The translations under genes were made by a program, and so were the position numbers. This document shows, in pieces, positions 1-64,000 of a stretch of 64,000 nt of DNA (the first letter of the stretch is position 1; each line of letters begins with the position of its first letter). This stretch comes from Pedococcus aerophilus (GTDB lineage Bacteria; Actinomycetota; Actinomycetes; Actinomycetales; Dermatophilaceae). The stretch covers positions 222,261 through 286,260 of the forward strand of contig NZ_BAAARN010000004.1 of assembly GCF_039532215.1 (NCBI RefSeq), read 5' to 3'. Below the pieces are notes generated by a model, which had not been told where the DNA came from, searched no databases, and saw only the letters and a list, made by a program, of their open reading frames with translations.

Positions 1-1
1 G

Positions 2-409
2 GTCGTCGACGGCCACGACGCCCACGAGCTGCTCGAGCTGGGGGCGTCGTCGGTCGCCCTTGGCACCGTCTTCCTCGCCTGCCCCGAGGCAGGGACGGCG
101 CCGGTGCACGTGCACGCCCTGACCCACCGCGACCGCACGGTCGTGACGCGGGCCTTCACGGGTCGCAGCGCCCGCGCGCTGGCCACGACGTGGACCGAAC
201 TCTTCAGCGATGCAGCCCCCGCTGCATACCCGCACGTCCACCACGTAACGGCACCCCTGCGGGCGCACGGGAAGGCGACGGGGGAGGCCGAGCTCGTCCA
301 CCTCTGGGCCGGGACCGGGCACCGAGCGGCCCGCCCCCTTCCGGCATCCGACCTCGCCCGGTCCCTCGCGACGCAGCTGGAGGCCGCACGCCACCCGGAA
401 AACCAGTGA
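2..409 (+). CDS. Nitronate monooxygenase, C-terminal part (5' end outside window)
   Basis: About 135 C-terminal codons are visible. The segment ALGTVFLACPEAG followed by LTRAFTGR-like (VVTRAFTGRSARAL) and the late HLWAGTG motif is the typical C-terminal half of nitronate monooxygenase/2-nitropropane dioxygenase, an FMN-dependent TIM-barrel enzyme that oxidises nitronates to carbonyl compounds and nitrite. Residues near GASSVALGT correspond to the phosphate-binding end of the barrel. The start lies upstream of the window. It ends 33 nt before the likely start of the ABC transporter ATPase gene. Enoyl-ACP reductase FabK is a related alternative, but the HLWAGTG tail favours nitronate monooxygenase. 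Confidence 0.8.
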   Translation, partial: VVDGHDAHELLELGASSVALGTVFLACPEAGTAPVHVHALTHRDRTVVTRAFTGRSARALATTWTELFSDAAPAAYPHVHHVTAPLRAHGKATGEAELVHLWAGTGHRAARPLPASDLARSLATQLEAARHPENQ

Positions 410-429
410 GCGGTGTCGGCCCACCTCGC

Positions 430-442
430 TAGGTTGGGGCGA
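430..442 (+). promoter_or_regulatory. Leaderless-type -10 (TAGGTT) for the ABC ATPase gene
   Basis: TAGGTT at 430-435 ends 7 nt before the GTG at 443. This spacing would place the transcription start at or next to the start codon. It favours GTG 443 over the in-frame GTG at 413. Confidence 0.5.
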
Positions 443-1378
443 GTGAGTGGTGACGACGAGATCCTGCTGCGCGCCAGCGGGCTGACCAAGACGTTCGGGG
501 AGTTCACGGCGGTGGACGGCATCGACTTCGCCGTCCGCAAGGGGGAGTGCTTCGGCTTCCTGGGGCCGAACGGTGCCGGCAAGAGCTCGACGATGCGGAT
601 GGTCGGCTGCGTGTCGCCCGTGACCAGCGGCGAGCTCCGGTTGTTCGACCTCGACCCGGCGACCGACGGGCCGGCGATCCGCGCGCGGCTCGGCAGCTGC
701 CCCCAGCGCGACACCCTCGACGAGGAGCTCACCGTCCAGGAGAACCTCTGGGTCTACGGTCGCTACTTCGGGCTCTCCCGCAAGGAGGTCCGGGCGCGGG
801 CGACGGAGCTGCTGGAGTTCGCCCAGCTCACCGAGCGCGCCGGCGACAAGGTCGAACCCCTGTCCGGTGGCATGAAGCGACGCCTCACGATCGCGCGCTC
901 CCTGATCAACTCTCCCGAGATCCTGCTCCTCGACGAGCCGACCACCGGTCTCGACCCTCAGGCGCGACATGTGTTGTGGGACAGGCTCTTCCGGCTCAAG
1001 AGATCCGGTGTGACCCTCGTCCTCACCACCCACTACATGGACGAGGCGGAGCAGCTCTGCGACCGCCTCGTCGTCATGGACCACGGTCGGATCGTCGCCG
1101 AGGGGTCGCCGCGCCAGTTCATCGAGGAGCACGCCACGCGTGAGGTGCTCGAGCTGCGCTTCGACGCCGACGACCACCACGACCACGCCGAGCAGGTGCT
1201 CGGCATCGGTGAGCGGGTCGAGGTGCTGCCGGACCGGCTGCTGGTCTACGCCGACGACGGTGACGCCGCGGCAGCGCAGGTGCACGCGCGAGGTGTGCAG
1301 CCGTTGTCCTCGCTCGTGCGCCGGTCCACCCTCGAGGACGTATTCCTCACCCTCACCGGCCGGACGCTGGTCGACTGA
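443..1378 (+). CDS. ABC-2 exporter ATP-binding protein, NodI/DrrA-like
   Basis: A 311-aa nucleotide-binding subunit with Walker A GPNGAGKS at about residues 41-48, the signature LSGGM, Walker B ILLLDEPTTGLDP and an H-loop TTHYMDEA. The set is typical of the NodI/daunorubicin-resistance branch of ABC-2 exporters. It energises export of a lipid, drug or saccharide by the two permeases encoded directly downstream. The stop TGA overlaps the next ATG by one base, so the three genes form a translationally coupled operon. An in-frame GTG at 413 would add 10 residues; GTG 443 is preferred because of the -10-like TAGGTT just upstream. The substrate cannot be told from sequence. Confidence 0.88.
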   Translation: MSGDDEILLRASGLTKTFGEFTAVDGIDFAVRKGECFGFLGPNGAGKSSTMRMVGCVSPVTSGELRLFDLDPATDGPAIRARLGSCPQRDTLDEELTVQENLWVYGRYFGLSRKEVRARATELLEFAQLTERAGDKVEPLSGGMKRRLTIARSLINSPEILLLDEPTTGLDPQARHVLWDRLFRLKRSGVTLVLTTHYMDEAEQLCDRLVVMDHGRIVAEGSPRQFIEEHATREVLELRFDADDHHDHAEQVLGIGERVEVLPDRLLVYADDGDAAAAQVHARGVQPLSSLVRRSTLEDVFLTLTGRTLVD

Positions 1379-2241
1379 TGGCCCTCTCCGACCCGCTCAC
1401 CTCCGGTTCGCCCGGGTCCGAGGAGCCTTCGCTGAGCCGTGCCACGCGAGGGGCCCGCGAGCCGTTGTCGGCGACCGAGCGGGTGCTGTCGGTCTTCGGC
1501 TACCACGCCATGGTCTACGCACGGACCTGGCGGGGCAGCATCATCACCCGGCTGCTCTCGCCGGTGCTGTTCATGCTCTCGATGGGGATCGGCCTCGGCG
1601 CCCTCGTCGACGACCGCGCCGGCGGCATCGACGGCCGGCCCTACCTGCACTTCGTCGTCCCCGGCATCGTCGCCACCCAGACGATGTGGGTGGCCTGGAG
1701 CGAGTCGAGCTACCAGGTCCTCGGCTACATCAAGTGGAACATGGGTTACCACGCCCAGCTCGCGACCCCGCTGCGCGTCCGTGACGTGCTGGCCGGTCAC
1801 TTCCTCGCCATCACCGGTCACCTCGTCGTGGCCACGAGCCTGTTCATGGTCGTCGCAGCCCTGTTCGGCGGGTTCGACTCGTGGTGGGCCGTTGCCTGCC
1901 TGCCGATCGGTGTCCTGACCGGACTGGCTTTCACCACACCGATCTTCGCGTTCACCGCGACGCAGGAGGGTGACAACGGGTTCAACATCCTCTACCGCTG
2001 GATCATCACCCCGCTCATGCTCTTCTCCGGCACGTTCTTCCCCGTCGACCAGCTGCCCGTCTGGATGCAGCCGGTCGCCTGGGCGACGCCGCTGTGGCAC
2101 GGCGTCGAGGCCTGCCGCGCCGTGGCCGGGGGATCGGTCGACGTCCTCCCGTTCCTCGGGCACCTCCTCGTCCTCATCGCGTACGGCGCCGTGGGCTGGC
2201 TGCTCGCCGAACGCACCTTCACCAAGAGGCTGGCGTCATGA
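1378..2241 (+). CDS. ABC-2 exporter permease 1, NodJ-like
   Basis: A 287-aa integral membrane protein with about six hydrophobic helices and the ABC2_membrane/NodJ features: an N-terminal hydrophilic stretch, MSMGIGLGAL in the first helix region, the ATPLRVRDVL coupling-type loop, and FSGTFFPVDQLP near the penultimate helix. It pairs with the ATPase upstream and the second permease downstream; a heteromeric transporter with two permeases is plausible. It starts at ATG 1378 inside the stop of the ATPase gene and overlaps the next gene by 4 nt (ATGA at 2238). Confidence 0.87.
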   Translation: MALSDPLTSGSPGSEEPSLSRATRGAREPLSATERVLSVFGYHAMVYARTWRGSIITRLLSPVLFMLSMGIGLGALVDDRAGGIDGRPYLHFVVPGIVATQTMWVAWSESSYQVLGYIKWNMGYHAQLATPLRVRDVLAGHFLAITGHLVVATSLFMVVAALFGGFDSWWAVACLPIGVLTGLAFTTPIFAFTATQEGDNGFNILYRWIITPLMLFSGTFFPVDQLPVWMQPVAWATPLWHGVEACRAVAGGSVDVLPFLGHLLVLIAYGAVGWLLAERTFTKRLAS

Positions 2242-3092
2242 CGACCACGCGTCCGACCACGACGGCTCCCTCGGGTCGCCGCCCCGGGGCCGCCGGACGT
2301 CTTGCCCGCCTGCTGCCGATGCCCGCCGGCGCGGGGCTGGCCCGCATGCTCGTCGAACGCAACATCACCTCGTTCCGCCACGGCTGGATCGCGCTCGTCA
2401 CCGGCTTCGCCGAGCCCGTCTTCTACCTGTTCTCCCTCGGCATCGGGATCGGCGCGCTCGTGCGGACCGTGACCACCGACTCCGGCCTGACGGTGACCTA
2501 CCTCCAGTTCGTCGCCCCAGCCCTGCTGGCGGCCTCGGCGATGAACGGCGCGGTCATGGACTCGACGTTCAACGTCTTCTTCAAGCTCAAGTACGCCAAG
2601 CTCTACGACGCCGTCCTCGCGACCCCGATGGGACCGCGCGACGTCGCCGTCGGGGAGATCAGCTGGTCCCTGATCCGCGGTGGCCTGTACTCGGCCGCCT
2701 TCCTCGTCATCGCGCTGCTGGCCGGGGCGGTCCGGTCGTGGTGGGCCCTGCTGGCCCTGCCGGCGGCGGTGTTCATCGGGTTCGCGTTCGCGGCGGTCGG
2801 GATGTTCGCGACGACGTTCATGCGTTCCTGGGTGGACTTCGACTACATCACCCTGGCGATCCAGCCGATGTTCTTGTTCTCGGCGACGTTCTTCCCCCTG
2901 GCCACCTACCCCGACGCCCTCCAGTGGGTGGTCCGGGCGACACCGCTCTACCACGGTGTCGCCCTCGAGCGGGCGCTGATGATCGGGGACGTCGGCTGGG
3001 GCGTGCTCGCCCACGTCGGGTACCTGCTCGTGCTCGGGGTGCTCGGCGTCGTCGGAGCCTCGCGACGGCTGGAGCGGCTGCTGCTGTCCTGA
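2238..3092 (+). CDS. ABC-2 exporter permease 2, NodJ-like
   Basis: A 284-aa permease homologous in layout to its upstream neighbour: SLGIGIGALV in an early helix, ATPMGPRDVAVGE as the coupling loop, and FSATFFPLATYP before the C-terminal helices. The ATG at 2238 overlaps the previous stop by 4 nt. The N-terminal 35 residues are Thr/Arg-rich and cytosolic. The two permeases look like a divergent duplication and probably assemble as a heterodimer around an ATPase dimer. Confidence 0.87.
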   Translation: MTTTRPTTTAPSGRRPGAAGRLARLLPMPAGAGLARMLVERNITSFRHGWIALVTGFAEPVFYLFSLGIGIGALVRTVTTDSGLTVTYLQFVAPALLAASAMNGAVMDSTFNVFFKLKYAKLYDAVLATPMGPRDVAVGEISWSLIRGGLYSAAFLVIALLAGAVRSWWALLALPAAVFIGFAFAAVGMFATTFMRSWVDFDYITLAIQPMFLFSATFFPLATYPDALQWVVRATPLYHGVALERALMIGDVGWGVLAHVGYLLVLGVLGVVGASRRLERLLLS

Positions 3093-3102
3093 CGAGGACG
3101 CC

Positions 3103-3114
3103 TAGCATCGCCGC
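3103..3114 (+). promoter_or_regulatory. Leaderless-type -10 (TAGCAT) for the ElaA-like gene
   Basis: TAGCAT at 3103-3108 is followed by 6 nt and ATG 3115, so transcription should begin at the start codon. Confidence 0.5.
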
Positions 3115-3594
3115 ATGGACGAGACCGTGGACCTGGCACCGGACACCGTGCACTCGGCACCCTTCGCCGACCTCGACCCGGTGACGGCCTACCGCCTGTG
3201 GGCGCTGCGCTCCGACGTCTTCGTCGTCGAGCAGGACTGCCCCTACCTCGACCTCGACGGCCGCGACCTCGCGCCCGGCACCAGGCACGTCTGGATCGAG
3301 CGGGGCGGCGGGCCCGTGGCGACCCTGCGGGTGCTCGACGACCCCGAGGCCGACGGCGGCGCGCTGCGGATCGGGCGAGTGGCCACCGCGCGAGCCTGGC
3401 GGGGCCGTGGCCTCGCCGCCCGCCTCATGGCTTCCGTGCTCGAGGGCGTGGAGGAGCGGGACGTGGTGCTGGACGCGCAGTCCCACCTCGTCGACTGGTA
3501 TGCCGCCTTCGGTTTCGTCCCGAGCGGTCGGGGGTTCGTCGAGGACGGCATCCCGCACACCCCGATGCGCCGGGTCGGCGTGACGGCGTCCTGA
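3115..3594 (+). CDS. GNAT family N-acetyltransferase, ElaA type
   Basis: A 159-aa single-domain acyltransferase. The order of motifs matches ElaA: an N-terminal LWALRSDVFVVEQ, a beta strand carrying IGRVATA, then RGRGLAARLM as the acetyl-CoA pyrophosphate-binding loop, and a C-terminal AQSHLVDWYAAFGF. ElaA proteins are cytosolic acetyltransferases of unknown substrate. It follows the ABC operon by 22 nt but probably has its own leaderless promoter. The Tyr-Ala codons at 3498 form one of the CGGCATAC/GTATGCCG octamers described in the findings. Confidence 0.85.
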   Translation: MDETVDLAPDTVHSAPFADLDPVTAYRLWALRSDVFVVEQDCPYLDLDGRDLAPGTRHVWIERGGGPVATLRVLDDPEADGGALRIGRVATARAWRGRGLAARLMASVLEGVEERDVVLDAQSHLVDWYAAFGFVPSGRGFVEDGIPHTPMRRVGVTAS

Positions 3595-3636
3595 TCTGCG
3601 GGAGTGGCGGCGTGTCGCGCGTGCCGGTACCGAACT

Positions 3637-3652
3637 TCGAACAGATGTTCGG
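3637..3652 (+). promoter_or_regulatory. SOS box (LexA operator) of recA
   Basis: TCGAAC-AGAT-GTTCGG matches the actinobacterial/Gram-positive LexA box TCGAAC-N4-GTTCGA with one mismatch in the last base. A TATGTT hexamer at 3653-3658 directly follows and could be the LexA-controlled -10. Confidence 0.85.
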
Positions 3653-3718
3653 TATGTTCCTCCACAGGTGGAACCCCGCAGGACCACCGTCCACAGGCCG
3701 CAGATCGGTCCGGGACGG

Positions 3719-3741
3719 CTGTCGGTGGCGACACCTAGCGT
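3719..3741 (+). promoter_or_regulatory. RecA-NDp (PafBC-dependent) DNA-damage promoter
   Basis: CTGTCGGTG-N8-TAGCGT fits the mycobacterial RecA-NDp consensus TTGTCRGTG-N8-TANNNT, recognised by the WYL-domain activator pair PafBC. Transcription would begin near 3748, leaving a leader of about 66 nt before the recA GTG. This is a second, LexA-independent damage input. Confidence 0.75.
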
Positions 3742-3813
3742 CTGACCCGACAGCAGATGACAGCGCCCGGGTCGAAGGCAGGCGCGCCCGACTCGACATG
3801 GAAAGAAGAAACT

Positions 3814-4884
3814 GTGGCCAAGATGTCCGGTGGCAACACCGCAACAGGTGACCAGAAGGCGAAGTCGCTCGACTCCGTCATGGGGCAGATCGAGAAGAAC
3901 TTCGGCAAGGGCGCGGTCATGCGTCTCGGCGACGACGTCCGTCCGCCCATCGACGTCATCCCCACGGGGTCCATCGCGCTGGACGTGGCCCTGGGCATCG
4001 GGGGCCTGCCGCGCGGTCGGGTCGTGGAGATCTACGGTCCGGAGTCCTCCGGCAAGACCACGGTCGCCCTCCACGCGGTGGCCAGCGCCCAGCGGGCGGG
4101 TGGCATCGCGGCGTTCATCGACGCCGAGCACGCCCTCGACCCCGACTACGCGAAGCGGCTCGGCGTCGACACCGACGCCCTGCTCGTCAGCCAGCCCGAC
4201 ACCGGTGAGCAGGCGCTCGAGATCGCGGACATGCTGATCCGTTCGGGTGCCATCGACATCATCGTCATCGACTCCGTCGCAGCGCTCGTGCCGCGCGCCG
4301 AGATCGAGGGCGAGATGGGTGACAGCCACGTGGGCCTCCAGGCCCGCCTCATGTCCCAGGCGCTGCGCAAGCTCACCGGTGCCCTCAACTCGACCGGCAC
4401 GACCGCGATCTTCATCAACCAGCTGCGCGAGAAGATCGGCGTCATGTTCGGATCGCCCGAGACGACGACCGGTGGCAAGGCGCTGAAGTTCTACGCCTCG
4501 GTCCGCCTCGACGTCCGTCGCATCGAGACGCTCAAGGACGGCAGCGAGCCCGTCGGCAACCGCACCCGCGTCAAGGTCGTCAAGAACAAGGTGGCCCCGC
4601 CGTTCAAGCAGGCCGAGTTCGACATCCTCTACGGGCAGGGCATCTCCCGTGAGGGTGGCCTGATCGACATGGGTGTCGAGCACGGCTTCGTCCGCAAGGC
4701 CGGCGCCTGGTACACCTACGAGGGCGACCAGCTCGGCCAGGGCAAGGAGAACGCCCGCCAGTTCCTCAAGGACAACCCCGACCTCGGCAACGAGATCGAG
4801 AAGAAGGTCAAGGAGAAGCTCGGCATCGGGCCGCAGGTCGACAAGCCTGCCGACGCGATCCCCGAGGTCCCGGTCGAGTTCTGA
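3814..4884 (+). CDS. recA: Recombinase RecA
   Basis: A 356-aa RecA with Walker A GPESSGKT at about residues 75-82, the DAEHALD strand, Walker [14 protein letters not shown], the L1/L2 region ending INQLREKIG, and a Lys/Glu-rich C-terminal domain. It forms ATP-dependent filaments on single-stranded DNA, drives homologous recombination and stimulates LexA self-cleavage. GTG 3814 is chosen because GAAAGAAGA lies 5-8 nt upstream; an ATG three codons later (3823) is a fallback. Two DNA-damage promoter elements lie upstream. recX follows after 33 nt in the usual order. No intein is present. Confidence 0.97.
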
Positions 4885-4917
4885 GCCACGGCTCGCCGAC
4901 CGACGGACTGAACGCGC

Positions 4918-5565
4918 ATGACAGATCGACACGCTGCGGCAAGGGCTGCCCTCGAGGCCGCCCTTGCCGCAGCGGGCTCCGGTCAGGCCGCCCCGCAGCC
5001 GGGCCGTCGTTCTCGCCGCTCCAAGGCCTGGCAACCCATCCCGGGCGATCCCGAGAGCGACCTGCAGCACCGCGACGCCGAGCCCGACGCCCACGACGTC
5101 GCGCGCCAGATCGTGCTGCGACAGCTGGCGATGGCTCCGAGGAGCCGCAAGCAGCTGCGCGACAAGCTCGCGCAGCGCGAGTGCCCCGACGACGTCGCCG
5201 AAGCGGTGCTCGACCGGATGACCGAGGTGGGGCTCATCGACGACGAGGCGTTCGCGGGGATGCTCGTGCGGTCCCAGCAGGCAGGCCGCGGGCTGGCCAA
5301 GCGCGCCCTGGCCCGGGAGCTCCGGACCAAGGGCGTCGACGACGAGCTGGCCCGGGCGACCCTCGACGCCATCGACCCGAATGCCGAACGCGACCAGGCC
5401 GAGCGCCTCGTCGCCAAGAAGCTGAGGTCGATGCACGGCCTGGAGGTCCTCGTCCAGAAGCGGCGCCTCGCCGGGATGCTGGCCCGCAAGGGGTACCCCG
5501 CAGACCTGGCGATGGCTGTCATCCGGGACGCCCTCGCCCAGGCGCAGGAGCACCAGCGCGACTGA
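4918..5565 (+). CDS. recX: Regulatory protein RecX
   Basis: A 215-aa RecX. After an Ala/Arg-rich N-terminal extension of about 60 residues come the three-helix repeats typical of the family, with RQLAMAPRSRKQLRDKL, then IDDEAFAGMLVRSQQ. RecX binds the groove of RecA filaments and caps or destabilises them. It lies 33 nt downstream of recA and is likely co-transcribed, so it is induced with RecA. The start is the ATG at 4918. Confidence 0.93.
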   Translation: MTDRHAAARAALEAALAAAGSGQAAPQPGRRSRRSKAWQPIPGDPESDLQHRDAEPDAHDVARQIVLRQLAMAPRSRKQLRDKLAQRECPDDVAEAVLDRMTEVGLIDDEAFAGMLVRSQQAGRGLAKRALARELRTKGVDDELARATLDAIDPNAERDQAERLVAKKLRSMHGLEVLVQKRRLAGMLARKGYPADLAMAVIRDALAQAQEHQRD

Positions 5566-5590
5566 CGCGGGCCAGTTCCTGACGGTCACC

Positions 5591-5602
5591 TAGGCTGCGG
5601 GC
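5591..5602 (+). promoter_or_regulatory. Leaderless-type -10 (TAGGCT) for the DUF1275 gene
   Basis: TAGGCT at 5591-5596 is followed by 6 nt and GTG 5603, again the geometry of a leaderless transcript. Confidence 0.5.
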
Positions 5603-6397
5603 GTGGCACCCACCCCGCAGGTCCCTCCAGCGCAGACCACTGCGGGCAGAGGGGTCCGGGCCCGGATCGGCCGCTACCTCCTCGACGTGGAAGGGGCGAA
5701 CCGCACCGACCGTGCGAACCGACACCTGGCGTACCTGCTGGCGCTCATCGCCGGCATCCTCAACTCGGTCGGCTTCGTGGCCGTGTCCGTCTACACGTCG
5801 CACATGACCGGGCTGACCGCGTCGGTCGCGGACCACCTCGTCCTCCGCTCGTACGCGGTCGTCGGGGTGGGTCTGCTGGCGATCGGCGCGTTCGTCGCGG
5901 GGGCGATGGTCCGCGCCGTGCTGTTCAACTGGGGGCGTCGCCGCGACCTGCGCGGACGCTATGCGAATGTCCTGGTCCTCGAGGCCCTGCTGGTCCTGAC
6001 CTTCGGCGGTGCCGCCGACCTGCTGGTGTGGCGCCACCGCACAGCGGTGTTCGTCGCCGTGCTCTGCTTCACCATGGGGTTGCAGAACGCGATCATCACC
6101 AAGATCTCCCAGGCCCAGATCCGCACGACCCACGTCACGGGGATGGTCACCGACATCGGGATCGAGCTCGGCAAGCTGGCCTACCGGAGTCGGCGACCGG
6201 GCCTCGAGCCGGTGCACGCCGACCTGGCGAAGCTGTCGATGTTGTCCCTCCTGGTCGGGTTGTTCTTCGCCGGTGGGGTGGCCGGTGCGGCGGGCTACCT
6301 GGCCATCGGGTTCCCGGTCCTGCTGGCCGTTGCCCTGGTCCTGCTCGTCGCGGCGCTGCCGCCCCTCGTGGCAGACCTGCGCACGGGCCGCGACTGA
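5603..6397 (+). CDS. DUF1275 (YoaK-like) membrane protein
   Basis: A 264-aa protein with about six membrane helices. Family marks are [11 protein letters not shown] followed by [12 protein letters not shown] in the first two helices, [10 protein letters not shown] in the centre and [12 protein letters not shown] after it. DUF1275/YoaK proteins are conserved in bacteria and have no assigned transport function. It sits between recX and miaB with its own leaderless-type promoter and is probably independent of both. GTG is the start. Confidence 0.85.
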
Positions 6398-6493
6398 CGA
6401 CGGCGACCCAGCCCTCACCACGCGGGCTGGGACCCACGACGTGCTCGTTCGTGGGGTCTCGACCACGCGGCATACGCGGGGGTGCGCAGCACG

Positions 6494-6509
6494 TACCCTT
6501 GTCGGTGCG
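6494..6509 (+). promoter_or_regulatory. -10-like TACCCT upstream of miaB
   Basis: TACCCT at 6494-6499 lies 10 nt before ATG 6510; the start site would leave at most a few untranslated bases. A CGGCATAC octamer copy lies 20 nt upstream at 6468-6475. Confidence 0.35.
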
Positions 6510-8027
6510 ATGACCACACAGACGACGCACAAGACCTATGACGTGCGCACCCACGGGTGCCAGATGAACGTGCACGACTCCGAGCGACTCGCCGGGCTGC
6601 TCGAGACGGCCGGGTACGTCGACGTCAACAGCGTGCCCGCCGACGACCGTCCGAGCGCTGCCGACGTCGTCGTCTTCAACACCTGTGCGGTGCGCGAGAA
6701 CGCCGACAACAAGCTCTACGGCAACCTCGGCCAGCTGCGCCCCGCCAAGACCGCGAACCCCGACATGCAGATCGCCGTCGGCGGCTGCATGGCGCAGAAG
6801 GACCGCGAGACCATCGTGCAGCGCGCGCCGTGGGTCGACGTCGTCTTCGGCACCCACAACATCGGCAGCCTCCCGGCCCTCCTGGACCGAGCCCGCCACA
6901 ACCGTGAGGCCCAGGTCGAGATCCTCGAGAGCCTCGAGGTCTTCCCGTCGACGCTGCCGACCCGTCGCGACTCGGCCTACGCCGGCTGGGTCTCGATCTC
7001 GGTGGGCTGCAACAACACCTGCACGTTCTGCATCGTCCCCAGCCTGCGCGGCAAGGAGGCCGACCGCCGACCCGGAGACGTCCTCGCCGAGGTCAAGGCG
7101 CTCGTCGAGCAGGGGGTCGTCGAGGTCACGCTGCTCGGACAGAACGTCAACACCTACGGCGTCGAGTTCGGTGACCGCCTCGCGTTCGGCAAGCTGCTGC
7201 GCGCCTGCGGCGAGATCGAGGGCCTGGAGCGCGTGCGCTTCACCAGCCCGCACCCGGCCGCCTTCACCGACGACGTCATCACGGCGATGGCCCAGACGCC
7301 GAACGTCATGCCCAGCCTGCACATGCCGCTGCAGTCCGGATCCGACCGCGTGCTCAAGGAGATGCGCCGCTCCTACCGCAGCGCCAAGTTCCTCGGCATC
7401 CTCGACAAGGTCCGTGAGCAGATCCCGGACGCCGCGATCACCACCGACATCATCGTCGGCTTCCCCGGCGAGACCGAGGCCGACTTCGAGGAGACCCTGC
7501 GGGTCGTGCGCGAGTCGCGGTTCGCCAGTGCCTTCACGTTCCAGTACTCCATCCGCCCCGGCACCCCCGCGGCGACGATGCCCGACCAGCTTCCCAAGGC
7601 GGTCGTCCAGGAGCGCTACATGCGACTGCTGGCGGTGCAGGAGGAGGTCTCGTGGGCCGAGAACCGTCGGCTCGAGGGTCGCGAGGTCGAGGTGCTCGTC
7701 GCCACCGGTGAAGGACGCAAGGACACCGCGACCCACCGCCTCTCCGGTCGCGCCCGCGACAACCGCCTCGTCCACTTCGCCGTGCCGGACAGCGCCGAAC
7801 GCCCCCGTCCCGGTGACCTGGTCACCGTCGGTGTCACCTATGGCGCCCCGCACCACCTCGTCGCCGATGCCGCCCTCGAGGGCGGCGTGTACAGCGTGCG
7901 ACGCACCGCCGGTGGCGACGCGTGGGCAGCGCTCCAGGGCTCCCCGGTGCCCGGCAAGCCGGCCGTGTCACTCGGCATGCCCGGTGTCGGACGCCCTGCT
8001 GCCGCACCGGCTCCCGCCTGCGGCTGA
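6510..8027 (+). CDS. miaB: tRNA-2-methylthio-N6-dimethylallyladenosine synthase MiaB
   Basis: A 505-aa radical-SAM methylthiotransferase. The N-terminal UPF0004 domain shows cysteines in HGCQMN, NTCAVR and GGCMA, which bind one Fe-S cluster. The radical-SAM core carries CNNTCTFC (CxxxCxxC), and a C-terminal TRAM-like domain follows. It adds the ms2 group to i6A37 of tRNAs reading UNN codons. miaA, which makes the i6A substrate, is two genes downstream, so the pair forms a tRNA A37 modification module with def between them. The last 40 or so residues, rich in Ala/Pro, are a lineage-specific tail. Confidence 0.95.
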
Positions 8028-8035
8028 CGATCTGG

Positions 8036-8048
8036 AAGACTCCACCGC
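8036..8048 (+). promoter_or_regulatory. Possible leaderless -10 (AAGACT) for def
   Basis: AAGACT at 8036-8041 ends 7 nt before ATG 8049. The match to TANNNT is only partial (A2 and T6 kept). Confidence 0.3.
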
Positions 8049-8645
8049 ATGACGATCCGGCCCATCGTGATCCTGGGCGAGCCCGTGCTCCACCGCCGCG
8101 CCGAACCGGTGACCGCGTTCGACGCGGAGCTCGCCGACCTCATCGCCGACATGTTCGAGACCATGGACGCCGCGAACGGTGTCGGCCTCGCCGCTCCCCA
8201 GATCGGTGTGGGGCTGCGGGTCTTCACGTGGCAGATGGACAACGACGACGACGTCCCCGTGCGCGGCGTCATCGTCAACCCGTTCGTCAGCCCGAGCAAG
8301 CCGGCGCAGGAGGACCCCGATCCGCACGAGGAGGTCGAGGGCTGCCTGTCGGTGCCGGGGGAGAGCTTCCCGCTCAAGCGCGGCGAGTTCGCCACGGTGA
8401 CCGGGTTCGACGGCGAGGGCAACGAGATCTCGTTCGAGGCGACCGGGTGGTTCGCCCGCTGCATGCAGCACGAGTACGACCACCTCAACGGCTTCCTCTA
8501 CGTCGACCGGCTCAACGACAAGTGGGGCAAGAAGGCGCGCAAGGCCACCAAGAAGGCCGGCTGGGGCAAGCCCGGCGGCAGCTGGATGCCGGGGGTCGAC
8601 CCCGACCCGTTCGGCCACGACGCCCCGGACGACCACGACCTGTGA
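8049..8645 (+). CDS. def: Peptide deformylase
   Basis: A 198-aa deformylase with the three family motifs: GVGLAAPQIG (motif 1), EGCLSVPG (motif 2, metal-binding Cys) and QHEYDHLNG (motif 3, two metal-binding His and the catalytic Glu). It removes the formyl group from nascent proteins using Fe2+ or a similar metal. The tail after about residue 165 is Lys/Gly-rich and ends in an acidic His/Asp stretch. It lies 21 nt after miaB and 10 nt before miaA, so co-transcription is likely although the functions differ. Confidence 0.95.
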   Translation: MTIRPIVILGEPVLHRRAEPVTAFDAELADLIADMFETMDAANGVGLAAPQIGVGLRVFTWQMDNDDDVPVRGVIVNPFVSPSKPAQEDPDPHEEVEGCLSVPGESFPLKRGEFATVTGFDGEGNEISFEATGWFARCMQHEYDHLNGFLYVDRLNDKWGKKARKATKKAGWGKPGGSWMPGVDPDPFGHDAPDDHDL

Positions 8646-8655
8646 CGCCGCAGCG

Positions 8656-9597
8656 GTGACCGGGCCTCTGGTCGTCGCCGTCGTCGGGCCCACGGCGACC
8701 GGCAAGTCCGACCTCGGACTCGACCTCGCCGAGGCGCTCGGTGGCGAGGTCGTCAACGCCGACGCCAGCCAGCTCTACCGGGGCATGGACATCGGCACGG
8801 CCAAGCTGGCACCCGTGAAACGCCGCGGCATACCCCACCACCAGCTGGACGTGCTCGAGGTGACGGACGAGGCGTCCGTCGCCGCGTACCAGTCCGCGTC
8901 GAGGGCCGACCTCCATGCCATCCAGGGGCGAGGGCTGCACCCCGTCGTCGTCGGGGGCTCGGGCCTGTACGTCCGGGCGGCCCTGGACGTTCTCGACATC
9001 CCTCCCACGGACCCGCAGCTGCGGGCCCGCCTGGAGGCGGAGGCCGAGGAGCTCGGCGCCGCCGCGATGGCCGAGCGCCTGCGCGCCCTGGACCCCGTGG
9101 CGATGGAGCGTATGCAGCCCAACAACGTCCGCCGCATCGTGCGGGCCCTCGAGGTGGTGGAGCTCACGGGGCGACCGTTCTCCGCGTCGATGCCGACCCG
9201 GGAGTTCGTCCAGCCCACCGTGGTCCTCGGGCTCAGGGTGGCGCGTGCCGAGCTCGACGAGCGGATCGTCGAGCGGGTCGACCGCATGTGGGAGCAGGGG
9301 CTGCTCGACGAGGTCCGCACCCTCGACGGCCTCGGCCTGCGCCGCGGTCGCACGGCGTCCCGAGCCCTGGGCTACGCGCAGGCGCTGGCCGAGCTCGACG
9401 GCCGGCTCGACGGCCGGCAAGCGCGCGAAGAGACCGTCGCCCTGACCCGCCGCTTCGCCCGGCGGCAGGAGTCGTGGTTCGGCCCGGACCACCGCATCCA
9501 CTGGCTCGACGCCGGTGCCGAGCACCGCGGCGACCTCACGGCGCGGGCACTGGCGACGGTCCGGGCAGCCATCAGGGACAATGACGACCATGGCTGA
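8656..9597 (+). CDS. miaA: tRNA dimethylallyltransferase MiaA
   Basis: A 313-aa enzyme with P-loop GPTATGKS at about residues 11-18, DASQLYRGMDIGTAK following it, and the VVVGGSGLY motif. It transfers dimethylallyl from DMAPP to A37 of tRNA. The start is GTG 8656. The 3' end overlaps the start of dapF by 8-17 nt. Codon 57 or so (GGC ATA CCC) uses the very rare Ile codon ATA as part of a CGGCATAC octamer. Confidence 0.95.
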   Translation: MTGPLVVAVVGPTATGKSDLGLDLAEALGGEVVNADASQLYRGMDIGTAKLAPVKRRGIPHHQLDVLEVTDEASVAAYQSASRADLHAIQGRGLHPVVVGGSGLYVRAALDVLDIPPTDPQLRARLEAEAEELGAAAMAERLRALDPVAMERMQPNNVRRIVRALEVVELTGRPFSASMPTREFVQPTVVLGLRVARAELDERIVERVDRMWEQGLLDEVRTLDGLGLRRGRTASRALGYAQALAELDGRLDGRQAREETVALTRRFARRQESWFGPDHRIHWLDAGAEHRGDLTARALATVRAAIRDNDDHG

Positions 9598-10453
9598 CCA
9601 GACCCCCTTCACCAAGGGCCACGGGACCGAGAACGACTTCGTCCTGGTGCCCGACCTCGAGGGGGACCGTCCGCTGTCCTCGGAGCAGGCTGCCCGGCTC
9701 GCCGACCGCCACTCCGGGATCGGCGGTGACGGTGTCATCCGGGTCGTCCCCACTGCGTTCGCCACCGAGCCCGAGGTCCTGCAGCAGGCGAGCACGGCGC
9801 GGTGGTTCATGGACTACCGCAACGCCGACGGCAGCACGGCGGAGATGTGTGGCAACGGCACCCGGGTGTTCGCGGCCTACCTGCGCCGCGAGGGCCTCGA
9901 GACCGCCAACGAGTTCGCCATCGCGACCCGAGCGGGCGTGAAGGTCGTGCGGTTCGAGGGCCCCGACCTCATCGCGGTGAACCTCGGCGCGTGGCGCCTC
10001 GCCCAGCCGCACATCGCCGACGCCGAGGGTTTCGACGCACTCGTGCACCTCGACGGCCACGAGCCGTTGTCGGCCCTCACCCTCGACCTCGGCAACCCGC
10101 ACACCGTCGTCGCCCTGCCGGAGACGGTGGACCTCGAGACCCTCGACCTGCACCGGCTGCCCGTGGTCAACCCCGAGCCGGAGCACGGCACCAACGTCGA
10201 GTTCGTCCGGCCGATGGGGGCCGGTCACATCCGGATGCGCGTGCGTGAGCGCGGCGTCGGCGAGACCCGTTCGTGCGGGACCGGCGCCGCGGCTGCTGCG
10301 CTGGCGACCCGGTTCTGGGCAGGGGACCGCGGCGACTCCTGGACGGTCGACGTCCCCGGCGGGCGGCTCCGCGTCCGCATGCTCGCGGACCAGCAGGTCG
10401 AGCTCGCCGGCCCAGCCGTGCTGGTGGCCGACGGCACGACCTCGCTCGTCTAG
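9581..10453 (+). CDS. dapF: Diaminopimelate epimerase
   Basis: A 290-aa DapF. The two catalytic cysteines are in MCGNGTR and SCGTGAA, each closing one half of the pseudosymmetric barrel. It converts LL- to meso-diaminopimelate for lysine and peptidoglycan. The start is ATG 9581, with AGGG 4-7 nt upstream; ATG 9590 is equally possible (287 aa). Either overlaps miaA. The miaA-dapF-hflX neighbourhood is conserved in actinobacteria; here a gamma-glutamyltransferase and an RsmC-like gene are inserted before hflX. Confidence 0.95.
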   Translation: MTTMADQTPFTKGHGTENDFVLVPDLEGDRPLSSEQAARLADRHSGIGGDGVIRVVPTAFATEPEVLQQASTARWFMDYRNADGSTAEMCGNGTRVFAAYLRREGLETANEFAIATRAGVKVVRFEGPDLIAVNLGAWRLAQPHIADAEGFDALVHLDGHEPLSALTLDLGNPHTVVALPETVDLETLDLHRLPVVNPEPEHGTNVEFVRPMGAGHIRMRVRERGVGETRSCGTGAAAAALATRFWAGDRGDSWTVDVPGGRLRVRMLADQQVELAGPAVLVADGTTSLV

Positions 10454-10537
10454 GCCGCCCCACCCATCTGCGCCGCGCACGCCTGCGGGCTGCGCCGCGG
10501 CACCGAAGGTCGACGTGCGCTGTCCGTAATGTCGCAA

Positions 10538-10549
10538 TACGGTCTGGGA
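10538..10549 (+). promoter_or_regulatory. Leaderless-type -10 (TACGGT) deciding the ggt start
   Basis: TACGGT at 10538-10543 plus 6 nt leads to ATG 10550. This supports ATG 10550 over the upstream in-frame ATG 10529, which would lie in front of the promoter. Confidence 0.5.
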
Positions 10550-12430
10550 ATGACCCTCGCCGCACCGCGCCTGCTCCTGTCCTGCGTGACGGCTGCCTCG
10601 CTCGCCGCAGCCGTCGCCCTTCCTGCCACCGCTGCGGGTGGTGGAGGCGGTGACGGCGACCGAACGGGGCGCGCCGCTGCGCCGGGTCAGGCCGGCCGTC
10701 ATCCCGGTGGGCACGGCAAGGACCTGCCCAAGGTCCCGGTGATGCGCGGCTCCGGCGGTGCCGTGTCGTCGGTCGACCAGCAGGCCAGCCAGGTCGGCAT
10801 CGATGTCCTGCGGGCCGGGGGCAACGCCGCCGACGCCGCGGTGGCGACGGCTGCCGCGCTCGGAGCCGTGGAGCCCTACACCTCGGGCATCGGCGGTGGC
10901 GGCTTCTTCGTCCACTACGACGCGAAGACCGGCCGCGTCTCCACCATCGACGGGCGCGAGACCGCGCCGAAGTCGTTCACGGACAAGGCTTTCCTGAACC
11001 CCGACGGCACCCCGGTGAACTTCGACAAGGCGGTCAACTCCGGCCTGTCGGTCGGCGCCCCGGGCACGCCGGCGACCTGGGCCGCCGCCGTCGACCGGTT
11101 CGGCACCCGTCGTCTCGGGGACCTGCTCAAGCCGGCCGAGCGGCTGGCCCGCGAGGGCATCGTCGTCGACCAGAGCTTCCACGACCTGACGGCCGAGAAC
11201 GAGAAGCGTTTCGCGATGTTCCCCGAAACGGCCCGCGTGTTCCTGCGCGACGGGAAGGCGCCGGCCGTCGGCACCCGGTGGAACAACCCCGACATCGCCC
11301 GCGCCTACCGCGAGGTCCGCACCCACGGCATCGCGTCCCTCTACGGCGGGAAGCTGGGCCGTGCGGTCGTCGCCGAGGCGTCCGACCCGCACACGGCACC
11401 GGGCGTCGAGGTGCCCCGGGGCCAGCTGACGCTCGGCGACCTGCGGGCGTACGACGTCGTGCACCGCAAGCCGACGCACACGACGTACCGCGGACTCGAC
11501 GTCTACGGCATGCCGGTCCCCAGCTCGGGTGGCATCGCCGTCGGGGAGATCCTCAACCTGCTCGAGTCCTACGACCGGCGCACGGGCACATCGCTCTCCG
11601 AGGTCAGCAACGCGGAGTACCTGCACCGCTTCAGCGAGGCGTCCGCCACGGCCTTCGCCGACCGCAACCGCTACGTCGGTGACGTCAGCGGCGTCCCGAC
11701 GAACGAGCTGCTCTCGCAAGGCTTCGCGAACGAGCGTTCCTGCCTCTTCGACGCGGACAAGGCCCAGCCGCGCCCCATCCCGTTCGGCCAGCCCGACGGC
11801 GACTACAGCGCCTGTGGCACGGCGAAGAAGACGACCGGCCTGCCCAACGACGGTCGGTCGACCACCAGCCTGTCGGTCGCCGACAGGTGGGGGAACGTCG
11901 TCGCCTACACCCTGACCATCGAGCAGTACGGCGGCTCGGGCATCACCGTCCCCGGCTACGGCTTCCTGCTCAACAACGAGCTCACCGACTTCAACTTCGC
12001 GCCGGTGCAGCCCGGCGTCCCGGACCCGAACCTCCCCGGACCCGGCAAGCGGCCGCGCTCGTCGATGAGCCCGACGATCATCCTCGAGGACGGCACGCCG
12101 ATCCTCAGCGTCGGCAGTCCCGGTGGCGCGACGATCATCACGACGGTCGCCCAGGTCATCACCGAGCACCTCGACAGGGACCTGGCCCTCGTCGACGCGA
12201 TCGCCGCCCCCCGGCTGTCGTCCCGCAACGGCACCGAGGACGCCGAGCCTGCCCTGCTGGGCTCTGCCGACGGCAGCGCCCTCAAGGCTCTCGGTCACCA
12301 GCTGAGGGAGTCCGCCGTCATCGGCAACGCGGCGGCCATCCGGATCAACGGCCGCGACGACTTCGAGGCGGCCGCCGAGACCACGCGTCGCAGCGGCGGA
12401 TCGGCGATGGTGGTGCACCCGGCCCGTTGA
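10550..12430 (+). CDS. ggt: Gamma-glutamyltransferase, secreted
   Basis: A 626-aa Ntn-hydrolase precursor. An N-terminal signal peptide (MTLAAPRLLLSCVTAA then an Ala-rich core ending near ATA) is followed by a Gly-rich linker and the large-subunit motif GGNAADAAVATAAALG. The small subunit would begin at the nucleophile Thr in STTSLSVAD; the family usually has TTH at this point, so the His is replaced by Ser. PGGATIITTV near the C terminus is also typical. It hydrolyses or transfers gamma-glutamyl groups from glutathione-like substrates outside the cell and is cleaved autocatalytically. It is convergent with the following methyltransferase, 8 nt apart. Confidence 0.9.
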   Translation: MTLAAPRLLLSCVTAASLAAAVALPATAAGGGGGDGDRTGRAAAPGQAGRHPGGHGKDLPKVPVMRGSGGAVSSVDQQASQVGIDVLRAGGNAADAAVATAAALGAVEPYTSGIGGGGFFVHYDAKTGRVSTIDGRETAPKSFTDKAFLNPDGTPVNFDKAVNSGLSVGAPGTPATWAAAVDRFGTRRLGDLLKPAERLAREGIVVDQSFHDLTAENEKRFAMFPETARVFLRDGKAPAVGTRWNNPDIARAYREVRTHGIASLYGGKLGRAVVAEASDPHTAPGVEVPRGQLTLGDLRAYDVVHRKPTHTTYRGLDVYGMPVPSSGGIAVGEILNLLESYDRRTGTSLSEVSNAEYLHRFSEASATAFADRNRYVGDVSGVPTNELLSQGFANERSCLFDADKAQPRPIPFGQPDGDYSACGTAKKTTGLPNDGRSTTSLSVADRWGNVVAYTLTIEQYGGSGITVPGYGFLLNNELTDFNFAPVQPGVPDPNLPGPGKRPRSSMSPTIILEDGTPILSVGSPGGATIITTVAQVITEHLDRDLALVDAIAAPRLSSRNGTEDAEPALLGSADGSALKALGHQLRESAVIGNAAAIRINGRDDFEAAAETTRRSGGSAMVVHPAR

Positions 12431-12438
12431 CCGGCGGG

Positions 12439-13056
12439 TCAGGCGGTGCGGCGGACCTCGAGGACCCGGAAGCCCTTGTCCGACGCGTACCGCTCCACGG
12501 CATACGCCTCGCCGGGGAGCTGGCCGACGAGCCACTTCTGCAGCGAGTCCGAGCCGAGATTCTTCTGGACCACGAGGTAGGCCGCGCCACCCACGGCGAG
12601 GCGGGGGAGCCAGGTCAGGAGCATGTCGTGCAGCACCGCCTTGCCCACCCGGATCGGGGGGTTGGACCAGATAGCGGCGAACTCGACGTCCGCCGGCACG
12701 TCCTCGGGACGGCACGCGTGCACCGCGGTGAGGCCGAGGGAGGCCGCGGTCGTGCGGAGGAGGTCCAGCGCGCGCTCGTTGACGTCCACGGCATACACGG
12801 TGGCCTCCGGGGAGCGCAGCGCGAGGGTGAGGCTGATCGGGCCCCAGCCGCAGCCGAGGTCGAGGAGGGCGCCCGAGGTCGGCGGCGCCGGGGCCTCGCG
12901 CAGCAGCACGGCGGTGCCCTTGTCGATGCCGTCGGGGCTGAAGATGCCGGCCGCGGTGCGCACGGTGACCTCGCGCCCGGCAAGCTCCACGGAGGTGGAG
13001 CGCTGCTGCGCCGCGCTGACCGGTTCGGCGGTGAAGTAGTGGTCGTGGTCGCTCAT
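12439..13056 (-). CDS. RsmC/RlmG-like SAM-dependent methyltransferase
   Basis: A 205-aa single MTS domain. The SAM-binding glycine loop is LLDLGCGWGPI, the acidic residue of motif II is in AVDVNERAL, and the catalytic motif IWSNPPIR is the NPPh/y tetrapeptide of exocyclic-amine methyltransferases. In actinobacteria such single-domain proteins are annotated as RsmC-like (16S m2G1207) enzymes, although the pseudo-domain of enterobacterial RsmC is missing. The conserved VQKNLG and DKGFRVLEV at the C terminus fit. It is transcribed away from hflX. Confidence 0.85.
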   Translation of the reverse strand: MSDHDHYFTAEPVSAAQQRSTSVELAGREVTVRTAAGIFSPDGIDKGTAVLLREAPAPPTSGALLDLGCGWGPISLTLALRSPEATVYAVDVNERALDLLRTTAASLGLTAVHACRPEDVPADVEFAAIWSNPPIRVGKAVLHDMLLTWLPRLAVGGAAYLVVQKNLGSDSLQKWLVGQLPGEAYAVERYASDKGFRVLEVRRTA

Positions 13057-13070
13057 CGGGGTCAACGCTA
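13057..13070 (-). promoter_or_regulatory. Leaderless-type -10 (TAGCGT) for the RsmC-like gene
   Basis: On the minus strand TAGCGT (13070-13065) ends 8 nt before the ATG at 13056. Confidence 0.45.
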
Positions 13071-13140
13071 GGGCCACCCGAGGGGCGAGGACATAAACGG
13101 GTCGCCGCTTCCGTTGTATCAGTGAGATCCTGAGGGAGAT

Positions 13141-14589
13141 ATGACACCACGCTCTGACATCTTTGACTTCCGCGCCGAAGCACTCGCCGACGACGACACC
13201 CTCGTCCACGGCGAGGAGCACGGCTTCGACGGCGACCAGTACGACCGAGAGGACCGCGCGGCCCTGCGCCGCGTGGCCGGGCTGTCCACCGAGCTCGAGG
13301 ACGTCACCGAGGTCGAGTACCGCCAGCTGCGCCTCGAGCGCGTCGTCCTCGCCGCCGTGTGGACCGAGGGGTCCGCCGACGACGCCGACAACTCGCTCCG
13401 CGAGCTCGCGGCCCTGGCCGAGACCGCCGGCTCCACCGTGCTCGCGGGGCTGGTCCAGCGCCGGGCGAAGCCCGACACCGGCACCTACCTGGGTTCGGGC
13501 AAGGCCATCGAGCTGCGCGACATCGTCATCGCCGAGGGCGCTGACACCGTCATCTGCGACACCGAGCTCACGCCGTCCCAGCGCCGCGCGCTCGAGGACG
13601 TCGTCAAGGTCAAGGTCATCGACCGCACCGCACTGATCCTCGACATCTTCGCCCAGCACGCGAAGTCCAAGGAGGGCAAGGCGCAGGTGGAGCTGGCCCA
13701 GCTCCAGTACCTCCTGCCGCGCCTGCGTGGTTGGGGTGAGTCGATGTCCCGCCAGGCCGGTGGCCAGGCAGCCGGCGGCCAGGGCATGGGTTCGCGTGGT
13801 CCGGGTGAGACGAAGATCGAGCTCGACCGTCGCCGGATCAACACGCGGATGGCCAAGCTGCGCCGCGAGATCAAGGAGATGAAGACCAGCCGCGACACCC
13901 GCCGCCTCAGCCGCAAGGCCCACGAGGTGCCCAGCGTCGCGATCGCCGGCTACACCAACGCCGGCAAGTCCTCGCTGCTCAACCGCCTCACCGGCGCCGG
14001 CGTCCTCGTCGAGAACCAGCTGTTCGCCACCCTCGACCCGACCGTGCGTCGCGCCGAGACCGAGGACGGCCGTCTCTACACGCTCGCCGACACCGTGGGC
14101 TTCGTCCGCCAGCTGCCGACGCAGCTCGTCGAGGCCTTCCGCTCGACGCTCGAAGAGGTGGCCGACGCCGACCTGCTGCTGCACGTCGTCGACGGTTCGC
14201 ACCCCGACCCCGAGGGCCAGATCAGCGCCGTGCGCGCAGTTCTGGCCGATGTCGACGCCGCGGACGTCAAGGAGGTCATCGTCGTCAACAAGGCCGATGC
14301 CGCCGACCCCGAGGTGATCGACCGGATCCGCCGCCACGAGAAGCACTGCATCGTCGTGTCGGCCCGCACCGGTGCCGGGCTCGCCGAGCTGCGCGCCCTC
14401 ATCGCGGACGAGCTGCCCCGGCCCGACATCGACGTCGAGGTGCTGCTGCCCTACGACCGAGGTGACCTCGTCAGCCGCCTGCACGAGGAGGCCGAGGTGC
14501 TCTCCAGCGAGCACACCGAGCGGGGCACGCACGTCAAGGCGCGGGTGCACCCCGAGCTCGCGTCCGAGCTCGCCGACTTCGCTGCCTAG
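13141..14589 (+). CDS. hflX: Ribosome-associated GTPase HflX
   Basis: A 482-aa HflX. The N-terminal domain carries DTGTYLGSGKAIEL, the family signature. A helical linker (RRRINTRMAKLRREIKEMK) precedes the G domain with G1 GYTNAGKSS, G3 DTVGF, and G4 NKAD. HflX splits stalled or hibernating ribosomes during stress. The ATG 13141 has a good Shine-Dalgarno (GAGGGAG) and a TATCAG-like hexamer 25 nt further upstream. The Gly/Ala-rich insert near residues 205-220 (GGQAAGGQGMGSRGPGE) is common in actinobacterial members. Confidence 0.95.
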   Translation: MTPRSDIFDFRAEALADDDTLVHGEEHGFDGDQYDREDRAALRRVAGLSTELEDVTEVEYRQLRLERVVLAAVWTEGSADDADNSLRELAALAETAGSTVLAGLVQRRAKPDTGTYLGSGKAIELRDIVIAEGADTVICDTELTPSQRRALEDVVKVKVIDRTALILDIFAQHAKSKEGKAQVELAQLQYLLPRLRGWGESMSRQAGGQAAGGQGMGSRGPGETKIELDRRRINTRMAKLRREIKEMKTSRDTRRLSRKAHEVPSVAIAGYTNAGKSSLLNRLTGAGVLVENQLFATLDPTVRRAETEDGRLYTLADTVGFVRQLPTQLVEAFRSTLEEVADADLLLHVVDGSHPDPEGQISAVRAVLADVDAADVKEVIVVNKADAADPEVIDRIRRHEKHCIVVSARTGAGLAELRALIADELPRPDIDVEVLLPYDRGDLVSRLHEEAEVLSSEHTERGTHVKARVHPELASELADFAA

Positions 14590-14601
14590 GAGCAACCTCG
14601 T

Positions 14602-15486
14602 ATGCCGCCTGCTCCCGTTGGTCCGGCCGAGTCAGCCGGTCCCCGCACGACCGGGGTGACCGGGGTGACCGGTGCCCTCGGTGGTGCGGTCACCCGGCTG
14701 CTCCTCGAGCAGACCGCCCCGGCCGACCGGATGGTGCTCCTGGCTCGGCGCCCCGAGGCGGCGCCCTCCGTTCCCAGCGCCGACGTGCGGAAGGTCGACT
14801 ACGCCGACACCCCGGGGGTCCGCGAGGCCCTGGCCGGCATCGACACGCTCCTCATGGTGTCGGCGTCCGAGGACGTCGACCGTCGCGGTCAGCACCTGGC
14901 CTTCGTCGCGGCTGCCGCTGCTGCGGGCGTTCGTCACGTCGTCTACACGTCGTTCCAGGGCGCGGCCGCCGACTGCACCTTCACGCTCGGGCGCGACCAC
15001 TTCGCGACCGAGGAGGCGATCCGGGCCTCGGGCATGGAGCACACCTTCCTGCGCGACAGCTTCTACGCCGACTTCCTGCCCCTGATGGCCACCGACGGAG
15101 CGATCCGTGGACCCGCGGGTGACGGCCGGGTCGCGGCCGTCGCGCGTGACGACGTCGCAGCAGCCGCTGCCGCTGTCCTCATCGACCCGAGCCGGCACGT
15201 CGGGGCGACGTACGACCTCACCGGACCTGAGGCCCTGACCCTCGCCGAGGCAGCCCAGGTCGTCACCGAGGTGACCGGCCGACCGACGACCTACGTCGAC
15301 GAGTCGCTGCCCGAGGCCTACGCCTCACGGGCGTCGTACGGTGCTCCCGACTGGCAGGTCGAGGCGTGGGTGTCGACCTACACCGCCATCGCGCGCGGCG
15401 AGGTGGCCGCCGTGAGCGACAGCGTCGAGCGTCTCACCGGCCGCCCGGCCACGAGCCTGCGCGAGCTCCTCATGCGCAGCAGCTGA
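14602..15486 (+). CDS. NmrA-like NAD(P)-binding reductase (YtfG/azoreductase type)
   Basis: A 294-aa atypical short-chain dehydrogenase. The Rossmann glycine motif is VTGALGGAV near residue 25, VYTSFQGA marks strand 5, and the central HTFLRDSFYADFLP is typical of NmrA/QOR2-like NAD(P)H quinone reductases such as YtfG. There is no classic YxxxK pair, as expected for NmrA members. The start ATG 14602 lies inside a GTATGCCG octamer, 12 nt after the hflX stop. A leader of about 18 residues precedes the Rossmann core, so an internal GTG is possible. Confidence 0.8.
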   Translation: MPPAPVGPAESAGPRTTGVTGVTGALGGAVTRLLLEQTAPADRMVLLARRPEAAPSVPSADVRKVDYADTPGVREALAGIDTLLMVSASEDVDRRGQHLAFVAAAAAAGVRHVVYTSFQGAAADCTFTLGRDHFATEEAIRASGMEHTFLRDSFYADFLPLMATDGAIRGPAGDGRVAAVARDDVAAAAAAVLIDPSRHVGATYDLTGPEALTLAEAAQVVTEVTGRPTTYVDESLPEAYASRASYGAPDWQVEAWVSTYTAIARGEVAAVSDSVERLTGRPATSLRELLMRSS

Positions 15487-15524
15487 TCCGCGACGGCTGG
15501 CCCCCGTCCGGGACGTTGCGGCCG

Positions 15525-16259
15525 TCAGAGCAGCCGGTAGACCGACACGTGCGAGCGGGAGTCGGCGGTGAACGCGGACCTGTCCCAGTCGGCATACCGA
15601 GCCTCGAGTCCGAACCCCGCGAGGCGTCCCATGAGGTCGAGCTCGGCCGGCCACACATAGCGGTGCGGGCTGATCGCGTGGGTGGCCTCGCGGCCCCGGT
15701 CGTACCGGAAGTGGTGCGAGGTGACGCGCTGATCGAGCACGTCGTAGTCGTCGAGGCCGACGTAGCCGGGCCGGCTCGAGAAGACCGCGGCCGGTGCGCC
15801 GGGCGGGAGCTGGCGCAGCTGGGGCACCCAGAGCTCGATGACGAACGCGCCGCCGGGGGACAGGTGGCGGGCGGCGTTGCGGAAGCACTCGACCTGGGCG
15901 TCCTGGGTGAGCAGGTTCGAGATGGTGTTGAAGACGAGGTAGACGAGGGAGAACTCGCCCTCCACCCTCGTCGTGGCCATGTCACCGATGGTCACTGGGA
16001 TCGCTTGCGTACCAACGCGTTCGTACAGCTTGCCGACCATCGGCTCCGACAGCTCGATCCCCGTCACCGCGACGCCATGCTCCGCGAGCGGTATGGCGAC
16101 GCGGCCGGTCCCGATGGCCAGCTCGAGGGCTGAGCCGTCCCCGGCGAGCCCGGCGAGCAGGTCGACGGTCGGTCGCAGGACCTCGTCGGACCACATCCCC
16201 TCGCCGGGGGTGTCGTAGAGGTCGGCGGCGGTCTGGTCCCAGATCTCGTCAGGCTGCAC
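15525..16259 (-). CDS. Class I SAM-dependent methyltransferase, small-molecule type
   Basis: A 244-aa methyltransferase with motif I LELAIGTGRVAIPLAE, motif II VTGIELSEPMV, and the post-I motif SLVYLVFNTISNL. It resembles Methyltransf_25/11 enzymes that act on small metabolites; the acceptor is unknown. The GTG at 16259 is the likely start, 50 nt downstream of the helicase stop on the same strand. The gene is convergent with the NmrA-type reductase (38 nt gap). Confidence 0.8.
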   Translation of the reverse strand: MQPDEIWDQTAADLYDTPGEGMWSDEVLRPTVDLLAGLAGDGSALELAIGTGRVAIPLAEHGVAVTGIELSEPMVGKLYERVGTQAIPVTIGDMATTRVEGEFSLVYLVFNTISNLLTQDAQVECFRNAARHLSPGGAFVIELWVPQLRQLPPGAPAAVFSSRPGYVGLDDYDVLDQRVTSHHFRYDRGREATHAISPHRYVWPAELDLMGRLAGFGLEARYADWDRSAFTADSRSHVSVYRLL

Positions 16260-16309
16260 GTCCTCGACCCTGCCCGAGCCGGGTCCACCCGTCCACCGGG
16301 TTTCGGGCG

Positions 16310-18946
16310 TCAGAGGCGGCGGAACGCGGTCGTGAGGACGACGGGTTCGCCGGCCTCGTCGGAGGCGTCGAGGTCGACGGTCGCCTCGATGACCCAGTCG
16401 TGGTCGCCCTCGGGGTCCTCGAGGGTCTGGCGGGCCAGCCAGAGGCGGTGGTCGCCCTCGGGCTCGTTCTCGCCGGGCGCGGGACCGGTGGTGGTGGAGA
16501 GGTGCAGCAGGCCCGGACCTCGGGCAGCGCCGTCGGTGCCGATGGTGTCGTGCTCGGCGTAGTAGGCACCGAGGGCCTCGTCCCAGGCCGCCTCGTCCAT
16601 GATCGCGTGGCGCGGCGGCTCGGGAATCGACGCCGCCGCCTCCTCGAGGGCGGCCAGGTCGCGGAACCTGTCGCGTGATGCGAGTTCGACGCGACGGAAC
16701 ATCGCGTTGCGCACCATGACGCGGAAAGCCTTCTCGTTGAACGTGATCGGTCGCCCCGCGCGCGTCCCGCCGTGCGCGGCGAGTCGCTCGAGCTCGTCGA
16801 GCCGGGCGTTCGCGTCGGGGTCGGTCAGCGCCTCCCACTCGTCGAGCAGCGAGGAGTCGGTCTGGCGGACGGTCTCCCCGAGCCACTCGTGCAGGTCCTC
16901 GAAGGCTTCGCTGCGGTGGGCCTCCGGCACCGTCTGGCGCAGGGTCCGGTAGGCGTCGGTGAGGTAGCGCAGCACCAGGCCCTCGGAGCGTGCGAGCTGG
17001 TAGTACGACACGAACTCCGTGAACGTCATGGCGCGCTCGTACATGTCACGCACCACCGACTTGGGCGACAGCGCGGACTCCGACACCCAGGGGTGGCTCT
17101 GCCGGAAGATCTCGAACGTCGCGTCCAGCAGCTCGGCCAACGGCTTGGGCCAGGAGACGTCCTCGAGCAGCTGCATCCGCTCCTCGTACTCGACGCCGTC
17201 GGCCTTCATCTCGCCGACGGCCTCGCCGCGCGCCTTGTACTGCTGCTGCATGAGGATCTGCCGGGGGTCGTCGAGGATCGCCTCGATGACCGAGACGATG
17301 TCGAGGGCGTGCGTCGGAGACTCGGGATCGAGGACGTCCAGGGCCGCCAGGGCCAGCGGTGCCAACGGCTGGTTCAGGGCGAAGTCGTCGGCGAGCTCCT
17401 CGCGGACGGCGATGGTGCGGCCGTCGGAGCCGGGCGGGTCCACGCGGTGCAGGACGCCCGTGTCGAGCAGGCTGCGGCCGAGGGTGATGGCACGGCGGGC
17501 GAGCCGGGCCTGGTTGCGCGGTGACTCGTGGTTGTCGCGGATCAGCTTGGCGAGCGCGGTCACCGGGTCACCGGGGCGCTGGACGAGGTTGAGGATCATC
17601 GAGTGGTCGACCCGCATCCGGGACACGAGCGGCTCGGGGTCGGCCGCGACGAGCTTGTCGTAGGTCTGCTCGGTCCATGAGACCTCGCCGTCGGCGGGCT
17701 TGCGGCGCTGGACCTTGCGCCGCTTCTTGGGGTCGTCGCCGGCCTTGGCGAGGTTCTTCTCGTTCTCGATGATGTGCTCTGGGGCCTGGACGACGACCGA
17801 GCCGCTCGTGTCGTAGCCCGCCCGACCCGCGCGCCCGGCGATCTGGTGGAACTCGCGCGCCTTGAGGATCCGCTGGCGCGAGCCGTCGAACTTCACCAGC
17901 CCGGTGAACAGCACCGTCCGGATCGGCACGTTGATGCCGACCCCGAGGGTGTCGGTGCCGCAGATGACCTTGAGCAGTCCGTCCTGCGCGAGCTGCTCCA
18001 CGAGCCGGCGGTAGCGCGGCAGCATCCCGGCGTGGTGGACGCCGATCCCCGCACGCACGAGGCGGGACAACGTCTTTCCGAACCCTGCGGTGAAGCGGAA
18101 CCCGGCGATCCGCTCGGCGATCGCCTCCTTGTCGGCCTTCAGCGCCGACTTCATTCCGATGAGCGCCTGCGCCTGCTCCAGCGCCGACACCTGGGTGAAG
18201 TGGACGATGTAGACCGGCGACTGGTGGGTCGTCAGCAGCTCCTCGATCGTCTCGGGCAGCGGCGTCATCGCCCACGAGAAGCTCAGCGGGATCGGTCGCT
18301 CCGTGCCCGTCACCAGAGCCGTCGAGCGGCCGTTGCGCCGGGTCAGGTCCTCGGCGAGCTCGGTCATGTCGCCGAGGGTCGCCGACATGAGGAGGAACTG
18401 CGCCTGCGGCAGCTCGAGCAGCGGCACCTGCCACGCCCACCCGCGGTCGGGCTCGGCGTAGTAGTGGAACTCATCCATGACGACCAGCCCCACATCGGCG
18501 TCCTTGCCCTCGCGCAGCGCGATGTTGGCGAGGATCTCCGCGGTGCAGCAGATGATCGGGGCATCGGGGTTCACGGACGCGTCACCGGTGAGCATCCCGA
18601 CCTCGGAGGCCCCGAACACCTCGCACAGCGCGAAGAACTTCTCGCTCACCAGGGCCTTGATCGGCGCTGTGTAGAAGCTCACCCGGTCCTCGGCGAGCGC
18701 GGCGAAGTGCGCGCCCGTGGCGACGAGCGACTTGCCGGAGCCGGTCGGCGTCGACAGCACGACGTTCTCCCCGGCCAGCAGGGAGATCAGCGCCTCGTCC
18801 TGGTGGGGGTAGAGCGGGAGCCCGCGCTGCGCCGCCCAGGTGGAGAACGCGTCATACGCCTCCTCGGGTCCGGCCGCGGCACCGTCGAGGAGGTCGGGCA
18901 GGGAGGGGGCGGCGGCTACCGTGGGATCGGCGGGGTCGGTGCTCAT
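16310..18946 (-). CDS. DEAD/DEAH-box RNA helicase with DUF3516 C-terminal domain
   Basis: An 878-aa Ski2-like SF2 helicase. Motif I TPTGSGKS, motif II DEFHYY (DEVH-type variant), motif III SATLG and motif VI QIAGRAGRAG are all present. Residues beyond about 500 match the DUF3516 region found in actinobacterial Ski2-like helicases. It probably unwinds structured RNA in RNA decay or maturation. ATG 18946 is the start. A Lys/Arg-rich insertion (KKRRKVQRRK) lies in the C-terminal half of the helicase core. The 5' end is 82 nt from the divergent GNAT gene. Confidence 0.88.
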   Translation of the reverse strand: MSTDPADPTVAAAPSLPDLLDGAAAGPEEAYDAFSTWAAQRGLPLYPHQDEALISLLAGENVVLSTPTGSGKSLVATGAHFAALAEDRVSFYTAPIKALVSEKFFALCEVFGASEVGMLTGDASVNPDAPIICCTAEILANIALREGKDADVGLVVMDEFHYYAEPDRGWAWQVPLLELPQAQFLLMSATLGDMTELAEDLTRRNGRSTALVTGTERPIPLSFSWAMTPLPETIEELLTTHQSPVYIVHFTQVSALEQAQALIGMKSALKADKEAIAERIAGFRFTAGFGKTLSRLVRAGIGVHHAGMLPRYRRLVEQLAQDGLLKVICGTDTLGVGINVPIRTVLFTGLVKFDGSRQRILKAREFHQIAGRAGRAGYDTSGSVVVQAPEHIIENEKNLAKAGDDPKKRRKVQRRKPADGEVSWTEQTYDKLVAADPEPLVSRMRVDHSMILNLVQRPGDPVTALAKLIRDNHESPRNQARLARRAITLGRSLLDTGVLHRVDPPGSDGRTIAVREELADDFALNQPLAPLALAALDVLDPESPTHALDIVSVIEAILDDPRQILMQQQYKARGEAVGEMKADGVEYEERMQLLEDVSWPKPLAELLDATFEIFRQSHPWVSESALSPKSVVRDMYERAMTFTEFVSYYQLARSEGLVLRYLTDAYRTLRQTVPEAHRSEAFEDLHEWLGETVRQTDSSLLDEWEALTDPDANARLDELERLAAHGGTRAGRPITFNEKAFRVMVRNAMFRRVELASRDRFRDLAALEEAAASIPEPPRHAIMDEAAWDEALGAYYAEHDTIGTDGAARGPGLLHLSTTTGPAPGENEPEGDHRLWLARQTLEDPEGDHDWVIEATVDLDASDEAGEPVVLTTAFRRL

Positions 18947-19028
18947 CACCGCCCATCCTCGCAGGCCCGGAACTTGCCTGGACCTCGGCCGGGCCCACCG
19001 TGTCGGCGGGCCGTGCTTGGCTGGTGCC

Positions 19029-20078
19029 ATGGCCTTCGAGACCACCACCGCACGGCTGCGGTTGCGGCGCCCGACCGAGGCGGACCGCGCCTTCCACTCC
19101 GCCGTGCACAGCGACCCGCGCCTCCACACCCACGCACCGCACGTGCTCGGCACCCCCGGGACCAACGCGAAGTTCTTCACGTCGATCCTGGCCCATTGGC
19201 AGGACCAGAACTTCGGCTACTGGGTGGCCGAGGACCTCGAGACCGGTGTGCCGCTGGGTTGGGTCGGCGTGAAGCAGCAGGACGGATACCTCAACCTCTA
19301 CTACCGCTTCACCCTCGAGGCGCAGGGCCGCGGCCTGGCTCGCGAGGCGGCCCGAGCGGCGGCGACGATGGCGACGCAGTGGCAGCCGCACGACCCCGTG
19401 CGCGCCCTGGTCAAGGACCACAACACCGCGTCCGTGCGGACGGCGGAGTCGGCCGGCTTCGTCCGGACCGGGGAGCGAGTCGTGCTCCCCGACGACCTCC
19501 CCGACGAACCCGCCTCGGCGGTGTTCGAGGCGCCACGGGTGACGCGGGTCGACGCGCTGAACGAGACGGTGCGCCGCGAGGTGCTTGCCCTGTGGACCGC
19601 CGTGAACGACGCCGGGGGAGCGGTCGGCTTCCTGCCCGGTGCCCCGGTCGAGCGGGTGGCGGAGGCGCTCACCGCGCACGAACGGCAGATGGGGGCGGGT
19701 GACGCGGTGGCGGGGGCGCTGCGCGAGCCGGACGGCACGCTCGTGGGCTGGGCGTGGTGGGTCAGGACGCCCAACCCCCTGCTGCACCACGGCCGCTGGC
19801 TCTACCGCGTGATGGTCGACCCCACGCGGCAACGCCGCGGTCTGGGCCTGCTGCTCATGGCCGGGATGCACCGGATCGCGCGCGAGGACGACGTCGAGCT
19901 GCTCCAGCTCGGCGTGCGCAGCGGCTCGGGGGCGAGCGACTTCTACGCGCAGTGCGGCTACACCGAGGTCGGGCGCATCCCGGGGGCGATCCGGGTCGCC
20001 CCGGGCGACGACCGTGATGACGTCACCATGGCCCGCCGCGTCGACGGCGCACCGCTGCGACCGCACGGCGGCACCTGA
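19029..20078 (+). CDS. Tandem GNAT acetyltransferase (two GNAT domains)
   Basis: A 349-aa fusion of two GNAT domains. The first (about residues 1-160) is RimJ/RimL-like: TARLRLRRPTEAD, GRGLAREAA as the CoA loop, then DHNTASVRTAESAGF. The second (about 180-349) carries VMVDPTRQRRGLGLLLMAG as its CoA loop and DFYAQCGYTEVGRIPG at the end. The first domain looks like a ribosomal-protein or small-amine acetyltransferase; the substrates are not known. The start ATG 19029 gives the RimL-like N terminus. The gene is followed by dinG after 66 nt. Confidence 0.82.
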   Translation: MAFETTTARLRLRRPTEADRAFHSAVHSDPRLHTHAPHVLGTPGTNAKFFTSILAHWQDQNFGYWVAEDLETGVPLGWVGVKQQDGYLNLYYRFTLEAQGRGLAREAARAAATMATQWQPHDPVRALVKDHNTASVRTAESAGFVRTGERVVLPDDLPDEPASAVFEAPRVTRVDALNETVRREVLALWTAVNDAGGAVGFLPGAPVERVAEALTAHERQMGAGDAVAGALREPDGTLVGWAWWVRTPNPLLHHGRWLYRVMVDPTRQRRGLGLLLMAGMHRIAREDDVELLQLGVRSGSGASDFYAQCGYTEVGRIPGAIRVAPGDDRDDVTMARRVDGAPLRPHGGT

Positions 20079-20132
20079 CCGGGGCCCGGTGAGCCCTGGG
20101 GACGGTTGACACCGGGGGCCGGCCGCACGGCA

Positions 20133-20144
20133 TACCCTGTCCCG
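20133..20144 (+). promoter_or_regulatory. Leaderless-type -10 (TACCCT) for dinG
   Basis: TACCCT at 20133-20138 ends 6 nt before GTG 20145; it overlaps a CGGCATAC copy (20128-20135). A TTGACA is present at 20106-20111, but the 21-nt spacer is too long for a standard -35. Confidence 0.5.
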
Positions 20145-22427
20145 GTGGCTTCCCTCGACGAACTCCTGCACGCCGCCGTCCAGGGAGTGGGTGGGGTCAA
20201 GCGCCCCGGCCAGGTCGAGATGGCGCACGCGGTCGCGGACGCGATCACCAAGGACGAGCACCTGCTCGTCCAGGCCGGCACGGGCACCGGCAAGTCCCTC
20301 GCCTACCTGATCCCAGCGGTCATGCACGCCCAGAAGACCGGCAAGCCCGCCGTCATCGCCACGGCGACGCTCGCCCTGCAGGCCCAGATCGTCGACCGCG
20401 ACATGCCGCGCCTCGCCGAGGCGATCACGCCGATCCTCGGGCGCCGACCGACCTACGGCCTGGTCAAGGGCCGGCGCAACTACCTGTGCGCGCACAAGCT
20501 GGAGGGCGGCTTCCCCGACGAGGAGGAGGGGCTGTTCGGCGTCGGCGAGGTCGACAAGGCGGCCTCGCGCCTCGGGCAGGAGGTCGTGCGCCTTCGTGAG
20601 TGGGCCGACACCACCGAGTCCGGCGACCGCGACGAGCTCGTCCCCGGTGTGAGCGAGCGGGCCTGGCGACAGGTGTCCGTGAGTGCGCACGAGTGCATGG
20701 GCAGCAAGTGCCCGGCGTTCGCCGACTGCTTCGTGGAGCGCTCGCGCGAGGCCGCCAAGGAGTGCGACGTCATCGTCACGAACCACTCCTTCATGGCGAT
20801 CGACTCCTTCGAGGGCCGCCAGATGCTGCCCGAGCACGACGTCCTGGTGGTGGACGAGGGCCACGAGCTCGTCGACCGGGTCACCTCGACGATCACCGAC
20901 GAGCTCACCGGCCCGATGGTCACGGCTGCTGCCAAGCGCGCCGGCCGGATGGCCGACTCCGCCGAGACCGTCGACGACGCGGCCGACTTCCTGGCCGGCG
21001 TCCTCGACGAGCTGCCCGAGGGCAAGCTCGGCGGCATCCCCGACTCGCTGGCCATGGCGCTGGCGCGCGTCCGTGACACCTCCCGCCAGGTGATGACCGA
21101 GCTCAAGCCCGAGAAGGGTGTCGAGGCCGACGGCGCCCGCAAGGTCGCGCAGGCCGCGATCGAGGAGGTCTTCGAGAACTCCTCCCGCATCCTCGAGGAG
21201 CGCGACCTCGACGTCGTCTGGCTCAACCGCGACCCGAGGCGCGGGTCGGTGCTCCGGGTGGCTCCGATGAGTGTCGCGATGTTGTTGCGGGACAAGGTGT
21301 TCGGTGACCGCACCGTCGTCATGACCTCGGCCACGCTCGAGCTCGGCGGCACGTTCGACGCGGTGGCCGGGACGATGGGGCTGCGTGGCGAGGGGGCGCC
21401 CGAGTGGCGCGGCCTCGACGTCGGCAGCCCGTTCGACTACCCCCAGCAGGCCATCGCCTACGTCGCCCAGCACCTCCCCGCGCCGGGTCGCGACGGCATC
21501 AGCGACGCGACCCTCGACGAGATCGAGGCCCTCATCCGGGCCTCCGGCGGCCGGGCGCTCGGCCTGTTCTCGTCCATGCGCGCGGCGCGCGACGCGACCG
21601 AGGCGATGCGCGAGCGGTTCGACGGCGAGATCGGGTTCCTCTGCCAGGGCGAGGACCAGATCACCACGCTCGTGCGGCAGTTCGCCAAGGACCCGAAGAC
21701 CTGCCTGTTCGGCACACTGACCCTCTGGCAGGGCGTGGACGTGCCGGGGTCGAGCTGCCAGCTCGTCATCATCGACCGGATCCCGTTCCCGCGACCCGAC
21801 GACCCGCTGTCCTCGGCCCGCGCCCAGGCCATCGCCCGCATGGGTGGCAACGGGTTCATGGCGGTCTCCGCCACCCACGCGGCCCTGCGGCTCGCGCAGG
21901 GAGCCGGCCGCCTCATCCGCCGGGCGGACGACCGCGGCGTCGTCGCCTTCCTCGACTCCCGCATGATCACGGCGCGATATGCCGGGTTCCTCCAGAAGTC
22001 GCTCCCGCCGTTCTGGCCGACCACCGACCGCGACCGGGTGCTGGCGGCCCTCAAGCGGCTCGACGAGACGGCTGCCCCGCCGCTGACCGTCCACGAGCCC
22101 GCGCTGCGCGGGGCGACGGGTGCGGTCATCGGGACGACGATGGGCCGCACCGGCGAGGACGCCGCAGAGCACCCGCGTCCCGCCGAACCCGCTGCCGACC
22201 CACGACCGGTCGCGCAGGACCCGCCACCCGCGGACACCTCCAGGACCGCTGTGACGCAGGGCCATGCGTGGACGCCGGAGTCCGACGAGGAGCTGCGCGA
22301 CGGGGTCGAGCTGGGCCTGGACCTCGCCGAGCTCGCCGAGAGCCTCGAGCTGCCCGAGGACGTCATCGCGGCCCGTCTCAAGGGCCTCGGCCTCGAGACC
22401 GGTGCCGCCGCCATGCAGTTCGAGTAG
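20145..22427 (+). CDS. dinG: DinG/XPD-family ATP-dependent DNA helicase
   Basis: A 760-aa SF2 helicase. Motif I GTGTGKS is near residue 45. Four cysteines (NYLCAHK, then HECMGSKC and DC) sit at the positions of the [4Fe-4S] cluster of DinG/XPD enzymes. Motif II is VVDEGHE (DEGH box) and motif V-like LWQGVDVPG follows. It is a 5'-3' helicase for R-loop and replication-conflict resolution. No LexA box is seen, so it is not obviously SOS-controlled here. The tail (about 60 residues with TPESDEELRDGVELG) is a lineage-specific extension resembling a small helical module. GTG 20145 is chosen from the leaderless-type promoter. Confidence 0.9.
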   Translation: MASLDELLHAAVQGVGGVKRPGQVEMAHAVADAITKDEHLLVQAGTGTGKSLAYLIPAVMHAQKTGKPAVIATATLALQAQIVDRDMPRLAEAITPILGRRPTYGLVKGRRNYLCAHKLEGGFPDEEEGLFGVGEVDKAASRLGQEVVRLREWADTTESGDRDELVPGVSERAWRQVSVSAHECMGSKCPAFADCFVERSREAAKECDVIVTNHSFMAIDSFEGRQMLPEHDVLVVDEGHELVDRVTSTITDELTGPMVTAAAKRAGRMADSAETVDDAADFLAGVLDELPEGKLGGIPDSLAMALARVRDTSRQVMTELKPEKGVEADGARKVAQAAIEEVFENSSRILEERDLDVVWLNRDPRRGSVLRVAPMSVAMLLRDKVFGDRTVVMTSATLELGGTFDAVAGTMGLRGEGAPEWRGLDVGSPFDYPQQAIAYVAQHLPAPGRDGISDATLDEIEALIRASGGRALGLFSSMRAARDATEAMRERFDGEIGFLCQGEDQITTLVRQFAKDPKTCLFGTLTLWQGVDVPGSSCQLVIIDRIPFPRPDDPLSSARAQAIARMGGNGFMAVSATHAALRLAQGAGRLIRRADDRGVVAFLDSRMITARYAGFLQKSLPPFWPTTDRDRVLAALKRLDETAAPPLTVHEPALRGATGAVIGTTMGRTGEDAAEHPRPAEPAADPRPVAQDPPPADTSRTAVTQGHAWTPESDEELRDGVELGLDLAELAESLELPEDVIAARLKGLGLETGAAAMQFE

Positions 22428-22443
22428 GGCCGGGCCCTGCGCG

Positions 22444-22962
22444 TCAGTCGAGGTACAGCGTGAACTCCCCGGGCGCGCCGTAGAACTCGATCCAGCCACT
22501 CCACTCCTCGTCACCGTCCACGGTGCCGTGGCAGTCGGCCGCCGAGCCCTCGTCGAGCCTCAGCACCGTCTGGCACTGCACGCCGCCGGGCTCCACCTCG
22601 GCGCCGTCCAACAGGAGGCTGTCGACCACGGCGTACGCGATCCGGTCGCCCGAGAGCTGCTGCCCGACCACCGCGCCCGGCACCGTGCCGTCGTACTCGC
22701 CGTAGCCGCCCGCGAAGTCCGAGGGGTCACCGCCGAACCCTCCGGCCCCGAACGGCACGAGCAGGGCGACCACGGCGACCGCCAGGGCGACCAGGGCCAC
22801 GAGCAGCGCGCCCCCGGCGAGCCAGAGCGGCAGGCTGCTCCCGCGCTGAACGCCGGTCTGGGGGAGGACGGCGTGCTGTTGGTGACCCCCCGTCGGGTGC
22901 TGGCCCGTCGTCGGGGTCGCCCAGACGCCGGGGGGAGTGGGCGGGGAAGGGGGCTGGCTCAT
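22444..22962 (-). CDS. Single-pass membrane protein with DUF4333-like domain
   Basis: A 172-aa protein. A Pro/Gln-rich cytosolic N terminus (about 45 residues) precedes one strong helix (LWLAGGALLVALVALAVAVV) and an extracytoplasmic domain with two cysteines (VQCQTVLRLDEG and ADCHGTVDG), the pattern of DUF4333, a small actinobacterial fold with one disulfide. The function is unknown. The ATG at 22962 has a good ribosome-binding site (AAGGAACG). It is convergent with dinG (16 nt gap). Confidence 0.65.
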   Translation of the reverse strand: MSQPPSPPTPPGVWATPTTGQHPTGGHQQHAVLPQTGVQRGSSLPLWLAGGALLVALVALAVAVVALLVPFGAGGFGGDPSDFAGGYGEYDGTVPGAVVGQQLSGDRIAYAVVDSLLLDGAEVEPGGVQCQTVLRLDEGSAADCHGTVDGDEEWSGWIEFYGAPGEFTLYLD

Positions 22963-23063
22963 AGTTCGTTCCTTGCAGGCGGCGGAGCCGACAGGGTGCC
23001 ACGCGCGGTGATCCGGGCAGGCAGGTTTCAGGAGGTTCCGGACGTTGGTACCGGTCCAGCCGC

Positions 23064-23414
23064 TCAGCCGGAGGTGCGGTCGAGCAGTTGCAGCAGGTCG
23101 TGCGCAGCGAGCTCGACCTCCTTGTGCCGCCACTCCGACGCGCGGTAGACGCAGGCGATGAGGGCGCTGCGGTGCACCCGCCGAAAGTCCCCGACGGCGA
23201 AGGCGAACCGCCCCTTCGTCTCGTCGGTGGCGCCCCCGGTGAGCCCGAGGTGCCACGCGCCGTACGCCTCCCAGTCGTGCTTCTCGAGGTAGGCGTTCTG
23301 GGCCTCGGCGTCGGGCTGGACGTCGCCCCACGAGCTGTCGAGGACGTACTGCTTCGCCTCGATCAACCTCGTGACGTGCTCGACGGCTGCAGAGTTCACC
23401 GTGTACTTCGCCAT
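23064..23414 (-). CDS. Conserved actinobacterial protein of unknown function
   Basis: A 116-aa soluble protein, rich in charged and aromatic residues (AKQYVLDSSWGDVQP, DWEAYGAWHLGL, FRRVHRSALIACVYR, EWRHKEVELAAHDLL). I recognise it as a type widespread in actinobacteria but know of no function or fold assignment. It has no membrane segment or signal. Its start lies only 18 nt from the divergent XdhC-like gene, and the two appear to share one -10 element. The unrelated sizes and strands give no functional clue. Confidence 0.8.
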   Translation of the reverse strand: MAKYTVNSAAVEHVTRLIEAKQYVLDSSWGDVQPDAEAQNAYLEKHDWEAYGAWHLGLTGGATDETKGRFAFAVGDFRRVHRSALIACVYRASEWRHKEVELAAHDLLQLLDRTSG

Positions 23415-23432
23415 ACGGGTGATACTGGCCCC
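23415..23432. promoter_or_regulatory. Shared divergent leaderless promoter (GATACTG)
   Basis: In only 18 nt between two start codons, + strand GATACT (23421-23426) ends 6 nt before ATG 23433, and minus-strand CAGTAT (23427-23422) ends 7 nt before ATG 23414. The same seven bases can act as a -10 in both directions. Confidence 0.5.
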
Positions 23433-23912
23433 ATGGATGGCTCCCCGCACCTGCTGCTCGTCGGAGACGGACCGGTCGTCGAGGCCCTCGAGGCGCTGTG
23501 CGTCCCGCTCGGCTGGATCACCACGGTGTCGTCCGAGCAGGTGGCGGTCGACCCGGCTTTCGACGCGGTCGTCGTCACCAGCCACCACGAGGGCGTGGAC
23601 GGACCGGTGCTGCGCGACGCGCTCGCGGCGGGCACGGCATACGTCGGCGCCATGGGCTCGCGCAAGACCCAGGCGCGGCGCCGCGAGTGGCTGCTGGCCC
23701 ACGACGTGTCCGAGGAGGCGCTCGCCACCCTGCACGCGCCGATCGGGCTCGACATCGGTGCCCAGGCGCCGGGGGAGATCGCCGTCGCGGTCCTGGCCGA
23801 GGTGGTGTCGGTATGGCGCGGCGCAGCCGCCGCCGTCACGTCGGTGTCCGACCGCGGTGGGGCGATCCACCCCGACCTGGCTCCCGGCGAGGCCTACTGC
23901 CCAGGCGGCTGA
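23433..23912 (+). CDS. XdhC-type Rossmann-domain protein
   Basis: A 159-aa protein corresponding to the C-terminal Rossmann domain of XdhC/CoxI. It begins with HLLLVGDGPVVEAL, has AYVGAMGSRKTQARRREWL in the middle, the most characteristic segment of XdhC_C, and ends with PIGLDIGAQAPGEIAVAVLAEV. Full XdhC proteins insert sulfurated molybdopterin into xanthine dehydrogenase; the N-terminal XdhC_CoxI domain is missing here and no molybdoenzyme genes are nearby. A stand-alone nucleotide-binding role is possible. Confidence 0.8.
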   Translation: MDGSPHLLLVGDGPVVEALEALCVPLGWITTVSSEQVAVDPAFDAVVVTSHHEGVDGPVLRDALAAGTAYVGAMGSRKTQARRREWLLAHDVSEEALATLHAPIGLDIGAQAPGEIAVAVLAEVVSVWRGAAAAVTSVSDRGGAIHPDLAPGEAYCPGG

Positions 23913-23961
23913 TGCGCCACGCAGCGAGGGTGGTGTCGCTGCCGCGTGGGAGGGTGGTCCC

Positions 23962-24933
23962 GTGACCACCACTGCGACGTCCGTGCCGCCGCTCGTGCTC
24001 ATCACCGGCCCGGAGCAGGTCATCGCCGACCGTGCGCTGAGCTCGACCCTGGACGAGCTCCGGCAGGCCGATCCCGAGCTCGAGGTCGTCCGCCTCGACG
24101 CGGCGACCTACGAGGCCGGCTCCCTGGCCATGCACGCGAGCCCCTCCCTGTTCGGCGGGTCCAAGGCGATCGTCGTGCACGACCTCGACGAGGCGCCCGA
24201 CGAGCTGCAGCTCGACCTGCTCGCGTTCCTCGCGGCGCCCGAGCCCGACGTCACCCTCGTGGTCACCCACAAGTCGGGACAGCGCGGCAAGAAGGTGCTC
24301 GACACCATCAAGAAGGCGCAGTCCCGGGTCATCGAGGCGCCGGCGATCAAGTCCGACCGCGACAAGGCGGAGTTCGCGACCCACGAGTTCCGGCGGGCGG
24401 GCCGCAAGGCCACTCCCGACGCCGTCCGCGCGCTCATCGAGGCGGTGGGCAAGGACGTCCGCGAGCTGGCTGCCGCCTGCCAGCAGCTCGTCGCCGACAC
24501 CACCGGCACGATCGACGAGCAGCTCGTCGCGAAGTACCACGGGGGCAAGGTCGAGGCGACCGGCTTCCGGGTGGCCGACGCGGCTGTCGCCGGGAACGCG
24601 GGGGAGGCCCTGCGCCTGCTCCGCCACGCCATCGCCACCGGGGTGGACCCGGTCCCGATCGTGGCGGTGCTCGCCCAGCAGCTGCGCCAGCTCGTCAAGG
24701 TCGGCGCCGCCGGCCGGGGCCGCTCCGCCGACGTCGCCCGCGACCTCGGCATGGCGCCGTGGCAGGTGGACAAGGCCCGGCGCGGGCTGTCGGGGTGGGG
24801 GCCGGAGGGGCTCGCCGACTCGATCCAAGCGGTGGCGGCGGCCGACTTCGAGGTGAAGGGCGGCGGCCGGGACCCGGTCTACGCCGTCGAGCGTGCCATC
24901 CTGACGATCACCGCAGCCCGCCACGGACGCTGA
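23962..24933 (+). CDS. holA: DNA polymerase III subunit delta
   Basis: A 323-aa clamp-loader delta subunit. The N-terminal part (PPLVLITGPEQVIADRALS) replaces the P-loop of AAA+ relatives, SLFGGSKAIVVHDL is the next conserved block, and C-terminal FRVADAAVAGNAGEAL and APWQVDKARRGL fit the delta family. It opens the beta clamp for loading at primers. GTG 23962 follows a GGGAGGG ribosome-binding site. Position directly upstream of rpsT is the standard actinobacterial arrangement. Confidence 0.92.
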   Translation: MTTTATSVPPLVLITGPEQVIADRALSSTLDELRQADPELEVVRLDAATYEAGSLAMHASPSLFGGSKAIVVHDLDEAPDELQLDLLAFLAAPEPDVTLVVTHKSGQRGKKVLDTIKKAQSRVIEAPAIKSDRDKAEFATHEFRRAGRKATPDAVRALIEAVGKDVRELAAACQQLVADTTGTIDEQLVAKYHGGKVEATGFRVADAAVAGNAGEALRLLRHAIATGVDPVPIVAVLAQQLRQLVKVGAAGRGRSADVARDLGMAPWQVDKARRGLSGWGPEGLADSIQAVAAADFEVKGGGRDPVYAVERAILTITAARHGR

Positions 24934-25004
24934 CCCCCAACCGACCGCCACTGACCGCCGTTGGGTCCGACGGGCACGTTTTGGGGCTGGGGCCCTCGCG
25001 CTGG

Positions 25005-25149
25005 TAGATTTACCCGTCGCGTGCGCGCATGGTCGTGTGCGCATGCAAGCACCACCCAGAGCGTCTCAACCACGGGTGCCCCACGCCCGGTCCCGAGATG
25101 CTTCTGCCGCCCTCTAACGGCAACCACCGACCAACCAAGAGAGACACAC
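25005..25149 (+). promoter_or_regulatory. rpsT promoter and about 130-nt leader
   Basis: TAGATT at 25005-25010 is a good -10; TTGGGG at 24981-24986 with an 18-nt spacer is a weak -35. The start near 25017 gives a leader of roughly 130 nt, long for this window. It holds short direct repeats (GTGCGCGCATG/GTGCGCATGC at about 25021-25047) but no fold I can define with confidence. S20 autoregulates its own mRNA in enterobacteria; whether this leader does so is unknown. Confidence 0.4.
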
Positions 25150-25410
25150 GTGGCAAACATCAAGTCCCAGCTCAAGCGGATCAAGACGAACCGCACGGCG
25201 ACCGAGCGCAACAAGGCCGTCAAGAGCGAGCTCAAGACCTGGATCCGCAAGTTCCAGACGGCCGCTGCGGCGGGCGACAAGGACGCGGCCCAGCAGGCGC
25301 TCAAGGCTGCGTCGACCAAGCTCGACAAGGCCGTGAGCAAGGGCGTCATCCACGCCAACCAGGCCGCCAACAAGAAGTCGGCCATGGCGAAGAAGGCCAA
25401 CTCGATCTGA
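25150..25410 (+). CDS. rpsT: 30S ribosomal protein bS20
   Basis: An 86-aa, Lys/Ala-rich helical protein beginning [14 protein letters not shown] with the family's N-terminal pattern and ending [17 protein letters not shown]. It binds 16S rRNA in the 5' domain during early assembly. GTG 25150 follows AAGAGAG at a good distance. It is followed by a perfect 18-bp terminator hairpin. Confidence 0.97.
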
Positions 25411-25427
25411 TCGAGTCCCTGACATCT

Positions 25428-25467
25428 CGAAGGGGCCCGCTCACCTCACGGTGAGCGGGCCCCTTCG
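25428..25467 (+). terminator. Strong terminator hairpin after rpsT
   Basis: A perfect 18-bp stem (25428-25445 with 25450-25467) closes a 4-nt loop TCAC. There is no U tract, as is common in actinobacteria. It lies 18 nt after the rpsT stop. Confidence 0.9.
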
Positions 25468-25484
25468 TCGTCCCCACCGGAGTG

Positions 25485-25513
25485 CCCAGCCGACGGCGAC
25501 GAGACCGGCTGGG
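25485..25513 (-). terminator. Weak hairpin between rpsT and the convergent lysozyme gene
   Basis: CCCAGCCG (25485-25492) and CGGCTGGG (25506-25513) form an 8-bp stem with a 13-nt loop, 24 nt beyond the lysozyme stop. It may serve the minus-strand gene. Confidence 0.4.
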
Positions 25514-25536
25514 TGACAGCCGGAGCAGAGGACGAC

Positions 25537-26397
25537 TCAGCCGAGCGCCAGCCTCTGCAGTCCTGCCAGGTCGCCGTTGAAGTAGTCCTGGTCGACGGGG
25601 TTGTCGCTGTACTGCCAGAACGTGTAGTACGACCATCCGGCCGGGAGGGTGCCGGGCGTGGTGTTGTAGCGCGCGATCCAGAGCGGGTTGGTCGCCCCGA
25701 ACTGGCTGGTGTTACCGGTGCAGGTGGTCCACCAGCTCGTCGTCGAGTAGATGACGGCGTCGCGGCCGGTGCGGGCCTTGTACCGCGACGTGAACGCCGC
25801 GATCCAGCTGGTCATCGCCGCCTGGCTGAGGCCGTAGCAGGTGGCGCCGTACGGGTCGTACTCGATGTCGAGCACGCCGGGCAGCGTCTTGCCGTCCGCG
25901 GACCAGCCGCCGCCGTGGTCGACGAACCAGTCGGCCTGGGCCGTTCCGCTGGAGTTGTCCGGCAGGGCGAAGTGGTACGAGCCGCGGACCATCCCGACGT
26001 TGTACGACCCGTTGTACTGCTGGGCGAAGTAGGGGTTCTGGTACGTCGTGCCCTCGGTCGCCTTCACGTAGGCGAACTTCTTCCCCTGGCTCCAGTAGCT
26101 CGCCCAGTCGACGTTGCCCTGCCACTTGGACACGTCGATGCCCGGGGTCTGCGTCGCCGCGGCGAGGGTCGAGGCGTCGGCGGCCTGCTTCTGGGTCGGT
26201 GCCGCCGTGGTGGAGTCCTGCGACCAGCCCATGAAGGCGTCGCCGCCCCTCGCGATGCCCGCGCGCTGGGCGTGGTCGGTCGGGTGCGGCGCCCCCGAGC
26301 TCGCCGTGGACGGTGCCGCACCGGCGGTCGTCGCGGCGAGCAGGGTGGCGGCGGCTGCGGCCAGGGTGGCGGCGCGGTGCCGTCGGCTTCGCTTCAT
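25537..26397 (-). CDS. Secreted GH25 lysozyme (1,4-beta-N-acetylmuramidase)
   Basis: A 286-aa enzyme. A signal peptide (MKRSRRHRAAT, an Ala-rich core, cleavage near AGA) and a spacer of about 60 residues precede the GH25 barrel, which opens with GIDVSKWQGNVDW and contains YVKATEG, GMVRGSYHFALP, GVLDIEYD and FWQYSD. Asp in DVSKWQG and Asp/Glu in DIEYD are the expected catalytic residues. It cleaves peptidoglycan and may be used in wall turnover or against competitors. The ribosome-binding site GAAGGGGA lies before ATG 26397, and TACCTT (26444-26439) is a likely -10. Confidence 0.93.
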   Translation of the reverse strand: MKRSRRHRAATLAAAAATLLAATTAGAAPSTASSGAPHPTDHAQRAGIARGGDAFMGWSQDSTTAAPTQKQAADASTLAAATQTPGIDVSKWQGNVDWASYWSQGKKFAYVKATEGTTYQNPYFAQQYNGSYNVGMVRGSYHFALPDNSSGTAQADWFVDHGGGWSADGKTLPGVLDIEYDPYGATCYGLSQAAMTSWIAAFTSRYKARTGRDAVIYSTTSWWTTCTGNTSQFGATNPLWIARYNTTPGTLPAGWSYYTFWQYSDNPVDQDYFNGDLAGLQRLALG

Positions 26398-26438
26398 GGG
26401 GTCCCCTTCGGGTGGGTCCGGATCGTCGAACACCGCAA

Positions 26439-26444
26439 AAGGTA
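26439..26444 (-). promoter_or_regulatory. Likely -10 (TACCTT) of the GH25 lysozyme gene
   Basis: The hexamer lies about 42 nt upstream of ATG 26397, and the leader carries a Shine-Dalgarno, so this gene is not leaderless. No c-di-AMP riboswitch of the type seen upstream of some actinobacterial wall hydrolases fits in this short leader. Confidence 0.35.
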
Positions 26445-26537
26445 CAAACCGCCGCAGGGTCACGGGGTCAAGGAACGGTGAGGGGTTGCCATGCTCCGGG
26501 TCAGGACTCGCCCATCGGTATGCCGCCGCGGGGCCCC

Positions 26538-27170
26538 TCAGTGCAGGGCACGGACCGCGGTGGCCACCTCGTCGAACCTGGCACGGTCGAGCGTCGCCCC
26601 CTCACGCCGCACCGACGCGGGGTCGACCCGGATGACGCGGTCGAGGCGGACCTCGCTCGGCCGGCCCTGCCGGTCCCAGTCACCGCTGCCGATGTCCTGC
26701 CACTGCGGCCCGCGGCGGGCTTCCCGGGCGCCGTCGCGGTCGTGGTCCTTGCTCGTGAGCATGAGGCCCAGGAGCCAGCCGCCGTCGCGGCCCACGAGGA
26801 GCACCGGTCGGTCCTTGCCCTGGCGGTGGTCCTCCTCGTACGGCACCCAGGTCCACACGATCTCGCCGGGGTCGGGGCGCCCGTCCGGGTTGGCGGCATA
26901 CGTCAGGTCCGGGAGGCCGGTGAAGTCGCCGGGGTAGTCACCGCCGACGCCCCTCCTTGGGGCCGTCGAGCGGGAAGTGGTCGATCGAGGACGCGTCGAG
27001 TCTGGTCGGGATGTGCGGGGCCGGGGCGCGGTCGACGTGCCTGGTGTCGACGTGCCGGGTGTCGACGCGCGGGAGGACGACGTGCGGTTGCGGACCCAGC
27101 GCAGCGCGCCGTCGCGGACGGCCCGTCCGAGGACCTGTGCCAGCTGCTCTCCGAGCCCGCGTCGCGCCAT
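26538..27170 (-). CDS. Solitary PemK/MazF-like protein with disordered N-terminal extension
   Basis: A 210-aa protein. The C-terminal 130 residues have the PemK/MazF core: DPGEIVWTWVPYEEDHRQGKDRPVLLVGR, then WLLGLMLTSKDHDRD and VDPASVRREGATLDRARFDEV (written here in pieces). An N-terminal extension of about 75 residues is Ser/Thr/Pro/Arg-rich and includes near-repeats STPGT STPGT encoded by 15-bp DNA repeats at 27031-27075. No antitoxin-sized partner is adjacent. It may be an RNA-cleaving MazF relative or a domesticated regulator. ATG 27170 is preferred from the TAGCGT box. Confidence 0.75.
   Translation of the reverse strand: MARRGLGEQLAQVLGRAVRDGALRWVRNRTSSSRASTPGTSTPGTSTAPRPRTSRPDSTRPRSTTSRSTAPRRGVGGDYPGDFTGLPDLTYAANPDGRPDPGEIVWTWVPYEEDHRQGKDRPVLLVGRDGGWLLGLMLTSKDHDRDGAREARRGPQWQDIGSGDWDRQGRPSEVRLDRVIRVDPASVRREGATLDRARFDEVATAVRALH
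27031..27075. repeat. 15-bp tandem repeat (about 2.7 copies) in the PemK-like gene
   Basis: Units GTCGACGTGCCTGGT, GTCGACGTGCCGGGT and a third partial unit starting GTCGACGCGC lie head to tail in the disordered N-terminal linker. Length changes by whole units keep the reading frame. Confidence 0.8.
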
Positions 27171-27183
27171 GGCCGCCACGCTA
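27171..27183 (-). promoter_or_regulatory. Leaderless-type -10 (TAGCGT) for the PemK-like gene
   Basis: On the minus strand TAGCGT (27183-27178) ends 7 nt before ATG 27170, supporting that start over GTG 27179. Confidence 0.45.
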
Positions 27184-27200
27184 CCGGGGGATGGGTCGTG

Positions 27201-28937
27201 TCAGGCGAGGAGAAGCTGGGTCCGGGCCTCCGCGAGGATCGTGCGGACAGCCCCGGAGTCGGAGGCGAGGGCGCTCCAGCCGTGGGCGATCCGCACGAGG
27301 GCCAGGGCCCGGTGGAAGGCGAGGACGCGCGCCTCGGGCACGGCGCCGGGAGCGTATCGGCCGTAGGCCGCGGTGAAGGGCTCGGACAGGGCCCACGACT
27401 CGTCGACGGGGCGGCCGGCCAGGACGTTCGTCGTCCAGAGCCAGGAGCCCCAGTACGCCACGTCGCGGGCCGGTGCAGCCAGCTGGAGACGGTCGAAGTC
27501 GATCAGCGCCAGGCCCGTCGGGGTCCGCAGGACGTTGCGCGGCGAGAAGTCGCCGTGGGTCAGCACGGCCCGTCCTTCGTCGGGTTGTCGGCCCATCGCC
27601 TCGTCGAGGGCGACGAGCGTGGCGGTGAACTCCGCCGCAGTGGGATCGTCCTTGCGGTCGCGGGCCTTGCGGGCGGCGGACCGCACGAGCCGGTGGAGCG
27701 GTCGGGCGCGCTCCACCCCGACCGCGCTGGCGTGCAGGTCGGCCAGCAGCCGGGCCGCCTCGTCGGCGACCACCAGGCTCGACCCGAGGTCGCCTCGCGT
27801 GGCGACCGGTTCGCCCGGGAGGAACTCCATGGTGAGCGTGTGGCGCTGGGCCGAGAAGGCCAGCGGGCGCGGCATACCAGGTCGGGGGCTGCGCCCGGCA
27901 CCGAATGGCGATGCCCAGAGCTGTTCCATGACCTCGTGCACCTCGCTGCCTGCCCCAGCGCGGTACTCCTTGAGGACCACCGGCGCCGCACCGGGACGCT
28001 CCTCGATGCGCACCGGTCGGTCGGTGTGCCCCGTGACGACGGTGATCGTCCGGGGTTCCGGCGCGGTGAGGGTGGGGCCGGCCATGGTGAGCAGGGCGTC
28101 TCGCTGGGGCAGGTCGTGGTGGCGGGTCTCGGCCAGGCCGGCCAGCCGGATCAGGGCCAGCTGCACCCATTGCTCCAGGCCGGCGGGGGTGGCGCCGTAG
28201 GCAGACAGGAACGCGCGCACGGCGGTCTCGACGAGACAACTGGCCCGGCCATGCACGAGCGCCTCACGACGCAGGTGGGCCACCATGTTGCCGACGTCGA
28301 GCCCTGCGGGGGCCATGGCGGCGTCGTCGAGGTCGATCAGCCGCACGGTGTGGTCGAGTGTGAGCACGATCTGGCGGGGGTGGAAGTCGCGGTGGGAGGG
28401 CACCAGCGGCCCGGTCCGCAGGGGGCGGTGCTGGGCCCCCCAAGCCACCGGCAGGAGGGATGCAGGAGCCCGCCGGACCAGCTGGTCCACCTCGTCCTGC
28501 CAGGTCCAGCTGCGGTCGAGCTCGGTCCCGGACTGGTGCAGCCGCGCCAGGGCGAGACCGGCTCCGCTGGCGCCGACGAGGAACTGGTCGTCGTCGACGA
28601 TGTCGAGCACCTGCCCAGGTGTGTAGGTCAGTACCCCGACGTGCCCGTTGGCGGCGACCCCGAGCGACGCGGGGGTGATCGCGGCGAGGCCGGCCCGCCC
28701 CATGGCCTCGAGGCGTCGATGGTTGCCCCGGGCCCGCGGTGAGGAGAAGACCTTGACCACCAGCGGGGTGCTCTCGCGCTCGGCGAGCAGGGCCGCCCGC
28801 CTTCCCGGCAGGTGGCGCAGCATGGCCGTGACCTGCAGCCCGGGGTCGAGCAGCTGGTGCTCGTGGCGGGCCGCGTCCAGGTGGGCGGCGAGCACCGGGT
28901 CGTCGGCCAGCAGGGCTCGGCCGGGGTGGGTGGTCAT
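27201..28937 (-). CDS. Tandem APH-fold kinase (two phosphotransferase domains)
   Basis: A 578-aa protein with two aminoglycoside-phosphotransferase-like kinase domains. Domain 2 (about 320-578) is complete: Lys in VVLKEY, catalytic HGDFSPRN and metal-binding IDFD. Domain 1 (about 1-290) has VVKVF, then HRDFHPRQ and IDLDD, so the usual Asn of HxDxxxxN is Gln. Domain 1 may be inactive or regulatory. APH-fold kinases phosphorylate small hydroxyl compounds such as sugars, aminoglycosides or choline. It is the last gene of a five-gene coupled operon (ATGA overlap at 28934) with three glycosyltransferases and an ABC exporter, so a sugar or glycoside is the likely substrate. Confidence 0.82.
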   Translation of the reverse strand: MTTHPGRALLADDPVLAAHLDAARHEHQLLDPGLQVTAMLRHLPGRRAALLAERESTPLVVKVFSSPRARGNHRRLEAMGRAGLAAITPASLGVAANGHVGVLTYTPGQVLDIVDDDQFLVGASGAGLALARLHQSGTELDRSWTWQDEVDQLVRRAPASLLPVAWGAQHRPLRTGPLVPSHRDFHPRQIVLTLDHTVRLIDLDDAAMAPAGLDVGNMVAHLRREALVHGRASCLVETAVRAFLSAYGATPAGLEQWVQLALIRLAGLAETRHHDLPQRDALLTMAGPTLTAPEPRTITVVTGHTDRPVRIEERPGAAPVVLKEYRAGAGSEVHEVMEQLWASPFGAGRSPRPGMPRPLAFSAQRHTLTMEFLPGEPVATRGDLGSSLVVADEAARLLADLHASAVGVERARPLHRLVRSAARKARDRKDDPTAAEFTATLVALDEAMGRQPDEGRAVLTHGDFSPRNVLRTPTGLALIDFDRLQLAAPARDVAYWGSWLWTTNVLAGRPVDESWALSEPFTAAYGRYAPGAVPEARVLAFHRALALVRIAHGWSALASDSGAVRTILAEARTQLLLA

Positions 28938-30100
28938 GGGACTGCGACTCCTGTCCGTGTCGTGAGGGTCAGGATCTGTGACGCGCGGGCCCGCCACCCG
29001 CACCGGTCGAAGGCCAGCGTCCTGGCCCGGTCGGCGCGGTCGGCGGCCCCTGCGTCGGAGACGGTCGAGCGGATGCCCTCGGCGAGTGCCAGTGGGTCAC
29101 CGGGCTGGACGAGCAGACCCGAGCCGTACTCGTCCACCAGAGCCGAGATCTGGCCCAGCCGGGAGGCCACGAACGGCAGTCCGGCCGCGAGGTACTCGTA
29201 GAGCTTGAGCGGGGAGAACGCGAAGTCGTCCAGCTCGGGGTAGGGCGCGAGCCCGAGGTCCGCGGACCGGACCGCCGCCACGGCGTCGGTGTGCGACAGC
29301 GCCCCCGTGAGGACGACCCGGTCGCTCACCCTGCACTGCTCGGCGAGCCGTTCGAGCTCCAGGCGACCGGGTCCGTCGCCCACGACGACGAGGCGGACCT
29401 CCCGGGGAGCATGGGGCAGGGCCCGGACGGCGTGCTCGACCCCGTGCCACGGACGCAAGGTGCCGACGAACACGGCCACCCGTTCCCGCCCCCCGACGCC
29501 CCAGCCACCGCGCACGGCATCACGGTCGACCTCCGCCTCGAACAGCTGCTCGTCGAACCCGTTGGGGACGGTGTGGACCCGTTCGCCGCGGACCTCGCGC
29601 ACCGCCTGCGCGACCTCGTCGCTGACGGCGACGACCTGGTCGGCGCCGCACAGCGTCAGCTCCTCGCGTCGCACCGCCTCCTCGACATGGTGCAGCCCGC
29701 GCCAGCGGGACTGCTCACGGCTGAGGATGGCGTTGACCTCGAGGACGTGCTCGGCACCCGTGGCGTCGGCGAGCGCCAGGCCCGCCGTGCCGAACAGCGA
29801 GAGCCGTTCGTAGACGACGTCCGGCGCGAAGGACACGGCCACGTCGAGGCCGCGCGTCGCGAACTGCGCGGTGAGCGCCAGCTTGTTGAGCTCCTGCTGG
29901 CGGCCCTCGGCACGGCCGGGGTGGGAGAGCAGCCAGGTGCGGCAGTCGACGTCCGGCGCGTCGTGCCCGGCCACCCCCATGAGCAGCACCTCGTGCCCGA
30001 GCTGCGCGAACGCCCGGGTCACGGCCCCCAGGTGCAGGGCGGCTCCCTTGGTGCCGGGGACGCGGACGCCTTGGTCGGTGCAGAGGACGAGGATCCTCAC
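28934..30100 (-). CDS. GT4-family glycosyltransferase
   Basis: A 388-aa GT-B enzyme. The N-terminal acceptor half starts RILVLCTDQGVRVPGTKGAALHL; the C-terminal donor half carries FVGTLRPWHGVEHAVRAL, VVVGDGPGRLELE and FSPLKLYEYLAAGLPFVAS, the ExxxxxE-type nucleotide-sugar site of GT4. It transfers a sugar onto an unknown acceptor at the cytosolic membrane face. GTG 30100 overlaps the upstream stop by 4 nt and its own stop overlaps the kinase ATG by 4 nt, so its dose is tied to both neighbours. Confidence 0.85.
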   Translation of the reverse strand: MRILVLCTDQGVRVPGTKGAALHLGAVTRAFAQLGHEVLLMGVAGHDAPDVDCRTWLLSHPGRAEGRQQELNKLALTAQFATRGLDVAVSFAPDVVYERLSLFGTAGLALADATGAEHVLEVNAILSREQSRWRGLHHVEEAVRREELTLCGADQVVAVSDEVAQAVREVRGERVHTVPNGFDEQLFEAEVDRDAVRGGWGVGGRERVAVFVGTLRPWHGVEHAVRALPHAPREVRLVVVGDGPGRLELERLAEQCRVSDRVVLTGALSHTDAVAAVRSADLGLAPYPELDDFAFSPLKLYEYLAAGLPFVASRLGQISALVDEYGSGLLVQPGDPLALAEGIRSTVSDAGAADRADRARTLAFDRCGWRARASQILTLTTRTGVAVP

Positions 30101-31332
30101 GACGCCACCTGCGACCATGTGCGCTGCAGCTGCGCGGCCGAGGCCGCGGGGTCGTATGCCGCCCGCACGAGGTCGCGTCCCTGCCCACCCAACCGGCGGG
30201 CCAGGGAGGGGTTGCCGCGCAGCTCGGACAGGGCGCGGGCCAGGGCAGGCGGGTCGTCCGGCGGGACGATCAGGCCGGTCTCGCCGTGCCGCACGAGCTC
30301 GGGGATGCCGACGACGTCGGTGGAGACCACGGGAACCCCGCGGGCCAGCGCCTCGACGAGAACCGTGGGGAGGCCGTCGCGGTCACCGTCCTCGTCGATG
30401 CGGCACGGCAGCGCCACGACGCCGGCGCGGGCATAGCTGCGCTCGACGACGCCGGCCGGCTGCGGCCCCCACCACCGGACCCGGTCGCCCACCCCGAGGT
30501 CGGCGGCGAGCGCCATGAGCTCGGCGTCGAGGGGGCCGCCCCCGATCACCTCGAGCCGCAGCCCCTCGTCGTCGACGGCGGCCAGGGCCAGCGCCCGCAG
30601 CAGGGTGTCGATGCCCTTCTTCGCGACGAGGCGGGAGACGCACAGCACCGGTGCCGCGCGGTCACCGACGCCGTCGAGGTTGACCTCACCCAGGGCCACG
30701 CCGTTCGGGACGTGGCGCAGCAGCGGCCGTCGAGCGGGACCCAGCACCGTGCCGAGGTGCTCGAGGTTGTAGGCCGACACCGTCACCACGGCCGAGGCCC
30801 GAGCCAGGCGCAGCGGCAGCTCCTCGACGTTGTCGCGGTGGTACAGGTCCTTCGCGTGGACGGTGACCGACGAGGGCACCCCGGCCATCGCCGCGGCCGG
30901 AACGCCGACGTCGCAGGCCGCGGTAGCGAAGTGGCAGTGCACCTGGGTCACGCCCTCGGACCGGGCCCGGTCGGCCACGAGGACGGACAGGCCGAGCTGG
31001 CGCCACACCTTGCGCGCCAGCGCCTGGTCACCGGCTCGGCGCAGCCGACGGACCCTGCGGGCCGCCCGCAGCACCTCGGTCGCCAGGGGGACGGGTCGTC
31101 GGACGGCGAGGTGCGCCGCGGCGACCAGCACGTGGCGCCGAACGGGCCGCCGGGGCAGGTACCGCACCAGCGCCCTGACGCGGTCGACCTCGGGGTGGCG
31201 CGGCTCGTCCTCCGGGGGGAGCAGCGCGTCGACGAGGACGGTGACGCCCCGCGCCTCGACGCCGAGGATCTCCCGCACCACGAAGGTCTCGCTGAGCCGG
31301 GGGTACCGCTTGAGGACGTAGAGCACCTTCAC
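30097..31332 (-). CDS. GT4-family glycosyltransferase, WcaL-like
   Basis: A 411-aa GT-B enzyme resembling exopolysaccharide transferases of the WcaL/EpsD type: N-terminal KRYPRLSETFVVREI (the xSETFI motif), VHCHFATAACDVG in the acceptor half, CVSRLVAKKGIDTL and DGLPTVLVEALARGVPVVS in the donor half. GTG 31332 overlaps the ABC gene stop by 4 nt, and the 3' end overlaps the next glycosyltransferase by 4 nt. The WcaL-like architecture suggests building of an exported or lipid-linked glycan. Confidence 0.87.
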   Translation of the reverse strand: MKVLYVLKRYPRLSETFVVREILGVEARGVTVLVDALLPPEDEPRHPEVDRVRALVRYLPRRPVRRHVLVAAAHLAVRRPVPLATEVLRAARRVRRLRRAGDQALARKVWRQLGLSVLVADRARSEGVTQVHCHFATAACDVGVPAAAMAGVPSSVTVHAKDLYHRDNVEELPLRLARASAVVTVSAYNLEHLGTVLGPARRPLLRHVPNGVALGEVNLDGVGDRAAPVLCVSRLVAKKGIDTLLRALALAAVDDEGLRLEVIGGGPLDAELMALAADLGVGDRVRWWGPQPAGVVERSYARAGVVALPCRIDEDGDRDGLPTVLVEALARGVPVVSTDVVGIPELVRHGETGLIVPPDDPPALARALSELRGNPSLARRLGGQGRDLVRAAYDPAASAAQLQRTWSQVAS

Positions 31333-33095
31333 GACCGTCCTCCTGCCGTGACCGTTCCACCGTGGTCGGCGAGGTCACGGAAGGGGCCCGGCCGGGCGGC
31401 GAGCTCCTGCGGCGTGCCCAGCTGCACGATGCGCCCGCCGTCGAGGACCGCGACACGGTCCGCCCGCCGGATGGTGGAGAGCCGGTGCGCCACGATGAAC
31501 GTGGTGCGGTCCGCGGGCAGGTTGGACAACGCCTCCACGAGGGCCGCCTCGGACCGGCCGTCGAGGGCCGACGTGGGTTCGTCGAGGATGAGGATCGGGG
31601 CGTCACGGAGGATGGCGCGGGCGATCGAGACCCGCTGCCGCTGGCCACCGGACAGGCTGGCCCCACGCTCGCCGACCATGGTGTCGAGCCCGTCGGGGAG
31701 CCGGTCGGCGAACTCGTCGACGAGCGCCAACCGCGCGGCCCGGGCGACCTCCGCGTCGGTGGCGCAGGGGCGGCCCACGCGGATGTTGTCGGCCAGGGTC
31801 GCCCTCATGAGCACGCAGTCCTGCAGGACCATGGCCACCTCAGAGCGCAGCGACTCGACACGGTAGCTGCGCACGTCGAGGGCATCGACCCGGACGCACC
31901 CGCGGCGCGTGTCGACCAGTCGCGGGATCAGCGACACCAGCGTGCTCTTGCCCGCTCCGGTCGGCCCGACCAGGGCGATGGTCTCACCGGCAGCGACGGC
32001 GAGGTCGATGCCGCGCAGGACGGGCTCGCCGCCGTAGTCGAAGTGGACGTCGCAGAACTCCACGCTGCCACGCAGTCGCCGCGCGTCGAGCGCCCCTGTG
32101 CTGTCACGGATCTCGGGCACCGTCGCCAGGACCTCCTGGACCCGCTCGCTCGCCGCGGTGCCCTTGGCGAAGGTGGTGCTCACGCGGGAAAGCGCCTTGA
32201 GCGGCTTGTACAGGGTGCCGAGGTAGGAGACGAAGACGAGCAGTGCGCCGAGGGTGATATCGCCGTCGATGACCCGACCCGCGCCGAACCACAGCACGAC
32301 CGCGGCCGACAGGGCGGCCGTGAGGTCGACCATCGGGCTGAACCGGGCCTGGACCCTCGCCGACTCGAGTCCGGCGTCCAGGCTCGTGCGGGTGAGCTCG
32401 TCGAACCGTGCCCGCTGCGAACGCTCGAGGGTGAACAGCTGGACGATGCTCATCAGGCCCAGGCTCTCTGTGGCGGCCGCGGCCACCTGCCCGTCGGCCT
32501 TGCGGGCCCGGCGGCTGCTGGCCTTGAGCTGGACCGTGGAACGGTGCACGGCGAAGACGAGGAACGGGGTCAGCGCCAGGGCCACGAGGGTGAACGCCGG
32601 GTCCATGAACAGCATCACGCCGAACATCCCGACCACGAGCATGACGTTGGGGGCGATGACGGCCAGGGCCTGGACGATCATGTCCTGGGCCCGGTCGACG
32701 TCACTGGTGACCCGCGTCGACAGGTCCCCGACCCGCTGGGAGCCGTGGAACCCCAGCGACAGCCGGTGCAGGTGGGAGAACACCACCCCGCGGACGTCGG
32801 CCGACATCCGCAGCCCCGCGGTGGACAGCAGCCTGCTCGACCAGTAGTCCAGGCTCGCGGCGAGGCCGACCACGACGAGCAGCAGCGCGACGGCGAGCAG
32901 CAGCACAGTGGAGCGGTTCTCGATGCCGGCGAGCGGGGTCCGGTCGGGGGAGACGACGTGGTCGACGACGATCCGCAGCGGCCACGGCTCGGCCAGGCGG
33001 ACGATGACCTCCGCGACGGCGAGCAGGGCCCCGAGCAGGAGCATGCCGCGGTAGCGGGCGGCATACGGCCGGAAGGTGCGCAGGGCCTCGATCAT
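31329..33095 (-). CDS. ABC half-exporter, fused membrane and ATPase domains (MsbA/type IV)
   Basis: A 588-aa half transporter. Residues 1-310 hold six helices of an ABC_membrane domain (RRLSLGFH-like GFHGSQRVGDLSTRVTSDVD at the coupling region). The ATPase shows Walker A VGPTGAGKS, Q-loop LQDCVLM, signature LSGGQRQRV, Walker B ILILDEPTSALD and H-loop IVAHRLST. It should act as a homodimer and export a lipid-linked saccharide, peptide or drug. Placed between glycosyltransferase genes with 4-nt overlaps on both sides, it is the likely flippase or exporter of their product. Confidence 0.92.
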   Translation of the reverse strand: MIEALRTFRPYAARYRGMLLLGALLAVAEVIVRLAEPWPLRIVVDHVVSPDRTPLAGIENRSTVLLLAVALLLVVVGLAASLDYWSSRLLSTAGLRMSADVRGVVFSHLHRLSLGFHGSQRVGDLSTRVTSDVDRAQDMIVQALAVIAPNVMLVVGMFGVMLFMDPAFTLVALALTPFLVFAVHRSTVQLKASSRRARKADGQVAAAATESLGLMSIVQLFTLERSQRARFDELTRTSLDAGLESARVQARFSPMVDLTAALSAAVVLWFGAGRVIDGDITLGALLVFVSYLGTLYKPLKALSRVSTTFAKGTAASERVQEVLATVPEIRDSTGALDARRLRGSVEFCDVHFDYGGEPVLRGIDLAVAAGETIALVGPTGAGKSTLVSLIPRLVDTRRGCVRVDALDVRSYRVESLRSEVAMVLQDCVLMRATLADNIRVGRPCATDAEVARAARLALVDEFADRLPDGLDTMVGERGASLSGGQRQRVSIARAILRDAPILILDEPTSALDGRSEAALVEALSNLPADRTTFIVAHRLSTIRRADRVAVLDGGRIVQLGTPQELAARPGPFRDLADHGGTVTAGGRS

Positions 33096-34216
33096 GCGAC
33101 ACCCACCGCCACCGCGCCGGCGAGGGACAGGAGGTGGCCCACGGCGACGTCGGCGCCGTTGGTCCGGATGCCTGCCCGGCGCAGGGCACCGGGGGCGAGT
33201 CGACGTGGCTGGCGCAGCATCCACTCGACGTCGCTCACGGTCGCGTCGCCGTCGAGGACGTCGGCCAGCCCGAGGTGGGCCAGGCGGGTGGCCCGGATGA
33301 CCTGCTCGCGCCGGGGCTGGACCCGCGGCACGAGGATGGGGCGCAGGCCCGCGGCCAGCGCCTCGTACGTCGAGTTGTAGCCGGCCATCTGCAGGCAGGC
33401 CGCCGCGCGGACGTACAGCTCGCCGCAGTCGGGGACGCTGGCGACGACGCGGACGTGGGCCTGGCTGTCGGTGGGGCGCCCCTGCGCGGCGGCCGGGCCC
33501 ATGACGAGCACCGTCTCGCGCAGGCCGGGGGTGAGGGTCAGGTGCGCCCCGAGCTCCCCGACGGCGCGGCCGTCCGCGCCGCCGCCGGAGCAGACCAGCA
33601 GCAGGTCACGCCGCGAGCGACTGGGCCGCGGGGTGTCGACGACGACGCCGCAGTAGGTGAGGGGCAGGTCCAGTCCGTACTCATTCTGGTGGTCGCACAA
33701 CAGGGGGGTCCCGTAGACGAGGACCTGGTCGAGGAGGTCGGCCGCGCCGTCCCAGTCCGGCCCCGCGAGCTCGCGGCGGACCGTGGCCGGGTCGTCGAGG
33801 ACGTCCCGCAACCCGAGGACCACGGCCGCGCCCGCCCGCTTGGCGAGCCGCAGCCCACGGCGCCACTCCCCACCGACGCCGAACGGGTGGCGGTCGACCA
33901 CGACGACGTCCGGGCGGACCTGCTCCACGACCGCCGCGAACCGTTGGGAGCGCTCGGCGAGCACCTCGGCGAGCGGTCGCCCGGCTCCCTCGCGGTGGCC
34001 GGAGGCCCCCTTCGTGACGGAGGGGACCCGCTCGATCGTCGTCAGCCCGTCCTCGAGCCAACCCAGCCGGCTCGAGATGCCCGTGACCACCGTGACGTCG
34101 GCGCCGGGCGCTCGGCGGTGGACCGCGGCAGCCAGCCGAACGTTGCGGCGGGCGTGGCCCAGGCCGTAACCGTCGTGCGACACCAGCAGGACGCGGGGGC
34201 CGGCGGGTGAAGTCAT
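33092..34216 (-). CDS. MurG/GT28-like glycosyltransferase (COG4671 type)
   Basis: A 374-aa GT-B protein of the predicted glycosyltransferase family COG4671. It begins RVLLVSHDGYGLGHARRN, the Gly/His loop of the acceptor domain, and has VVVVDRHPFG in the middle. The donor domain carries LLVCSGGGADGRA and MAGYNSTYEALAAGLRPILVPR, the latter the nucleotide-sugar site. It is the first gene of the five-gene operon; its stop overlaps the exporter ATG (ATGA). Its ATG 34216 is 7 nt from a TAGCGT -10, giving the operon a leaderless start. Confidence 0.85.
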   Translation of the reverse strand: MTSPAGPRVLLVSHDGYGLGHARRNVRLAAAVHRRAPGADVTVVTGISSRLGWLEDGLTTIERVPSVTKGASGHREGAGRPLAEVLAERSQRFAAVVEQVRPDVVVVDRHPFGVGGEWRRGLRLAKRAGAAVVLGLRDVLDDPATVRRELAGPDWDGAADLLDQVLVYGTPLLCDHQNEYGLDLPLTYCGVVVDTPRPSRSRRDLLLVCSGGGADGRAVGELGAHLTLTPGLRETVLVMGPAAAQGRPTDSQAHVRVVASVPDCGELYVRAAACLQMAGYNSTYEALAAGLRPILVPRVQPRREQVIRATRLAHLGLADVLDGDATVSDVEWMLRQPRRLAPGALRRAGIRTNGADVAVGHLLSLAGAVAVGVA

Positions 34217-34229
34217 GGCCGCGACGCTA
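34217..34229 (-). promoter_or_regulatory. Leaderless-type -10 (TAGCGT) of the glycan/export operon
   Basis: On the minus strand TAGCGT (34229-34224) ends 7 nt before ATG 34216. The upstream kinase stop is 38 nt further away, so read-through from it is also possible. Confidence 0.5.
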
Positions 34230-34267
34230 GGGCGACGGCGGTAGCAGCCACCACGTGTCTCTTGGTA

Positions 34268-35317
34268 CTAAGACCACCCACGGCGGGTGGCGAGGAGGTC
34301 GAGGCAGAGCTGGCCGAGCAGGCGCTGGTGGTCCCGCAGGGCAGCCAGCGTCGGCGGTGGTGGTGCCGGGTGGCCTGCGTGGGTGAGCATGTACCCCGCG
34401 AGCACCGCGAGGAACGCGTCGATGGCCTCGGGGTCGGCGTCCCGGGTCAGCGGCGACGACTCGGCCAGGGCCGCCACGTCGATGCCGTCCCTGGCCATGA
34501 GCGGCCACAGGCCGACGAAGTCGGCCCAGGCCGGTCCTCGGGTGACCCAGTTCCAGTCGACGACGCGGATCCGCCCGGAGGTGTCCAGCAGGAGGTTGTC
34601 GGGGCGCAGGTCGGAGTGCACGAGGTGCTCGCCCTCGAGCAGCTCCCCGGCCAGGTGCCCCAGGGCCGCGACCTGTGCCGTCTGGTGCGCCGGCAGGGGC
34701 GTGACGTGCGCGGGCCAGGCGCGGGTGCCGGCGGCGAGCTCGTCGAGGGTGGCGCGGGCGACCGGGTCGCCCCCGACATCGGTGGCCAGCGACGAGGTGG
34801 TGATCGCGGCGACCTCCGCCGGTGGCACGGCGGCGAGCGCGCGGCAGGTGTCGTGGACGAGGGCGACCTCGGCCTCGGTCCACGGGATCCCGGGCATGCG
34901 CCCGTCGATCGCCTCGAGGACGATGACCTGCCACAAGTCGCCGTCCGCTCCGGTGTCGTCCGCTCCCGTGACGTCGTCCGTTCCGGTGGTGCGGTCCGGC
35001 ACGGTGGTGCTGCCGGCGCCGATGAGCGCCGGTGCCGTGAGCCGGCCGGCGACGCGGTCCAGCCGGCCGAGGACCGAGGCCTCCTGGGGGAGGGCGACCC
35101 GGGCGTGCGGCGCGGCCGGCCCTGCCGCCTTGGCGAAGACCCGGCGCCCGTCCGCGAGCTCGAGGACGGCGGCGAAGGCGCCGGTGAAACCCGAGGTGAC
35201 GCTGGGGCGTGCCACCGCGACAGGCGACCCGGCCACCGAGGCGAGCAGCCTGCACACCTCGTCGGGCAGGTCGGCGAACTCGGGGCGGCGCGACGTGCGG
35301 TGGTAGTCGACCCCCAC
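34268..35317 (-). CDS. APH-fold phosphotransferase
   Basis: A 349-aa aminoglycoside-phosphotransferase-family kinase with VFAKAAG (ATP Lys), HSDLRPDN (catalytic Asp and metal Asn) and VVDWNW (metal Asp). An acidic Thr/Asp/Gly-rich insert (about residues 110-130) sits in the N lobe. The substrate is unknown. It lies 2 nt downstream of the M48 protease gene and 51 nt upstream of the glycosyltransferase operon on the same strand, so it may be part of the same transcription unit and supply a third APH-fold kinase domain to the cluster. GTG 35317 is the start. Confidence 0.82.
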   Translation of the reverse strand: MGVDYHRTSRRPEFADLPDEVCRLLASVAGSPVAVARPSVTSGFTGAFAAVLELADGRRVFAKAAGPAAPHARVALPQEASVLGRLDRVAGRLTAPALIGAGSTTVPDRTTGTDDVTGADDTGADGDLWQVIVLEAIDGRMPGIPWTEAEVALVHDTCRALAAVPPAEVAAITTSSLATDVGGDPVARATLDELAAGTRAWPAHVTPLPAHQTAQVAALGHLAGELLEGEHLVHSDLRPDNLLLDTSGRIRVVDWNWVTRGPAWADFVGLWPLMARDGIDVAALAESSPLTRDADPEAIDAFLAVLAGYMLTHAGHPAPPPPTLAALRDHQRLLGQLCLDLLATRRGWS

Positions 35318-35319
35318 GG

Positions 35320-36264
35320 TCAGGCGTTGGCCCTTGGCCGCCAGAGCAGGCGTCCGGGCCGGCGGCGGTCACGCAGCGCGTGCGATCGCCAGACGAGGAC
35401 GGGGTGGCTGGCGAGGGCGTTGACGAGCCAGACGAAGAAACCCTTCTCCGTGGTGGCACGGTCGGCGAAGGCGTTCACGTCGACGGTGCGGTTGAGGTAC
35501 TTGCCCGCGGCCAGGGTCGACATGGCTCCGGCGCTGCCGTGCGGGACGAGGGAGTAGCCGAAGTTGTCGGCCGTGTACTCCTGGCTCCGGCTCAGCGCGG
35601 AGCCCAGGAACGGCACCCACTGGGAGCCGCTGATGGCCACGATGCGCCAGTAGCTCGTGTGACCTGCGGCGATGTGGCCGACCTCGTGGCCGATGATGAA
35701 GCGCAGCGCGTCGGGCTGGCGGGCCTCGCCGCCGATCTCGAACAGGTCGCTGTAGAGGAAGATGAACCGCTTGAACCCGTGCCCCGAGGCGGCGGCGTTG
35801 ATCATGCCGTTGCCGAGCACGACGTAGGCGTCGGGGACCTTGGGCAGCCCGTAGTGCGCGCAGGCGTCGAGGAGCATCTGGTGCGCCTCGGGGTACTGCG
35901 TCTCGCTGATCTTCACCCCGGTGAGGCGCTGCTGGGCGTAGAGCTGGCCACGCAGGAAGTAGACGAGGACCGGTGCCGCGAGCAGCAGGACGGCATAGGG
36001 GTCGGGGTCGCGCCGGTCGATGATCGCCGAGGTGATCTCGTACGTGCAGAACGACCACACGACGACCGACCCGAGGATGACCAGCACGAGGCAGAGGTTC
36101 TCGAGCGGGTGGCGCAGGTGGGAACGCACGCGTCGACGGAACCCGGGGGGTGCGAACGGCCCCTCCGGGCCGGACGGTCCGGCGGGGCCACCCTGGGTGG
36201 CGAACTGGTCGAGCGGGTGCGCGCCGCTCGGGTGCTGCTGTGGTGCCTGGGTCTGCTCGGCCAT
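35320..36264 (-). CDS. M48-family membrane zinc metalloprotease (HtpX-like)
   Basis: A 314-aa protein. A Pro/Gly-rich cytosolic start (about 45 residues) is followed by two helices (LCLVLVILGSVVVWSF and YAVLLLAAPVLVYFL) and an M48 catalytic domain with HEVGH, and the third ligand Glu in RSQEYTADNFG. Such proteases degrade misfolded membrane proteins or release peptides. ATG 36264 has GAGGGGA upstream. The conserved ISETQYPEAHQML and SDLFEIG segments fit the bacterial M48 subfamily with C-terminal domain. Confidence 0.9.
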   Translation of the reverse strand: MAEQTQAPQQHPSGAHPLDQFATQGGPAGPSGPEGPFAPPGFRRRVRSHLRHPLENLCLVLVILGSVVVWSFCTYEITSAIIDRRDPDPYAVLLLAAPVLVYFLRGQLYAQQRLTGVKISETQYPEAHQMLLDACAHYGLPKVPDAYVVLGNGMINAAASGHGFKRFIFLYSDLFEIGGEARQPDALRFIIGHEVGHIAAGHTSYWRIVAISGSQWVPFLGSALSRSQEYTADNFGYSLVPHGSAGAMSTLAAGKYLNRTVDVNAFADRATTEKGFFVWLVNALASHPVLVWRSHALRDRRRPGRLLWRPRANA

Positions 36265-36297
36265 GGTCCCCTCGATGTGTGGTCGGCGTCGGGGTCG

Positions 36298-36303
36298 ATC
36301 GTA
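36298..36303 (-). promoter_or_regulatory. Likely -10 (TACGAT) of the M48 protease gene
   Basis: Minus-strand TACGAT lies 34 nt upstream of ATG 36264, leaving a short leader with a Shine-Dalgarno. The 129-nt divergent gap to the MFS gene holds no other clear site. Confidence 0.35.
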
Positions 36304-36393
36304 TGTCTCGGCCCGTGGTGGCTCGCGTCGAGGCGTGCGCAGGGCGTGGGACATTCGGGGAATGCACCTCCACGCACGATCTGTTGCACCGCT

Positions 36394-37692
36394 GTGACCG
36401 AGTCCGCCCCGCCCGCACCTGCCGCGCCCGCTCCCGGCGCCCTCGACGGCGCCGACCGCTCGGCCGCCCCGGCGATCGACCCGATGGTCGACCCGGTGGG
36501 CCCCCCGGTCCGCTCGACCCACACCAACCTCGCGCTCCTCGCGCTCGCCATCGGTGGCTTCGCGATCGGCACGACCGAGTTCGTGACCATGGGCCTGCTG
36601 CCCGAGGTCGCCGCCGGTGTCGGCATCTCGATCCCGACCGCGGGGCACGTCGTCTCGGCGTACGCCGCCGGTGTCGTCGTCGGTGCCCCCGTGCTGGCCA
36701 CCCTCGGCTCGAAGATGCCCCGCAAGACCCTGCTGCTGTGGCTCATGGGTGGCTTCGCCGTCGCGAACGGACTGTCCGCGCTGGCCTCCAGCTACGGGCT
36801 GCTCATGGCCGCGCGCTTCCTGTCGGGCCTGCCGCACGGCGCGTACTTCGGCGTCGGTGCCTTGGTGGCGGCCTCCTTGGTGCCGGCCCACCGCCGCACC
36901 TGGGCCGTGTCGATGATGATCACCGGGCTGACCGTCGCCAACATCGTGGGGGTGCCGCTCACGACGCGCCTCGGTCAGTCCTACGGCTGGCAGTGGCCGT
37001 ATGCAGCCGTGGCCGTCCTCGCCGCCATCACCGTGCTCGCCGTGTGGCGCTGGGTGCCGTTCTGCCCGCCCGACGGTGGCGCGACCATGCGGTCGGAGTT
37101 CTCGGCCCTGCGTCGTCCGCAGGTGTGGTTCGCGCTCGCGATCGGCACGGTCGGCTTCGGCGGGATGTTCGCGACGTTCTCCTACATCTCGCCGACGATG
37201 ACCGAGCTCGGCGGGTTCAGCAAGGGCGCGATCCCGCTCATCCTCGCCGTCTACGGCGTGGGCATGACCGCCGGCGCCATGGCCTCGGGGCCGGTCTCCA
37301 GGCTCGGCCTCCTGCGCGGGATCGTCGTCGTCATGGGGACGATCGCCGTGATGCTGGCGCTCTTCGGCCCCGCCGTCGCGGCGTCGAAGTGGCTGGCGGT
37401 CGTGGCCGTCTTCATGCTCGGGCTGCTGCCCAGCGCACTGGTGCCCATGCTCCAGACCCGGCTGATGGACGTCGCCCACGAGGGGCAGTCGCTCGCCGCC
37501 GCCCTCAACCACTCCACCCTCAACCTCGCCAACGCCCTCGGCGCCTGGCTCGGCTCGATCGTGCTCTCCGCGGGCCTGGGGTACGAGTGGCCCTCGCGGC
37601 TCGGCGCCGTGCTCGCGGTCCTCGGTGTCGGCATCGCGCTGGCGTCCGGCATCACCGGCCGCCGTTCCGCCCAGGTCGCTCGAACACGCTGA
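36394..37692 (+). CDS. MFS exporter, DHA1 (AraJ/CmlA-like)
   Basis: A 432-aa 12-helix transporter. FAIGTTEFVTMGLLPEVA in helix 1, SAYAAGVVVGAPVLATL, the loop-2/3 KMPRKTLLLW, ARFLSGLPHGAYFGVGA in helix 4 and GLTVANIVGVPLTTRLG in helix 5 (motif C) match drug or sugar-efflux AraJ/CmlA/PbuE-like proteins. GTG 36394 is the start; the N-terminal 40 residues are Pro/Ala-rich. Its last 41 nt overlap the 3' end of the convergent ArsR-type regulator gene. Confidence 0.88.
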   Translation: MTESAPPAPAAPAPGALDGADRSAAPAIDPMVDPVGPPVRSTHTNLALLALAIGGFAIGTTEFVTMGLLPEVAAGVGISIPTAGHVVSAYAAGVVVGAPVLATLGSKMPRKTLLLWLMGGFAVANGLSALASSYGLLMAARFLSGLPHGAYFGVGALVAASLVPAHRRTWAVSMMITGLTVANIVGVPLTTRLGQSYGWQWPYAAVAVLAAITVLAVWRWVPFCPPDGGATMRSEFSALRRPQVWFALAIGTVGFGGMFATFSYISPTMTELGGFSKGAIPLILAVYGVGMTAGAMASGPVSRLGLLRGIVVVMGTIAVMLALFGPAVAASKWLAVVAVFMLGLLPSALVPMLQTRLMDVAHEGQSLAAALNHSTLNLANALGAWLGSIVLSAGLGYEWPSRLGAVLAVLGVGIALASGITGRRSAQVARTR

Positions 37693-38197
37693 CCAGGACG
37701 CCGTGGGTCGGTTCGCCGACCGGTGCCTCGTCGAGGCCCTCGATGACGCGCTCGAGGTGTGCCGACAGGGCCTGCGCCTGGGCGCGCGTCAGCCGCACCC
37801 GACGCAGGTGCATGAGCGGTTCGCCGACCGCGGTGGCCAGCTCCTGGGCCACGGCCCCGAACAGCGCGGCCGTGTGGTCAGCGCCCTGCGGCCCGCTCGG
37901 GGTGCGCAGTCGTCGAGAGGTCCGGACCCAGTAGCGCTCCGTGCCACCGCGCACCGTGCGCGTCCGGTCCGCCCGGGCGAGACCGGCCCGTTCCAGGACC
38001 ATGAGGTGGTGGGCGATGTTGCCCTTGTTGGAGGACAGCCGCTTCGCCAGCTGGCTCACGGTGGCGCCCTCCTGCCCGATCGTGAACAGGATCCGGTTGC
38101 GGAGGGGATGGGCCAGGGCCTTGAGCTGGGCGGGTTCGGTCGCCTCGACCACATCCGCCTCGACCACGTCCGCGTCGCCCACGTCGTCAGGGGTCAC
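37652..38197 (-). CDS. ArsR-family winged-helix regulator
   Basis: A 181-aa protein with an ArsR-like helix-turn-helix (about residues 25-90): LKALAHPLRNRILFTIGQ, then VSQLAKRLSSNKGNIAHHLMVLERAGL. There is no metal-binding cysteine motif (CxC), so it is of the HTH_20/non-metal type. The C-terminal half (FGAVAQELATAVGE) is helical. GTG 38197 is reached by -35 TTGACA (38232-38227), a 17-nt spacer and -10 GACGCT (38209-38204), overlapped by a palindrome that is probably its own operator. It is divergent from the S41-like gene and convergent with the MFS exporter. Confidence 0.85.
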   Translation of the reverse strand: MTPDDVGDADVVEADVVEATEPAQLKALAHPLRNRILFTIGQEGATVSQLAKRLSSNKGNIAHHLMVLERAGLARADRTRTVRGGTERYWVRTSRRLRTPSGPQGADHTAALFGAVAQELATAVGEPLMHLRRVRLTRAQAQALSAHLERVIEGLDEAPVGEPTHGVLVSVFERPGRNGGR

Positions 38198-38202
38198 CCG
38201 TC

Positions 38203-38247
38203 AAGCGTCAAGAAAGTTTGACGCTTTGTCAACGGGGGCCGCACCCT
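38203..38247. promoter_or_regulatory. ArsR operator with two overlapping divergent promoters
   Basis: AAGCGTCAA (38203-38211), 6 nt, TTGACGCTT (38218-38226) is a perfect 9-bp inverted repeat. Plus strand: TTGACG (38218-38223), 18 nt, CACCCT (38242-38247), 7 nt, ATG 38255. Minus strand: TTGACA (38232-38227), 17 nt, GACGCT (38209-38204), 6 nt, GTG 38197. Binding would block both promoters. Confidence 0.75.
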
Positions 38248-38254
38248 CGGACGC

Positions 38255-39166
38255 ATGACGACCGACACCCTCACGGCCACCTGGACCACCCCGATCCTCG
38301 AGCACTGCGCGGAGCTCGTCGACGCCCGATACGTCCTCCCGGAGGTCGCGCCGCGCGTCGCGGAGGCTCTGCGTGCCGCCGCCGCGGCGGGCAGGTATGC
38401 CGCGTGCACCGGTCCCGAGGACCTCGCCGTCGCCGTGACCGCGCACCTGCACGAGCTCACCGCAGACCTGCACCTGCGCCTGCTCTTCCACGCCGACGGT
38501 GCCATGGGGGAGCAGGACCCGGCCGCGCTGGAGGCCTACTGGCGTGAGGAGGCCCGCCGCACCGCCGGGGGCGTGCAGCGGGTCGAGCGGACGGCCTCCG
38601 GGGTCGGCGTCGTCGTGCTCGGCCCGGTGCTCTGCCACCCGGCCATGGGCGGCGACGCCGTCGCCGCGGCGATGTCGCTCGTGGCGGACGCCGATGCCCT
38701 CGTCCTGGACGTCCGTGGGTGCCGGGGCGGGAGCCCCGACGGCGTCGTGCTCCTGCTGAGCCACCTGTTCGAGCCCGAGCCGGTGCGCCTGGGCGACGTC
38801 GAGTCCCGCGAGGGCGGCACCCACCAGTACTGGACCCAGTCCGCGCTCGCGGGAAGGCGGTTCGGACCCGACAAGCCGGTGGCCGTGCTCACGTCGGCGG
38901 AGACGTTCTCCGGTGGGGAGGCGGTGGCGTTCGACCTGCAGGACCTGGGGCGGGCCACGGTCGTGGGGGAGCGCACCCGCGGTGGTGCCCACCCCCGGAT
39001 CGGGGTGTCCGTCCACCCGCAGCTGGAGCTCAGCCTTCCGGTGGCCAGGTCGGTCAGCCCCCGCACCGGGGGGAACTGGGAGGGCGCGGGCGTCCTGCCG
39101 GACGTCGAGGTGGCGGCGTCGGACGCCCTCGACACCGCCCTGGCGTTCCTGGCGCCCACCGCCTGA
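38255..39166 (+). CDS. S41-family peptidase-like protein (IRBP/Tsp fold)
   Basis: A 303-aa protein without signal peptide. An N-terminal helical bundle (about 1-90) resembling the IRBP N-domain precedes the S41 core: [15 protein letters not shown] (the oxyanion strand), [21 protein letters not shown] with the candidate nucleophile Ser in FSGGE, and [12 protein letters not shown]. Lack of PDZ and signal peptide points to a cytosolic hydrolase, possibly of peptide antibiotics or signals. It is controlled together with the divergent ArsR regulator. The start ATG 38255 is leaderless-type. Confidence 0.83.
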
Positions 39167-39282
39167 GGGTCGGCGCGCCTGCGGTGCCGCCGCGTGGCGT
39201 CATGGGCAGGTCACGCGCACGGTCCCGCTCGTGGGAGGATGAACCGTTCCCCGCCGTCCCACCCGTGAGGTCGAGTCCACCC

Positions 39283-41130
39283 GTGTCCCCGATGGCCCGC
39301 ACCGCGCTGCAGCCGCACGCAACGCCGCCGGACCTGATCCGGAACTTCAGCATCATCGCCCACATCGACCACGGCAAGTCCACGCTGGCCGACCGCATGC
39401 TCCAGGTCACCGGTGTCGTCGACGGTCGCGCGATGCGCGCGCAGTACCTCGACAAGATGGACATCGAGCGCGAGCGCGGCATCACGATCAAGAGCCAGGC
39501 CGTCCGCATGCCGTGGGAGCTCGACGGCACGACGTACGCGTTGAACATGATCGACACCCCCGGCCACGTCGACTTCACCTACGAGGTGTCCCGGTCGCTC
39601 GCCGCCTGCGAGGGTGCGGTCCTGCTCGTCGATGCAGCGCAGGGGATCGAGGCGCAGACGCTGGCGAACCTCTACCTCGCCATGGAGAACGAGCTCGCGA
39701 TCATCCCGGTGCTCAACAAGATCGACCTGCCGGCGGCTCAGCCGGAGAAGTTCGCCGAGGAGCTCGCCGGACTGATCGGCTGCGAGCCCGAGGACTGCCT
39801 GCGCGTCTCCGGCAAGACCGGCGAGGGCGTGGAGCCGCTGCTCAACCAGATCGTCCGCCAGCTCCCGGCCCCCGTCGGCGACCCCGACGCCCCGGCGCGC
39901 GCGATGATCTTCGACTCGGTCTACGACACCTACCGCGGTGTGGTCACCTACGTCCGGGTCATCGACGGCAACCTCAACCCCCGCGAGAAGATCGCGATGA
40001 TGTCGACCAAGGCGACCCACGAGCTCCTCGAGATCGGCGTCAGCTCACCCGAGCCCGCGCCGGCCAAGGGTCTCGGGGTCGGCGAGGTGGGCTACCTCAT
40101 CACCGGGGTGAAGGACGTGCGGCAGTCCAAGGTCGGTGACACCGTCACCAACGCGGCCAAGCCGGCCAAGGAGGCCCTCGGCGGCTACCGCGACCCCAAG
40201 CCGATGGTGTTCTCGGGGCTCTACCCGATCGACGGCTCCGACTACCCGGACCTGCGTGACGCCCTCGACAAGCTCAAGCTCAACGATGCGGCCCTGGTCT
40301 ACGAGCCCGAGACGTCGGCGGCCCTCGGGTTCGGCTTCCGCATCGGGTTCCTCGGCATGCTGCACCTCGAGATCGTGCGCGAGCGCCTCGAGCGCGAGTT
40401 CGACCTCGACCTCATCTCGACCCTGCCCAACGTCGTCTACGACGTGACGATGGACGACGGCAAGGTCCTCACGGTCACCAACCCGAGCGAGTACCCCTAC
40501 GGCAAGGTCTCCTCGGTCACCGAGCCCGTCGTGCGCGCCACGATCCTCGTGCCGAGCGAGTTCATCGGCGCCGTCATGGAGCTGTGCCAGCAGAAGCGCG
40601 GCAACCTGCGCGGCATGGACTACCTGTCCGAGGAGCGCGTCGAGATGCGCTACACGCTGCCGCTCGCGGAGATCGTCTTCGACTTCTTCGACCAGCTCAA
40701 GTCGCGCACCCGCGGCTACGCCTCGCTCGACTACGAACCCGACGGTGAGCAGGAGGCCGACCTCGTCAAGGTCGACATCCTGCTCCAGGGCGAGACCGTC
40801 GACGCCTTCTCCTCGATCGTCCACAAGGACAAGGCCTACGCGTACGGCGTGATGATGGCCAGCAAGCTCAAGGACCTCATCCCGCGCCAGCAGTTCGAGG
40901 TGCCGATCCAGGCCGCCATCGGCGCGCGGATCATCGCCCGCGAGAACATCCGGGCGATCCGCAAGGACGTCCTGGCCAAGTGCTACGGCGGCGACATCAG
41001 CCGCAAGCGCAAGCTGCTCGAGAAGCAGAAGGCCGGCAAGAAGCGGATGAAGAACATCGGCTCGGTCGAGGTCCCGCCGGAGGCGTTCATCGCAGCGCTG
41101 TCCAACGACGGCGAGAAGGCCAAGAAGTAG
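39283..41130 (+). CDS. lepA: Elongation factor 4 (LepA)
   Basis: A 615-aa translational GTPase. G1 AHIDHGKS, G3 DTPGHVDF, G4 NKID, then LepA-specific C-terminal features ([20 protein letters not shown] and the basic tail [17 protein letters not shown]). It back-translocates or rescues stalled ribosomes under ionic stress and assists initiation. GTG 39283 or ATG 39292 are both possible; GTG 39265 is less likely. A long hairpin follows the stop. hemW, the usual neighbour, lies 4.4 kb downstream. Confidence 0.95.
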
Positions 41131-41159
41131 GTCTCGTCGACCCCGGTGGGTCCTCGTCG

Positions 41160-41211
41160 AGCTTTGGGTGTCCTGACAGTCGGAAGTCCGACCGTCTGGA
41201 CACCCAAAGCT
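41160..41211 (+). terminator. Long two-part hairpin after lepA
   Basis: A perfect 14-bp outer stem (41160-41173 with 41198-41211) encloses an inner 6-bp stem GTCGGA/TCCGAC (41079-style positions 41179-41184 and 41187-41192) with a 2-nt gap. It begins 29 nt after the lepA stop. It is likely a terminator, although it is unusually long and lacks a U tract. Confidence 0.75.
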
Positions 41212-41236
41212 GATGAAGGGGAGCAACTCGGTGCGG

Positions 41237-41259
41237 TTACCCATGGGTAATATCGCCGC
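41237..41259 (+). promoter_or_regulatory. 14-bp palindrome overlapping a leaderless TAATAT promoter
   Basis: TTACCCATGGGTAA (41237-41250) is a perfect palindrome. Its last three bases are the first three of TAATAT (41248-41253), a near-consensus -10 that ends 6 nt before ATG 41260. A dimeric repressor is the natural reading. Confidence 0.65.
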
Positions 41260-41730
41260 ATGGTCGACACCTACGCGCTCTACCGACGGCTCTCGCGCCT
41301 GCCCCGCGGACGGACGGTCTTCTCGCTCGTATTCGAGCAGGCGGCTCCGTACTTCCGCACCGCGCGACCGCGCTTCGTCGAGCTCGGGCCGAACCGTGCC
41401 GTGCTGACGATCCGCAGGCGCCGCCGGGTCCAGAACCACCTGGGCACCGTGCACGTCATCGCGATCTGCAACGGGCTCGAGGCGGCGATGGGCGCGCTCG
41501 CCGAGGCGACGATCCCGACGCACCGCCGCTGGATACCGAAGGGCATGGAGGTCGACTACGCCGCGAAGGCGACGACCGACATCACCTGCGTCGCCACCAC
41601 CGACCCTGCCGACTGGGCGCGGGCCGGCGACGTCGAGGTCCCCGTCCGCGTGGTCGCGACCCGGGCCGACGGCACCGCCGTGGTCGAGGGGACCATCCGG
41701 CTCTGGGTCACCGACAAGCCGACCCGGTGA
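41260..41730 (+). CDS. DUF4442 hotdog-fold protein
   Basis: A 156-aa protein with a single hotdog domain of the DUF4442 type: RPRFVELGPNRAVLTIRRRRRVQNHLGTVHVIAICN, given here as the region around residues 35-70, and MEVDYAAKATTDITC later. HLGTVHVIAICNGLE corresponds to the acyl-CoA thioesterase helix. Family members are predicted thioesterases acting on unknown acyl substrates. It has a strong leaderless-type promoter with a palindromic operator candidate, so expression is probably regulated. Confidence 0.8.
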   Translation: MVDTYALYRRLSRLPRGRTVFSLVFEQAAPYFRTARPRFVELGPNRAVLTIRRRRRVQNHLGTVHVIAICNGLEAAMGALAEATIPTHRRWIPKGMEVDYAAKATTDITCVATTDPADWARAGDVEVPVRVVATRADGTAVVEGTIRLWVTDKPTR

Positions 41731-41768
41731 CCCGCGTCAGTGCTGTTCCCGAGCGGCACAGGGCTGGG

Positions 41769-41809
41769 TAGAGTCCGAAAACCCGCCCTGCCACTGAGGG
41801 AGTACTCCG
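41769..41809 (+). promoter_or_regulatory. Promoter (TAGAGT) and Shine-Dalgarno of the DHFR-like gene
   Basis: TAGAGT at 41769-41774 would start RNA near 41781. GAGGGAG about 8 nt before ATG 41810 is a good ribosome-binding site, a contrast to the leaderless neighbours. Confidence 0.4.
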
Positions 41810-42379
41810 ATGAGACCACTTCGGTACGGCATCAACGTCACGCTCGACGGCTGCTGCCACCACGAGGCGGGACTGCCTCCCGACGAGGAGTCGATGGCGT
41901 TCTGGACGGCCGAGCTCGAGCGCGCCGACGCATTGCTCTACGGCCGGGTGACCTACTCGATGATGGAGTCGGCGTGGCGGCGGCCGGCGGACGGCGGGTG
42001 GCCCGACTGGATGGGTGACGAGGACATCCCGTTCGCCGAGTCCATCGACCAGAAGCCGAAGTACGTCGTGTCCAGCACCGTGGCCGAGGTCGACTGGAAC
42101 GCCGAGCTGCTCACGGGCGACCTGCGGGAAGCGGTGCAGCGGCTCAAGGACGAACCGGGCGACGGCCTGTCCGTGGGGGGCGTGACCCTGCCCCTGGCAC
42201 TGGCCGACCTGGGGCTGATCGACGAGTACACCTTCGTCGTGCACCCGGTCCTGGCCGGTCATGGTCCGACCCTGCTCTCGGGGCTGCGCGAACGCGTCAG
42301 GCTCGAGCCGCTGGACCGTCGGGAGTTCCGGTCGGGAGCGGTGGCGCTGCGGTTCCGCCCGGTGACCACGGCCGGGTGA
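41810..42379 (+). CDS. Dihydrofolate reductase-like protein (RibD C-terminal family)
   Basis: A 189-aa protein with RibD_C architecture: a first strand RYGINVTLDGCCHHE, ADALLYGRVTYSMME, YVVSSTVAEVDWNAEL, then DGLSVGGVTLPLALADLGLIDEYTF and a final barrel strand. The motif order matches the stand-alone dihydrofolate reductase family proteins (YyaP/YwjB type), NADPH-dependent reductases of unknown substrate. It is convergent with the PCD-VOC gene. Confidence 0.85.
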   Translation: MRPLRYGINVTLDGCCHHEAGLPPDEESMAFWTAELERADALLYGRVTYSMMESAWRRPADGGWPDWMGDEDIPFAESIDQKPKYVVSSTVAEVDWNAELLTGDLREAVQRLKDEPGDGLSVGGVTLPLALADLGLIDEYTFVVHPVLAGHGPTLLSGLRERVRLEPLDRREFRSGAVALRFRPVTTAG

Positions 42380-42396
42380 CGCGACCGCCGGGGGTC

Positions 42397-43101
42397 TCAG
42401 CTCGAGGACGGTGGCTCGGCGACGCAGAGCACCCCGCGGTTGCCGTCTGGGTCGGCCACGACGACGAGCGAGGGTGCCTCGCTGTCGTCCACCACGGTGC
42501 CGCCCGCGGCCACGACGGCGGCGAGGCGCTGCTCGGCCACCTCGGCCGGCACGTAGACCTCGACGTGGAAGCGTTGGGGCCGACCATCGTTCTCGTCCGG
42601 GTCGCCGAACCACAGGTTCGGGACCCGCCCGGTCGCGTCGCGGACCTCGTCCCCGGGCGTCCCGCGGCCCTGGGCGGCGGGGTCACCGGTCAGCAGCGCG
42701 GCCCAGACCGGGGCGATGGTCGCCGAACGGCGGGTGTCGAGGCCGAGCTCGAGCACGCTGACCGATGTCGGGTCGGCGGTCAGCCCGTGCTCGGCAGCGA
42801 CCCGGGAGACCTCGCGGGCGAGGTCGACGTCCTGCTGGGTCGGCCACTGGACGACGTGCTCGGTGCCGTCGTCCTCGCGGTAGATCGCGTCGTCGGTGAC
42901 CAGCTTGAGGTCGACGTATCCCGGCCCCAGCCCCACGCTCGGGTGGTGGCCCAGCGCGTCTCCCGCCTCACCCACAGCGGTGACGAACCGGGCGCCGGCC
43001 GCGAAGTCGTCGACGAGGAACCGCGCGTGCAGCCCCTGCGCCAGCTTGCGCCAGTCGGTCAACCCGGCCTGGGCGATCTGTCCCCCCCGCAGCATGTCCA
43101 T
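42397..43101 (-). CDS. Pterin-carbinolamine-dehydratase-like and glyoxalase (VOC) fusion
   Basis: A 234-aa fusion. The N-terminal 100 residues match the pterin-4a-carbinolamine dehydratase fold (DWRKLAQGLHARFLV, FVTAVGEAGDALGHHPSVGLG with the HHP motif, and DVDLAREVSRVAAEHGL). The C-terminal half is a VOC/glyoxalase-like domain (FHVEVYVPAEVAEQRLAAVVAAGG, VVADPDGNRGVLC). The combination is recurrent in actinobacteria; its reaction is unknown. ATG 43101 fits a TATCGT -10 located 6 nt upstream. Confidence 0.82.
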   Translation of the reverse strand: MDMLRGGQIAQAGLTDWRKLAQGLHARFLVDDFAAGARFVTAVGEAGDALGHHPSVGLGPGYVDLKLVTDDAIYREDDGTEHVVQWPTQQDVDLAREVSRVAAEHGLTADPTSVSVLELGLDTRRSATIAPVWAALLTGDPAAQGRGTPGDEVRDATGRVPNLWFGDPDENDGRPQRFHVEVYVPAEVAEQRLAAVVAAGGTVVDDSEAPSLVVVADPDGNRGVLCVAEPPSSS

Positions 43102-43113
43102 TCCCGGACGATA
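43102..43113 (-). promoter_or_regulatory. Leaderless-type -10 (TATCGT) for the PCD-VOC gene
   Basis: Minus-strand TATCGT (43113-43108) ends 6 nt before ATG 43101 and supports it over ATG two codons later. Confidence 0.5.
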
Positions 43114-43156
43114 GCCGCGATCTGCCCTCCCCGGACCGGTTGCGCGTCAGCAGCTG

Positions 43157-43747
43157 TCAGACCGGGACGGTGGACTCCTCCACGGTGCCGAGGTCGAGCG
43201 GCGGCGTCGTGCCACCAGCGGAGACGTCCTCACGGGCGGCCTCGGCGGTGTCCTCGGTGGTGGGCCCGGCGATGTCCTCGGCGAGGGACCAAAGCGTGAG
43301 TACGGCGCGTGGCCAGATCTCCTCGTCCGTCGCCGCGAGCTCGTCCCGCGTCCACCAGCGGTGCGCGGTCATGGTGAGCAGCTCCTGGTCGGTGTGCCCG
43401 ACGGTGCTCACCTCGAACGCCGGCACCCTGACGTACCAGAACGCCTCGTCCTGGGTCGTGACGACGTCGCTGTACCCGTGCACGACGACACGGGTCGCCA
43501 ACGGGCCGACGAGGTCCTGCGGTGAGACCTCGATCCCGGTCTCCTCGAAGACCTCGCGCACCGCGGCGTCGACGTCGGACTCGCCTGGCTCGACCCCGCC
43601 ACCCGGCGTGATCCACCAGTGGGGGACCGGCTCCATACCGGGGTCGCTGTCGCGGAAGAGCAGCAGGCGGTCACGGTCGTCGACGAGCAGCACGCGCATC
43701 GCGCGCCGCCGACCCCGCGGGCGGACGTCGTCGGTGCGGCGCGTCAT
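43157..43747 (-). CDS. Nudix hydrolase
   Basis: A 196-aa protein. The Nudix box GGGVEPGESDVDAAVREVFEETGI fits Gx5Ex7REUxEExGU (residues about 48-70). It hydrolyses a nucleoside diphosphate-linked substrate; HRWWTRDELAATDE resembles MutT/ADP-ribose pyrophosphatase relatives. Its ATG overlaps the stop of the upstream tyrosine phosphatase gene by 4 nt (43744-43747), so the two are co-translated. The last 30 residues are Glu/Thr-rich and probably disordered. Confidence 0.88.
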   Translation of the reverse strand: MTRRTDDVRPRGRRRAMRVLLVDDRDRLLLFRDSDPGMEPVPHWWITPGGGVEPGESDVDAAVREVFEETGIEVSPQDLVGPLATRVVVHGYSDVVTTQDEAFWYVRVPAFEVSTVGHTDQELLTMTAHRWWTRDELAATDEEIWPRAVLTLWSLAEDIAGPTTEDTAEAAREDVSAGGTTPPLDLGTVEESTVPV

Positions 43748-44541
43748 GCGCGCAGGCGGCCGCGGAGCTCCCCGACCTGGTAGCTGCTCCAGCCCTGGTC
43801 CTGCAACCAGCCGCTCGCACCGCCGTGCCGTTCGGCCAGGACCGTGAGGATCCGGGTCATCGTCTCCGGCCTGGGGCGGTGGTGGTCCATCGGCTGGCCC
43901 TTGAGGACCTCGCCGTACGCCGGACGCGCCGTCAGCCGCCCCACGATCTTCTCGATGCGCTCACCCGTCGCGACGTAGTCGGCAACGACGTCCTCGTCGG
44001 ACACCCCGGCGACCGAGAGCGCGAGGCCCACGACGGTGCCGGTGCGGTCCTTGCCCGCGGCGCAGTGCACGATCGTCGCGCCGGGCGACTGCGCGATGAC
44101 CTCGAGCGCGCCGAGGACCGAGTCCGGCCGGTCCGCGAGGTAGCCGAGGTAGTGGCTGGCCCAGTAGTCGTCGTCGAGCCGTGGGCGGGCGTCGGCAGCC
44201 TTCTGGTTCTTCTTCGACCACGGGACGACGAGGGCGTCCTCGGCGGTGATCTCGCGCTCGTCGTCGCGGAAGAGCGAGTAGCGGTGGTGGGTGGCGAGGC
44301 CACGCGCCTGCAACGGCGCCGGTCCCTCGATGTGGACCTCGACGTTGCTGCGCAGGTCGACGATGTCGCTGACGCCCACGACCTCGACGAGGTGGTCGAT
44401 GTCGGCGTCGCTGAGGTCCTGGAGGTTGTCCGAACGCAGCAGTCGGCCGGTGGCGACGGTGCCCCCGTCCGTGGTGGGCAGGCCGCCCACGTCACGCATG
44501 TTGACGACGCCGTCGAGGTCGATCCAGCGGGAGGTGCTCAC
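43744..44541 (-). CDS. Tyrosine/inositol phosphatase, Ptp3/LipA type
   Basis: A 265-aa enzyme of the atypical dual-specificity phosphatase family. NMRDVGGL and RSDNLQDLSDADI at the start, DLRSNVEV, and the P-loop HCAAGKDRTG (CX5R with Cys and Arg) define it. It dephosphorylates phosphotyrosine proteins or phosphoinositides; a Lys at KD in the P-loop is a feature of triple-specificity members. GTG 44541 is reached by TAGGGT 6 nt upstream, whose TAG is also the stop of the preceding gene. Confidence 0.88.
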   Translation of the reverse strand: MSTSRWIDLDGVVNMRDVGGLPTTDGGTVATGRLLRSDNLQDLSDADIDHLVEVVGVSDIVDLRSNVEVHIEGPAPLQARGLATHHRYSLFRDDEREITAEDALVVPWSKKNQKAADARPRLDDDYWASHYLGYLADRPDSVLGALEVIAQSPGATIVHCAAGKDRTGTVVGLALSVAGVSDEDVVADYVATGERIEKIVGRLTARPAYGEVLKGQPMDHHRPRPETMTRILTVLAERHGGASGWLQDQGWSSYQVGELRGRLRA

Positions 44542-44553
44542 CCTTGGACCCTA
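44542..44553 (-). promoter_or_regulatory. Leaderless-type -10 (TAGGGT) built on the upstream stop codon
   Basis: Minus-strand TAGGGT (44553-44548) ends 6 nt before GTG 44541. Its first three bases are the TAG stop of the upstream cyclodeaminase-like gene. Confidence 0.5.
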
Positions 44554-45491
44554 CGCGGAGCCGGTGTCCAGCAGGTGTCCGGCACCCTGCCCCTCGGCGG
44601 CGTCCACGACGGCGGCTGCGACGACGAGGTCGCTCAGGCCGTTGCCGAGGTTCTGGCAGACGACGCGCCCCCGGGGTCGAGGGGCGTCGAGCAGGTCGCC
44701 GGTCCACGCCGAGGCGGCCGGGTAGTCGCCCCACGCCGGACCGGTCCGGACCGCCTCGAACTGCGGGACGTGGTCGGCGACGAGCACCGCCGTGCGCGCC
44801 AGGTCGGGTCCCACCGAGCTCGCGTAGTCCAGCGGCAGCACGAGCGCCTCGGGGTCCAGCCAGGACGGGTCGAGCCAGGTGTCCGTGAGCCCGATGGACA
44901 GACCGGTGACGACGACCGGCCGTCCCTCGACCGCCTCACGCACGTCCCCCGTCACCTCCAACCGCACCGCCGGGACGTGCTCGGCGGCCCAGGCGGTGAG
45001 GTCGTCCCGCGCCTGCGGCCGGCGTAGACCGTCACGTCGTGGTGCCCCAGCGCGTCAAGGACGCGCAGGTGCGAGCGGGCCTGCACCCCGGCCCCGGTGA
45101 AGGCCACGGGTGCGCCGGGGGAGGCGAGGGCCGCGACGCAGGCGCCCGAGACCGCCGCGGTCCGTGCGGCCGTGAGGGCACCCGCCGACATGACTGCTCG
45201 CGGCACGCCGGTGTCACCGTCGTTGACCACCATGAGCCCGCTGGCCGTCGGCAGCCCGCGCCCCGGGTTCTCGGGAAAGATGCTGATCCACTTGCAGCCC
45301 AACAGGTTTCGCGCTGGGTATGCTGTCGGCATCGCGTTCGCGAACGCTCCTCCGGGCGCGTGGACGGCTGGCTTCGCCGGCACCTCGGCCTCGCCCCGGG
45401 CCAGGGCGACGAGCGCGTCGTGAACGAGCCGGACCGCGTCGGCGGGAGGGGGCAGGAGGGCCTCGACGTCGGCGTCGGTGAGGTGGCGCAT
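44551..45491 (-). pseudogene. Ornithine cyclodeaminase/mu-crystallin-like gene with a frameshift
   Basis: Two overlapping reading frames together give a protein of about 313 residues. The N-terminal frame from ATG 45491 encodes DAVRLVHDALVALARG, NLLGCKWISIFP, GALTAARTAAVSGAC and VAFTGAGVQARSHL (the Rossmann NAD loop), then breaks after VTVYAGRR. The C-terminal frame resumes with QARDDLTAWAAEHVP and carries GPDLARTAVLVAD to TAG 44551. One base is missing around 45012-45020; a single added C would restore GRQARDD. Either a real pseudogene or a sequencing error. The enzyme family acts on ornithine, alanine or ketimines with NAD(P)H. Confidence 0.85.
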
Positions 45492-45503
45492 CCGACGACG
45501 GTA
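45492..45503 (-). promoter_or_regulatory. Leaderless-type -10 (TACCGT) for the cyclodeaminase-like gene
   Basis: Minus-strand TACCGT (45503-45498) ends 6 nt before ATG 45491. Confidence 0.45.
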
Positions 45504-45539
45504 GCCGCAGCCGACGACGGCGGTCGGCGCGGCTGCTGA

Positions 45540-45551
45540 GAGGATGACCGC
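45540..45551 (+). promoter_or_regulatory. Possible leaderless -10 (GAGGAT) for hemW
   Basis: GAGGAT at 45540-45545 ends 6 nt before ATG 45552. It keeps only A2 and T6 of the consensus. Confidence 0.3.
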
Positions 45552-46784
45552 ATGCCCAGCGCCCTTCCCGACGGAGATCCCGCACCCGCCGACGGCGCCC
45601 TGCCCGAGTCCGCTCTGGCGACCCTGCCGATCCGGCCGTTCGGGATCTACCTGCACGTGCCGTTCTGCTCCGTGCGTTGTGGCTACTGCGACTTCAACAC
45701 CTACACGCTCACCGAGCTCGGCAACGACGGCGCGAGCGTCGCGACGTTCGCCGGTGCCGCGGTGCGCGAGCTCGACCTCGCTGCTGCCGTCCTCGGCGAC
45801 CGGGCACCGCAGGTGCAGACCGTGTTCATCGGGGGAGGCACCCCCACCATGCTGGCCGCGGCTGACCTCGCGGCGATGCTCGGCGGCATACGGGAGCGGT
45901 TCGGGCTGGCCGACGACGCCGAGGTGACCACCGAGGCGAACCCGGACTCGGTGACCCCCGAGGGGCTGCGCCGGCTCGCGGACGCAGGGTTCACCCGGGT
46001 CTCCTTGGGGATGCAGTCCGCCGTCCCGCACGTGCTGCGGACCCTCGAACGCACCCACGACCCGGCCAACGTCTCGCGCGCGGTCGACGCCGCGCGTGCC
46101 GCGGGGCTCCAGGTCAGCCTGGACCTGATCTACGGCACGCCGGGGGAGAGCCTCGACGACTGGCGCACGAGCCTGCGGACGGCGACCGACCTCGGGCCCG
46201 ACCACGTCTCGGCGTACGCCCTCGTCGTCGAGGACGGCACCAAGCTCGCGGCCCAGGTCCGTCGCGGGCAGGTGCCGGCGCCCGAGGACGACGACGAGGC
46301 GGCCAAGTACGAGATCGCCGACGAGCACCTCACCGCGGCCGGCTTCGGTTGGTACGAGGTGAGCAACTGGGCCACCCGCGAGGACGCCCGCTGCCGCCAC
46401 AACGAGGGCTACTGGGCCGACGGCAACTGGTGGGGGATCGGCCCCGGCGCGCACAGCCACGTCGGTGGCGTCCGGTGGTGGAACGTCAAGCACCCCAATG
46501 CGTATGCCGCCCGCGTCGCCTCACCGGGGACGAGCCCGGCGCACGGCCGCGAGACGCTCACCGACGAGCAGCGGTACGACGAGCGGGTGCTGCTCGGGGT
46601 GCGCCTGGTCGAGGGGCTACCGCTCGACGACCTGCAGCCGGAAGGGCGCACCGCCGTCGCCGGGCTGATCGCCGACGAGCTCGTGGACGCGACAGCGGCC
46701 CTGCGCCGTCAGCGGGTGGTGCTGACGAGGCGGGGCCGCCTGTTGGCCGACACCGTGGTGCGGCGGTTGCTCGGACTGCGTTAG
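45552..46784 (+). CDS. hemW: HemW-type radical-SAM haem chaperone
   Basis: A 410-aa radical-SAM protein. GIYLHVPFCSVRCGYCDFNTY carries CxxxCxxC, FIGGGTPTML binds SAM, and the C-terminal domain has WYEVSNWA. The family resembles coproporphyrinogen dehydrogenase HemN but lacks the N-terminal extension, so it is the haem chaperone HemW rather than HemN. lepA-hemW-hrcA is the standard order; seven unrelated genes now lie between lepA and hemW. Codon GGC ATA CGG uses rare ATA within a CGGCATAC octamer (45884-45891). Confidence 0.92.
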   Translation: MPSALPDGDPAPADGALPESALATLPIRPFGIYLHVPFCSVRCGYCDFNTYTLTELGNDGASVATFAGAAVRELDLAAAVLGDRAPQVQTVFIGGGTPTMLAAADLAAMLGGIRERFGLADDAEVTTEANPDSVTPEGLRRLADAGFTRVSLGMQSAVPHVLRTLERTHDPANVSRAVDAARAAGLQVSLDLIYGTPGESLDDWRTSLRTATDLGPDHVSAYALVVEDGTKLAAQVRRGQVPAPEDDDEAAKYEIADEHLTAAGFGWYEVSNWATREDARCRHNEGYWADGNWWGIGPGAHSHVGGVRWWNVKHPNAYAARVASPGTSPAHGRETLTDEQRYDERVLLGVRLVEGLPLDDLQPEGRTAVAGLIADELVDATAALRRQRVVLTRRGRLLADTVVRRLLGLR

Positions 46785-46791
46785 CCCACGG

Positions 46792-47214
46792 TCACTTCAC
46801 GAAGCTGGGCGTGAAGGGCGGGGAGTACCAGTCGCCCTTGTTCGCGGCGACGGCCGCGATGATGTGGATGACGAAGGCGAACAGCAGCGCCAGCCCGTAG
46901 GTGAAGAAGCCCACGAGCACGATCATCAGCGGGAACGAGATGAGCAGCACGATGCCCGTGATGATCTGGATGTTCAGCGAGTTGGCGGCGTGCTGGCGCA
47001 CGAACGGGCCGCGGTCCTTGTACATCAGGTAGATGACCAGCGAGCCGACGAAGCCCAGGGTGCCGGCGCTCAGGACCATCGCGACGAGCGGGACCACGTG
47101 GGACAACGTCGCCCAGTTCCTCTCCTGCTCCGGCGTCATCGGGGCGGCGGGCGCGCCGTAGGCCGGTGAGGTGGGCTGGTCGGTGGGGGGCTGGTACTGG
47201 GGCTGCTCGGTCAT
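46792..47214 (-). CDS. DUF4870 membrane protein
   Basis: A 140-aa protein: a Pro/Gln-rich cytosolic N terminus, then NWATLSHVVPLVAMV, LGFVGSLVIYLMYKD and two more helices (IVLLISFPLMIVLVGFF, LLFAFVIHIIAAVAAN), typical of DUF4870 (Tic20-like helix bundle). The function is unknown. ATG 47214 has a strong ribosome-binding site (GGAGGA), so this gene uses a normal leader. It is convergent with hemW, 7 nt apart. Confidence 0.88.
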   Translation of the reverse strand: MTEQPQYQPPTDQPTSPAYGAPAAPMTPEQERNWATLSHVVPLVAMVLSAGTLGFVGSLVIYLMYKDRGPFVRQHAANSLNIQIITGIVLLISFPLMIVLVGFFTYGLALLFAFVIHIIAAVAANKGDWYSPPFTPSFVK

Positions 47215-47327
47215 GGTGCTCCTCCGTGGTGGTGTGCCACCAGTCAAACGCATGGTCGGCCGCGCGGACAGGACTTTCGGGGTCTGGCGAGGGGCGGGTC
47301 AGGGGCAGGTCAGGGACGACCCCGACG

Positions 47328-48203
47328 TCAGTGCCCCGGCTCGGTCACGAAGTCGATGAGCTCCTCGACGCTGGCGAGCAGCGTCGGCTCGAGGTCGGCG
47401 TAGGACCGCACCGTCCCGAGGATCTGCTTCCAGGCGCGGGCGATGTCGGCCTGGCTGTCGGCCTGCCACCCGAGGTGGTGGCAGATGCCGTGCTTCCACG
47501 ACTGCCCGCGCGGGATCACCGGCCACTGCCGCAGGCCGAGCCGCTCGGGGCGGACCGACTGCCAGACGTCGACGTACGGGTGGCCGAGGATCTTGACGTG
47601 CGCGGCATACGGGCCCTTGCGGCAGGCCTGCACGACCTTGTCCTCCTTGGTGCCGGGGAGCAGGTGGTCGACGAGGACCCCCATCCGCTGTCCCGGACCG
47701 GGACGGAAGTCGCGGATGGCGCCGGCGAGGTCGTCGACTCCGTCGAGCATCTCCACGACGACTCCTTCGATGCGCAGGTCGTCGCCCCACACCTTCTCGA
47801 CGAGCTCTGCGTCGTGCCGCCCCTCCACGAAGATGCGCGAACCACTGGCCACCCGGGCCTTGGCACCCTCGACGGCGCGCGATCCGGACGCGGTCCGTGA
47901 GGTCGCGGCCCTGGCCTCGGCGAGCTGCGCCCGGGCCGCGGCAGTCGGCGGGGTGAGGATCACGGGAGCCCCGTCGAGCAGGAACCCGGGCCCCATAGGG
48001 AAACCCTTGGTGCGCCCGCGCCGGTCCTCGAGGTGCACCACGCGCATGCCGCCGGCCTTCTCGACGCGCACGACGGCGCCGCACCAGCCGGTGTCGACGT
48101 CCTCGACGACCAGACCGGTCTCGGCCTCCACCTCGCGGGAGCGTCCCCGCGGGGGGACCTTCCAGTCGCCGGAGAGGACATCGGAGCCATAGCGGTCGGA
48201 CAC
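47328..48203 (-). CDS. DUF3097 protein
   Basis: A 291-aa conserved actinobacterial protein. It opens DRYGSDVLSGDWKVP, has RIFVEGRHDAELVEKVWGDDLR in the middle, a TOPRIM-like strand with an acidic Glu, then RMGVLVDHLLPGTKED and VKILGHPYVDVWQSVRP. The VEGRHDAELVE and VLVDHL segments suggest a TOPRIM nucleotidyl fold, but no activity is known. GTG 48203 is 6 nt from TACCCT. It is divergent from hrcA. Confidence 0.88.
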   Translation of the reverse strand: MSDRYGSDVLSGDWKVPPRGRSREVEAETGLVVEDVDTGWCGAVVRVEKAGGMRVVHLEDRRGRTKGFPMGPGFLLDGAPVILTPPTAAARAQLAEARAATSRTASGSRAVEGAKARVASGSRIFVEGRHDAELVEKVWGDDLRIEGVVVEMLDGVDDLAGAIRDFRPGPGQRMGVLVDHLLPGTKEDKVVQACRKGPYAAHVKILGHPYVDVWQSVRPERLGLRQWPVIPRGQSWKHGICHHLGWQADSQADIARAWKQILGTVRSYADLEPTLLASVEELIDFVTEPGH

Positions 48204-48215
48204 CGACGCAGGGTA
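48204..48215 (-). promoter_or_regulatory. Leaderless-type -10 (TACCCT) for the DUF3097 gene
   Basis: Minus-strand TACCCT (48215-48210) ends 6 nt before GTG 48203 and overlaps a CGGCATAC octamer (48213-48220), the same arrangement as at dinG. Confidence 0.5.
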
Positions 48216-48280
48216 TGCCGCGTGGTCGCCGCCGTCCGCGAGGACGCGCCGCCGGTGCGGTGCCGCGGTCGGGAACACCG

Positions 48281-48312
48281 TAGACTTGGCACTCGCTGAG
48301 CATGAGTGCCAG
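48281..48312 (+). promoter_or_regulatory. hrcA promoter and CIRCE operator
   Basis: TTGGCACTC (48286-48294), 9 nt, GAGTGCCAG (48304-48312) is a CIRCE element with 8 of 9 paired bases. TAGACT (48281-48286) is the -10 and runs into the CIRCE, so HrcA would cover the start site. It marks autoregulation of the hrcA-dnaJ operon. Confidence 0.9.
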
Positions 48313-48368
48313 CGTGGTCCGGCCCGCTGAGCGCTCACCCAACCAGACCGACCGCAGGGAGGTGTCCG

Positions 48369-49400
48369 ATGAGCGAGGAACGTCGTCTCGCCGTGCTGCG
48401 CGCGATCGTGCAGGACTACGTCGAGACCTCCGAGCCCGTGGGGTCCAAGGCGCTCCTCGAGCGCCACCACCTCGGGGTCTCGGCTGCCACCGTCCGCAAC
48501 GACATGGCTGCGCTCGAGGAGGAGGGGCTGATCGCCGCCCCCCACACGAGCGCGGGACGGGTCCCCACCGACGCGGGCTACCGGTTGTTCGTCGACCGGC
48601 TGAGCTCGGTCAAGCCGATGTCTGCCGCCGAGCGCTCGGCGATCGCGCAGTTCCTCGAGGGCGCCGTCGACCTCGACGACGTCGTCGCGCGCACCGTGCG
48701 GCTGCTGTCCTCGCTGACCCGCCAGGTCGCGGTGATGCAGTACCCGTCGCTGACGCGGTCCTCCGTGCGGCACATCGAGTTCGTCCCGATGGGCGCGACC
48801 CGCCTCATGGTCGTGCTCATCGTCAACACCGGCCGGGTCGAGCAGCGGGTCATCGAGACGACCCACGACCTGTCGACGACCGAGGGCGAGGCCACCCTCG
48901 GCCTGGTCCGCGCCAAGATCAACGCCAGTGCGGTGGGCCAGCGCCTCGTCGACGCCGCCGCGTCGCTCGCGTCGCTGCCCGACGAGTTCGAGCCGGCCGA
49001 CCGCGACCTCGTGCGTGCCGTCGTCCGCTCCCTCGAGGACGCCCTGGTCGAGGAGCGCGAGGAGCGGGTCGTGCTGGCTGGCACCTCCAACCTCGCCCGG
49101 GTCGGCACCGACTTCCCGCTCAGCATCGGACCCGTCCTCGAGGCGCTCGAGCAGCACGTCGTGCTCCTCAAGCTGCTCGGGACCGCCCGCGAGAACAGCG
49201 ACCTCGTCTCGGTCCGCATCGGGCACGAGAACCCGTTCGCGGGGCTCCAGTCCACCTCGGTCGTCGCGACCGAGTACGGCACCGGCTCCGACCTCGTGGC
49301 CGGGCTCGGCGTCCTCGGCCCCACCCGCATGGACTACCCCACGACGATGGCGTCGGTGCGGGCAGTCGCCACGTACGTCTCCCGCATCCTGGCGCAGTGA
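48369..49400 (+). CDS. hrcA: Heat-inducible transcription repressor HrcA
   Basis: A 343-aa HrcA. The winged-helix N terminus ([21 protein letters not shown], then [21 protein letters not shown]) precedes a GAF-like domain ending [14 protein letters not shown] and IGHENPF. It binds CIRCE and is kept active by GroEL. The ATG 48369 is chosen by homology; an ATG 63 nt upstream gives a non-conserved extension. dnaJ follows after 83 nt. Confidence 0.96.
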
Positions 49401-49483
49401 GGGCCCGGCCCGAGGACCTGCTCCGAGGGCCTGCCGCCACCGCACCACGACCACGCACCACGCACCACTGACAAGGACACTCG

Positions 49484-50608
49484 TTGAACGACTACTACCA
49501 GGACCTGGGCGTCTCCAAGGACGCGTCGCCGGAGGACATCAAGCGGGCGTACCGCAAGATGGCGCGCAAGCTGCACCCGGACGTCAACCCCAGCCCCGAG
49601 GCCGAGGAGCAGTTCAAGAAGGTCTCCCAGGCCTACGACGTCCTCTCGGACGCCGACAAGAAGCGCTCCTACGACCAGGGCGCCGACCCGTATGCCGCCG
49701 GTGCGGCCGGGTTCGGCCAGGGCTTCTCCTTCAGCGACATCATGGACGCGTTCTTCGGTGCCGGCGCCGGCCAGGCCCAGCGCGGACCGCGCTCGCGCCA
49801 GCGCCGCGGCCAGGACGCCCTGATCCGGCTCGACCTCGACCTCGCCGACGCCGTGTTCGGTGGTGAGCAGGAGCTCACCGTCGAGACCGCGGTCGTGTGC
49901 TCGACCTGCCACGGTGACGGCGCCCAGCCCGGCACGTCCCGCCGCACCTGCGACGTCTGCGCGGGTCGCGGTGAGATCCAGCAGGTGCAGCGGTCCTTCC
50001 TCGGCCAGGTCATGACGACCCGCCCGTGCATGACCTGCCAGGGCTACGGCGAGGTCCTCGTCAGCCCCTGCTTCGAGTGCTCCGGCGACGGGCGGGTCCG
50101 CACCCGCCGCAACCTGAAGATCAAGGTTCCGGCCGGCGTCGACACCGGCACGCGGATCCAGCTCACCGGCGAGGGTGAGGTCGGCCAGGGCGGCGGTCCC
50201 GCCGGCGACCTCTACGTCGAGGTGGCGGTCCGCCCGCACCAGACGTTCCAGCGCCGCGGCGACGACCTGCACTGCACGGTCGAGCTGCCGATGACCGCCG
50301 GAGCCCTCGGCACCACCCTCAAGCTCGACACCTTCGACGGCGTCAACGAGCTCGAGATCAAGCCGGGCACGCAGTCCGGTGACGTGATGACCGTGCGCGG
50401 CCTCGGCGTCACCCACCTGCGCGGTGGTGGCCGTGGCGACCTCATCGTCCACGCGACGATCCTCACGCCGACCAAGCTCGACGAGCAGCAGGAGGAGCTC
50501 CTGCGCCAGCTCGCCGCGCTGCGTGGCGAGGAGCGCCCCGAGGGCCGTATGACGCCCGCTCACCCGGGTCTGTTCGGCAAGCTCCGCGACGCCTTCAAGG
50601 CCAAGTAG
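49484..50608 (+). CDS. dnaJ: Chaperone DnaJ (DnaJ2-type)
   Basis: A 374-aa type I J-protein: J domain with the HPD tripeptide (LHPDVNPS), a Gly/Phe-rich linker, four CxxCxGxG zinc motifs ([32 protein letters not shown]), and two C-terminal beta barrels. It delivers unfolded clients to DnaK. The start codon is TTG 49484. Its coupling to hrcA rather than dnaK is the usual location of DnaJ2 in actinobacteria; a second dnaJ near dnaK-grpE is expected elsewhere. Confidence 0.96.
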
Positions 50609-50647
50609 GAGCTCGAGCCCGCGGCTCCCGCCCCCGGTCCCGATCTC

Positions 50648-50659
50648 TAGGCTGCCCGC
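50648..50659 (+). promoter_or_regulatory. Leaderless-type -10 (TAGGCT) for rsmE
   Basis: TAGGCT at 50648-50653 ends 6 nt before ATG 50660, so rsmE can be made independently of the heat-shock operon. Confidence 0.5.
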
Positions 50660-51403
50660 ATGACGCTCCCGCTGTTCCTGGTGGACCCCACCCTGCTCGC
50701 GGGGGTCGGGGTCGGCGACCGGGTCGTGCTCGACGGCCCCGAGGGGCGCCATGCGGCCACCGTCCGACGGATCGCGCCGGGTGAGCAGGTCCTGCTCGCC
50801 GATGGTGCCGGGCGGCGCGCGACGTGCGACGTGGTCGGGGCGGGGAAGGCCGAGCTCGAGCTCGTCGTGGCCGACCTGTCTGCCGAGGACGAGCCGAGCC
50901 CTAGGTTCGTTCTCGTCCAGGCGCTCGCCAAGGGGGACCGTGACGACCAGGCCGTCGAGGCGGCGACCGAGTTCGGGGTGGACGAGGTCGTCCCGTGGCA
51001 GGCCTCGCGCTGCATCGTCCAGTGGCGCGGCGACCGCGGCGACAAGGCCCGCCGCAAGTGGGAGTCGGCCGTCGTCGCAGCGGCCAAGCAGTCCCGCCGG
51101 TCGCGGGTGCCCGTCGTTGCGGAGCTGGCGACGACGAAGACCCTCGCCACGCGGGTCGCCGGCGCCGCGGCGGCATACGTGCTCCACGAGGACGCCACGC
51201 AGAGCCTTGCAGCACAGGCACTTCCGAGCGAGGGAGAGGTCCTCGTGGTCGTCGGTCCCGAGGGTGGGATCACCCCCGAGGAGGTGACCGCCCTCGAGGC
51301 CTCGGGTGCAGTCACGGTGCGGCTGGGGTCGACCGTGCTGCGCTCGTCGAGCGCCGGACCAGCGGCCCTGGCGGTGCTCAGCGCGGCGTCCCGCTGGCGC
51401 TGA
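50660..51403 (+). CDS. rsmE: 16S rRNA m3U1498 methyltransferase RsmE
   Basis: A 247-aa SPOUT methyltransferase: an N-terminal PUA-like barrel (EGRHAATVRRIAPGEQVLLADG) and the C-terminal trefoil knot with VVVGPEGGITPEEV and LGSTVLRSSSAGPAALAVL. It methylates N3 of U1498 in the ribosomal decoding region. Position after dnaJ is conserved. Downstream synteny to HIT-phoH is interrupted by the divergent sigma/Gmad2 genes. Confidence 0.95.
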   Translation: MTLPLFLVDPTLLAGVGVGDRVVLDGPEGRHAATVRRIAPGEQVLLADGAGRRATCDVVGAGKAELELVVADLSAEDEPSPRFVLVQALAKGDRDDQAVEAATEFGVDEVVPWQASRCIVQWRGDRGDKARRKWESAVVAAAKQSRRSRVPVVAELATTKTLATRVAGAAAAYVLHEDATQSLAAQALPSEGEVLVVVGPEGGITPEEVTALEASGAVTVRLGSTVLRSSSAGPAALAVLSAASRWR

Positions 51404-51418
51404 ACCCGCCCGGAAGGG

Positions 51419-52609
51419 CTACTTCACCGTGAAGGTGACCGAGTCCTCAGCAGCGACGGATCCGTCCTTGGCGCTCGCCTCGTAGACCTTGACCGTGTAG
51501 GTGCCGGGGGAGAGGGTGCCGAGGTCGAACGAGTAGGTGCCACGGCCGGGGGCGCCGAGGGTGGCCATGGCGTTGCCCCGCGTGACGAGCGTCGTGCCCC
51601 TGCGGAGCTCCCAGCTCACCGTCGCCTCGAACACGGTCGCCTCTCCGGCGACCTTGACGGTCGCTGCCGACGGCAGCACCTGGTCGCGGGTGGGCGAGGT
51701 GATCCAGACCGGGGCCAGGTCCTTCCAGGACTCGTCGGCCGATGGACGGGTGAACGCCTGGTCGGTCGCGATCGATCCGAACAGCTTCGTCCCGCCGCCC
51801 TCGATCTCGAACCGCACGGGCAGGTTGCCCCGGCCGACGGCGGCCTGGGCCGTCCAGACGAGCTGCTGCACGGCGAGGCGCTGGATCTCGGGGGTGAAAC
51901 CCTCCGCACCGGGACCGCTCAGCCGGACCTCGATGGCGTCGGCGGTGACGGTCGCGGCGGTGACCGTCGTGCCGGACCACGGCTGGAGGTAGCCGTCGGT
52001 GTTGGAGTACGGCTGCGCGTTCACGGCCAGCCCCAGGGCGGCCACGACCTTGTCGACGTCCGTGGCGCCGGCGGGAAGGGGTGTGCGGACGAACTCACGG
52101 AAGAGCTTGTACGTGGGCACGGAGTCACCGATGGGGCCGACGAAGTACGCGGGGAGTGCCACCGTCGTCGCTGCCGGTCCCGAGGTGGTCGGGCCGGACG
52201 TCGACGGACCGGACGTGGACGCGCCCGACGTCGACGGGGCGGTGGTGGGCTGGTCGGTCGCGCTCGCGGTGCCGCTGGCCGTGCCCGTGGGTGCGGGTGC
52301 CGTGGCCGAGGGGCTCCCGGCCGGCGGGCCGGGGACCACGGACGGGTCCTGGTTCGAGACCCACACGCCTCCGGCGATGGCAGCGACGACGGCCGCGGCC
52401 GCGGCCGGGACGAGCCAGCGGCGCACCCCGGTGCCACCCGTCGCCGTGACGGGGCCGGCGGTGCGGGCCTCGTGCAGGATCGTGTCGAGCCGCTCGGCCG
52501 GTCTGACCCGACCCGCCTCCTGGCTCAGCGTGCGGCGCAGCTCGCGCTCGATGCGGTCGAACTCGCCGGGCTCGAAGTCGGGGTGCAGGAACTCGGTGCG
52601 GTCGCTCAT
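51419..52609 (-). CDS. Membrane protein with GerMN and Gmad2 domains, sigma-factor partner
   Basis: A 396-aa protein. A cytosolic N terminus (about 60 residues with LHPDFEPGEFDRIERELRR) is followed by one helix (about 62-85), a Ser/Thr/Pro/Gly-rich spacer with TSG repeats, a GerMN-like domain (PAYFVGPIGDSVPTYKLFREF, then LAVQQLVWTAQAAVG) and a C-terminal Gmad2 immunoglobulin-like domain (TYSFDLGTLSPGTYTVKVYEAS). Its start overlaps the sigma gene stop by 4 nt. The N terminus could sequester the sigma factor, making this an anti-sigma-like receptor, but no ZAS zinc motif is present. Confidence 0.8.
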   Translation of the reverse strand: MSDRTEFLHPDFEPGEFDRIERELRRTLSQEAGRVRPAERLDTILHEARTAGPVTATGGTGVRRWLVPAAAAAVVAAIAGGVWVSNQDPSVVPGPPAGSPSATAPAPTGTASGTASATDQPTTAPSTSGASTSGPSTSGPTTSGPAATTVALPAYFVGPIGDSVPTYKLFREFVRTPLPAGATDVDKVVAALGLAVNAQPYSNTDGYLQPWSGTTVTAATVTADAIEVRLSGPGAEGFTPEIQRLAVQQLVWTAQAAVGRGNLPVRFEIEGGGTKLFGSIATDQAFTRPSADESWKDLAPVWITSPTRDQVLPSAATVKVAGEATVFEATVSWELRRGTTLVTRGNAMATLGAPGRGTYSFDLGTLSPGTYTVKVYEASAKDGSVAAEDSVTFTVK

Positions 52610-53208
52610 GACGACACCTCCATCCGGTCGCGCAGGGCGGCGAGGCCGCGGTGGGCGTGGGCCTTGACCGAACCGGCGGAGATGCCGAGCGCGTCGGCGA
52701 TCTCGGCCTCGCTCAGGTCGAGGTAGTAGCGCATCGTCAGGACCTCTCTCTGGCGCTGGGGCAACCGCCCGAGCGCCACGACCATGGAGCTGGTGGCTTC
52801 TGCGTCGAGGGCGCGCTCCTCGGCGCTCGCCTCGGTGCGTCGTGCGTAGGTGGTGGGCTCGCCCTGCTCCCGTGACAGGTACCGCTCCTCGACGCCGCGG
52901 TGGCGCAGGCCGGAGCGCGCTCCGTTCACGACGGCGCGGCGCAGGTAGGCCGCCGCGCTCTCGTGGTTGCGAAGGGAGTCCCAGCGGCGGTGCACCGCGA
53001 TGAACGCGTCCTGCACGACCTCCTCGGCCGCTAGGTCGTCCCGCAGGAGGAGCCAGGCGAGGCGGACCAGTCCGGTCCAGTGGGCTGCATACAGCTCGGC
53101 GATGGCGACGTCGGCGCTCGGTGCGTCGGCGCCGGGGGTCCCGGCCCGTCCGCCGCCCGCACCGCCACGCCCGTTCCCGGGCTCCCCGCGGGGCTCGCGC
53201 TCTGCCAC
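52606..53208 (-). CDS. ECF-type RNA polymerase sigma factor (SigE family)
   Basis: A 200-aa sigma factor. Region 2 (ELYAAHWTGLVRLAWLLLRDDLAAEEVVQDAFIAVHRRW) and region 4 (LPQRQREVLTMRYYLDLSEAEIADALGISAGSVKAHAHRGL), described here by span about 35-75 and 135-180, match the actinobacterial SigE/sigma-24 type. GTG 53208 follows GAGACT by 7 nt. Its stop overlaps the ATG of the Gmad2 membrane protein by 4 nt. The Gly/Ala-rich start (about 30 residues) is unusual for a minimal ECF factor. Confidence 0.87.
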   Translation of the reverse strand: MAEREPRGEPGNGRGGAGGGRAGTPGADAPSADVAIAELYAAHWTGLVRLAWLLLRDDLAAEEVVQDAFIAVHRRWDSLRNHESAAAYLRRAVVNGARSGLRHRGVEERYLSREQGEPTTYARRTEASAEERALDAEATSSMVVALGRLPQRQREVLTMRYYLDLSEAEIADALGISAGSVKAHAHRGLAALRDRMEVSS

Positions 53209-53221
53209 GCTCAACAGTCTC
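53209..53221 (-). promoter_or_regulatory. Possible leaderless -10 (GAGACT) for the sigma gene
   Basis: Minus-strand GAGACT (53221-53216) ends 7 nt before GTG 53208. A second in-frame GTG lies five codons upstream. Confidence 0.35.
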
Positions 53222-53265
53222 ACGCTCCCTTGACGCGCAACCAGCGTCTTCGGTTGACCCGCCGA

Positions 53266-53278
53266 TACGCTCGCCTGC
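53266..53278 (+). promoter_or_regulatory. Leaderless-type -10 (TACGCT) for the HIT gene
   Basis: TACGCT at 53266-53271 ends 7 nt before ATG 53279. Confidence 0.5.
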
Positions 53279-53704
53279 ATGACTGGTGCGACCGACTCAG
53301 CGCAGGATCCGACGGCGGAGCCCTCGAAACAGCCCACCGGCGCCGCCGCGCGCGCGACCGACCCCGACTGCCTGTTCTGCAAGATCGTCGCGGGCCAGAT
53401 TCCGGCCACGGTGGTGCACGAGGACGAGGCCACGGTGGCATTCCGCGACCTCGACCCCCACGCCCCGACCCACGTGCTGGTCATCCCGCGACACCACGTG
53501 GCCACCGCCGCCGGTCTCGCCGCAGAGCGCCCGGAGGACGCGGCGGCGCTGCTGGTGGCCGTGGCGCAGGTCGCCGCGCAGGAAGGGGTCGCGGACACCG
53601 GCTACCGCACGGTGTTCAACACCGGCGCCGACGCCCAGCAGAGCGTCTTCCACGCCCACCTGCACGTGCTGGGCGGCCGGGCAATGGCGTGGCCACCCGG
53701 CTGA
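53279..53704 (+). CDS. HIT-family nucleotide hydrolase/transferase
   Basis: A 141-aa histidine-triad protein. A disordered N-terminal 30 residues precede CLFCKIVAGQIPA, VAFRDLDPHAPTHVLVIPR, and the active-site HAHLHVLGG (HxHxH). Hint-type enzymes hydrolyse aminoacyl- or lipid-AMP conjugates. The gene lies 24 nt before phoH as in other actinobacteria. Confidence 0.92.
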   Translation: MTGATDSAQDPTAEPSKQPTGAAARATDPDCLFCKIVAGQIPATVVHEDEATVAFRDLDPHAPTHVLVIPRHHVATAAGLAAERPEDAAALLVAVAQVAAQEGVADTGYRTVFNTGADAQQSVFHAHLHVLGGRAMAWPPG

Positions 53705-53713
53705 GCAGCACCG

Positions 53714-53728
53714 TAGACTGGCCCGACC
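53714..53728 (+). promoter_or_regulatory. -10-like TAGACT upstream of phoH
   Basis: TAGACT at 53714-53719 lies 9 nt before ATG 53729, slightly further than in the leaderless set. Confidence 0.35.
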
Positions 53729-54802
53729 ATGCCTGATGCCGATCAGCCGACCACGCCGGGGGGCGCGCCCGAGAGCGTGCACTCCCTGCCCACCCACACC
53801 GTCGAGATCCCTCCGCAGGTCCAGATGGTCACCCTCCTCGGACCCCGCGACGAGCTGCTCCGCACGATGGAGCGTGCCTTCCCGCAGCTGCAGATCCACG
53901 TCCGCGGCAACGAGTTCCACCTCACCGGGCCCAGCGCCGAGGTGGCCCTGGCCGAGCGGACCATCGACGAGCTGCTCGCCGTGATCGAGGGCGGCCAGCC
54001 GCTGAACCGGGACGCCGTCGAGCGCTCCATCAGCATGCTGCGCGCCCAGACCACGGAGCGCCCCGCCGACGTGCTGACGATGAACATCGTCTCCTCGCGC
54101 GGCCGCACGATCCGCCCGAAGACGTTGAACCAGAAGCACTACGTCGACGCCATCGACACGCACACGGTCGTCTTCGGCATCGGCCCCGCCGGCACGGGCA
54201 AGACCTACCTCGCGATGGCCAAGGCCGTCCAGGCGCTCCAGGCCAAGCAGGTCAACCGCATCATCCTCACCCGACCGGCGGTGGAGGCGGGCGAGCGGCT
54301 CGGCTTCCTGCCCGGCACGCTCAACGACAAGATCGACCCCTACCTGCGCCCCCTCTACGACGCGCTGCACGACATGGTCGACCCCGAGTCGATCCCGCGC
54401 CTCATGGCCGCCGGGACGATCGAGGTGGCGCCGCTGGCCTACATGCGTGGCCGCACGCTCAACGACGCGTTCATCATCCTCGACGAGGCGCAGAACACCT
54501 CGCCCGAGCAGATGAAGATGTTCCTGACCCGACTGGGCTTCGGCTCCAAGATGGTCGTCACCGGCGACGTCACCCAGGTCGACCTGCCCGACGGCTCGCG
54601 GTCGGGGCTGCGCGTGGTGCGCGACATCCTCACCGGCGTCGACGACATCCACTTCTCGGTCCTCAGCCCGCAGGACGTCGTCCGGCACCGCCTCGTCGGT
54701 GCCATCGTCGACGCCTACGGCCGCTGGGACGACCAGCAGGGCGAGACGCACGGACAGCAGCAGGGAGGGCGGGTCCAGCGTGAGCGTCGACGTTCTCAAT
54801 GA
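53729..54802 (+). CDS. phoH: PhoH-family ATPase
   Basis: A 357-aa PhoH. An N-terminal KH-like region precedes Walker [10 protein letters not shown] and Walker B IILDEAQN, followed by [15 protein letters not shown]. PhoH and YbeY are neighbours in most bacteria and act in RNA metabolism and ribosome quality. The 3' end overlaps ybeY by 23 nt. Confidence 0.95.
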
Positions 54803-55247
54803 GACCGACCACCGGCTCGACGAGCTCGAGCTGGTGGCCCTGAGCAAGTACGTCATGAGCGAGATGCGGGTGCACCCCGGTGCCGACCTGTGCCTGCGCC
54901 TCGTGGACGAGGCCGCCATGGAGGTCCTCCACGTGCAGTGGATGGACCTGCCCGGACCCACCGACGTCATGTCGTTCCCGATGGACGAGCTGCGGCCCGG
55001 CCGGGACGGCGAGGAGCCCGAGGAGGGCGTCCTCGGCGACATCGTGCTGTGCCCGTCCGTCGCGGAGAAGCAGGCGGCCGAGGCCGGCCACGCCACCGAG
55101 GAGGAGCTCCTGCTCCTCACCACGCACGGCATCCTGCACCTGCTGGGCTACGACCACGCCGAGCCCGAGGAGGAGCGCGAGATGTTCGAGCTCCAGCGCC
55201 AGCTGCTGCTGACGTTCCTCGCGGGCCGTGGTCGCCCCACCACCTGA
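54780..55247 (+). CDS. ybeY: Endoribonuclease YbeY
   Basis: A 155-aa UPF0054 metalloprotein with [11 protein letters not shown] (three zinc-binding His) and the N-terminal [25 protein letters not shown]. It acts in 16S rRNA 3' maturation and ribosome quality control. GTG 54780 lies inside the last codons of phoH, implying translational coupling. Confidence 0.95.
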
Positions 55248-55257
55248 TGGCACGACG

Positions 55258-56580
55258 ATGACCCGACTCGTCCTGGCTGCGCTGCTCAGCATCGCGGTCG
55301 CCTTCCTGCTCTCCGCGTCCGAGGCCGCCCTGTGGCGGATGTCGCGGGTGCGGGCCCACGAGCTGCTCGAGGAGAAGCGCGCCGGCTCGAAGTCGTTGAT
55401 GCGCATCGTCGGTGACAGCGCTGCATACCTGTCCGTCACGGCGTTCCTGCGCGTCGTGGCGGAGGCCACGACCGCCGTGCTCATCACGCTCGGGGCGGTC
55501 GACCTCGTCGATGGGTTCTGGAAGCCGCTGCTCATCGCGATCGGGGTGATGGCGCTCGTGTCGTTCGTCGTGGTCGGGGTGTCGCCCCGCACGCTCGGCC
55601 GGCAGAACTCTGATGCCGTCGCGCTCATCGCCTCCCCGGTCATCGTGTGGCTGCGGACCCTGCTCGGGCCGGTCGCCCGCGTCCTCATCGCCCTCGGCAA
55701 CGCCGTGACCCCGGGACGGGGCTACCGCGACGGGCCGTTCCAGAGCGAGTCGGAGCTGCGCGACCTCGTCGACCTGGCGGGGGAGAGCTCGGTCATCGAG
55801 GCCGGCGAGCGGGAGATGATCCACTCGGTCTTCGAGCTCGGTGACACCGTCGCTCGTGAGGTGATGGTCCCGCGCACCGACATGGTGACCATCGACGGTG
55901 AGAAGTCGCTGCGCTCGGCGATGTCGCTGTTCCTGCGGTCCGGGTTCTCCCGCATCCCGGTCGTCGGCGACGGGTCCGACGACATCCTCGGCCTGCTCTA
56001 CTTCAAGGACGTCGCCCGCCGCGTCAACGCCGACCACGACGCGGGGTCGCTGCCCGTGACGACGCAGATGCGCCCGATGCACTACATCCCCGAGAGCAAG
56101 CCGGTCGACGACCTGCTGCGCGAGATGCAGCGCGACCAGAGCCACTTCGCCGTGGTCGTCGACGAGTACGGCGGCACCGCAGGGCTGGTCACCATCGAGG
56201 ACATCATCGAGGAGATCGTGGGTGAGATCGCCGACGAGTACGACCGCGAGGCCCCCGGTGTCGAGGACCTCGGCGACGGTTCCGTGCGGGTGCCCGCGAC
56301 GATGGACATCGACGACCTGGCCGACCTGTTCGACGTCGAGATCGACGAGGACGAGGTCGACACCGTGGGGGGCCTGATCGGCAAGAGCATCGGCCGGGTG
56401 CCGATCGTCGGCTCGCGCGCGGAGGTGTCCGGGCTCGCCCTGACCGCCGAACGCATGGCGGGTCGCCGCCACCGGATCGCCTCGGTGATCGTGACCCGGA
56501 TCCCGGTGACGCCCGAGGGTGGGTCCGAGGACGCCTCCGAGCGCACTACGGTGGAGCCCGAGCGCGAGGGAGTGTCATGA
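55258..56580 (+). CDS. CNNM-domain, CBS and CorC_HlyC protein (magnesium/cobalt efflux type)
   Basis: A 440-aa membrane protein. The N-terminal DUF21/CNNM region (about 1-160) has ASEAALWRMSRVRAHEL and several helices; a CBS pair (about 200-330, with VMVPRTDMVTIDGE and VVVDEYGGTAGLVTIEDIIEEIVGEI) and a C-terminal CorC_HlyC transporter-associated domain follow. Related proteins export magnesium or cobalt and protect against ion stress. The ATG of era overlaps its stop (ATGA), so the two are coupled. Confidence 0.92.
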   Translation: MTRLVLAALLSIAVAFLLSASEAALWRMSRVRAHELLEEKRAGSKSLMRIVGDSAAYLSVTAFLRVVAEATTAVLITLGAVDLVDGFWKPLLIAIGVMALVSFVVVGVSPRTLGRQNSDAVALIASPVIVWLRTLLGPVARVLIALGNAVTPGRGYRDGPFQSESELRDLVDLAGESSVIEAGEREMIHSVFELGDTVAREVMVPRTDMVTIDGEKSLRSAMSLFLRSGFSRIPVVGDGSDDILGLLYFKDVARRVNADHDAGSLPVTTQMRPMHYIPESKPVDDLLREMQRDQSHFAVVVDEYGGTAGLVTIEDIIEEIVGEIADEYDREAPGVEDLGDGSVRVPATMDIDDLADLFDVEIDEDEVDTVGGLIGKSIGRVPIVGSRAEVSGLALTAERMAGRRHRIASVIVTRIPVTPEGGSEDASERTTVEPEREGVS

Positions 56581-57548
56581 CTGCGAGTGGTTCCGGATCA
56601 TCCGAGGGGTATGCCGACGGGTCGCCGTCGGGGGAGAAGCCGTACCTGGCCGGGTTCGCCTGCCTCGTGGGCCGTCCCAACGCCGGGAAGTCCACGCTGA
56701 CCAACGCGATGGTCGGGCACAAGGTCGCCATCACGTCGTCCAAGCCGCAGACCACGCGCCATACCATCCGCGGGATCGTCACCAACGAGCGCTCGCAGCT
56801 CGTCCTCGTCGACACGCCGGGCCTGCACAAGCCGCGCACCCTGCTGGGGGAGCGGCTCAACGACGTCGTGCGCGAGACGCTGCTCGAGGTCGACGTCATC
56901 GGGTTCTGCCTCCCGGCGGACCAGAAGATCGGGCCCGGCGACGGGTTCATCGCCCGTGAGCTCAAGGAGATCCAGCAGGGCAAGCGTCGTCCGGTCGTGG
57001 CGATCGCCACCAAGACCGACCGGGTCGACCGGCAGCGGCTGGCCGAGCACCTCATCTCCATCGACCAGCTCGGCTCGTGGGACGCCATCGTGCCCTGCTC
57101 GGCCGTCGACGGTTCGCAGGTCGGCGAGGTCACCGAGGTGCTGTCGAGCTACCTGCCGACGTCACCCGGTCCGTTGTACCCCGCAGGCACCCTCACCGAC
57201 GAGCCGCAGATGGTGATGATCGCCGAGCTCGTCCGCGAGGCTGCCCTCGAAGGGGTCCGCGACGAGCTCCCGCACTCGTTGGCCGTCGTGGTCGAGGAGA
57301 TGGTCCAGCGCCCCGACCGCCCGGCCGACAAGCCGATGCTCGACGTGCGGGTCAACGTCTTCGTCGAACGGTCGTCGCAGAAGGCCATCATCATCGGCCG
57401 CGGTGGTTCGCGGCTGCGTGAGGTGGGCACCAACGCCCGGGTGGGGATCGAGGAGCTGCTCGGCCAGCGGGTGTACCTCGACCTGCACGTGAAGATCGCC
57501 AAGGACTGGCAGCGCGACCCCAAGCAGCTGCAGCGCCTGGGTTTCTGA
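56577..57548 (+). CDS. era: GTPase Era
   Basis: A 323-aa Era. G1 GRPNAGKS, G2 TTRHTIRG, G3 DTPGLH, G4 TKTD, and a C-terminal KH domain with IIGRGGSRLREVG. It binds the 16S rRNA 3' end during 30S assembly. A Ser/Gly-rich N-terminal extension of about 25 residues is present. It overlaps the previous gene by 4 nt. Confidence 0.96.
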   Translation: MTASGSGSSEGYADGSPSGEKPYLAGFACLVGRPNAGKSTLTNAMVGHKVAITSSKPQTTRHTIRGIVTNERSQLVLVDTPGLHKPRTLLGERLNDVVRETLLEVDVIGFCLPADQKIGPGDGFIARELKEIQQGKRRPVVAIATKTDRVDRQRLAEHLISIDQLGSWDAIVPCSAVDGSQVGEVTEVLSSYLPTSPGPLYPAGTLTDEPQMVMIAELVREAALEGVRDELPHSLAVVVEEMVQRPDRPADKPMLDVRVNVFVERSSQKAIIIGRGGSRLREVGTNARVGIEELLGQRVYLDLHVKIAKDWQRDPKQLQRLGF

Positions 57549-57800
57549 CCCGGAGGCGCAGCCGGCCCGGCGACCGTGGCTGCTGCGGCCCGGACGGCGC
57601 GTGCGTGGTTTGCGGGGTTCACGGGGTTTGCGCGACGAGTGGTGAGGGTCACGGCATACGCGGATCTCGTTGCGCACCAACAGGTTCGGTGAAGTGACGG
57701 GAGAGTTCCCGCGGTCCGCGATTTGAGATGTGTGCTCCTTCTCGGCACAGTGGGCGGTTGACCAACGACGGTTTTGTTACGCAACTACCCCAGAACAGCG
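57549..57800. other. Intergenic region between era and the BCCT gene
   Basis: No gene is seen. It holds a CGGCATAC copy (57652-57659), two GGTTTGCG direct repeats 18 nt apart (57607 and 57625), a short IR CGCGG-T-CCGCG (57710-57720) and TTGACC at 57758-57763, a possible -35 without a convincing -10. No c-di-AMP or glycine riboswitch is recognisable. Confidence 0.5.
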
Positions 57801-57839
57801 AAGGAGCGGCGCCCTCCCCAACGAGGGCGCCTACACCAC
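57801..57839 (+). promoter_or_regulatory. Shine-Dalgarno separated from start by a hairpin (BCCT leader)
   Basis: AAGGAG (57801-57806) is 33 nt from GTG 57840. In between, GGCGCCCTC (57808-57816) and GAGGGCGCC (57823-57831) form a perfect 9-bp hairpin with a 6-nt loop. Folding it would leave about 9 nt between the Shine-Dalgarno and the start. Confidence 0.6.
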
Positions 57840-59681
57840 GTGGACACGACACTGACCAAGACAGGCCCGGCCGCACCGGCCCAGGCCGCGGGCGAGAACG
57901 ACGCCCTCGACGCCCTGCACCCCGCCCTCGACCCCGTCATCGAGGAGCACCCTGCCGAGGAGCCCCAGAAGGTCGACACGATCGTCTTCGGAGTGACCGC
58001 GGCGATCGCGATCGCGTTCGTGCTGTGGGGATTCCTCAGCACAGACACCCTGAGCTCGGCCTCTGGCGCCGGCCTGGGCTGGGTCGTGCACAACATGGGC
58101 TGGTTGTTCTCGTTGCTCGCCTCCGGCTGTGTCCTGTTCGTCATCTGGCTCGCCGCCAGCAAGTACGGGCGCATCCCGCTCGGCCGTGACGACGAGGAGC
58201 CGGAGTTCAGGACGGTCTCGTGGATCGCCATGATGTTCTCCGCGGGCATGGGCATCGGCCTGATGTTCTACGGCGTCTCCGAGCCGCTCTCGCACTTCGT
58301 CACCCCGCCGCCCGGGACCGGTGCCGCCGGGAATCCCGAGGCCGTGCAGAACGCCATGGCCACCACGCTCTTCCACTGGACCCTGCACCCGTGGGCGATC
58401 TACGCGGTCGTCGGCCTCGCGGTCGCCTACGGCGTCTTCCGCAAGGGCCGCTCGCTGCTCATCAGCTCGGCGTTCGCGCCGCTCCTCGGCGAGAGGCGCG
58501 CCGGTGGCCCTGCCGGTCGCGTCATCGACATGCTCGCCATCTTCGCGACGCTGTTCGGCTCAGCCGCCTCCCTGGGGCTCGGCGCCCTGCAGATCGGCTC
58601 CGGCCTCGAGATCGTCGCCGGCCTCGGGAAGACCGGCAACATGGTGCTCGTCGCCATCATCGCGGTGCTGACCGTGTGCTTCATCCTCTCGGCGGTCTCC
58701 GGCCTCGCCAAGGGCATCCAGTGGCTGTCCAACATCAACATGGTGCTGGCCCTGGCCCTCGCCGCCTTCGTCTTCGTCGTCGGCCCGACGGTCTTCATCC
58801 TCAACCTCATCCCGACCGAGGTCGGCAGCTACTTCCAGAACCTCGCCATGATGTCGGCGCGCACCGACGCCGCGGGCGGCGACGCCATGCAGGAGTGGCT
58901 GTCCGGCTGGACGATCTTCTACTGGGCGTGGTGGGTCAGCTGGACCCCCTTCGTCGGCATGTTCATCGCGCGCATCTCGCGCGGGCGCACCATCCGCCAG
59001 TTCGTCACCGGTGTCCTGCTCGTGCCGAGCGTCGTCTCGCTCGTGTGGTTCGCGATCTTCGGTGGCGCCGGCATCGACATGCAGCGCGGTGGCACGGACG
59101 TCGCCGGCGCAGGGTCGGCCGAGGGCACGCTCTTCGAGATGCTCTCGCACATGCCGCTGGCCACGATCACCTCGGTGCTCGTCATGGTCCTCGTCGCGAT
59201 CTTCTTCATCTCCGGTGCCGACGCGGCCTCGATCGTCATGGGCACGCTCTCCGAGCGGGGCACCCTGGCGCCGAGCCGCAAGACGGTGATCTTCTGGGGC
59301 GCGGCCACCGGTGCCGTCGCCGCCGTCATGCTCCTCGTCGGTGGTGAGGACGCCCTGTCGGGTCTGCAGAACATCACCATCGTGGCTGCCCTGCCGTTCC
59401 TGCTCGTGATGATCGGGCTGGCCATCGCGCTGGTCAAGGACCTGAGCAGCGACCCGATGATCGTGCGTCGGGCCTACGCCGTGGCTGCCGTCGAGCAGGC
59501 CGTCGTCGCGGGGGTCACCGAGCACGGGGACGACTTCACGCTGACGTACGAGGAGTCCGCACCCGGTGAGGGTGTCGGCGACCTGGTGCCGACGGCACCG
59601 ACGACCGACAGCGAGCTGGACGACAGGCAGGACGACGAGCTCGTGGCTGCCGATGTGCGCGCAGGTTCTGCCACATCGTGA
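57840..59681 (+). CDS. BCCT-family betaine/carnitine/choline transporter
   Basis: A 613-aa secondary transporter with 12 helices. GMGIGLMFYGVSEPLSHF, SAVSGLAKGIQWLSNINM and FYWAWWVSWTPFVGMF (the signature helix 8) define the BCCT family. A cytosolic N terminus of about 45 residues and an acidic C-terminal tail of about 80 residues are possible osmosensor segments as in BetP. It imports compatible solutes, probably coupled to Na+. GTG 57840 is the start; the upstream frame uses TTA, CTA and AGA codons and is not coding. Confidence 0.9.
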   Translation: MDTTLTKTGPAAPAQAAGENDALDALHPALDPVIEEHPAEEPQKVDTIVFGVTAAIAIAFVLWGFLSTDTLSSASGAGLGWVVHNMGWLFSLLASGCVLFVIWLAASKYGRIPLGRDDEEPEFRTVSWIAMMFSAGMGIGLMFYGVSEPLSHFVTPPPGTGAAGNPEAVQNAMATTLFHWTLHPWAIYAVVGLAVAYGVFRKGRSLLISSAFAPLLGERRAGGPAGRVIDMLAIFATLFGSAASLGLGALQIGSGLEIVAGLGKTGNMVLVAIIAVLTVCFILSAVSGLAKGIQWLSNINMVLALALAAFVFVVGPTVFILNLIPTEVGSYFQNLAMMSARTDAAGGDAMQEWLSGWTIFYWAWWVSWTPFVGMFIARISRGRTIRQFVTGVLLVPSVVSLVWFAIFGGAGIDMQRGGTDVAGAGSAEGTLFEMLSHMPLATITSVLVMVLVAIFFISGADAASIVMGTLSERGTLAPSRKTVIFWGAATGAVAAVMLLVGGEDALSGLQNITIVAALPFLLVMIGLAIALVKDLSSDPMIVRRAYAVAAVEQAVVAGVTEHGDDFTLTYEESAPGEGVGDLVPTAPTTDSELDDRQDDELVAADVRAGSATS

Positions 59682-59689
59682 GCCGCTGA

Positions 59690-60760
<1,071 letters not shown>

Positions 60761-60783
60761 CGCCCGGCGTCACGTCCCGAAGG

Positions 60784-61023
60784 GTGGCGACCCTCGTGGT
60801 CGACACGGTCGAGCCGCGCGTCCGCTACGCGTCGATCGACGTGGAGCTCGTGGGCGAGCGGGTGGCCACGACGGAGGACCGGACGCGCCTGGCGCGGCGA
60901 TACCTGGGGGTCGAGGGAGCCGACGCCTACCTCGCGATGGCGCAGGAGAGCTTCGGCCCCGAGTCCGTGTTCACCGTGCGCCCGACCCGGTGGCGGACGG
61001 CGGACCTCACGCCCGGTGGGTAG
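60784..61023 (+). pseudogene. Truncated FMN-binding split-barrel (PPOX-type) fragment
   Basis: 79 codons from GTG 60784. RVRYASIDVELVGE, RRYLGVEGADAYLAMAQ and VFTVRPTRWRTADL match the C-terminal half of pyridoxamine-5'-phosphate-oxidase-like split-barrel proteins; the N-terminal half with the flavin-binding strands is absent, since asd ends 23 nt upstream. It may be a remnant or a minimal protein. It is convergent with a GNAT gene with only 3 nt between the stops. Confidence 0.6.
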
Positions 61024-61026
61024 GCG

Positions 61027-62019
61027 TCAGACGTCGGTCATCCAGTGCTGGTAGCGCTTGCTCACCACCATCCCCACGTGCTCGTAGAGGGGGAGTGCGC
61101 CGGTGCGTGAGTCCGTCGACAGCTCGCTGCGCGTCGCGCCGTGCTCGCGGGCTCGCTCGAAGGCGTCGACGAGCAGCGCCCTGGCGAGGCCGCGCCCGCG
61201 CTGGTCGGCGCGGACGGCGAGCTGGTCGACGTAGCCGCACCCGTCCGCGACGATCGTGAACGCGACGCCCACCGGGATCCCGTCCGGGTCGACGGCGAAC
61301 CTGATCTGCCACGGCTCAAACCCGGGCCGCCGCACCGTGCCGGCCGCCCAGTCCTCGAACGAGCTGGGCTGGCGGTCCGGCCACTCGTTGAACGCGTCCT
61401 CGACCAGCCGGTATGCAGCGTGCGCGTCGCCACCGCCCTCGCCAGCAACCCCCTCGCCACCAACCCCCTCGCCACCAACCCCCTCGCCACCAACCCCCTC
61501 GACACCAACCCCCTCGTCGCCAGCTCCGGCTGGGACGAGGTCGCGCAGCGTGTACCCGGTCGCGAGCGGTTGCGGCGCGATCGCCGCGCCTTCCGGGACG
61601 ACGAGCACCCAGGACTGCCACCCGTGTCGGTAGCCCAGCGACCGGTACAGCTGCTCGGCCGAGCTGCCGACGGGCACGCTCTGACCCACGAGGTGCCCTC
61701 CCCGCCGACGGGAGCAGTCCTCGACCCAGCGCGCCAGCCACGACCCGATGCCACGACCACGGTGGTCCGGGTGCACCGTCGCTTCGGCCCGTCGCGTCTT
61801 GTAGACCTCGGCCGCCGCGACGAGTGACTCCCCGTCGAAGACCCCGATGCTCTCTGTGGCGAGGTCGAAGCTCGGTCGTTGCCAGTCGCCCTCGATGTCC
61901 TCGGGCTCGACGGCGACCTCGCCGGTGTCGGCCAGCTCCGAGGCGGCGAACAGCTCGTACATCACCCCGGCATCGGTCGGCTCCAGCGGGCGGGCGACGA
62001 GTCCGTCGGGCAGGTTCAT
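61027..62019 (-). CDS. Tandem GNAT acetyltransferase with Gly/Glu/Val repeat linker
   Basis: A 330-aa protein with two GNAT domains. Domain 1 has VHPDHRGRGIGSWL as its CoA loop; domain 2 has VRADQRGRGLARALLVDAF. Between them lies an Ala/Gly-rich linker with repeated GEGVG units, encoded by a 15-bp minisatellite (61441-61515). The substrate is unknown; similar fusions include mycothiol synthase MshD, though no MshD-specific motif is claimed. ATG 62019 fits a CACCAT hexamer 6 nt upstream. Confidence 0.82.
   Translation of the reverse strand: MNLPDGLVARPLEPTDAGVMYELFAASELADTGEVAVEPEDIEGDWQRPSFDLATESIGVFDGESLVAAAEVYKTRRAEATVHPDHRGRGIGSWLARWVEDCSRRRGGHLVGQSVPVGSSAEQLYRSLGYRHGWQSWVLVVPEGAAIAPQPLATGYTLRDLVPAGAGDEGVGVEGVGGEGVGGEGVGGEGVAGEGGGDAHAAYRLVEDAFNEWPDRQPSSFEDWAAGTVRRPGFEPWQIRFAVDPDGIPVGVAFTIVADGCGYVDQLAVRADQRGRGLARALLVDAFERAREHGATRSELSTDSRTGALPLYEHVGMVVSKRYQHWMTDV
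61441..61515. repeat. 15-bp minisatellite, five units
   Basis: Five head-to-tail copies of GCCACCAACCCCCTC, with one substitution in the first and fifth units. They encode a (GEGVG)n linker on the minus strand. Changes by whole units stay in frame. Confidence 0.92.
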
Positions 62020-62031
62020 GGGCCCATGGTG
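62020..62031 (-). promoter_or_regulatory. Possible leaderless -10 (CACCAT) for the tandem GNAT
   Basis: Minus-strand CACCAT (62031-62026) ends 6 nt before ATG 62019. It keeps only A2 and T6. Confidence 0.3.
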
Positions 62032-62091
62032 GCGGTCGAGGGTGGGTCGCCGCACGTCCATTTCCGGGGTCTGGTGGGTGCCAGAAGAGTA

Positions 62092-62121
62092 TGAGAGAGT
62101 CCTCTCGAAACAGTTCTCTCA
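62092..62121. promoter_or_regulatory. Inverted repeat upstream of the ArsR-MFS operon
   Basis: TGAGAGA (62092-62098) and TCTCTCA (62115-62121) are perfect 7-bp arms 16 nt apart; the inner GAGAG-AGTC-CTCTC (62093-62106) is a second nested repeat. The position, 18-48 nt before the ArsR ATG, suits an autoregulatory operator. Confidence 0.55.
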
Positions 62122-62139
62122 CGTCCAGGAAGCCGGCCG

Positions 62140-62730
62140 ATGTCCAACCCGTACGACGACGTCGAGCTCAGCCCGCGCAGCATGCGCGCCCTGGCCCACC
62201 CGACCCGGCTGGCCATCCTCGACCGGTTGCAGCGGCACGGCCCCAGCACCGCGACGGCCCTGGCGCCCGAGGTCGGTGCGACACCGTCGGTGACCAGCTG
62301 GCACCTTCGGCACCTGGCCGAGCACGGACTCGTGCGTGACGCCGAGGTCGAGTCCGACGGTCGCCAGCGCTGGTGGGAGGCGGTGGGACGTGGTTTCCGG
62401 TTCACCCCGGCGCCGGACGAGGACGGCCGCGACGCCGCCACCCTGCTCGAACACGTGCTGTTCGACCAAGCGCGCGATCGTCCCCAGGCCTGGGCGCGCG
62501 AGACCGAACCCCTGCTCGAGGCCGCCTGGCGGCGCTCCGCCGGGCTCTCCGACACCACGGTCCTCGTCACCGCGGACGAGCTCGAGCAGGTCGAGGCAGC
62601 CATCGAGGCCGTCCTCGCGCCATACGTGCTGCGCAAGTCCGGCGGCCCGGCGGTGGAGGGCACGCGCCCGGTCCGGCTGCTGCGCTACGTCCTTCCCGAG
62701 GCCCCCACGGACACCGGTGAGTCGGCGTGA
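62140..62730 (+). CDS. ArsR/HTH_20-type transcriptional regulator
   Basis: A 196-aa winged-helix protein: MRALAHPTRLAILDRLQRHG, then PSVTSWHLRHLAEHGLV and the wing EVESDGRQRWWEAV. There is no metal-binding cysteine pattern. The C-terminal half is helical and rich in Leu/Ala. AGGAAG 8 nt before ATG 62140 is a good ribosome-binding site. Its stop overlaps the next GTG by 4 nt (GTGA), so it is co-translated with the MFS exporter it probably regulates. Confidence 0.87.
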   Translation: MSNPYDDVELSPRSMRALAHPTRLAILDRLQRHGPSTATALAPEVGATPSVTSWHLRHLAEHGLVRDAEVESDGRQRWWEAVGRGFRFTPAPDEDGRDAATLLEHVLFDQARDRPQAWARETEPLLEAAWRRSAGLSDTTVLVTADELEQVEAAIEAVLAPYVLRKSGGPAVEGTRPVRLLRYVLPEAPTDTGESA

Positions 62731-64000
62731 GCGACACGGCGCTGTGGCGGGACCGGCGCTTCGGTCGCTACTGGATGGGCCAGGGCGTCTCCCAGTTCGG
62801 CGACCGCATCACCGAGCTCGCGCTCCCGCTCATCGCCGTCACCACGCTGCACGCGACTGCGCCCACCGTCGGCCTGCTGACCGCGGCGGTGTGGGCGCCC
62901 AACCTGCTCTCGCTGCTCGTCGGCACCTGGGTGGACCACCACGAGCGCAAGCGTCGGCTGCTCGTGCTCGCCGACCTCCTGCGGTGTGCGGTGCTGCTGA
63001 GCCTTCCTGTCGCGCACTGGTTCGGCGTCGTCACGATCGGGCAGCTGTTCGTGGTCGCCCTGCTCGCCGGGCTCGGTCAGGTTCTCTACCAGACGGCCTA
63101 CCCGAGCTTCTTCGTCGCGCTGGTCCGGCGTGACCAGTACGTCGAGGCCAACAGCCTGCTCAGCACCACCCGGTCCTTCTCGTTCGTGGCCGGACCCGCG
63201 GCAGCCGGTGGCCTGATCCAGCTCCTCACAGCACCCGTCGCGATGCTTGTCGATGCCCTCACCTTCGCCGTGTCGGCGGTCCTGATCCGGGGAGTGCGGG
63301 TCACCGATCCGCCGGTGGACCGTGAGGGTGCGCCTGCGCTGCTGCGCCGGGCCCGTGAAGGTATGGCGCTGGTGCTGCGCCATCCGTACCTGCGGGTGTC
63401 GCTGGCGTTCGCGACCACCGTGAACTTCTTCAACTTCGTCGTCGCGGCGCTGCTCATCCTGTTTGCGAGCCGCCACCTGGGGCTGTCCCCCGGGGTCATC
63501 GGTCTCGTCTTGGGGGTCGGGGCGACGGGCGGTCTGCTCGGGGCGGTGCTGGCGCGACGGGCGACGTCCCTGTTCGGGGTCGGGCGCACGATCCTGCTCG
63601 GGGGCGTGCTGTTCTCGGCGCCGGTCGCACTGCTCCCGCTCGCCGGTGGGCCACTGTGGATGCGCGCCGGGGTGCTGGGTCTCGTCGAGTTCGTCACGGG
63701 TCTCGGGGTGATGTGGCTCGACGTGCCGCTCAACGCGCTGCAGACCGCGGTCATCCCGGACGACGTCCGCAGTCGGGTGGCCGGGGCGTTCTCCACCGTC
63801 AACTACGGCATCCGGCCCGCGGGCGCAGTCCTGGGCGGCTTCCTCGGGGAGTGGATCGGCATCGCCCCGACGCTCGTCCTCGCGGCTGCCGGCGGGACCC
63901 TCGCGGTGCTGTGGCTCGTCGGGTCGCCGATCCTGCGCACGCGCACCATCGACGAGCTCGACGGTGTCGCGGACACCTTGGCGGGAGGGCGTGGATCCCG
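62727..64000 (+). CDS. MFS exporter, 3' end outside window
   Basis: 424 codons are visible and the frame is still open at the right edge. The start RFGRYWMGQGVSQFGDRITELALPLIAV is the typical N terminus of the MFS DHA3/TetV-like exporters, with LVGTWVDHHERKRRLLVLADLLR in loop 2-3 and LGLSPGVIGLVLGVGATGGLLG in the C half. It is likely a drug or secondary-metabolite exporter under control of the ArsR gene it overlaps. Confidence 0.87.
   Translation, partial: MSDTALWRDRRFGRYWMGQGVSQFGDRITELALPLIAVTTLHATAPTVGLLTAAVWAPNLLSLLVGTWVDHHERKRRLLVLADLLRCAVLLSLPVAHWFGVVTIGQLFVVALLAGLGQVLYQTAYPSFFVALVRRDQYVEANSLLSTTRSFSFVAGPAAAGGLIQLLTAPVAMLVDALTFAVSAVLIRGVRVTDPPVDREGAPALLRRAREGMALVLRHPYLRVSLAFATTVNFFNFVVAALLILFASRHLGLSPGVIGLVLGVGATGGLLGAVLARRATSLFGVGRTILLGGVLFSAPVALLPLAGGPLWMRAGVLGLVEFVTGLGVMWLDVPLNALQTAVIPDDVRSRVAGAFSTVNYGIRPAGAVLGGFLGEWIGIAPTLVLAAAGGTLAVLWLVGSPILRTRTIDELDGVADTLAGGRGS

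Follow-up and report, generated by a model that had tools for sequence, protein, structure and literature searches.

A conserved inverted repeat as candidate operator between divergent genes for an ArsR-family regulator and an IRBP-type S41 hydrolase in Pedococcus aerophilus

The ArsR/S41 gene pair and its neighbours

The window (the whole 64,000-nucleotide stretch of Pedococcus aerophilus DNA analysed here) carries an ArsR-family regulator gene on the minus strand (37652–38197, GTG start, 181 aa) and, divergent from it on the plus strand, the gene of an S41-family hydrolase of the IRBP type (PF11918 plus PF03572; 38255–39166, ATG start, 303 aa). The two start codons are separated by a 57-nt gap (38198–38254) and, as the preliminary description reported, this gap holds a perfect 9-bp inverted repeat. 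The repeat, AAGCGTCAA-N6-TTGACGCTT (38203–38226, assigned to neither strand), has arms at 38203–38211 and 38218–38226 separated by a 6-nt spacer; it is a candidate operator, kept beside orthologous gene pairs with the consensus AAAGCGTC-N10-GACGCTTT. A perfect 9-bp repeat with a spacer of 3–12 nt arose in 41 of 20,000 single-base shuffles of the gap, and the 64-kb window contains 19 such repeats (nested ones tallied separately), so that the mere presence of the repeat is weak evidence. A search for the palindrome with up to three mismatches gave a single site in the window and a single place in the whole 4.02-Mb genome; at this threshold, the genome thus shows no second site that would point to a regulon beyond the pair. 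Elsewhere in the window there are two long perfect inverted repeats, at 2935–2964 and 25433–25462, with arms of 11 and 13 bp, which are perhaps terminators.

The regulator scores above the curated cut-offs for HTH_20 (36.8 bits, cut-off 27) and HTH_5 (31.7 bits, cut-off 22), and thus belongs to the transcription factors with an ArsR-type winged helix-turn-helix. Its top NCBIfam match is the ArsR/SmtB metalloregulator model, although this falls below the cut-off (42.8 versus 55 bits), and the protein has no cysteine-bearing metal box. Indeed, among the 41 ArsR proteins linked to an S41 gene, 37, including the window regulator, have no cysteine and four have one. Since the regulator is without cysteine, classical cysteine-based metal sensing is unlikely; some SmtB relatives have cysteine-free metal sites. 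Four residues of the predicted recognition region (K58, G59, H63 and H64) are invariant in all 41 linked proteins. The structure model of the regulator, with a pLDDT of 41, was unusable for inspection of a ligand pocket. Near its coding start, the ArsR gene carries three tandem 15-nt repeats (38141–38185), through which an acidic DVVEA-like stretch recurs in the N-terminal tail of the protein; this feature is absent from the nine other ArsR rows compared.

The S41 protein is a member of peptidase family S41, IRBP type, with a PF03572 core (78.1 bits, cut-off 24) and a PF11918 N-terminal domain (36.1 bits, cut-off 26.6). Its best solved-structure relatives are vertebrate IRBP modules, both by sequence and by fold, the fold comparison being based on a model from three sequences with a mean pLDDT of 77 that is weak around E276. 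In an alignment of 75 rows, D71 and H73 are found in all 75, S219 in 74 and E276 in 73. By analogy with tricorn and CPAF, H73, S219 and E276 may form a triad, and on this view the S41 protein would be a catalyst. No signal peptide is apparent by eye at the N-terminus, consistent with the cytosolic-looking S41-like hydrolase proposed at the outset, and a Pfam scan found no PDZ domain. The protein does not look like an exported carboxyl-terminal processing protease, as it lacks both a PDZ domain (by Pfam) and a signal or lipoprotein peptide (by eye). A role in anti-phage defence was rejected: in a PADLOC scan the S41 protein had no match, and the ArsR proteins had only winged-helix matches (Csa3, CARF and PDC-M05A).

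The pair is flanked by an MFS gene (AraJ/Cmx-like, 36421–37692) and by lepA (39292–41130). The preliminary description had suggested that the MFS exporter may be a third member of the set, and this part of it was not borne out. Each of the 11 congeners has the MFS gene, whether it has the pair or not; in the seven pair-less congeners it is followed directly by lepA, and in the four that have the pair the ArsR and S41 genes lie between them. Judged from gene order, the pair is a clean insertion or deletion between MFS and lepA. The MFS gene is convergent with the ArsR gene, no copy of the operator lies beside it, and no MFS relative was found outside the genus, either in eight family loci (~15 kb each) or in 57 Streptomyces loci (4–5 kb each). 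We therefore reject the MFS gene as part of the set and regard it as resident background irrespective of the pair. These observations also bear on the reading in which the regulator is a classical metal-sensing ArsR/SmtB repressor, and the S41 and MFS genes make up a metal or drug resistance set. The identity of the top NCBIfam model, albeit below its cut-off, and the adjoining AraJ/Cmx-like gene speak for this reading, but the scarcity of cysteines in the linked ArsR proteins and the residence of the MFS gene beside lepA, whether or not the pair is there, make it very improbable.

Distribution of the pair and of its candidate operator

To follow the pair within the bacterial family of the window, 186 genomes were searched, with an S41 gene called at E 1e-20. 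The S41 gene is present in 12 of these genomes, and an ArsR relative adjoins it in all 12 loci, divergently in 11 and in tandem in one (G016). In a sample of 149 family genomes, the 11 best ArsR places fall in exactly the 11 genomes that bear the S41 gene, and the remaining 18 fall into a second ArsR group. The S41 gene is rare in the phylum sample (three of 396 genomes, own genome counted). In the genus of genome G497, which we infer to be Streptomyces from identities of up to 93% to a gene on a named Streptomyces plasmid, 55 of 392 genomes have an S41 relative, at 57 places, all of which were examined. A divergent ArsR gene is present at 26 of the 35 places of the closer Streptomyces S41 clade; the ArsR match is free of stops in 24 of these linked loci, and in the other two (L069 and L088) there is a stop near the end that leaves 177 and 169 aa open. 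The S41 proteins of the family and of the Streptomyces group are about 35–50% identical.

The genes around the family pair are alike within the genus and among L116–L119, with one weak further match, and five annotated Streptomyces plasmid copies of the pair are surrounded by differing genes. These differing flanks indicate that the pair behaves as a two-gene module. Seven of 22 plasmid records were examined, and the operator was scored in six of these. In Embleya (L133), the ArsR protein is 84% identical and the operator, by eye, is the same. A contig search with a single protein returned only one Paenibacillus and one Sphingomonadaceae relative, and by tblastn neither stretch contains an ArsR relative.

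The operator was scored as the best match to the 16 positions of the consensus in a region upstream of the S41 gene that does not depend on the annotated start; random windows of equal length score 12 or more in 0.33% of 9303 cases and never reach 14. Conservation of the palindrome follows the presence of the regulator. In the closer Streptomyces clade, the score is at least 12 in all 26 loci with a divergent ArsR gene (lowest 13), but in none of the nine without an intact ArsR gene nearby (highest 10), absence being judged within 3.9–4.9 kb around the S41 gene; one of the nine, L066, has an ArsR fragment. The difference between 26 of 26 and 0 of 9 corresponds to a Fisher P value of 1.4e-8, uncorrected for relatedness. 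When the 13 ArsR-less rows, plasmids included, are marked on a quickly built S41 tree, eight changes of state are needed, and strongly supported branches force at least three of them; L109, which has one in-frame stop, was omitted from the tree and retained in the operator counts. None of the 18 loci of the second S41 clade, which have no ArsR gene nearby, scores 12 or more. L052, the sole S41 place in the phylum sample outside both groups, has no ArsR relative within 3.4 kb, and its best operator score is 9.

In the family of the window, nine of 12 loci score 12 or more, the exceptions being L114 (score 8, tandem), L116 (10) and L120 (11). Further loci comprise L089 (13, with a partial ArsR match), L090 (10, no ArsR), L091 (16, divergent) and L106 (15, tandem). 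Among the six plasmid loci, the operator is present in two, namely both that have an intact ArsR gene. In the plasmid copy L046, where a stop interrupts the ArsR match and the operator scores 11, decay seems to be under way. Position is also kept: the operator begins 52–54 nt before the S41 start in all 26 linked Streptomyces loci and in nine of the 12 family loci. The palindrome is thus conserved beside orthologous pairs, one of the two points on which the preliminary description had staked its reading, with three of the 12 family loci as exceptions.

We also counted the exact motif AAGYGTC-N10-GACGCTT in 70 chosen genomes. It occurs at 31 places, of which 29 are at the pair (in 29 of the 39 pair-bearing genomes). 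The two places away from the pair are in G715, a pair-bearing genome, and in G599, one of 16 genomes with no S41 match. The exact motif was absent from the nine genomes with an ArsR-less S41 gene and from all six pair-less congeners covered, out of seven. If one mismatch is allowed, 48 of the 70 genomes have a match, and the reversed control pattern likewise matches in many; for this reason only the exact sites are informative.

Promoter boxes, arm decay and a proposed switch

The promoter boxes named in the preliminary description have the coordinates and spacings claimed for them, all read by eye. For the regulator, on the minus strand, the −35 box is TTGACA (38232–38227) and the −10 box is GACGCT (38209–38204, within the left operator arm), with a 17-nt spacer and 6 nt from the −10 box to the GTG; by eye, this spacing recurs in relatives. 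The identical −35 hexamer is found by eye in eight of the 12 family loci, and a TTGCGA-like one at that position in most Streptomyces loci. For the S41 gene, on the plus strand, the −35 box is TTGACG (38218–38223, within the right operator arm) and the −10 box is CACCCT (38242–38247), with an 18-nt spacer and 7 nt from the −10 box to the ATG; Streptomyces relatives have TNTACT or TTCACT in place of this −10 box. By these coordinates, the repeat covers the spacer and −10 box of the regulator promoter and the −35 box of the S41 promoter, as had been claimed.

Both −10 hexamers agree by eye with TATAAT at just two of six positions. A sigma-70 consensus scan of 36500–41000 found no promoter-like site, so the −10 boxes must rest on conservation, and it is from the relatives alone that they gain credit. 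The hexamer T-N-T/C-ACT lies 6–8 nt before the S41 start in all 26 linked loci and in six of the nine ArsR-less genome loci, as well as in the plasmid loci L046, L047 and L050, in which the ArsR gene is missing or broken. In four loci with S41 genes of the Streptomyces type (L089, L090, L091 and L106), the S41 start lies further downstream behind a GGAGG- or GGGGG-like ribosome site, and the −10 hexamer is retained. These downstream starts with their ribosome sites support a leaderless reading of the remaining loci, with the hexamer as the −10 box.

Because the arms double as promoter boxes, part of their conservation may be promoter conservation. In a rival reading, the promoter argument, the repeat is no operator, and its arms are −10 and −35 boxes that are complementary by chance and are conserved as promoter boxes. 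The arms were compared in the nine ArsR-less or ArsR-broken loci that keep the hexamer; the comparison was anchored on the hexamer, whose presence is thus given by construction and was counted separately. Per-position agreement with the consensus is 10–40% in the left arm and 40–70% in the right arm; the S41 −10 box, kept while the arms decay, outlives the palindrome. That the right arm, with the S41 −35 box in it, has decayed less than the left speaks for the promoter argument, and loss of the ArsR gene, by making its −10 box dispensable, would be enough to scramble the left arm. Left-arm decay alone is thus no proof of an operator. However, promoter boxes require neither equal arm sequences nor symmetric extra bases (AAAGCGTC/GACGCTTT), the same symmetry is seen in both the family and the Streptomyces group, whose S41 proteins are about 35–50% identical, and the right arm decays too in ArsR-less loci, six of nine of which keep the S41 −10 box. 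It is this partial right-arm decay, together with the symmetry in linked loci, that carries the argument for an operator, and we consider chance complementarity unlikely. In the other three ArsR-less loci (L081, L085 and L086), the −10 hexamer is absent as well as the operator, which implies that operator and promoter decayed together there.

The placement of the repeat also bears on the direction of regulation. ArsR could be an activator, or could repress its own gene only, with S41 expression altered indirectly, and indeed the repeat lies over the core of the regulator promoter, whereas of the S41 promoter it overlaps just the −35 box. Repressor placement over a −35 box is, however, classic, and the persistence of the S41 gene without ArsR nearby, with its −10 box in six of nine loci, fits constitutive derepression better than the loss of an activator. 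We regard activation, or repression of the regulator gene alone, as improbable.

The unit found here is divergent, with a palindrome over both promoters that is kept with the pair, the three family loci excepted, and the comparative evidence argues that the palindrome is very probably the switch by which a repressor controls both itself and the S41 enzyme. The proposal of an operator over two divergent, apparently leaderless promoters thus gains support from conservation, while its extension to the MFS gene fails. An ArsR-family homodimer would bind the single palindrome between the genes and, once bound, would cover its own spacer and −10 box and the S41 −35 box, excluding RNA polymerase from both promoters. 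The repressor would be released by a small molecule (probably the hydrolase's own substrate, or a signal that this substrate is present), upon which the cytosolic IRBP-like hydrolase and the regulator would be made from what would be leaderless mRNAs. The dedication of a repressor and a single operator to one enzyme makes it likely that the releasing molecule is the S41 substrate or its signal. We have considerable confidence, from the comparison of genomes, in this reading, in which the ArsR protein represses its own gene and a single target, that of a cytosolic hydrolase, until a small molecule induces both. To our knowledge, and in the literature searched, no function has been given to bacterial IRBP-type S41 proteins; the inducer of ArsR would thus be a handle on what these enzymes do. 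Repeated absence of the repressor together with operator decay also amounts to an experiment done by nature on the operator and promoter of actinobacterial genes that look leaderless.

Relation to known systems

The regulator resembles the autoregulated local repressors of the ArsR/SmtB type in its HTH_20/HTH_5 winged helix, in the one palindrome over both promoters and in having one site per genome. It differs from them in lacking the cysteine metal box and in its target, a single S41 hydrolase, whereas the usual targets of ArsR/SmtB repressors are an exporter, an ATPase or a reductase. Another parallel is the second ArsR group of the family (33–38% identity, L013–L030), which is divergent to a DLH-like (dienelactone-hydrolase, PF01738) gene at 18 of 18 loci, the assignment being made by Pfam at five of the 18; the copy in the own genome is at 1501–2016 of L030. 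These pairs likewise join one small regulator to one cytosolic hydrolase, but differ in the hydrolase family and, in the seven loci compared, in the upstream sequence. The recurrence of this arrangement suggests that ArsR proteins of this branch tend to regulate one cytosolic hydrolase each, presumably with the substrate as inducer. No paper on the ArsR/DLH pair was found in the open-access literature searched.

Among S41 proteins, the CtpA/CtpB/Tsp proteases (S41A) share the core, but are weaker matches to the window protein, which has no PDZ domain and, by eye, no export signal. These proteases use a Ser-Lys dyad, and the dyad lysine is not evident in the window protein. Vertebrate IRBP (retinol-binding protein 3) modules share the PF11918 N-terminal domain and are the best match by sequence and fold; in contrast to IRBP, the bacterial protein is a single module that retains S219, H73 and E276. 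Redmond and McLysaght (PMC10450429) propose that chordate IRBP derives from a bacterial S41 peptidase and that its active-site serine was lost more than once. Against the four-module IRBP chain, an ArsR-linked member scores 366 bits, a member of the ArsR-less second clade 391 and the window protein 347; the S41 type linked to ArsR thus stands no nearer to IRBP than does the ArsR-less second clade.

In a more speculative reading, the pair would be a ligand-inducible unit for a lipophilic metabolite, whether isoprenoid, apocarotenoid or lipopeptide. The natural inducer of ArsR would then identify the original substrate of those bacterial S41 proteins from which vertebrate IRBP is reported to have arisen. 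The data show no link to retinoids or isoprenoids, and we hold this reading to be a long shot. An actinobacterial regulator that is divergent from its target and depends on isoprenoid pyrophosphates is described for Corynebacterium glutamicum; this regulator, CrtR, is of the MarR type and controls carotenoid genes (PMC5401885). We found no paper on an ArsR/S41 pair in the open-access literature searched, in keeping with the earlier view that S41 is an unusual partner for ArsR. The autoregulated divergent ArsR unit is already known, and it is the S41/IRBP-type partner that is unusual.
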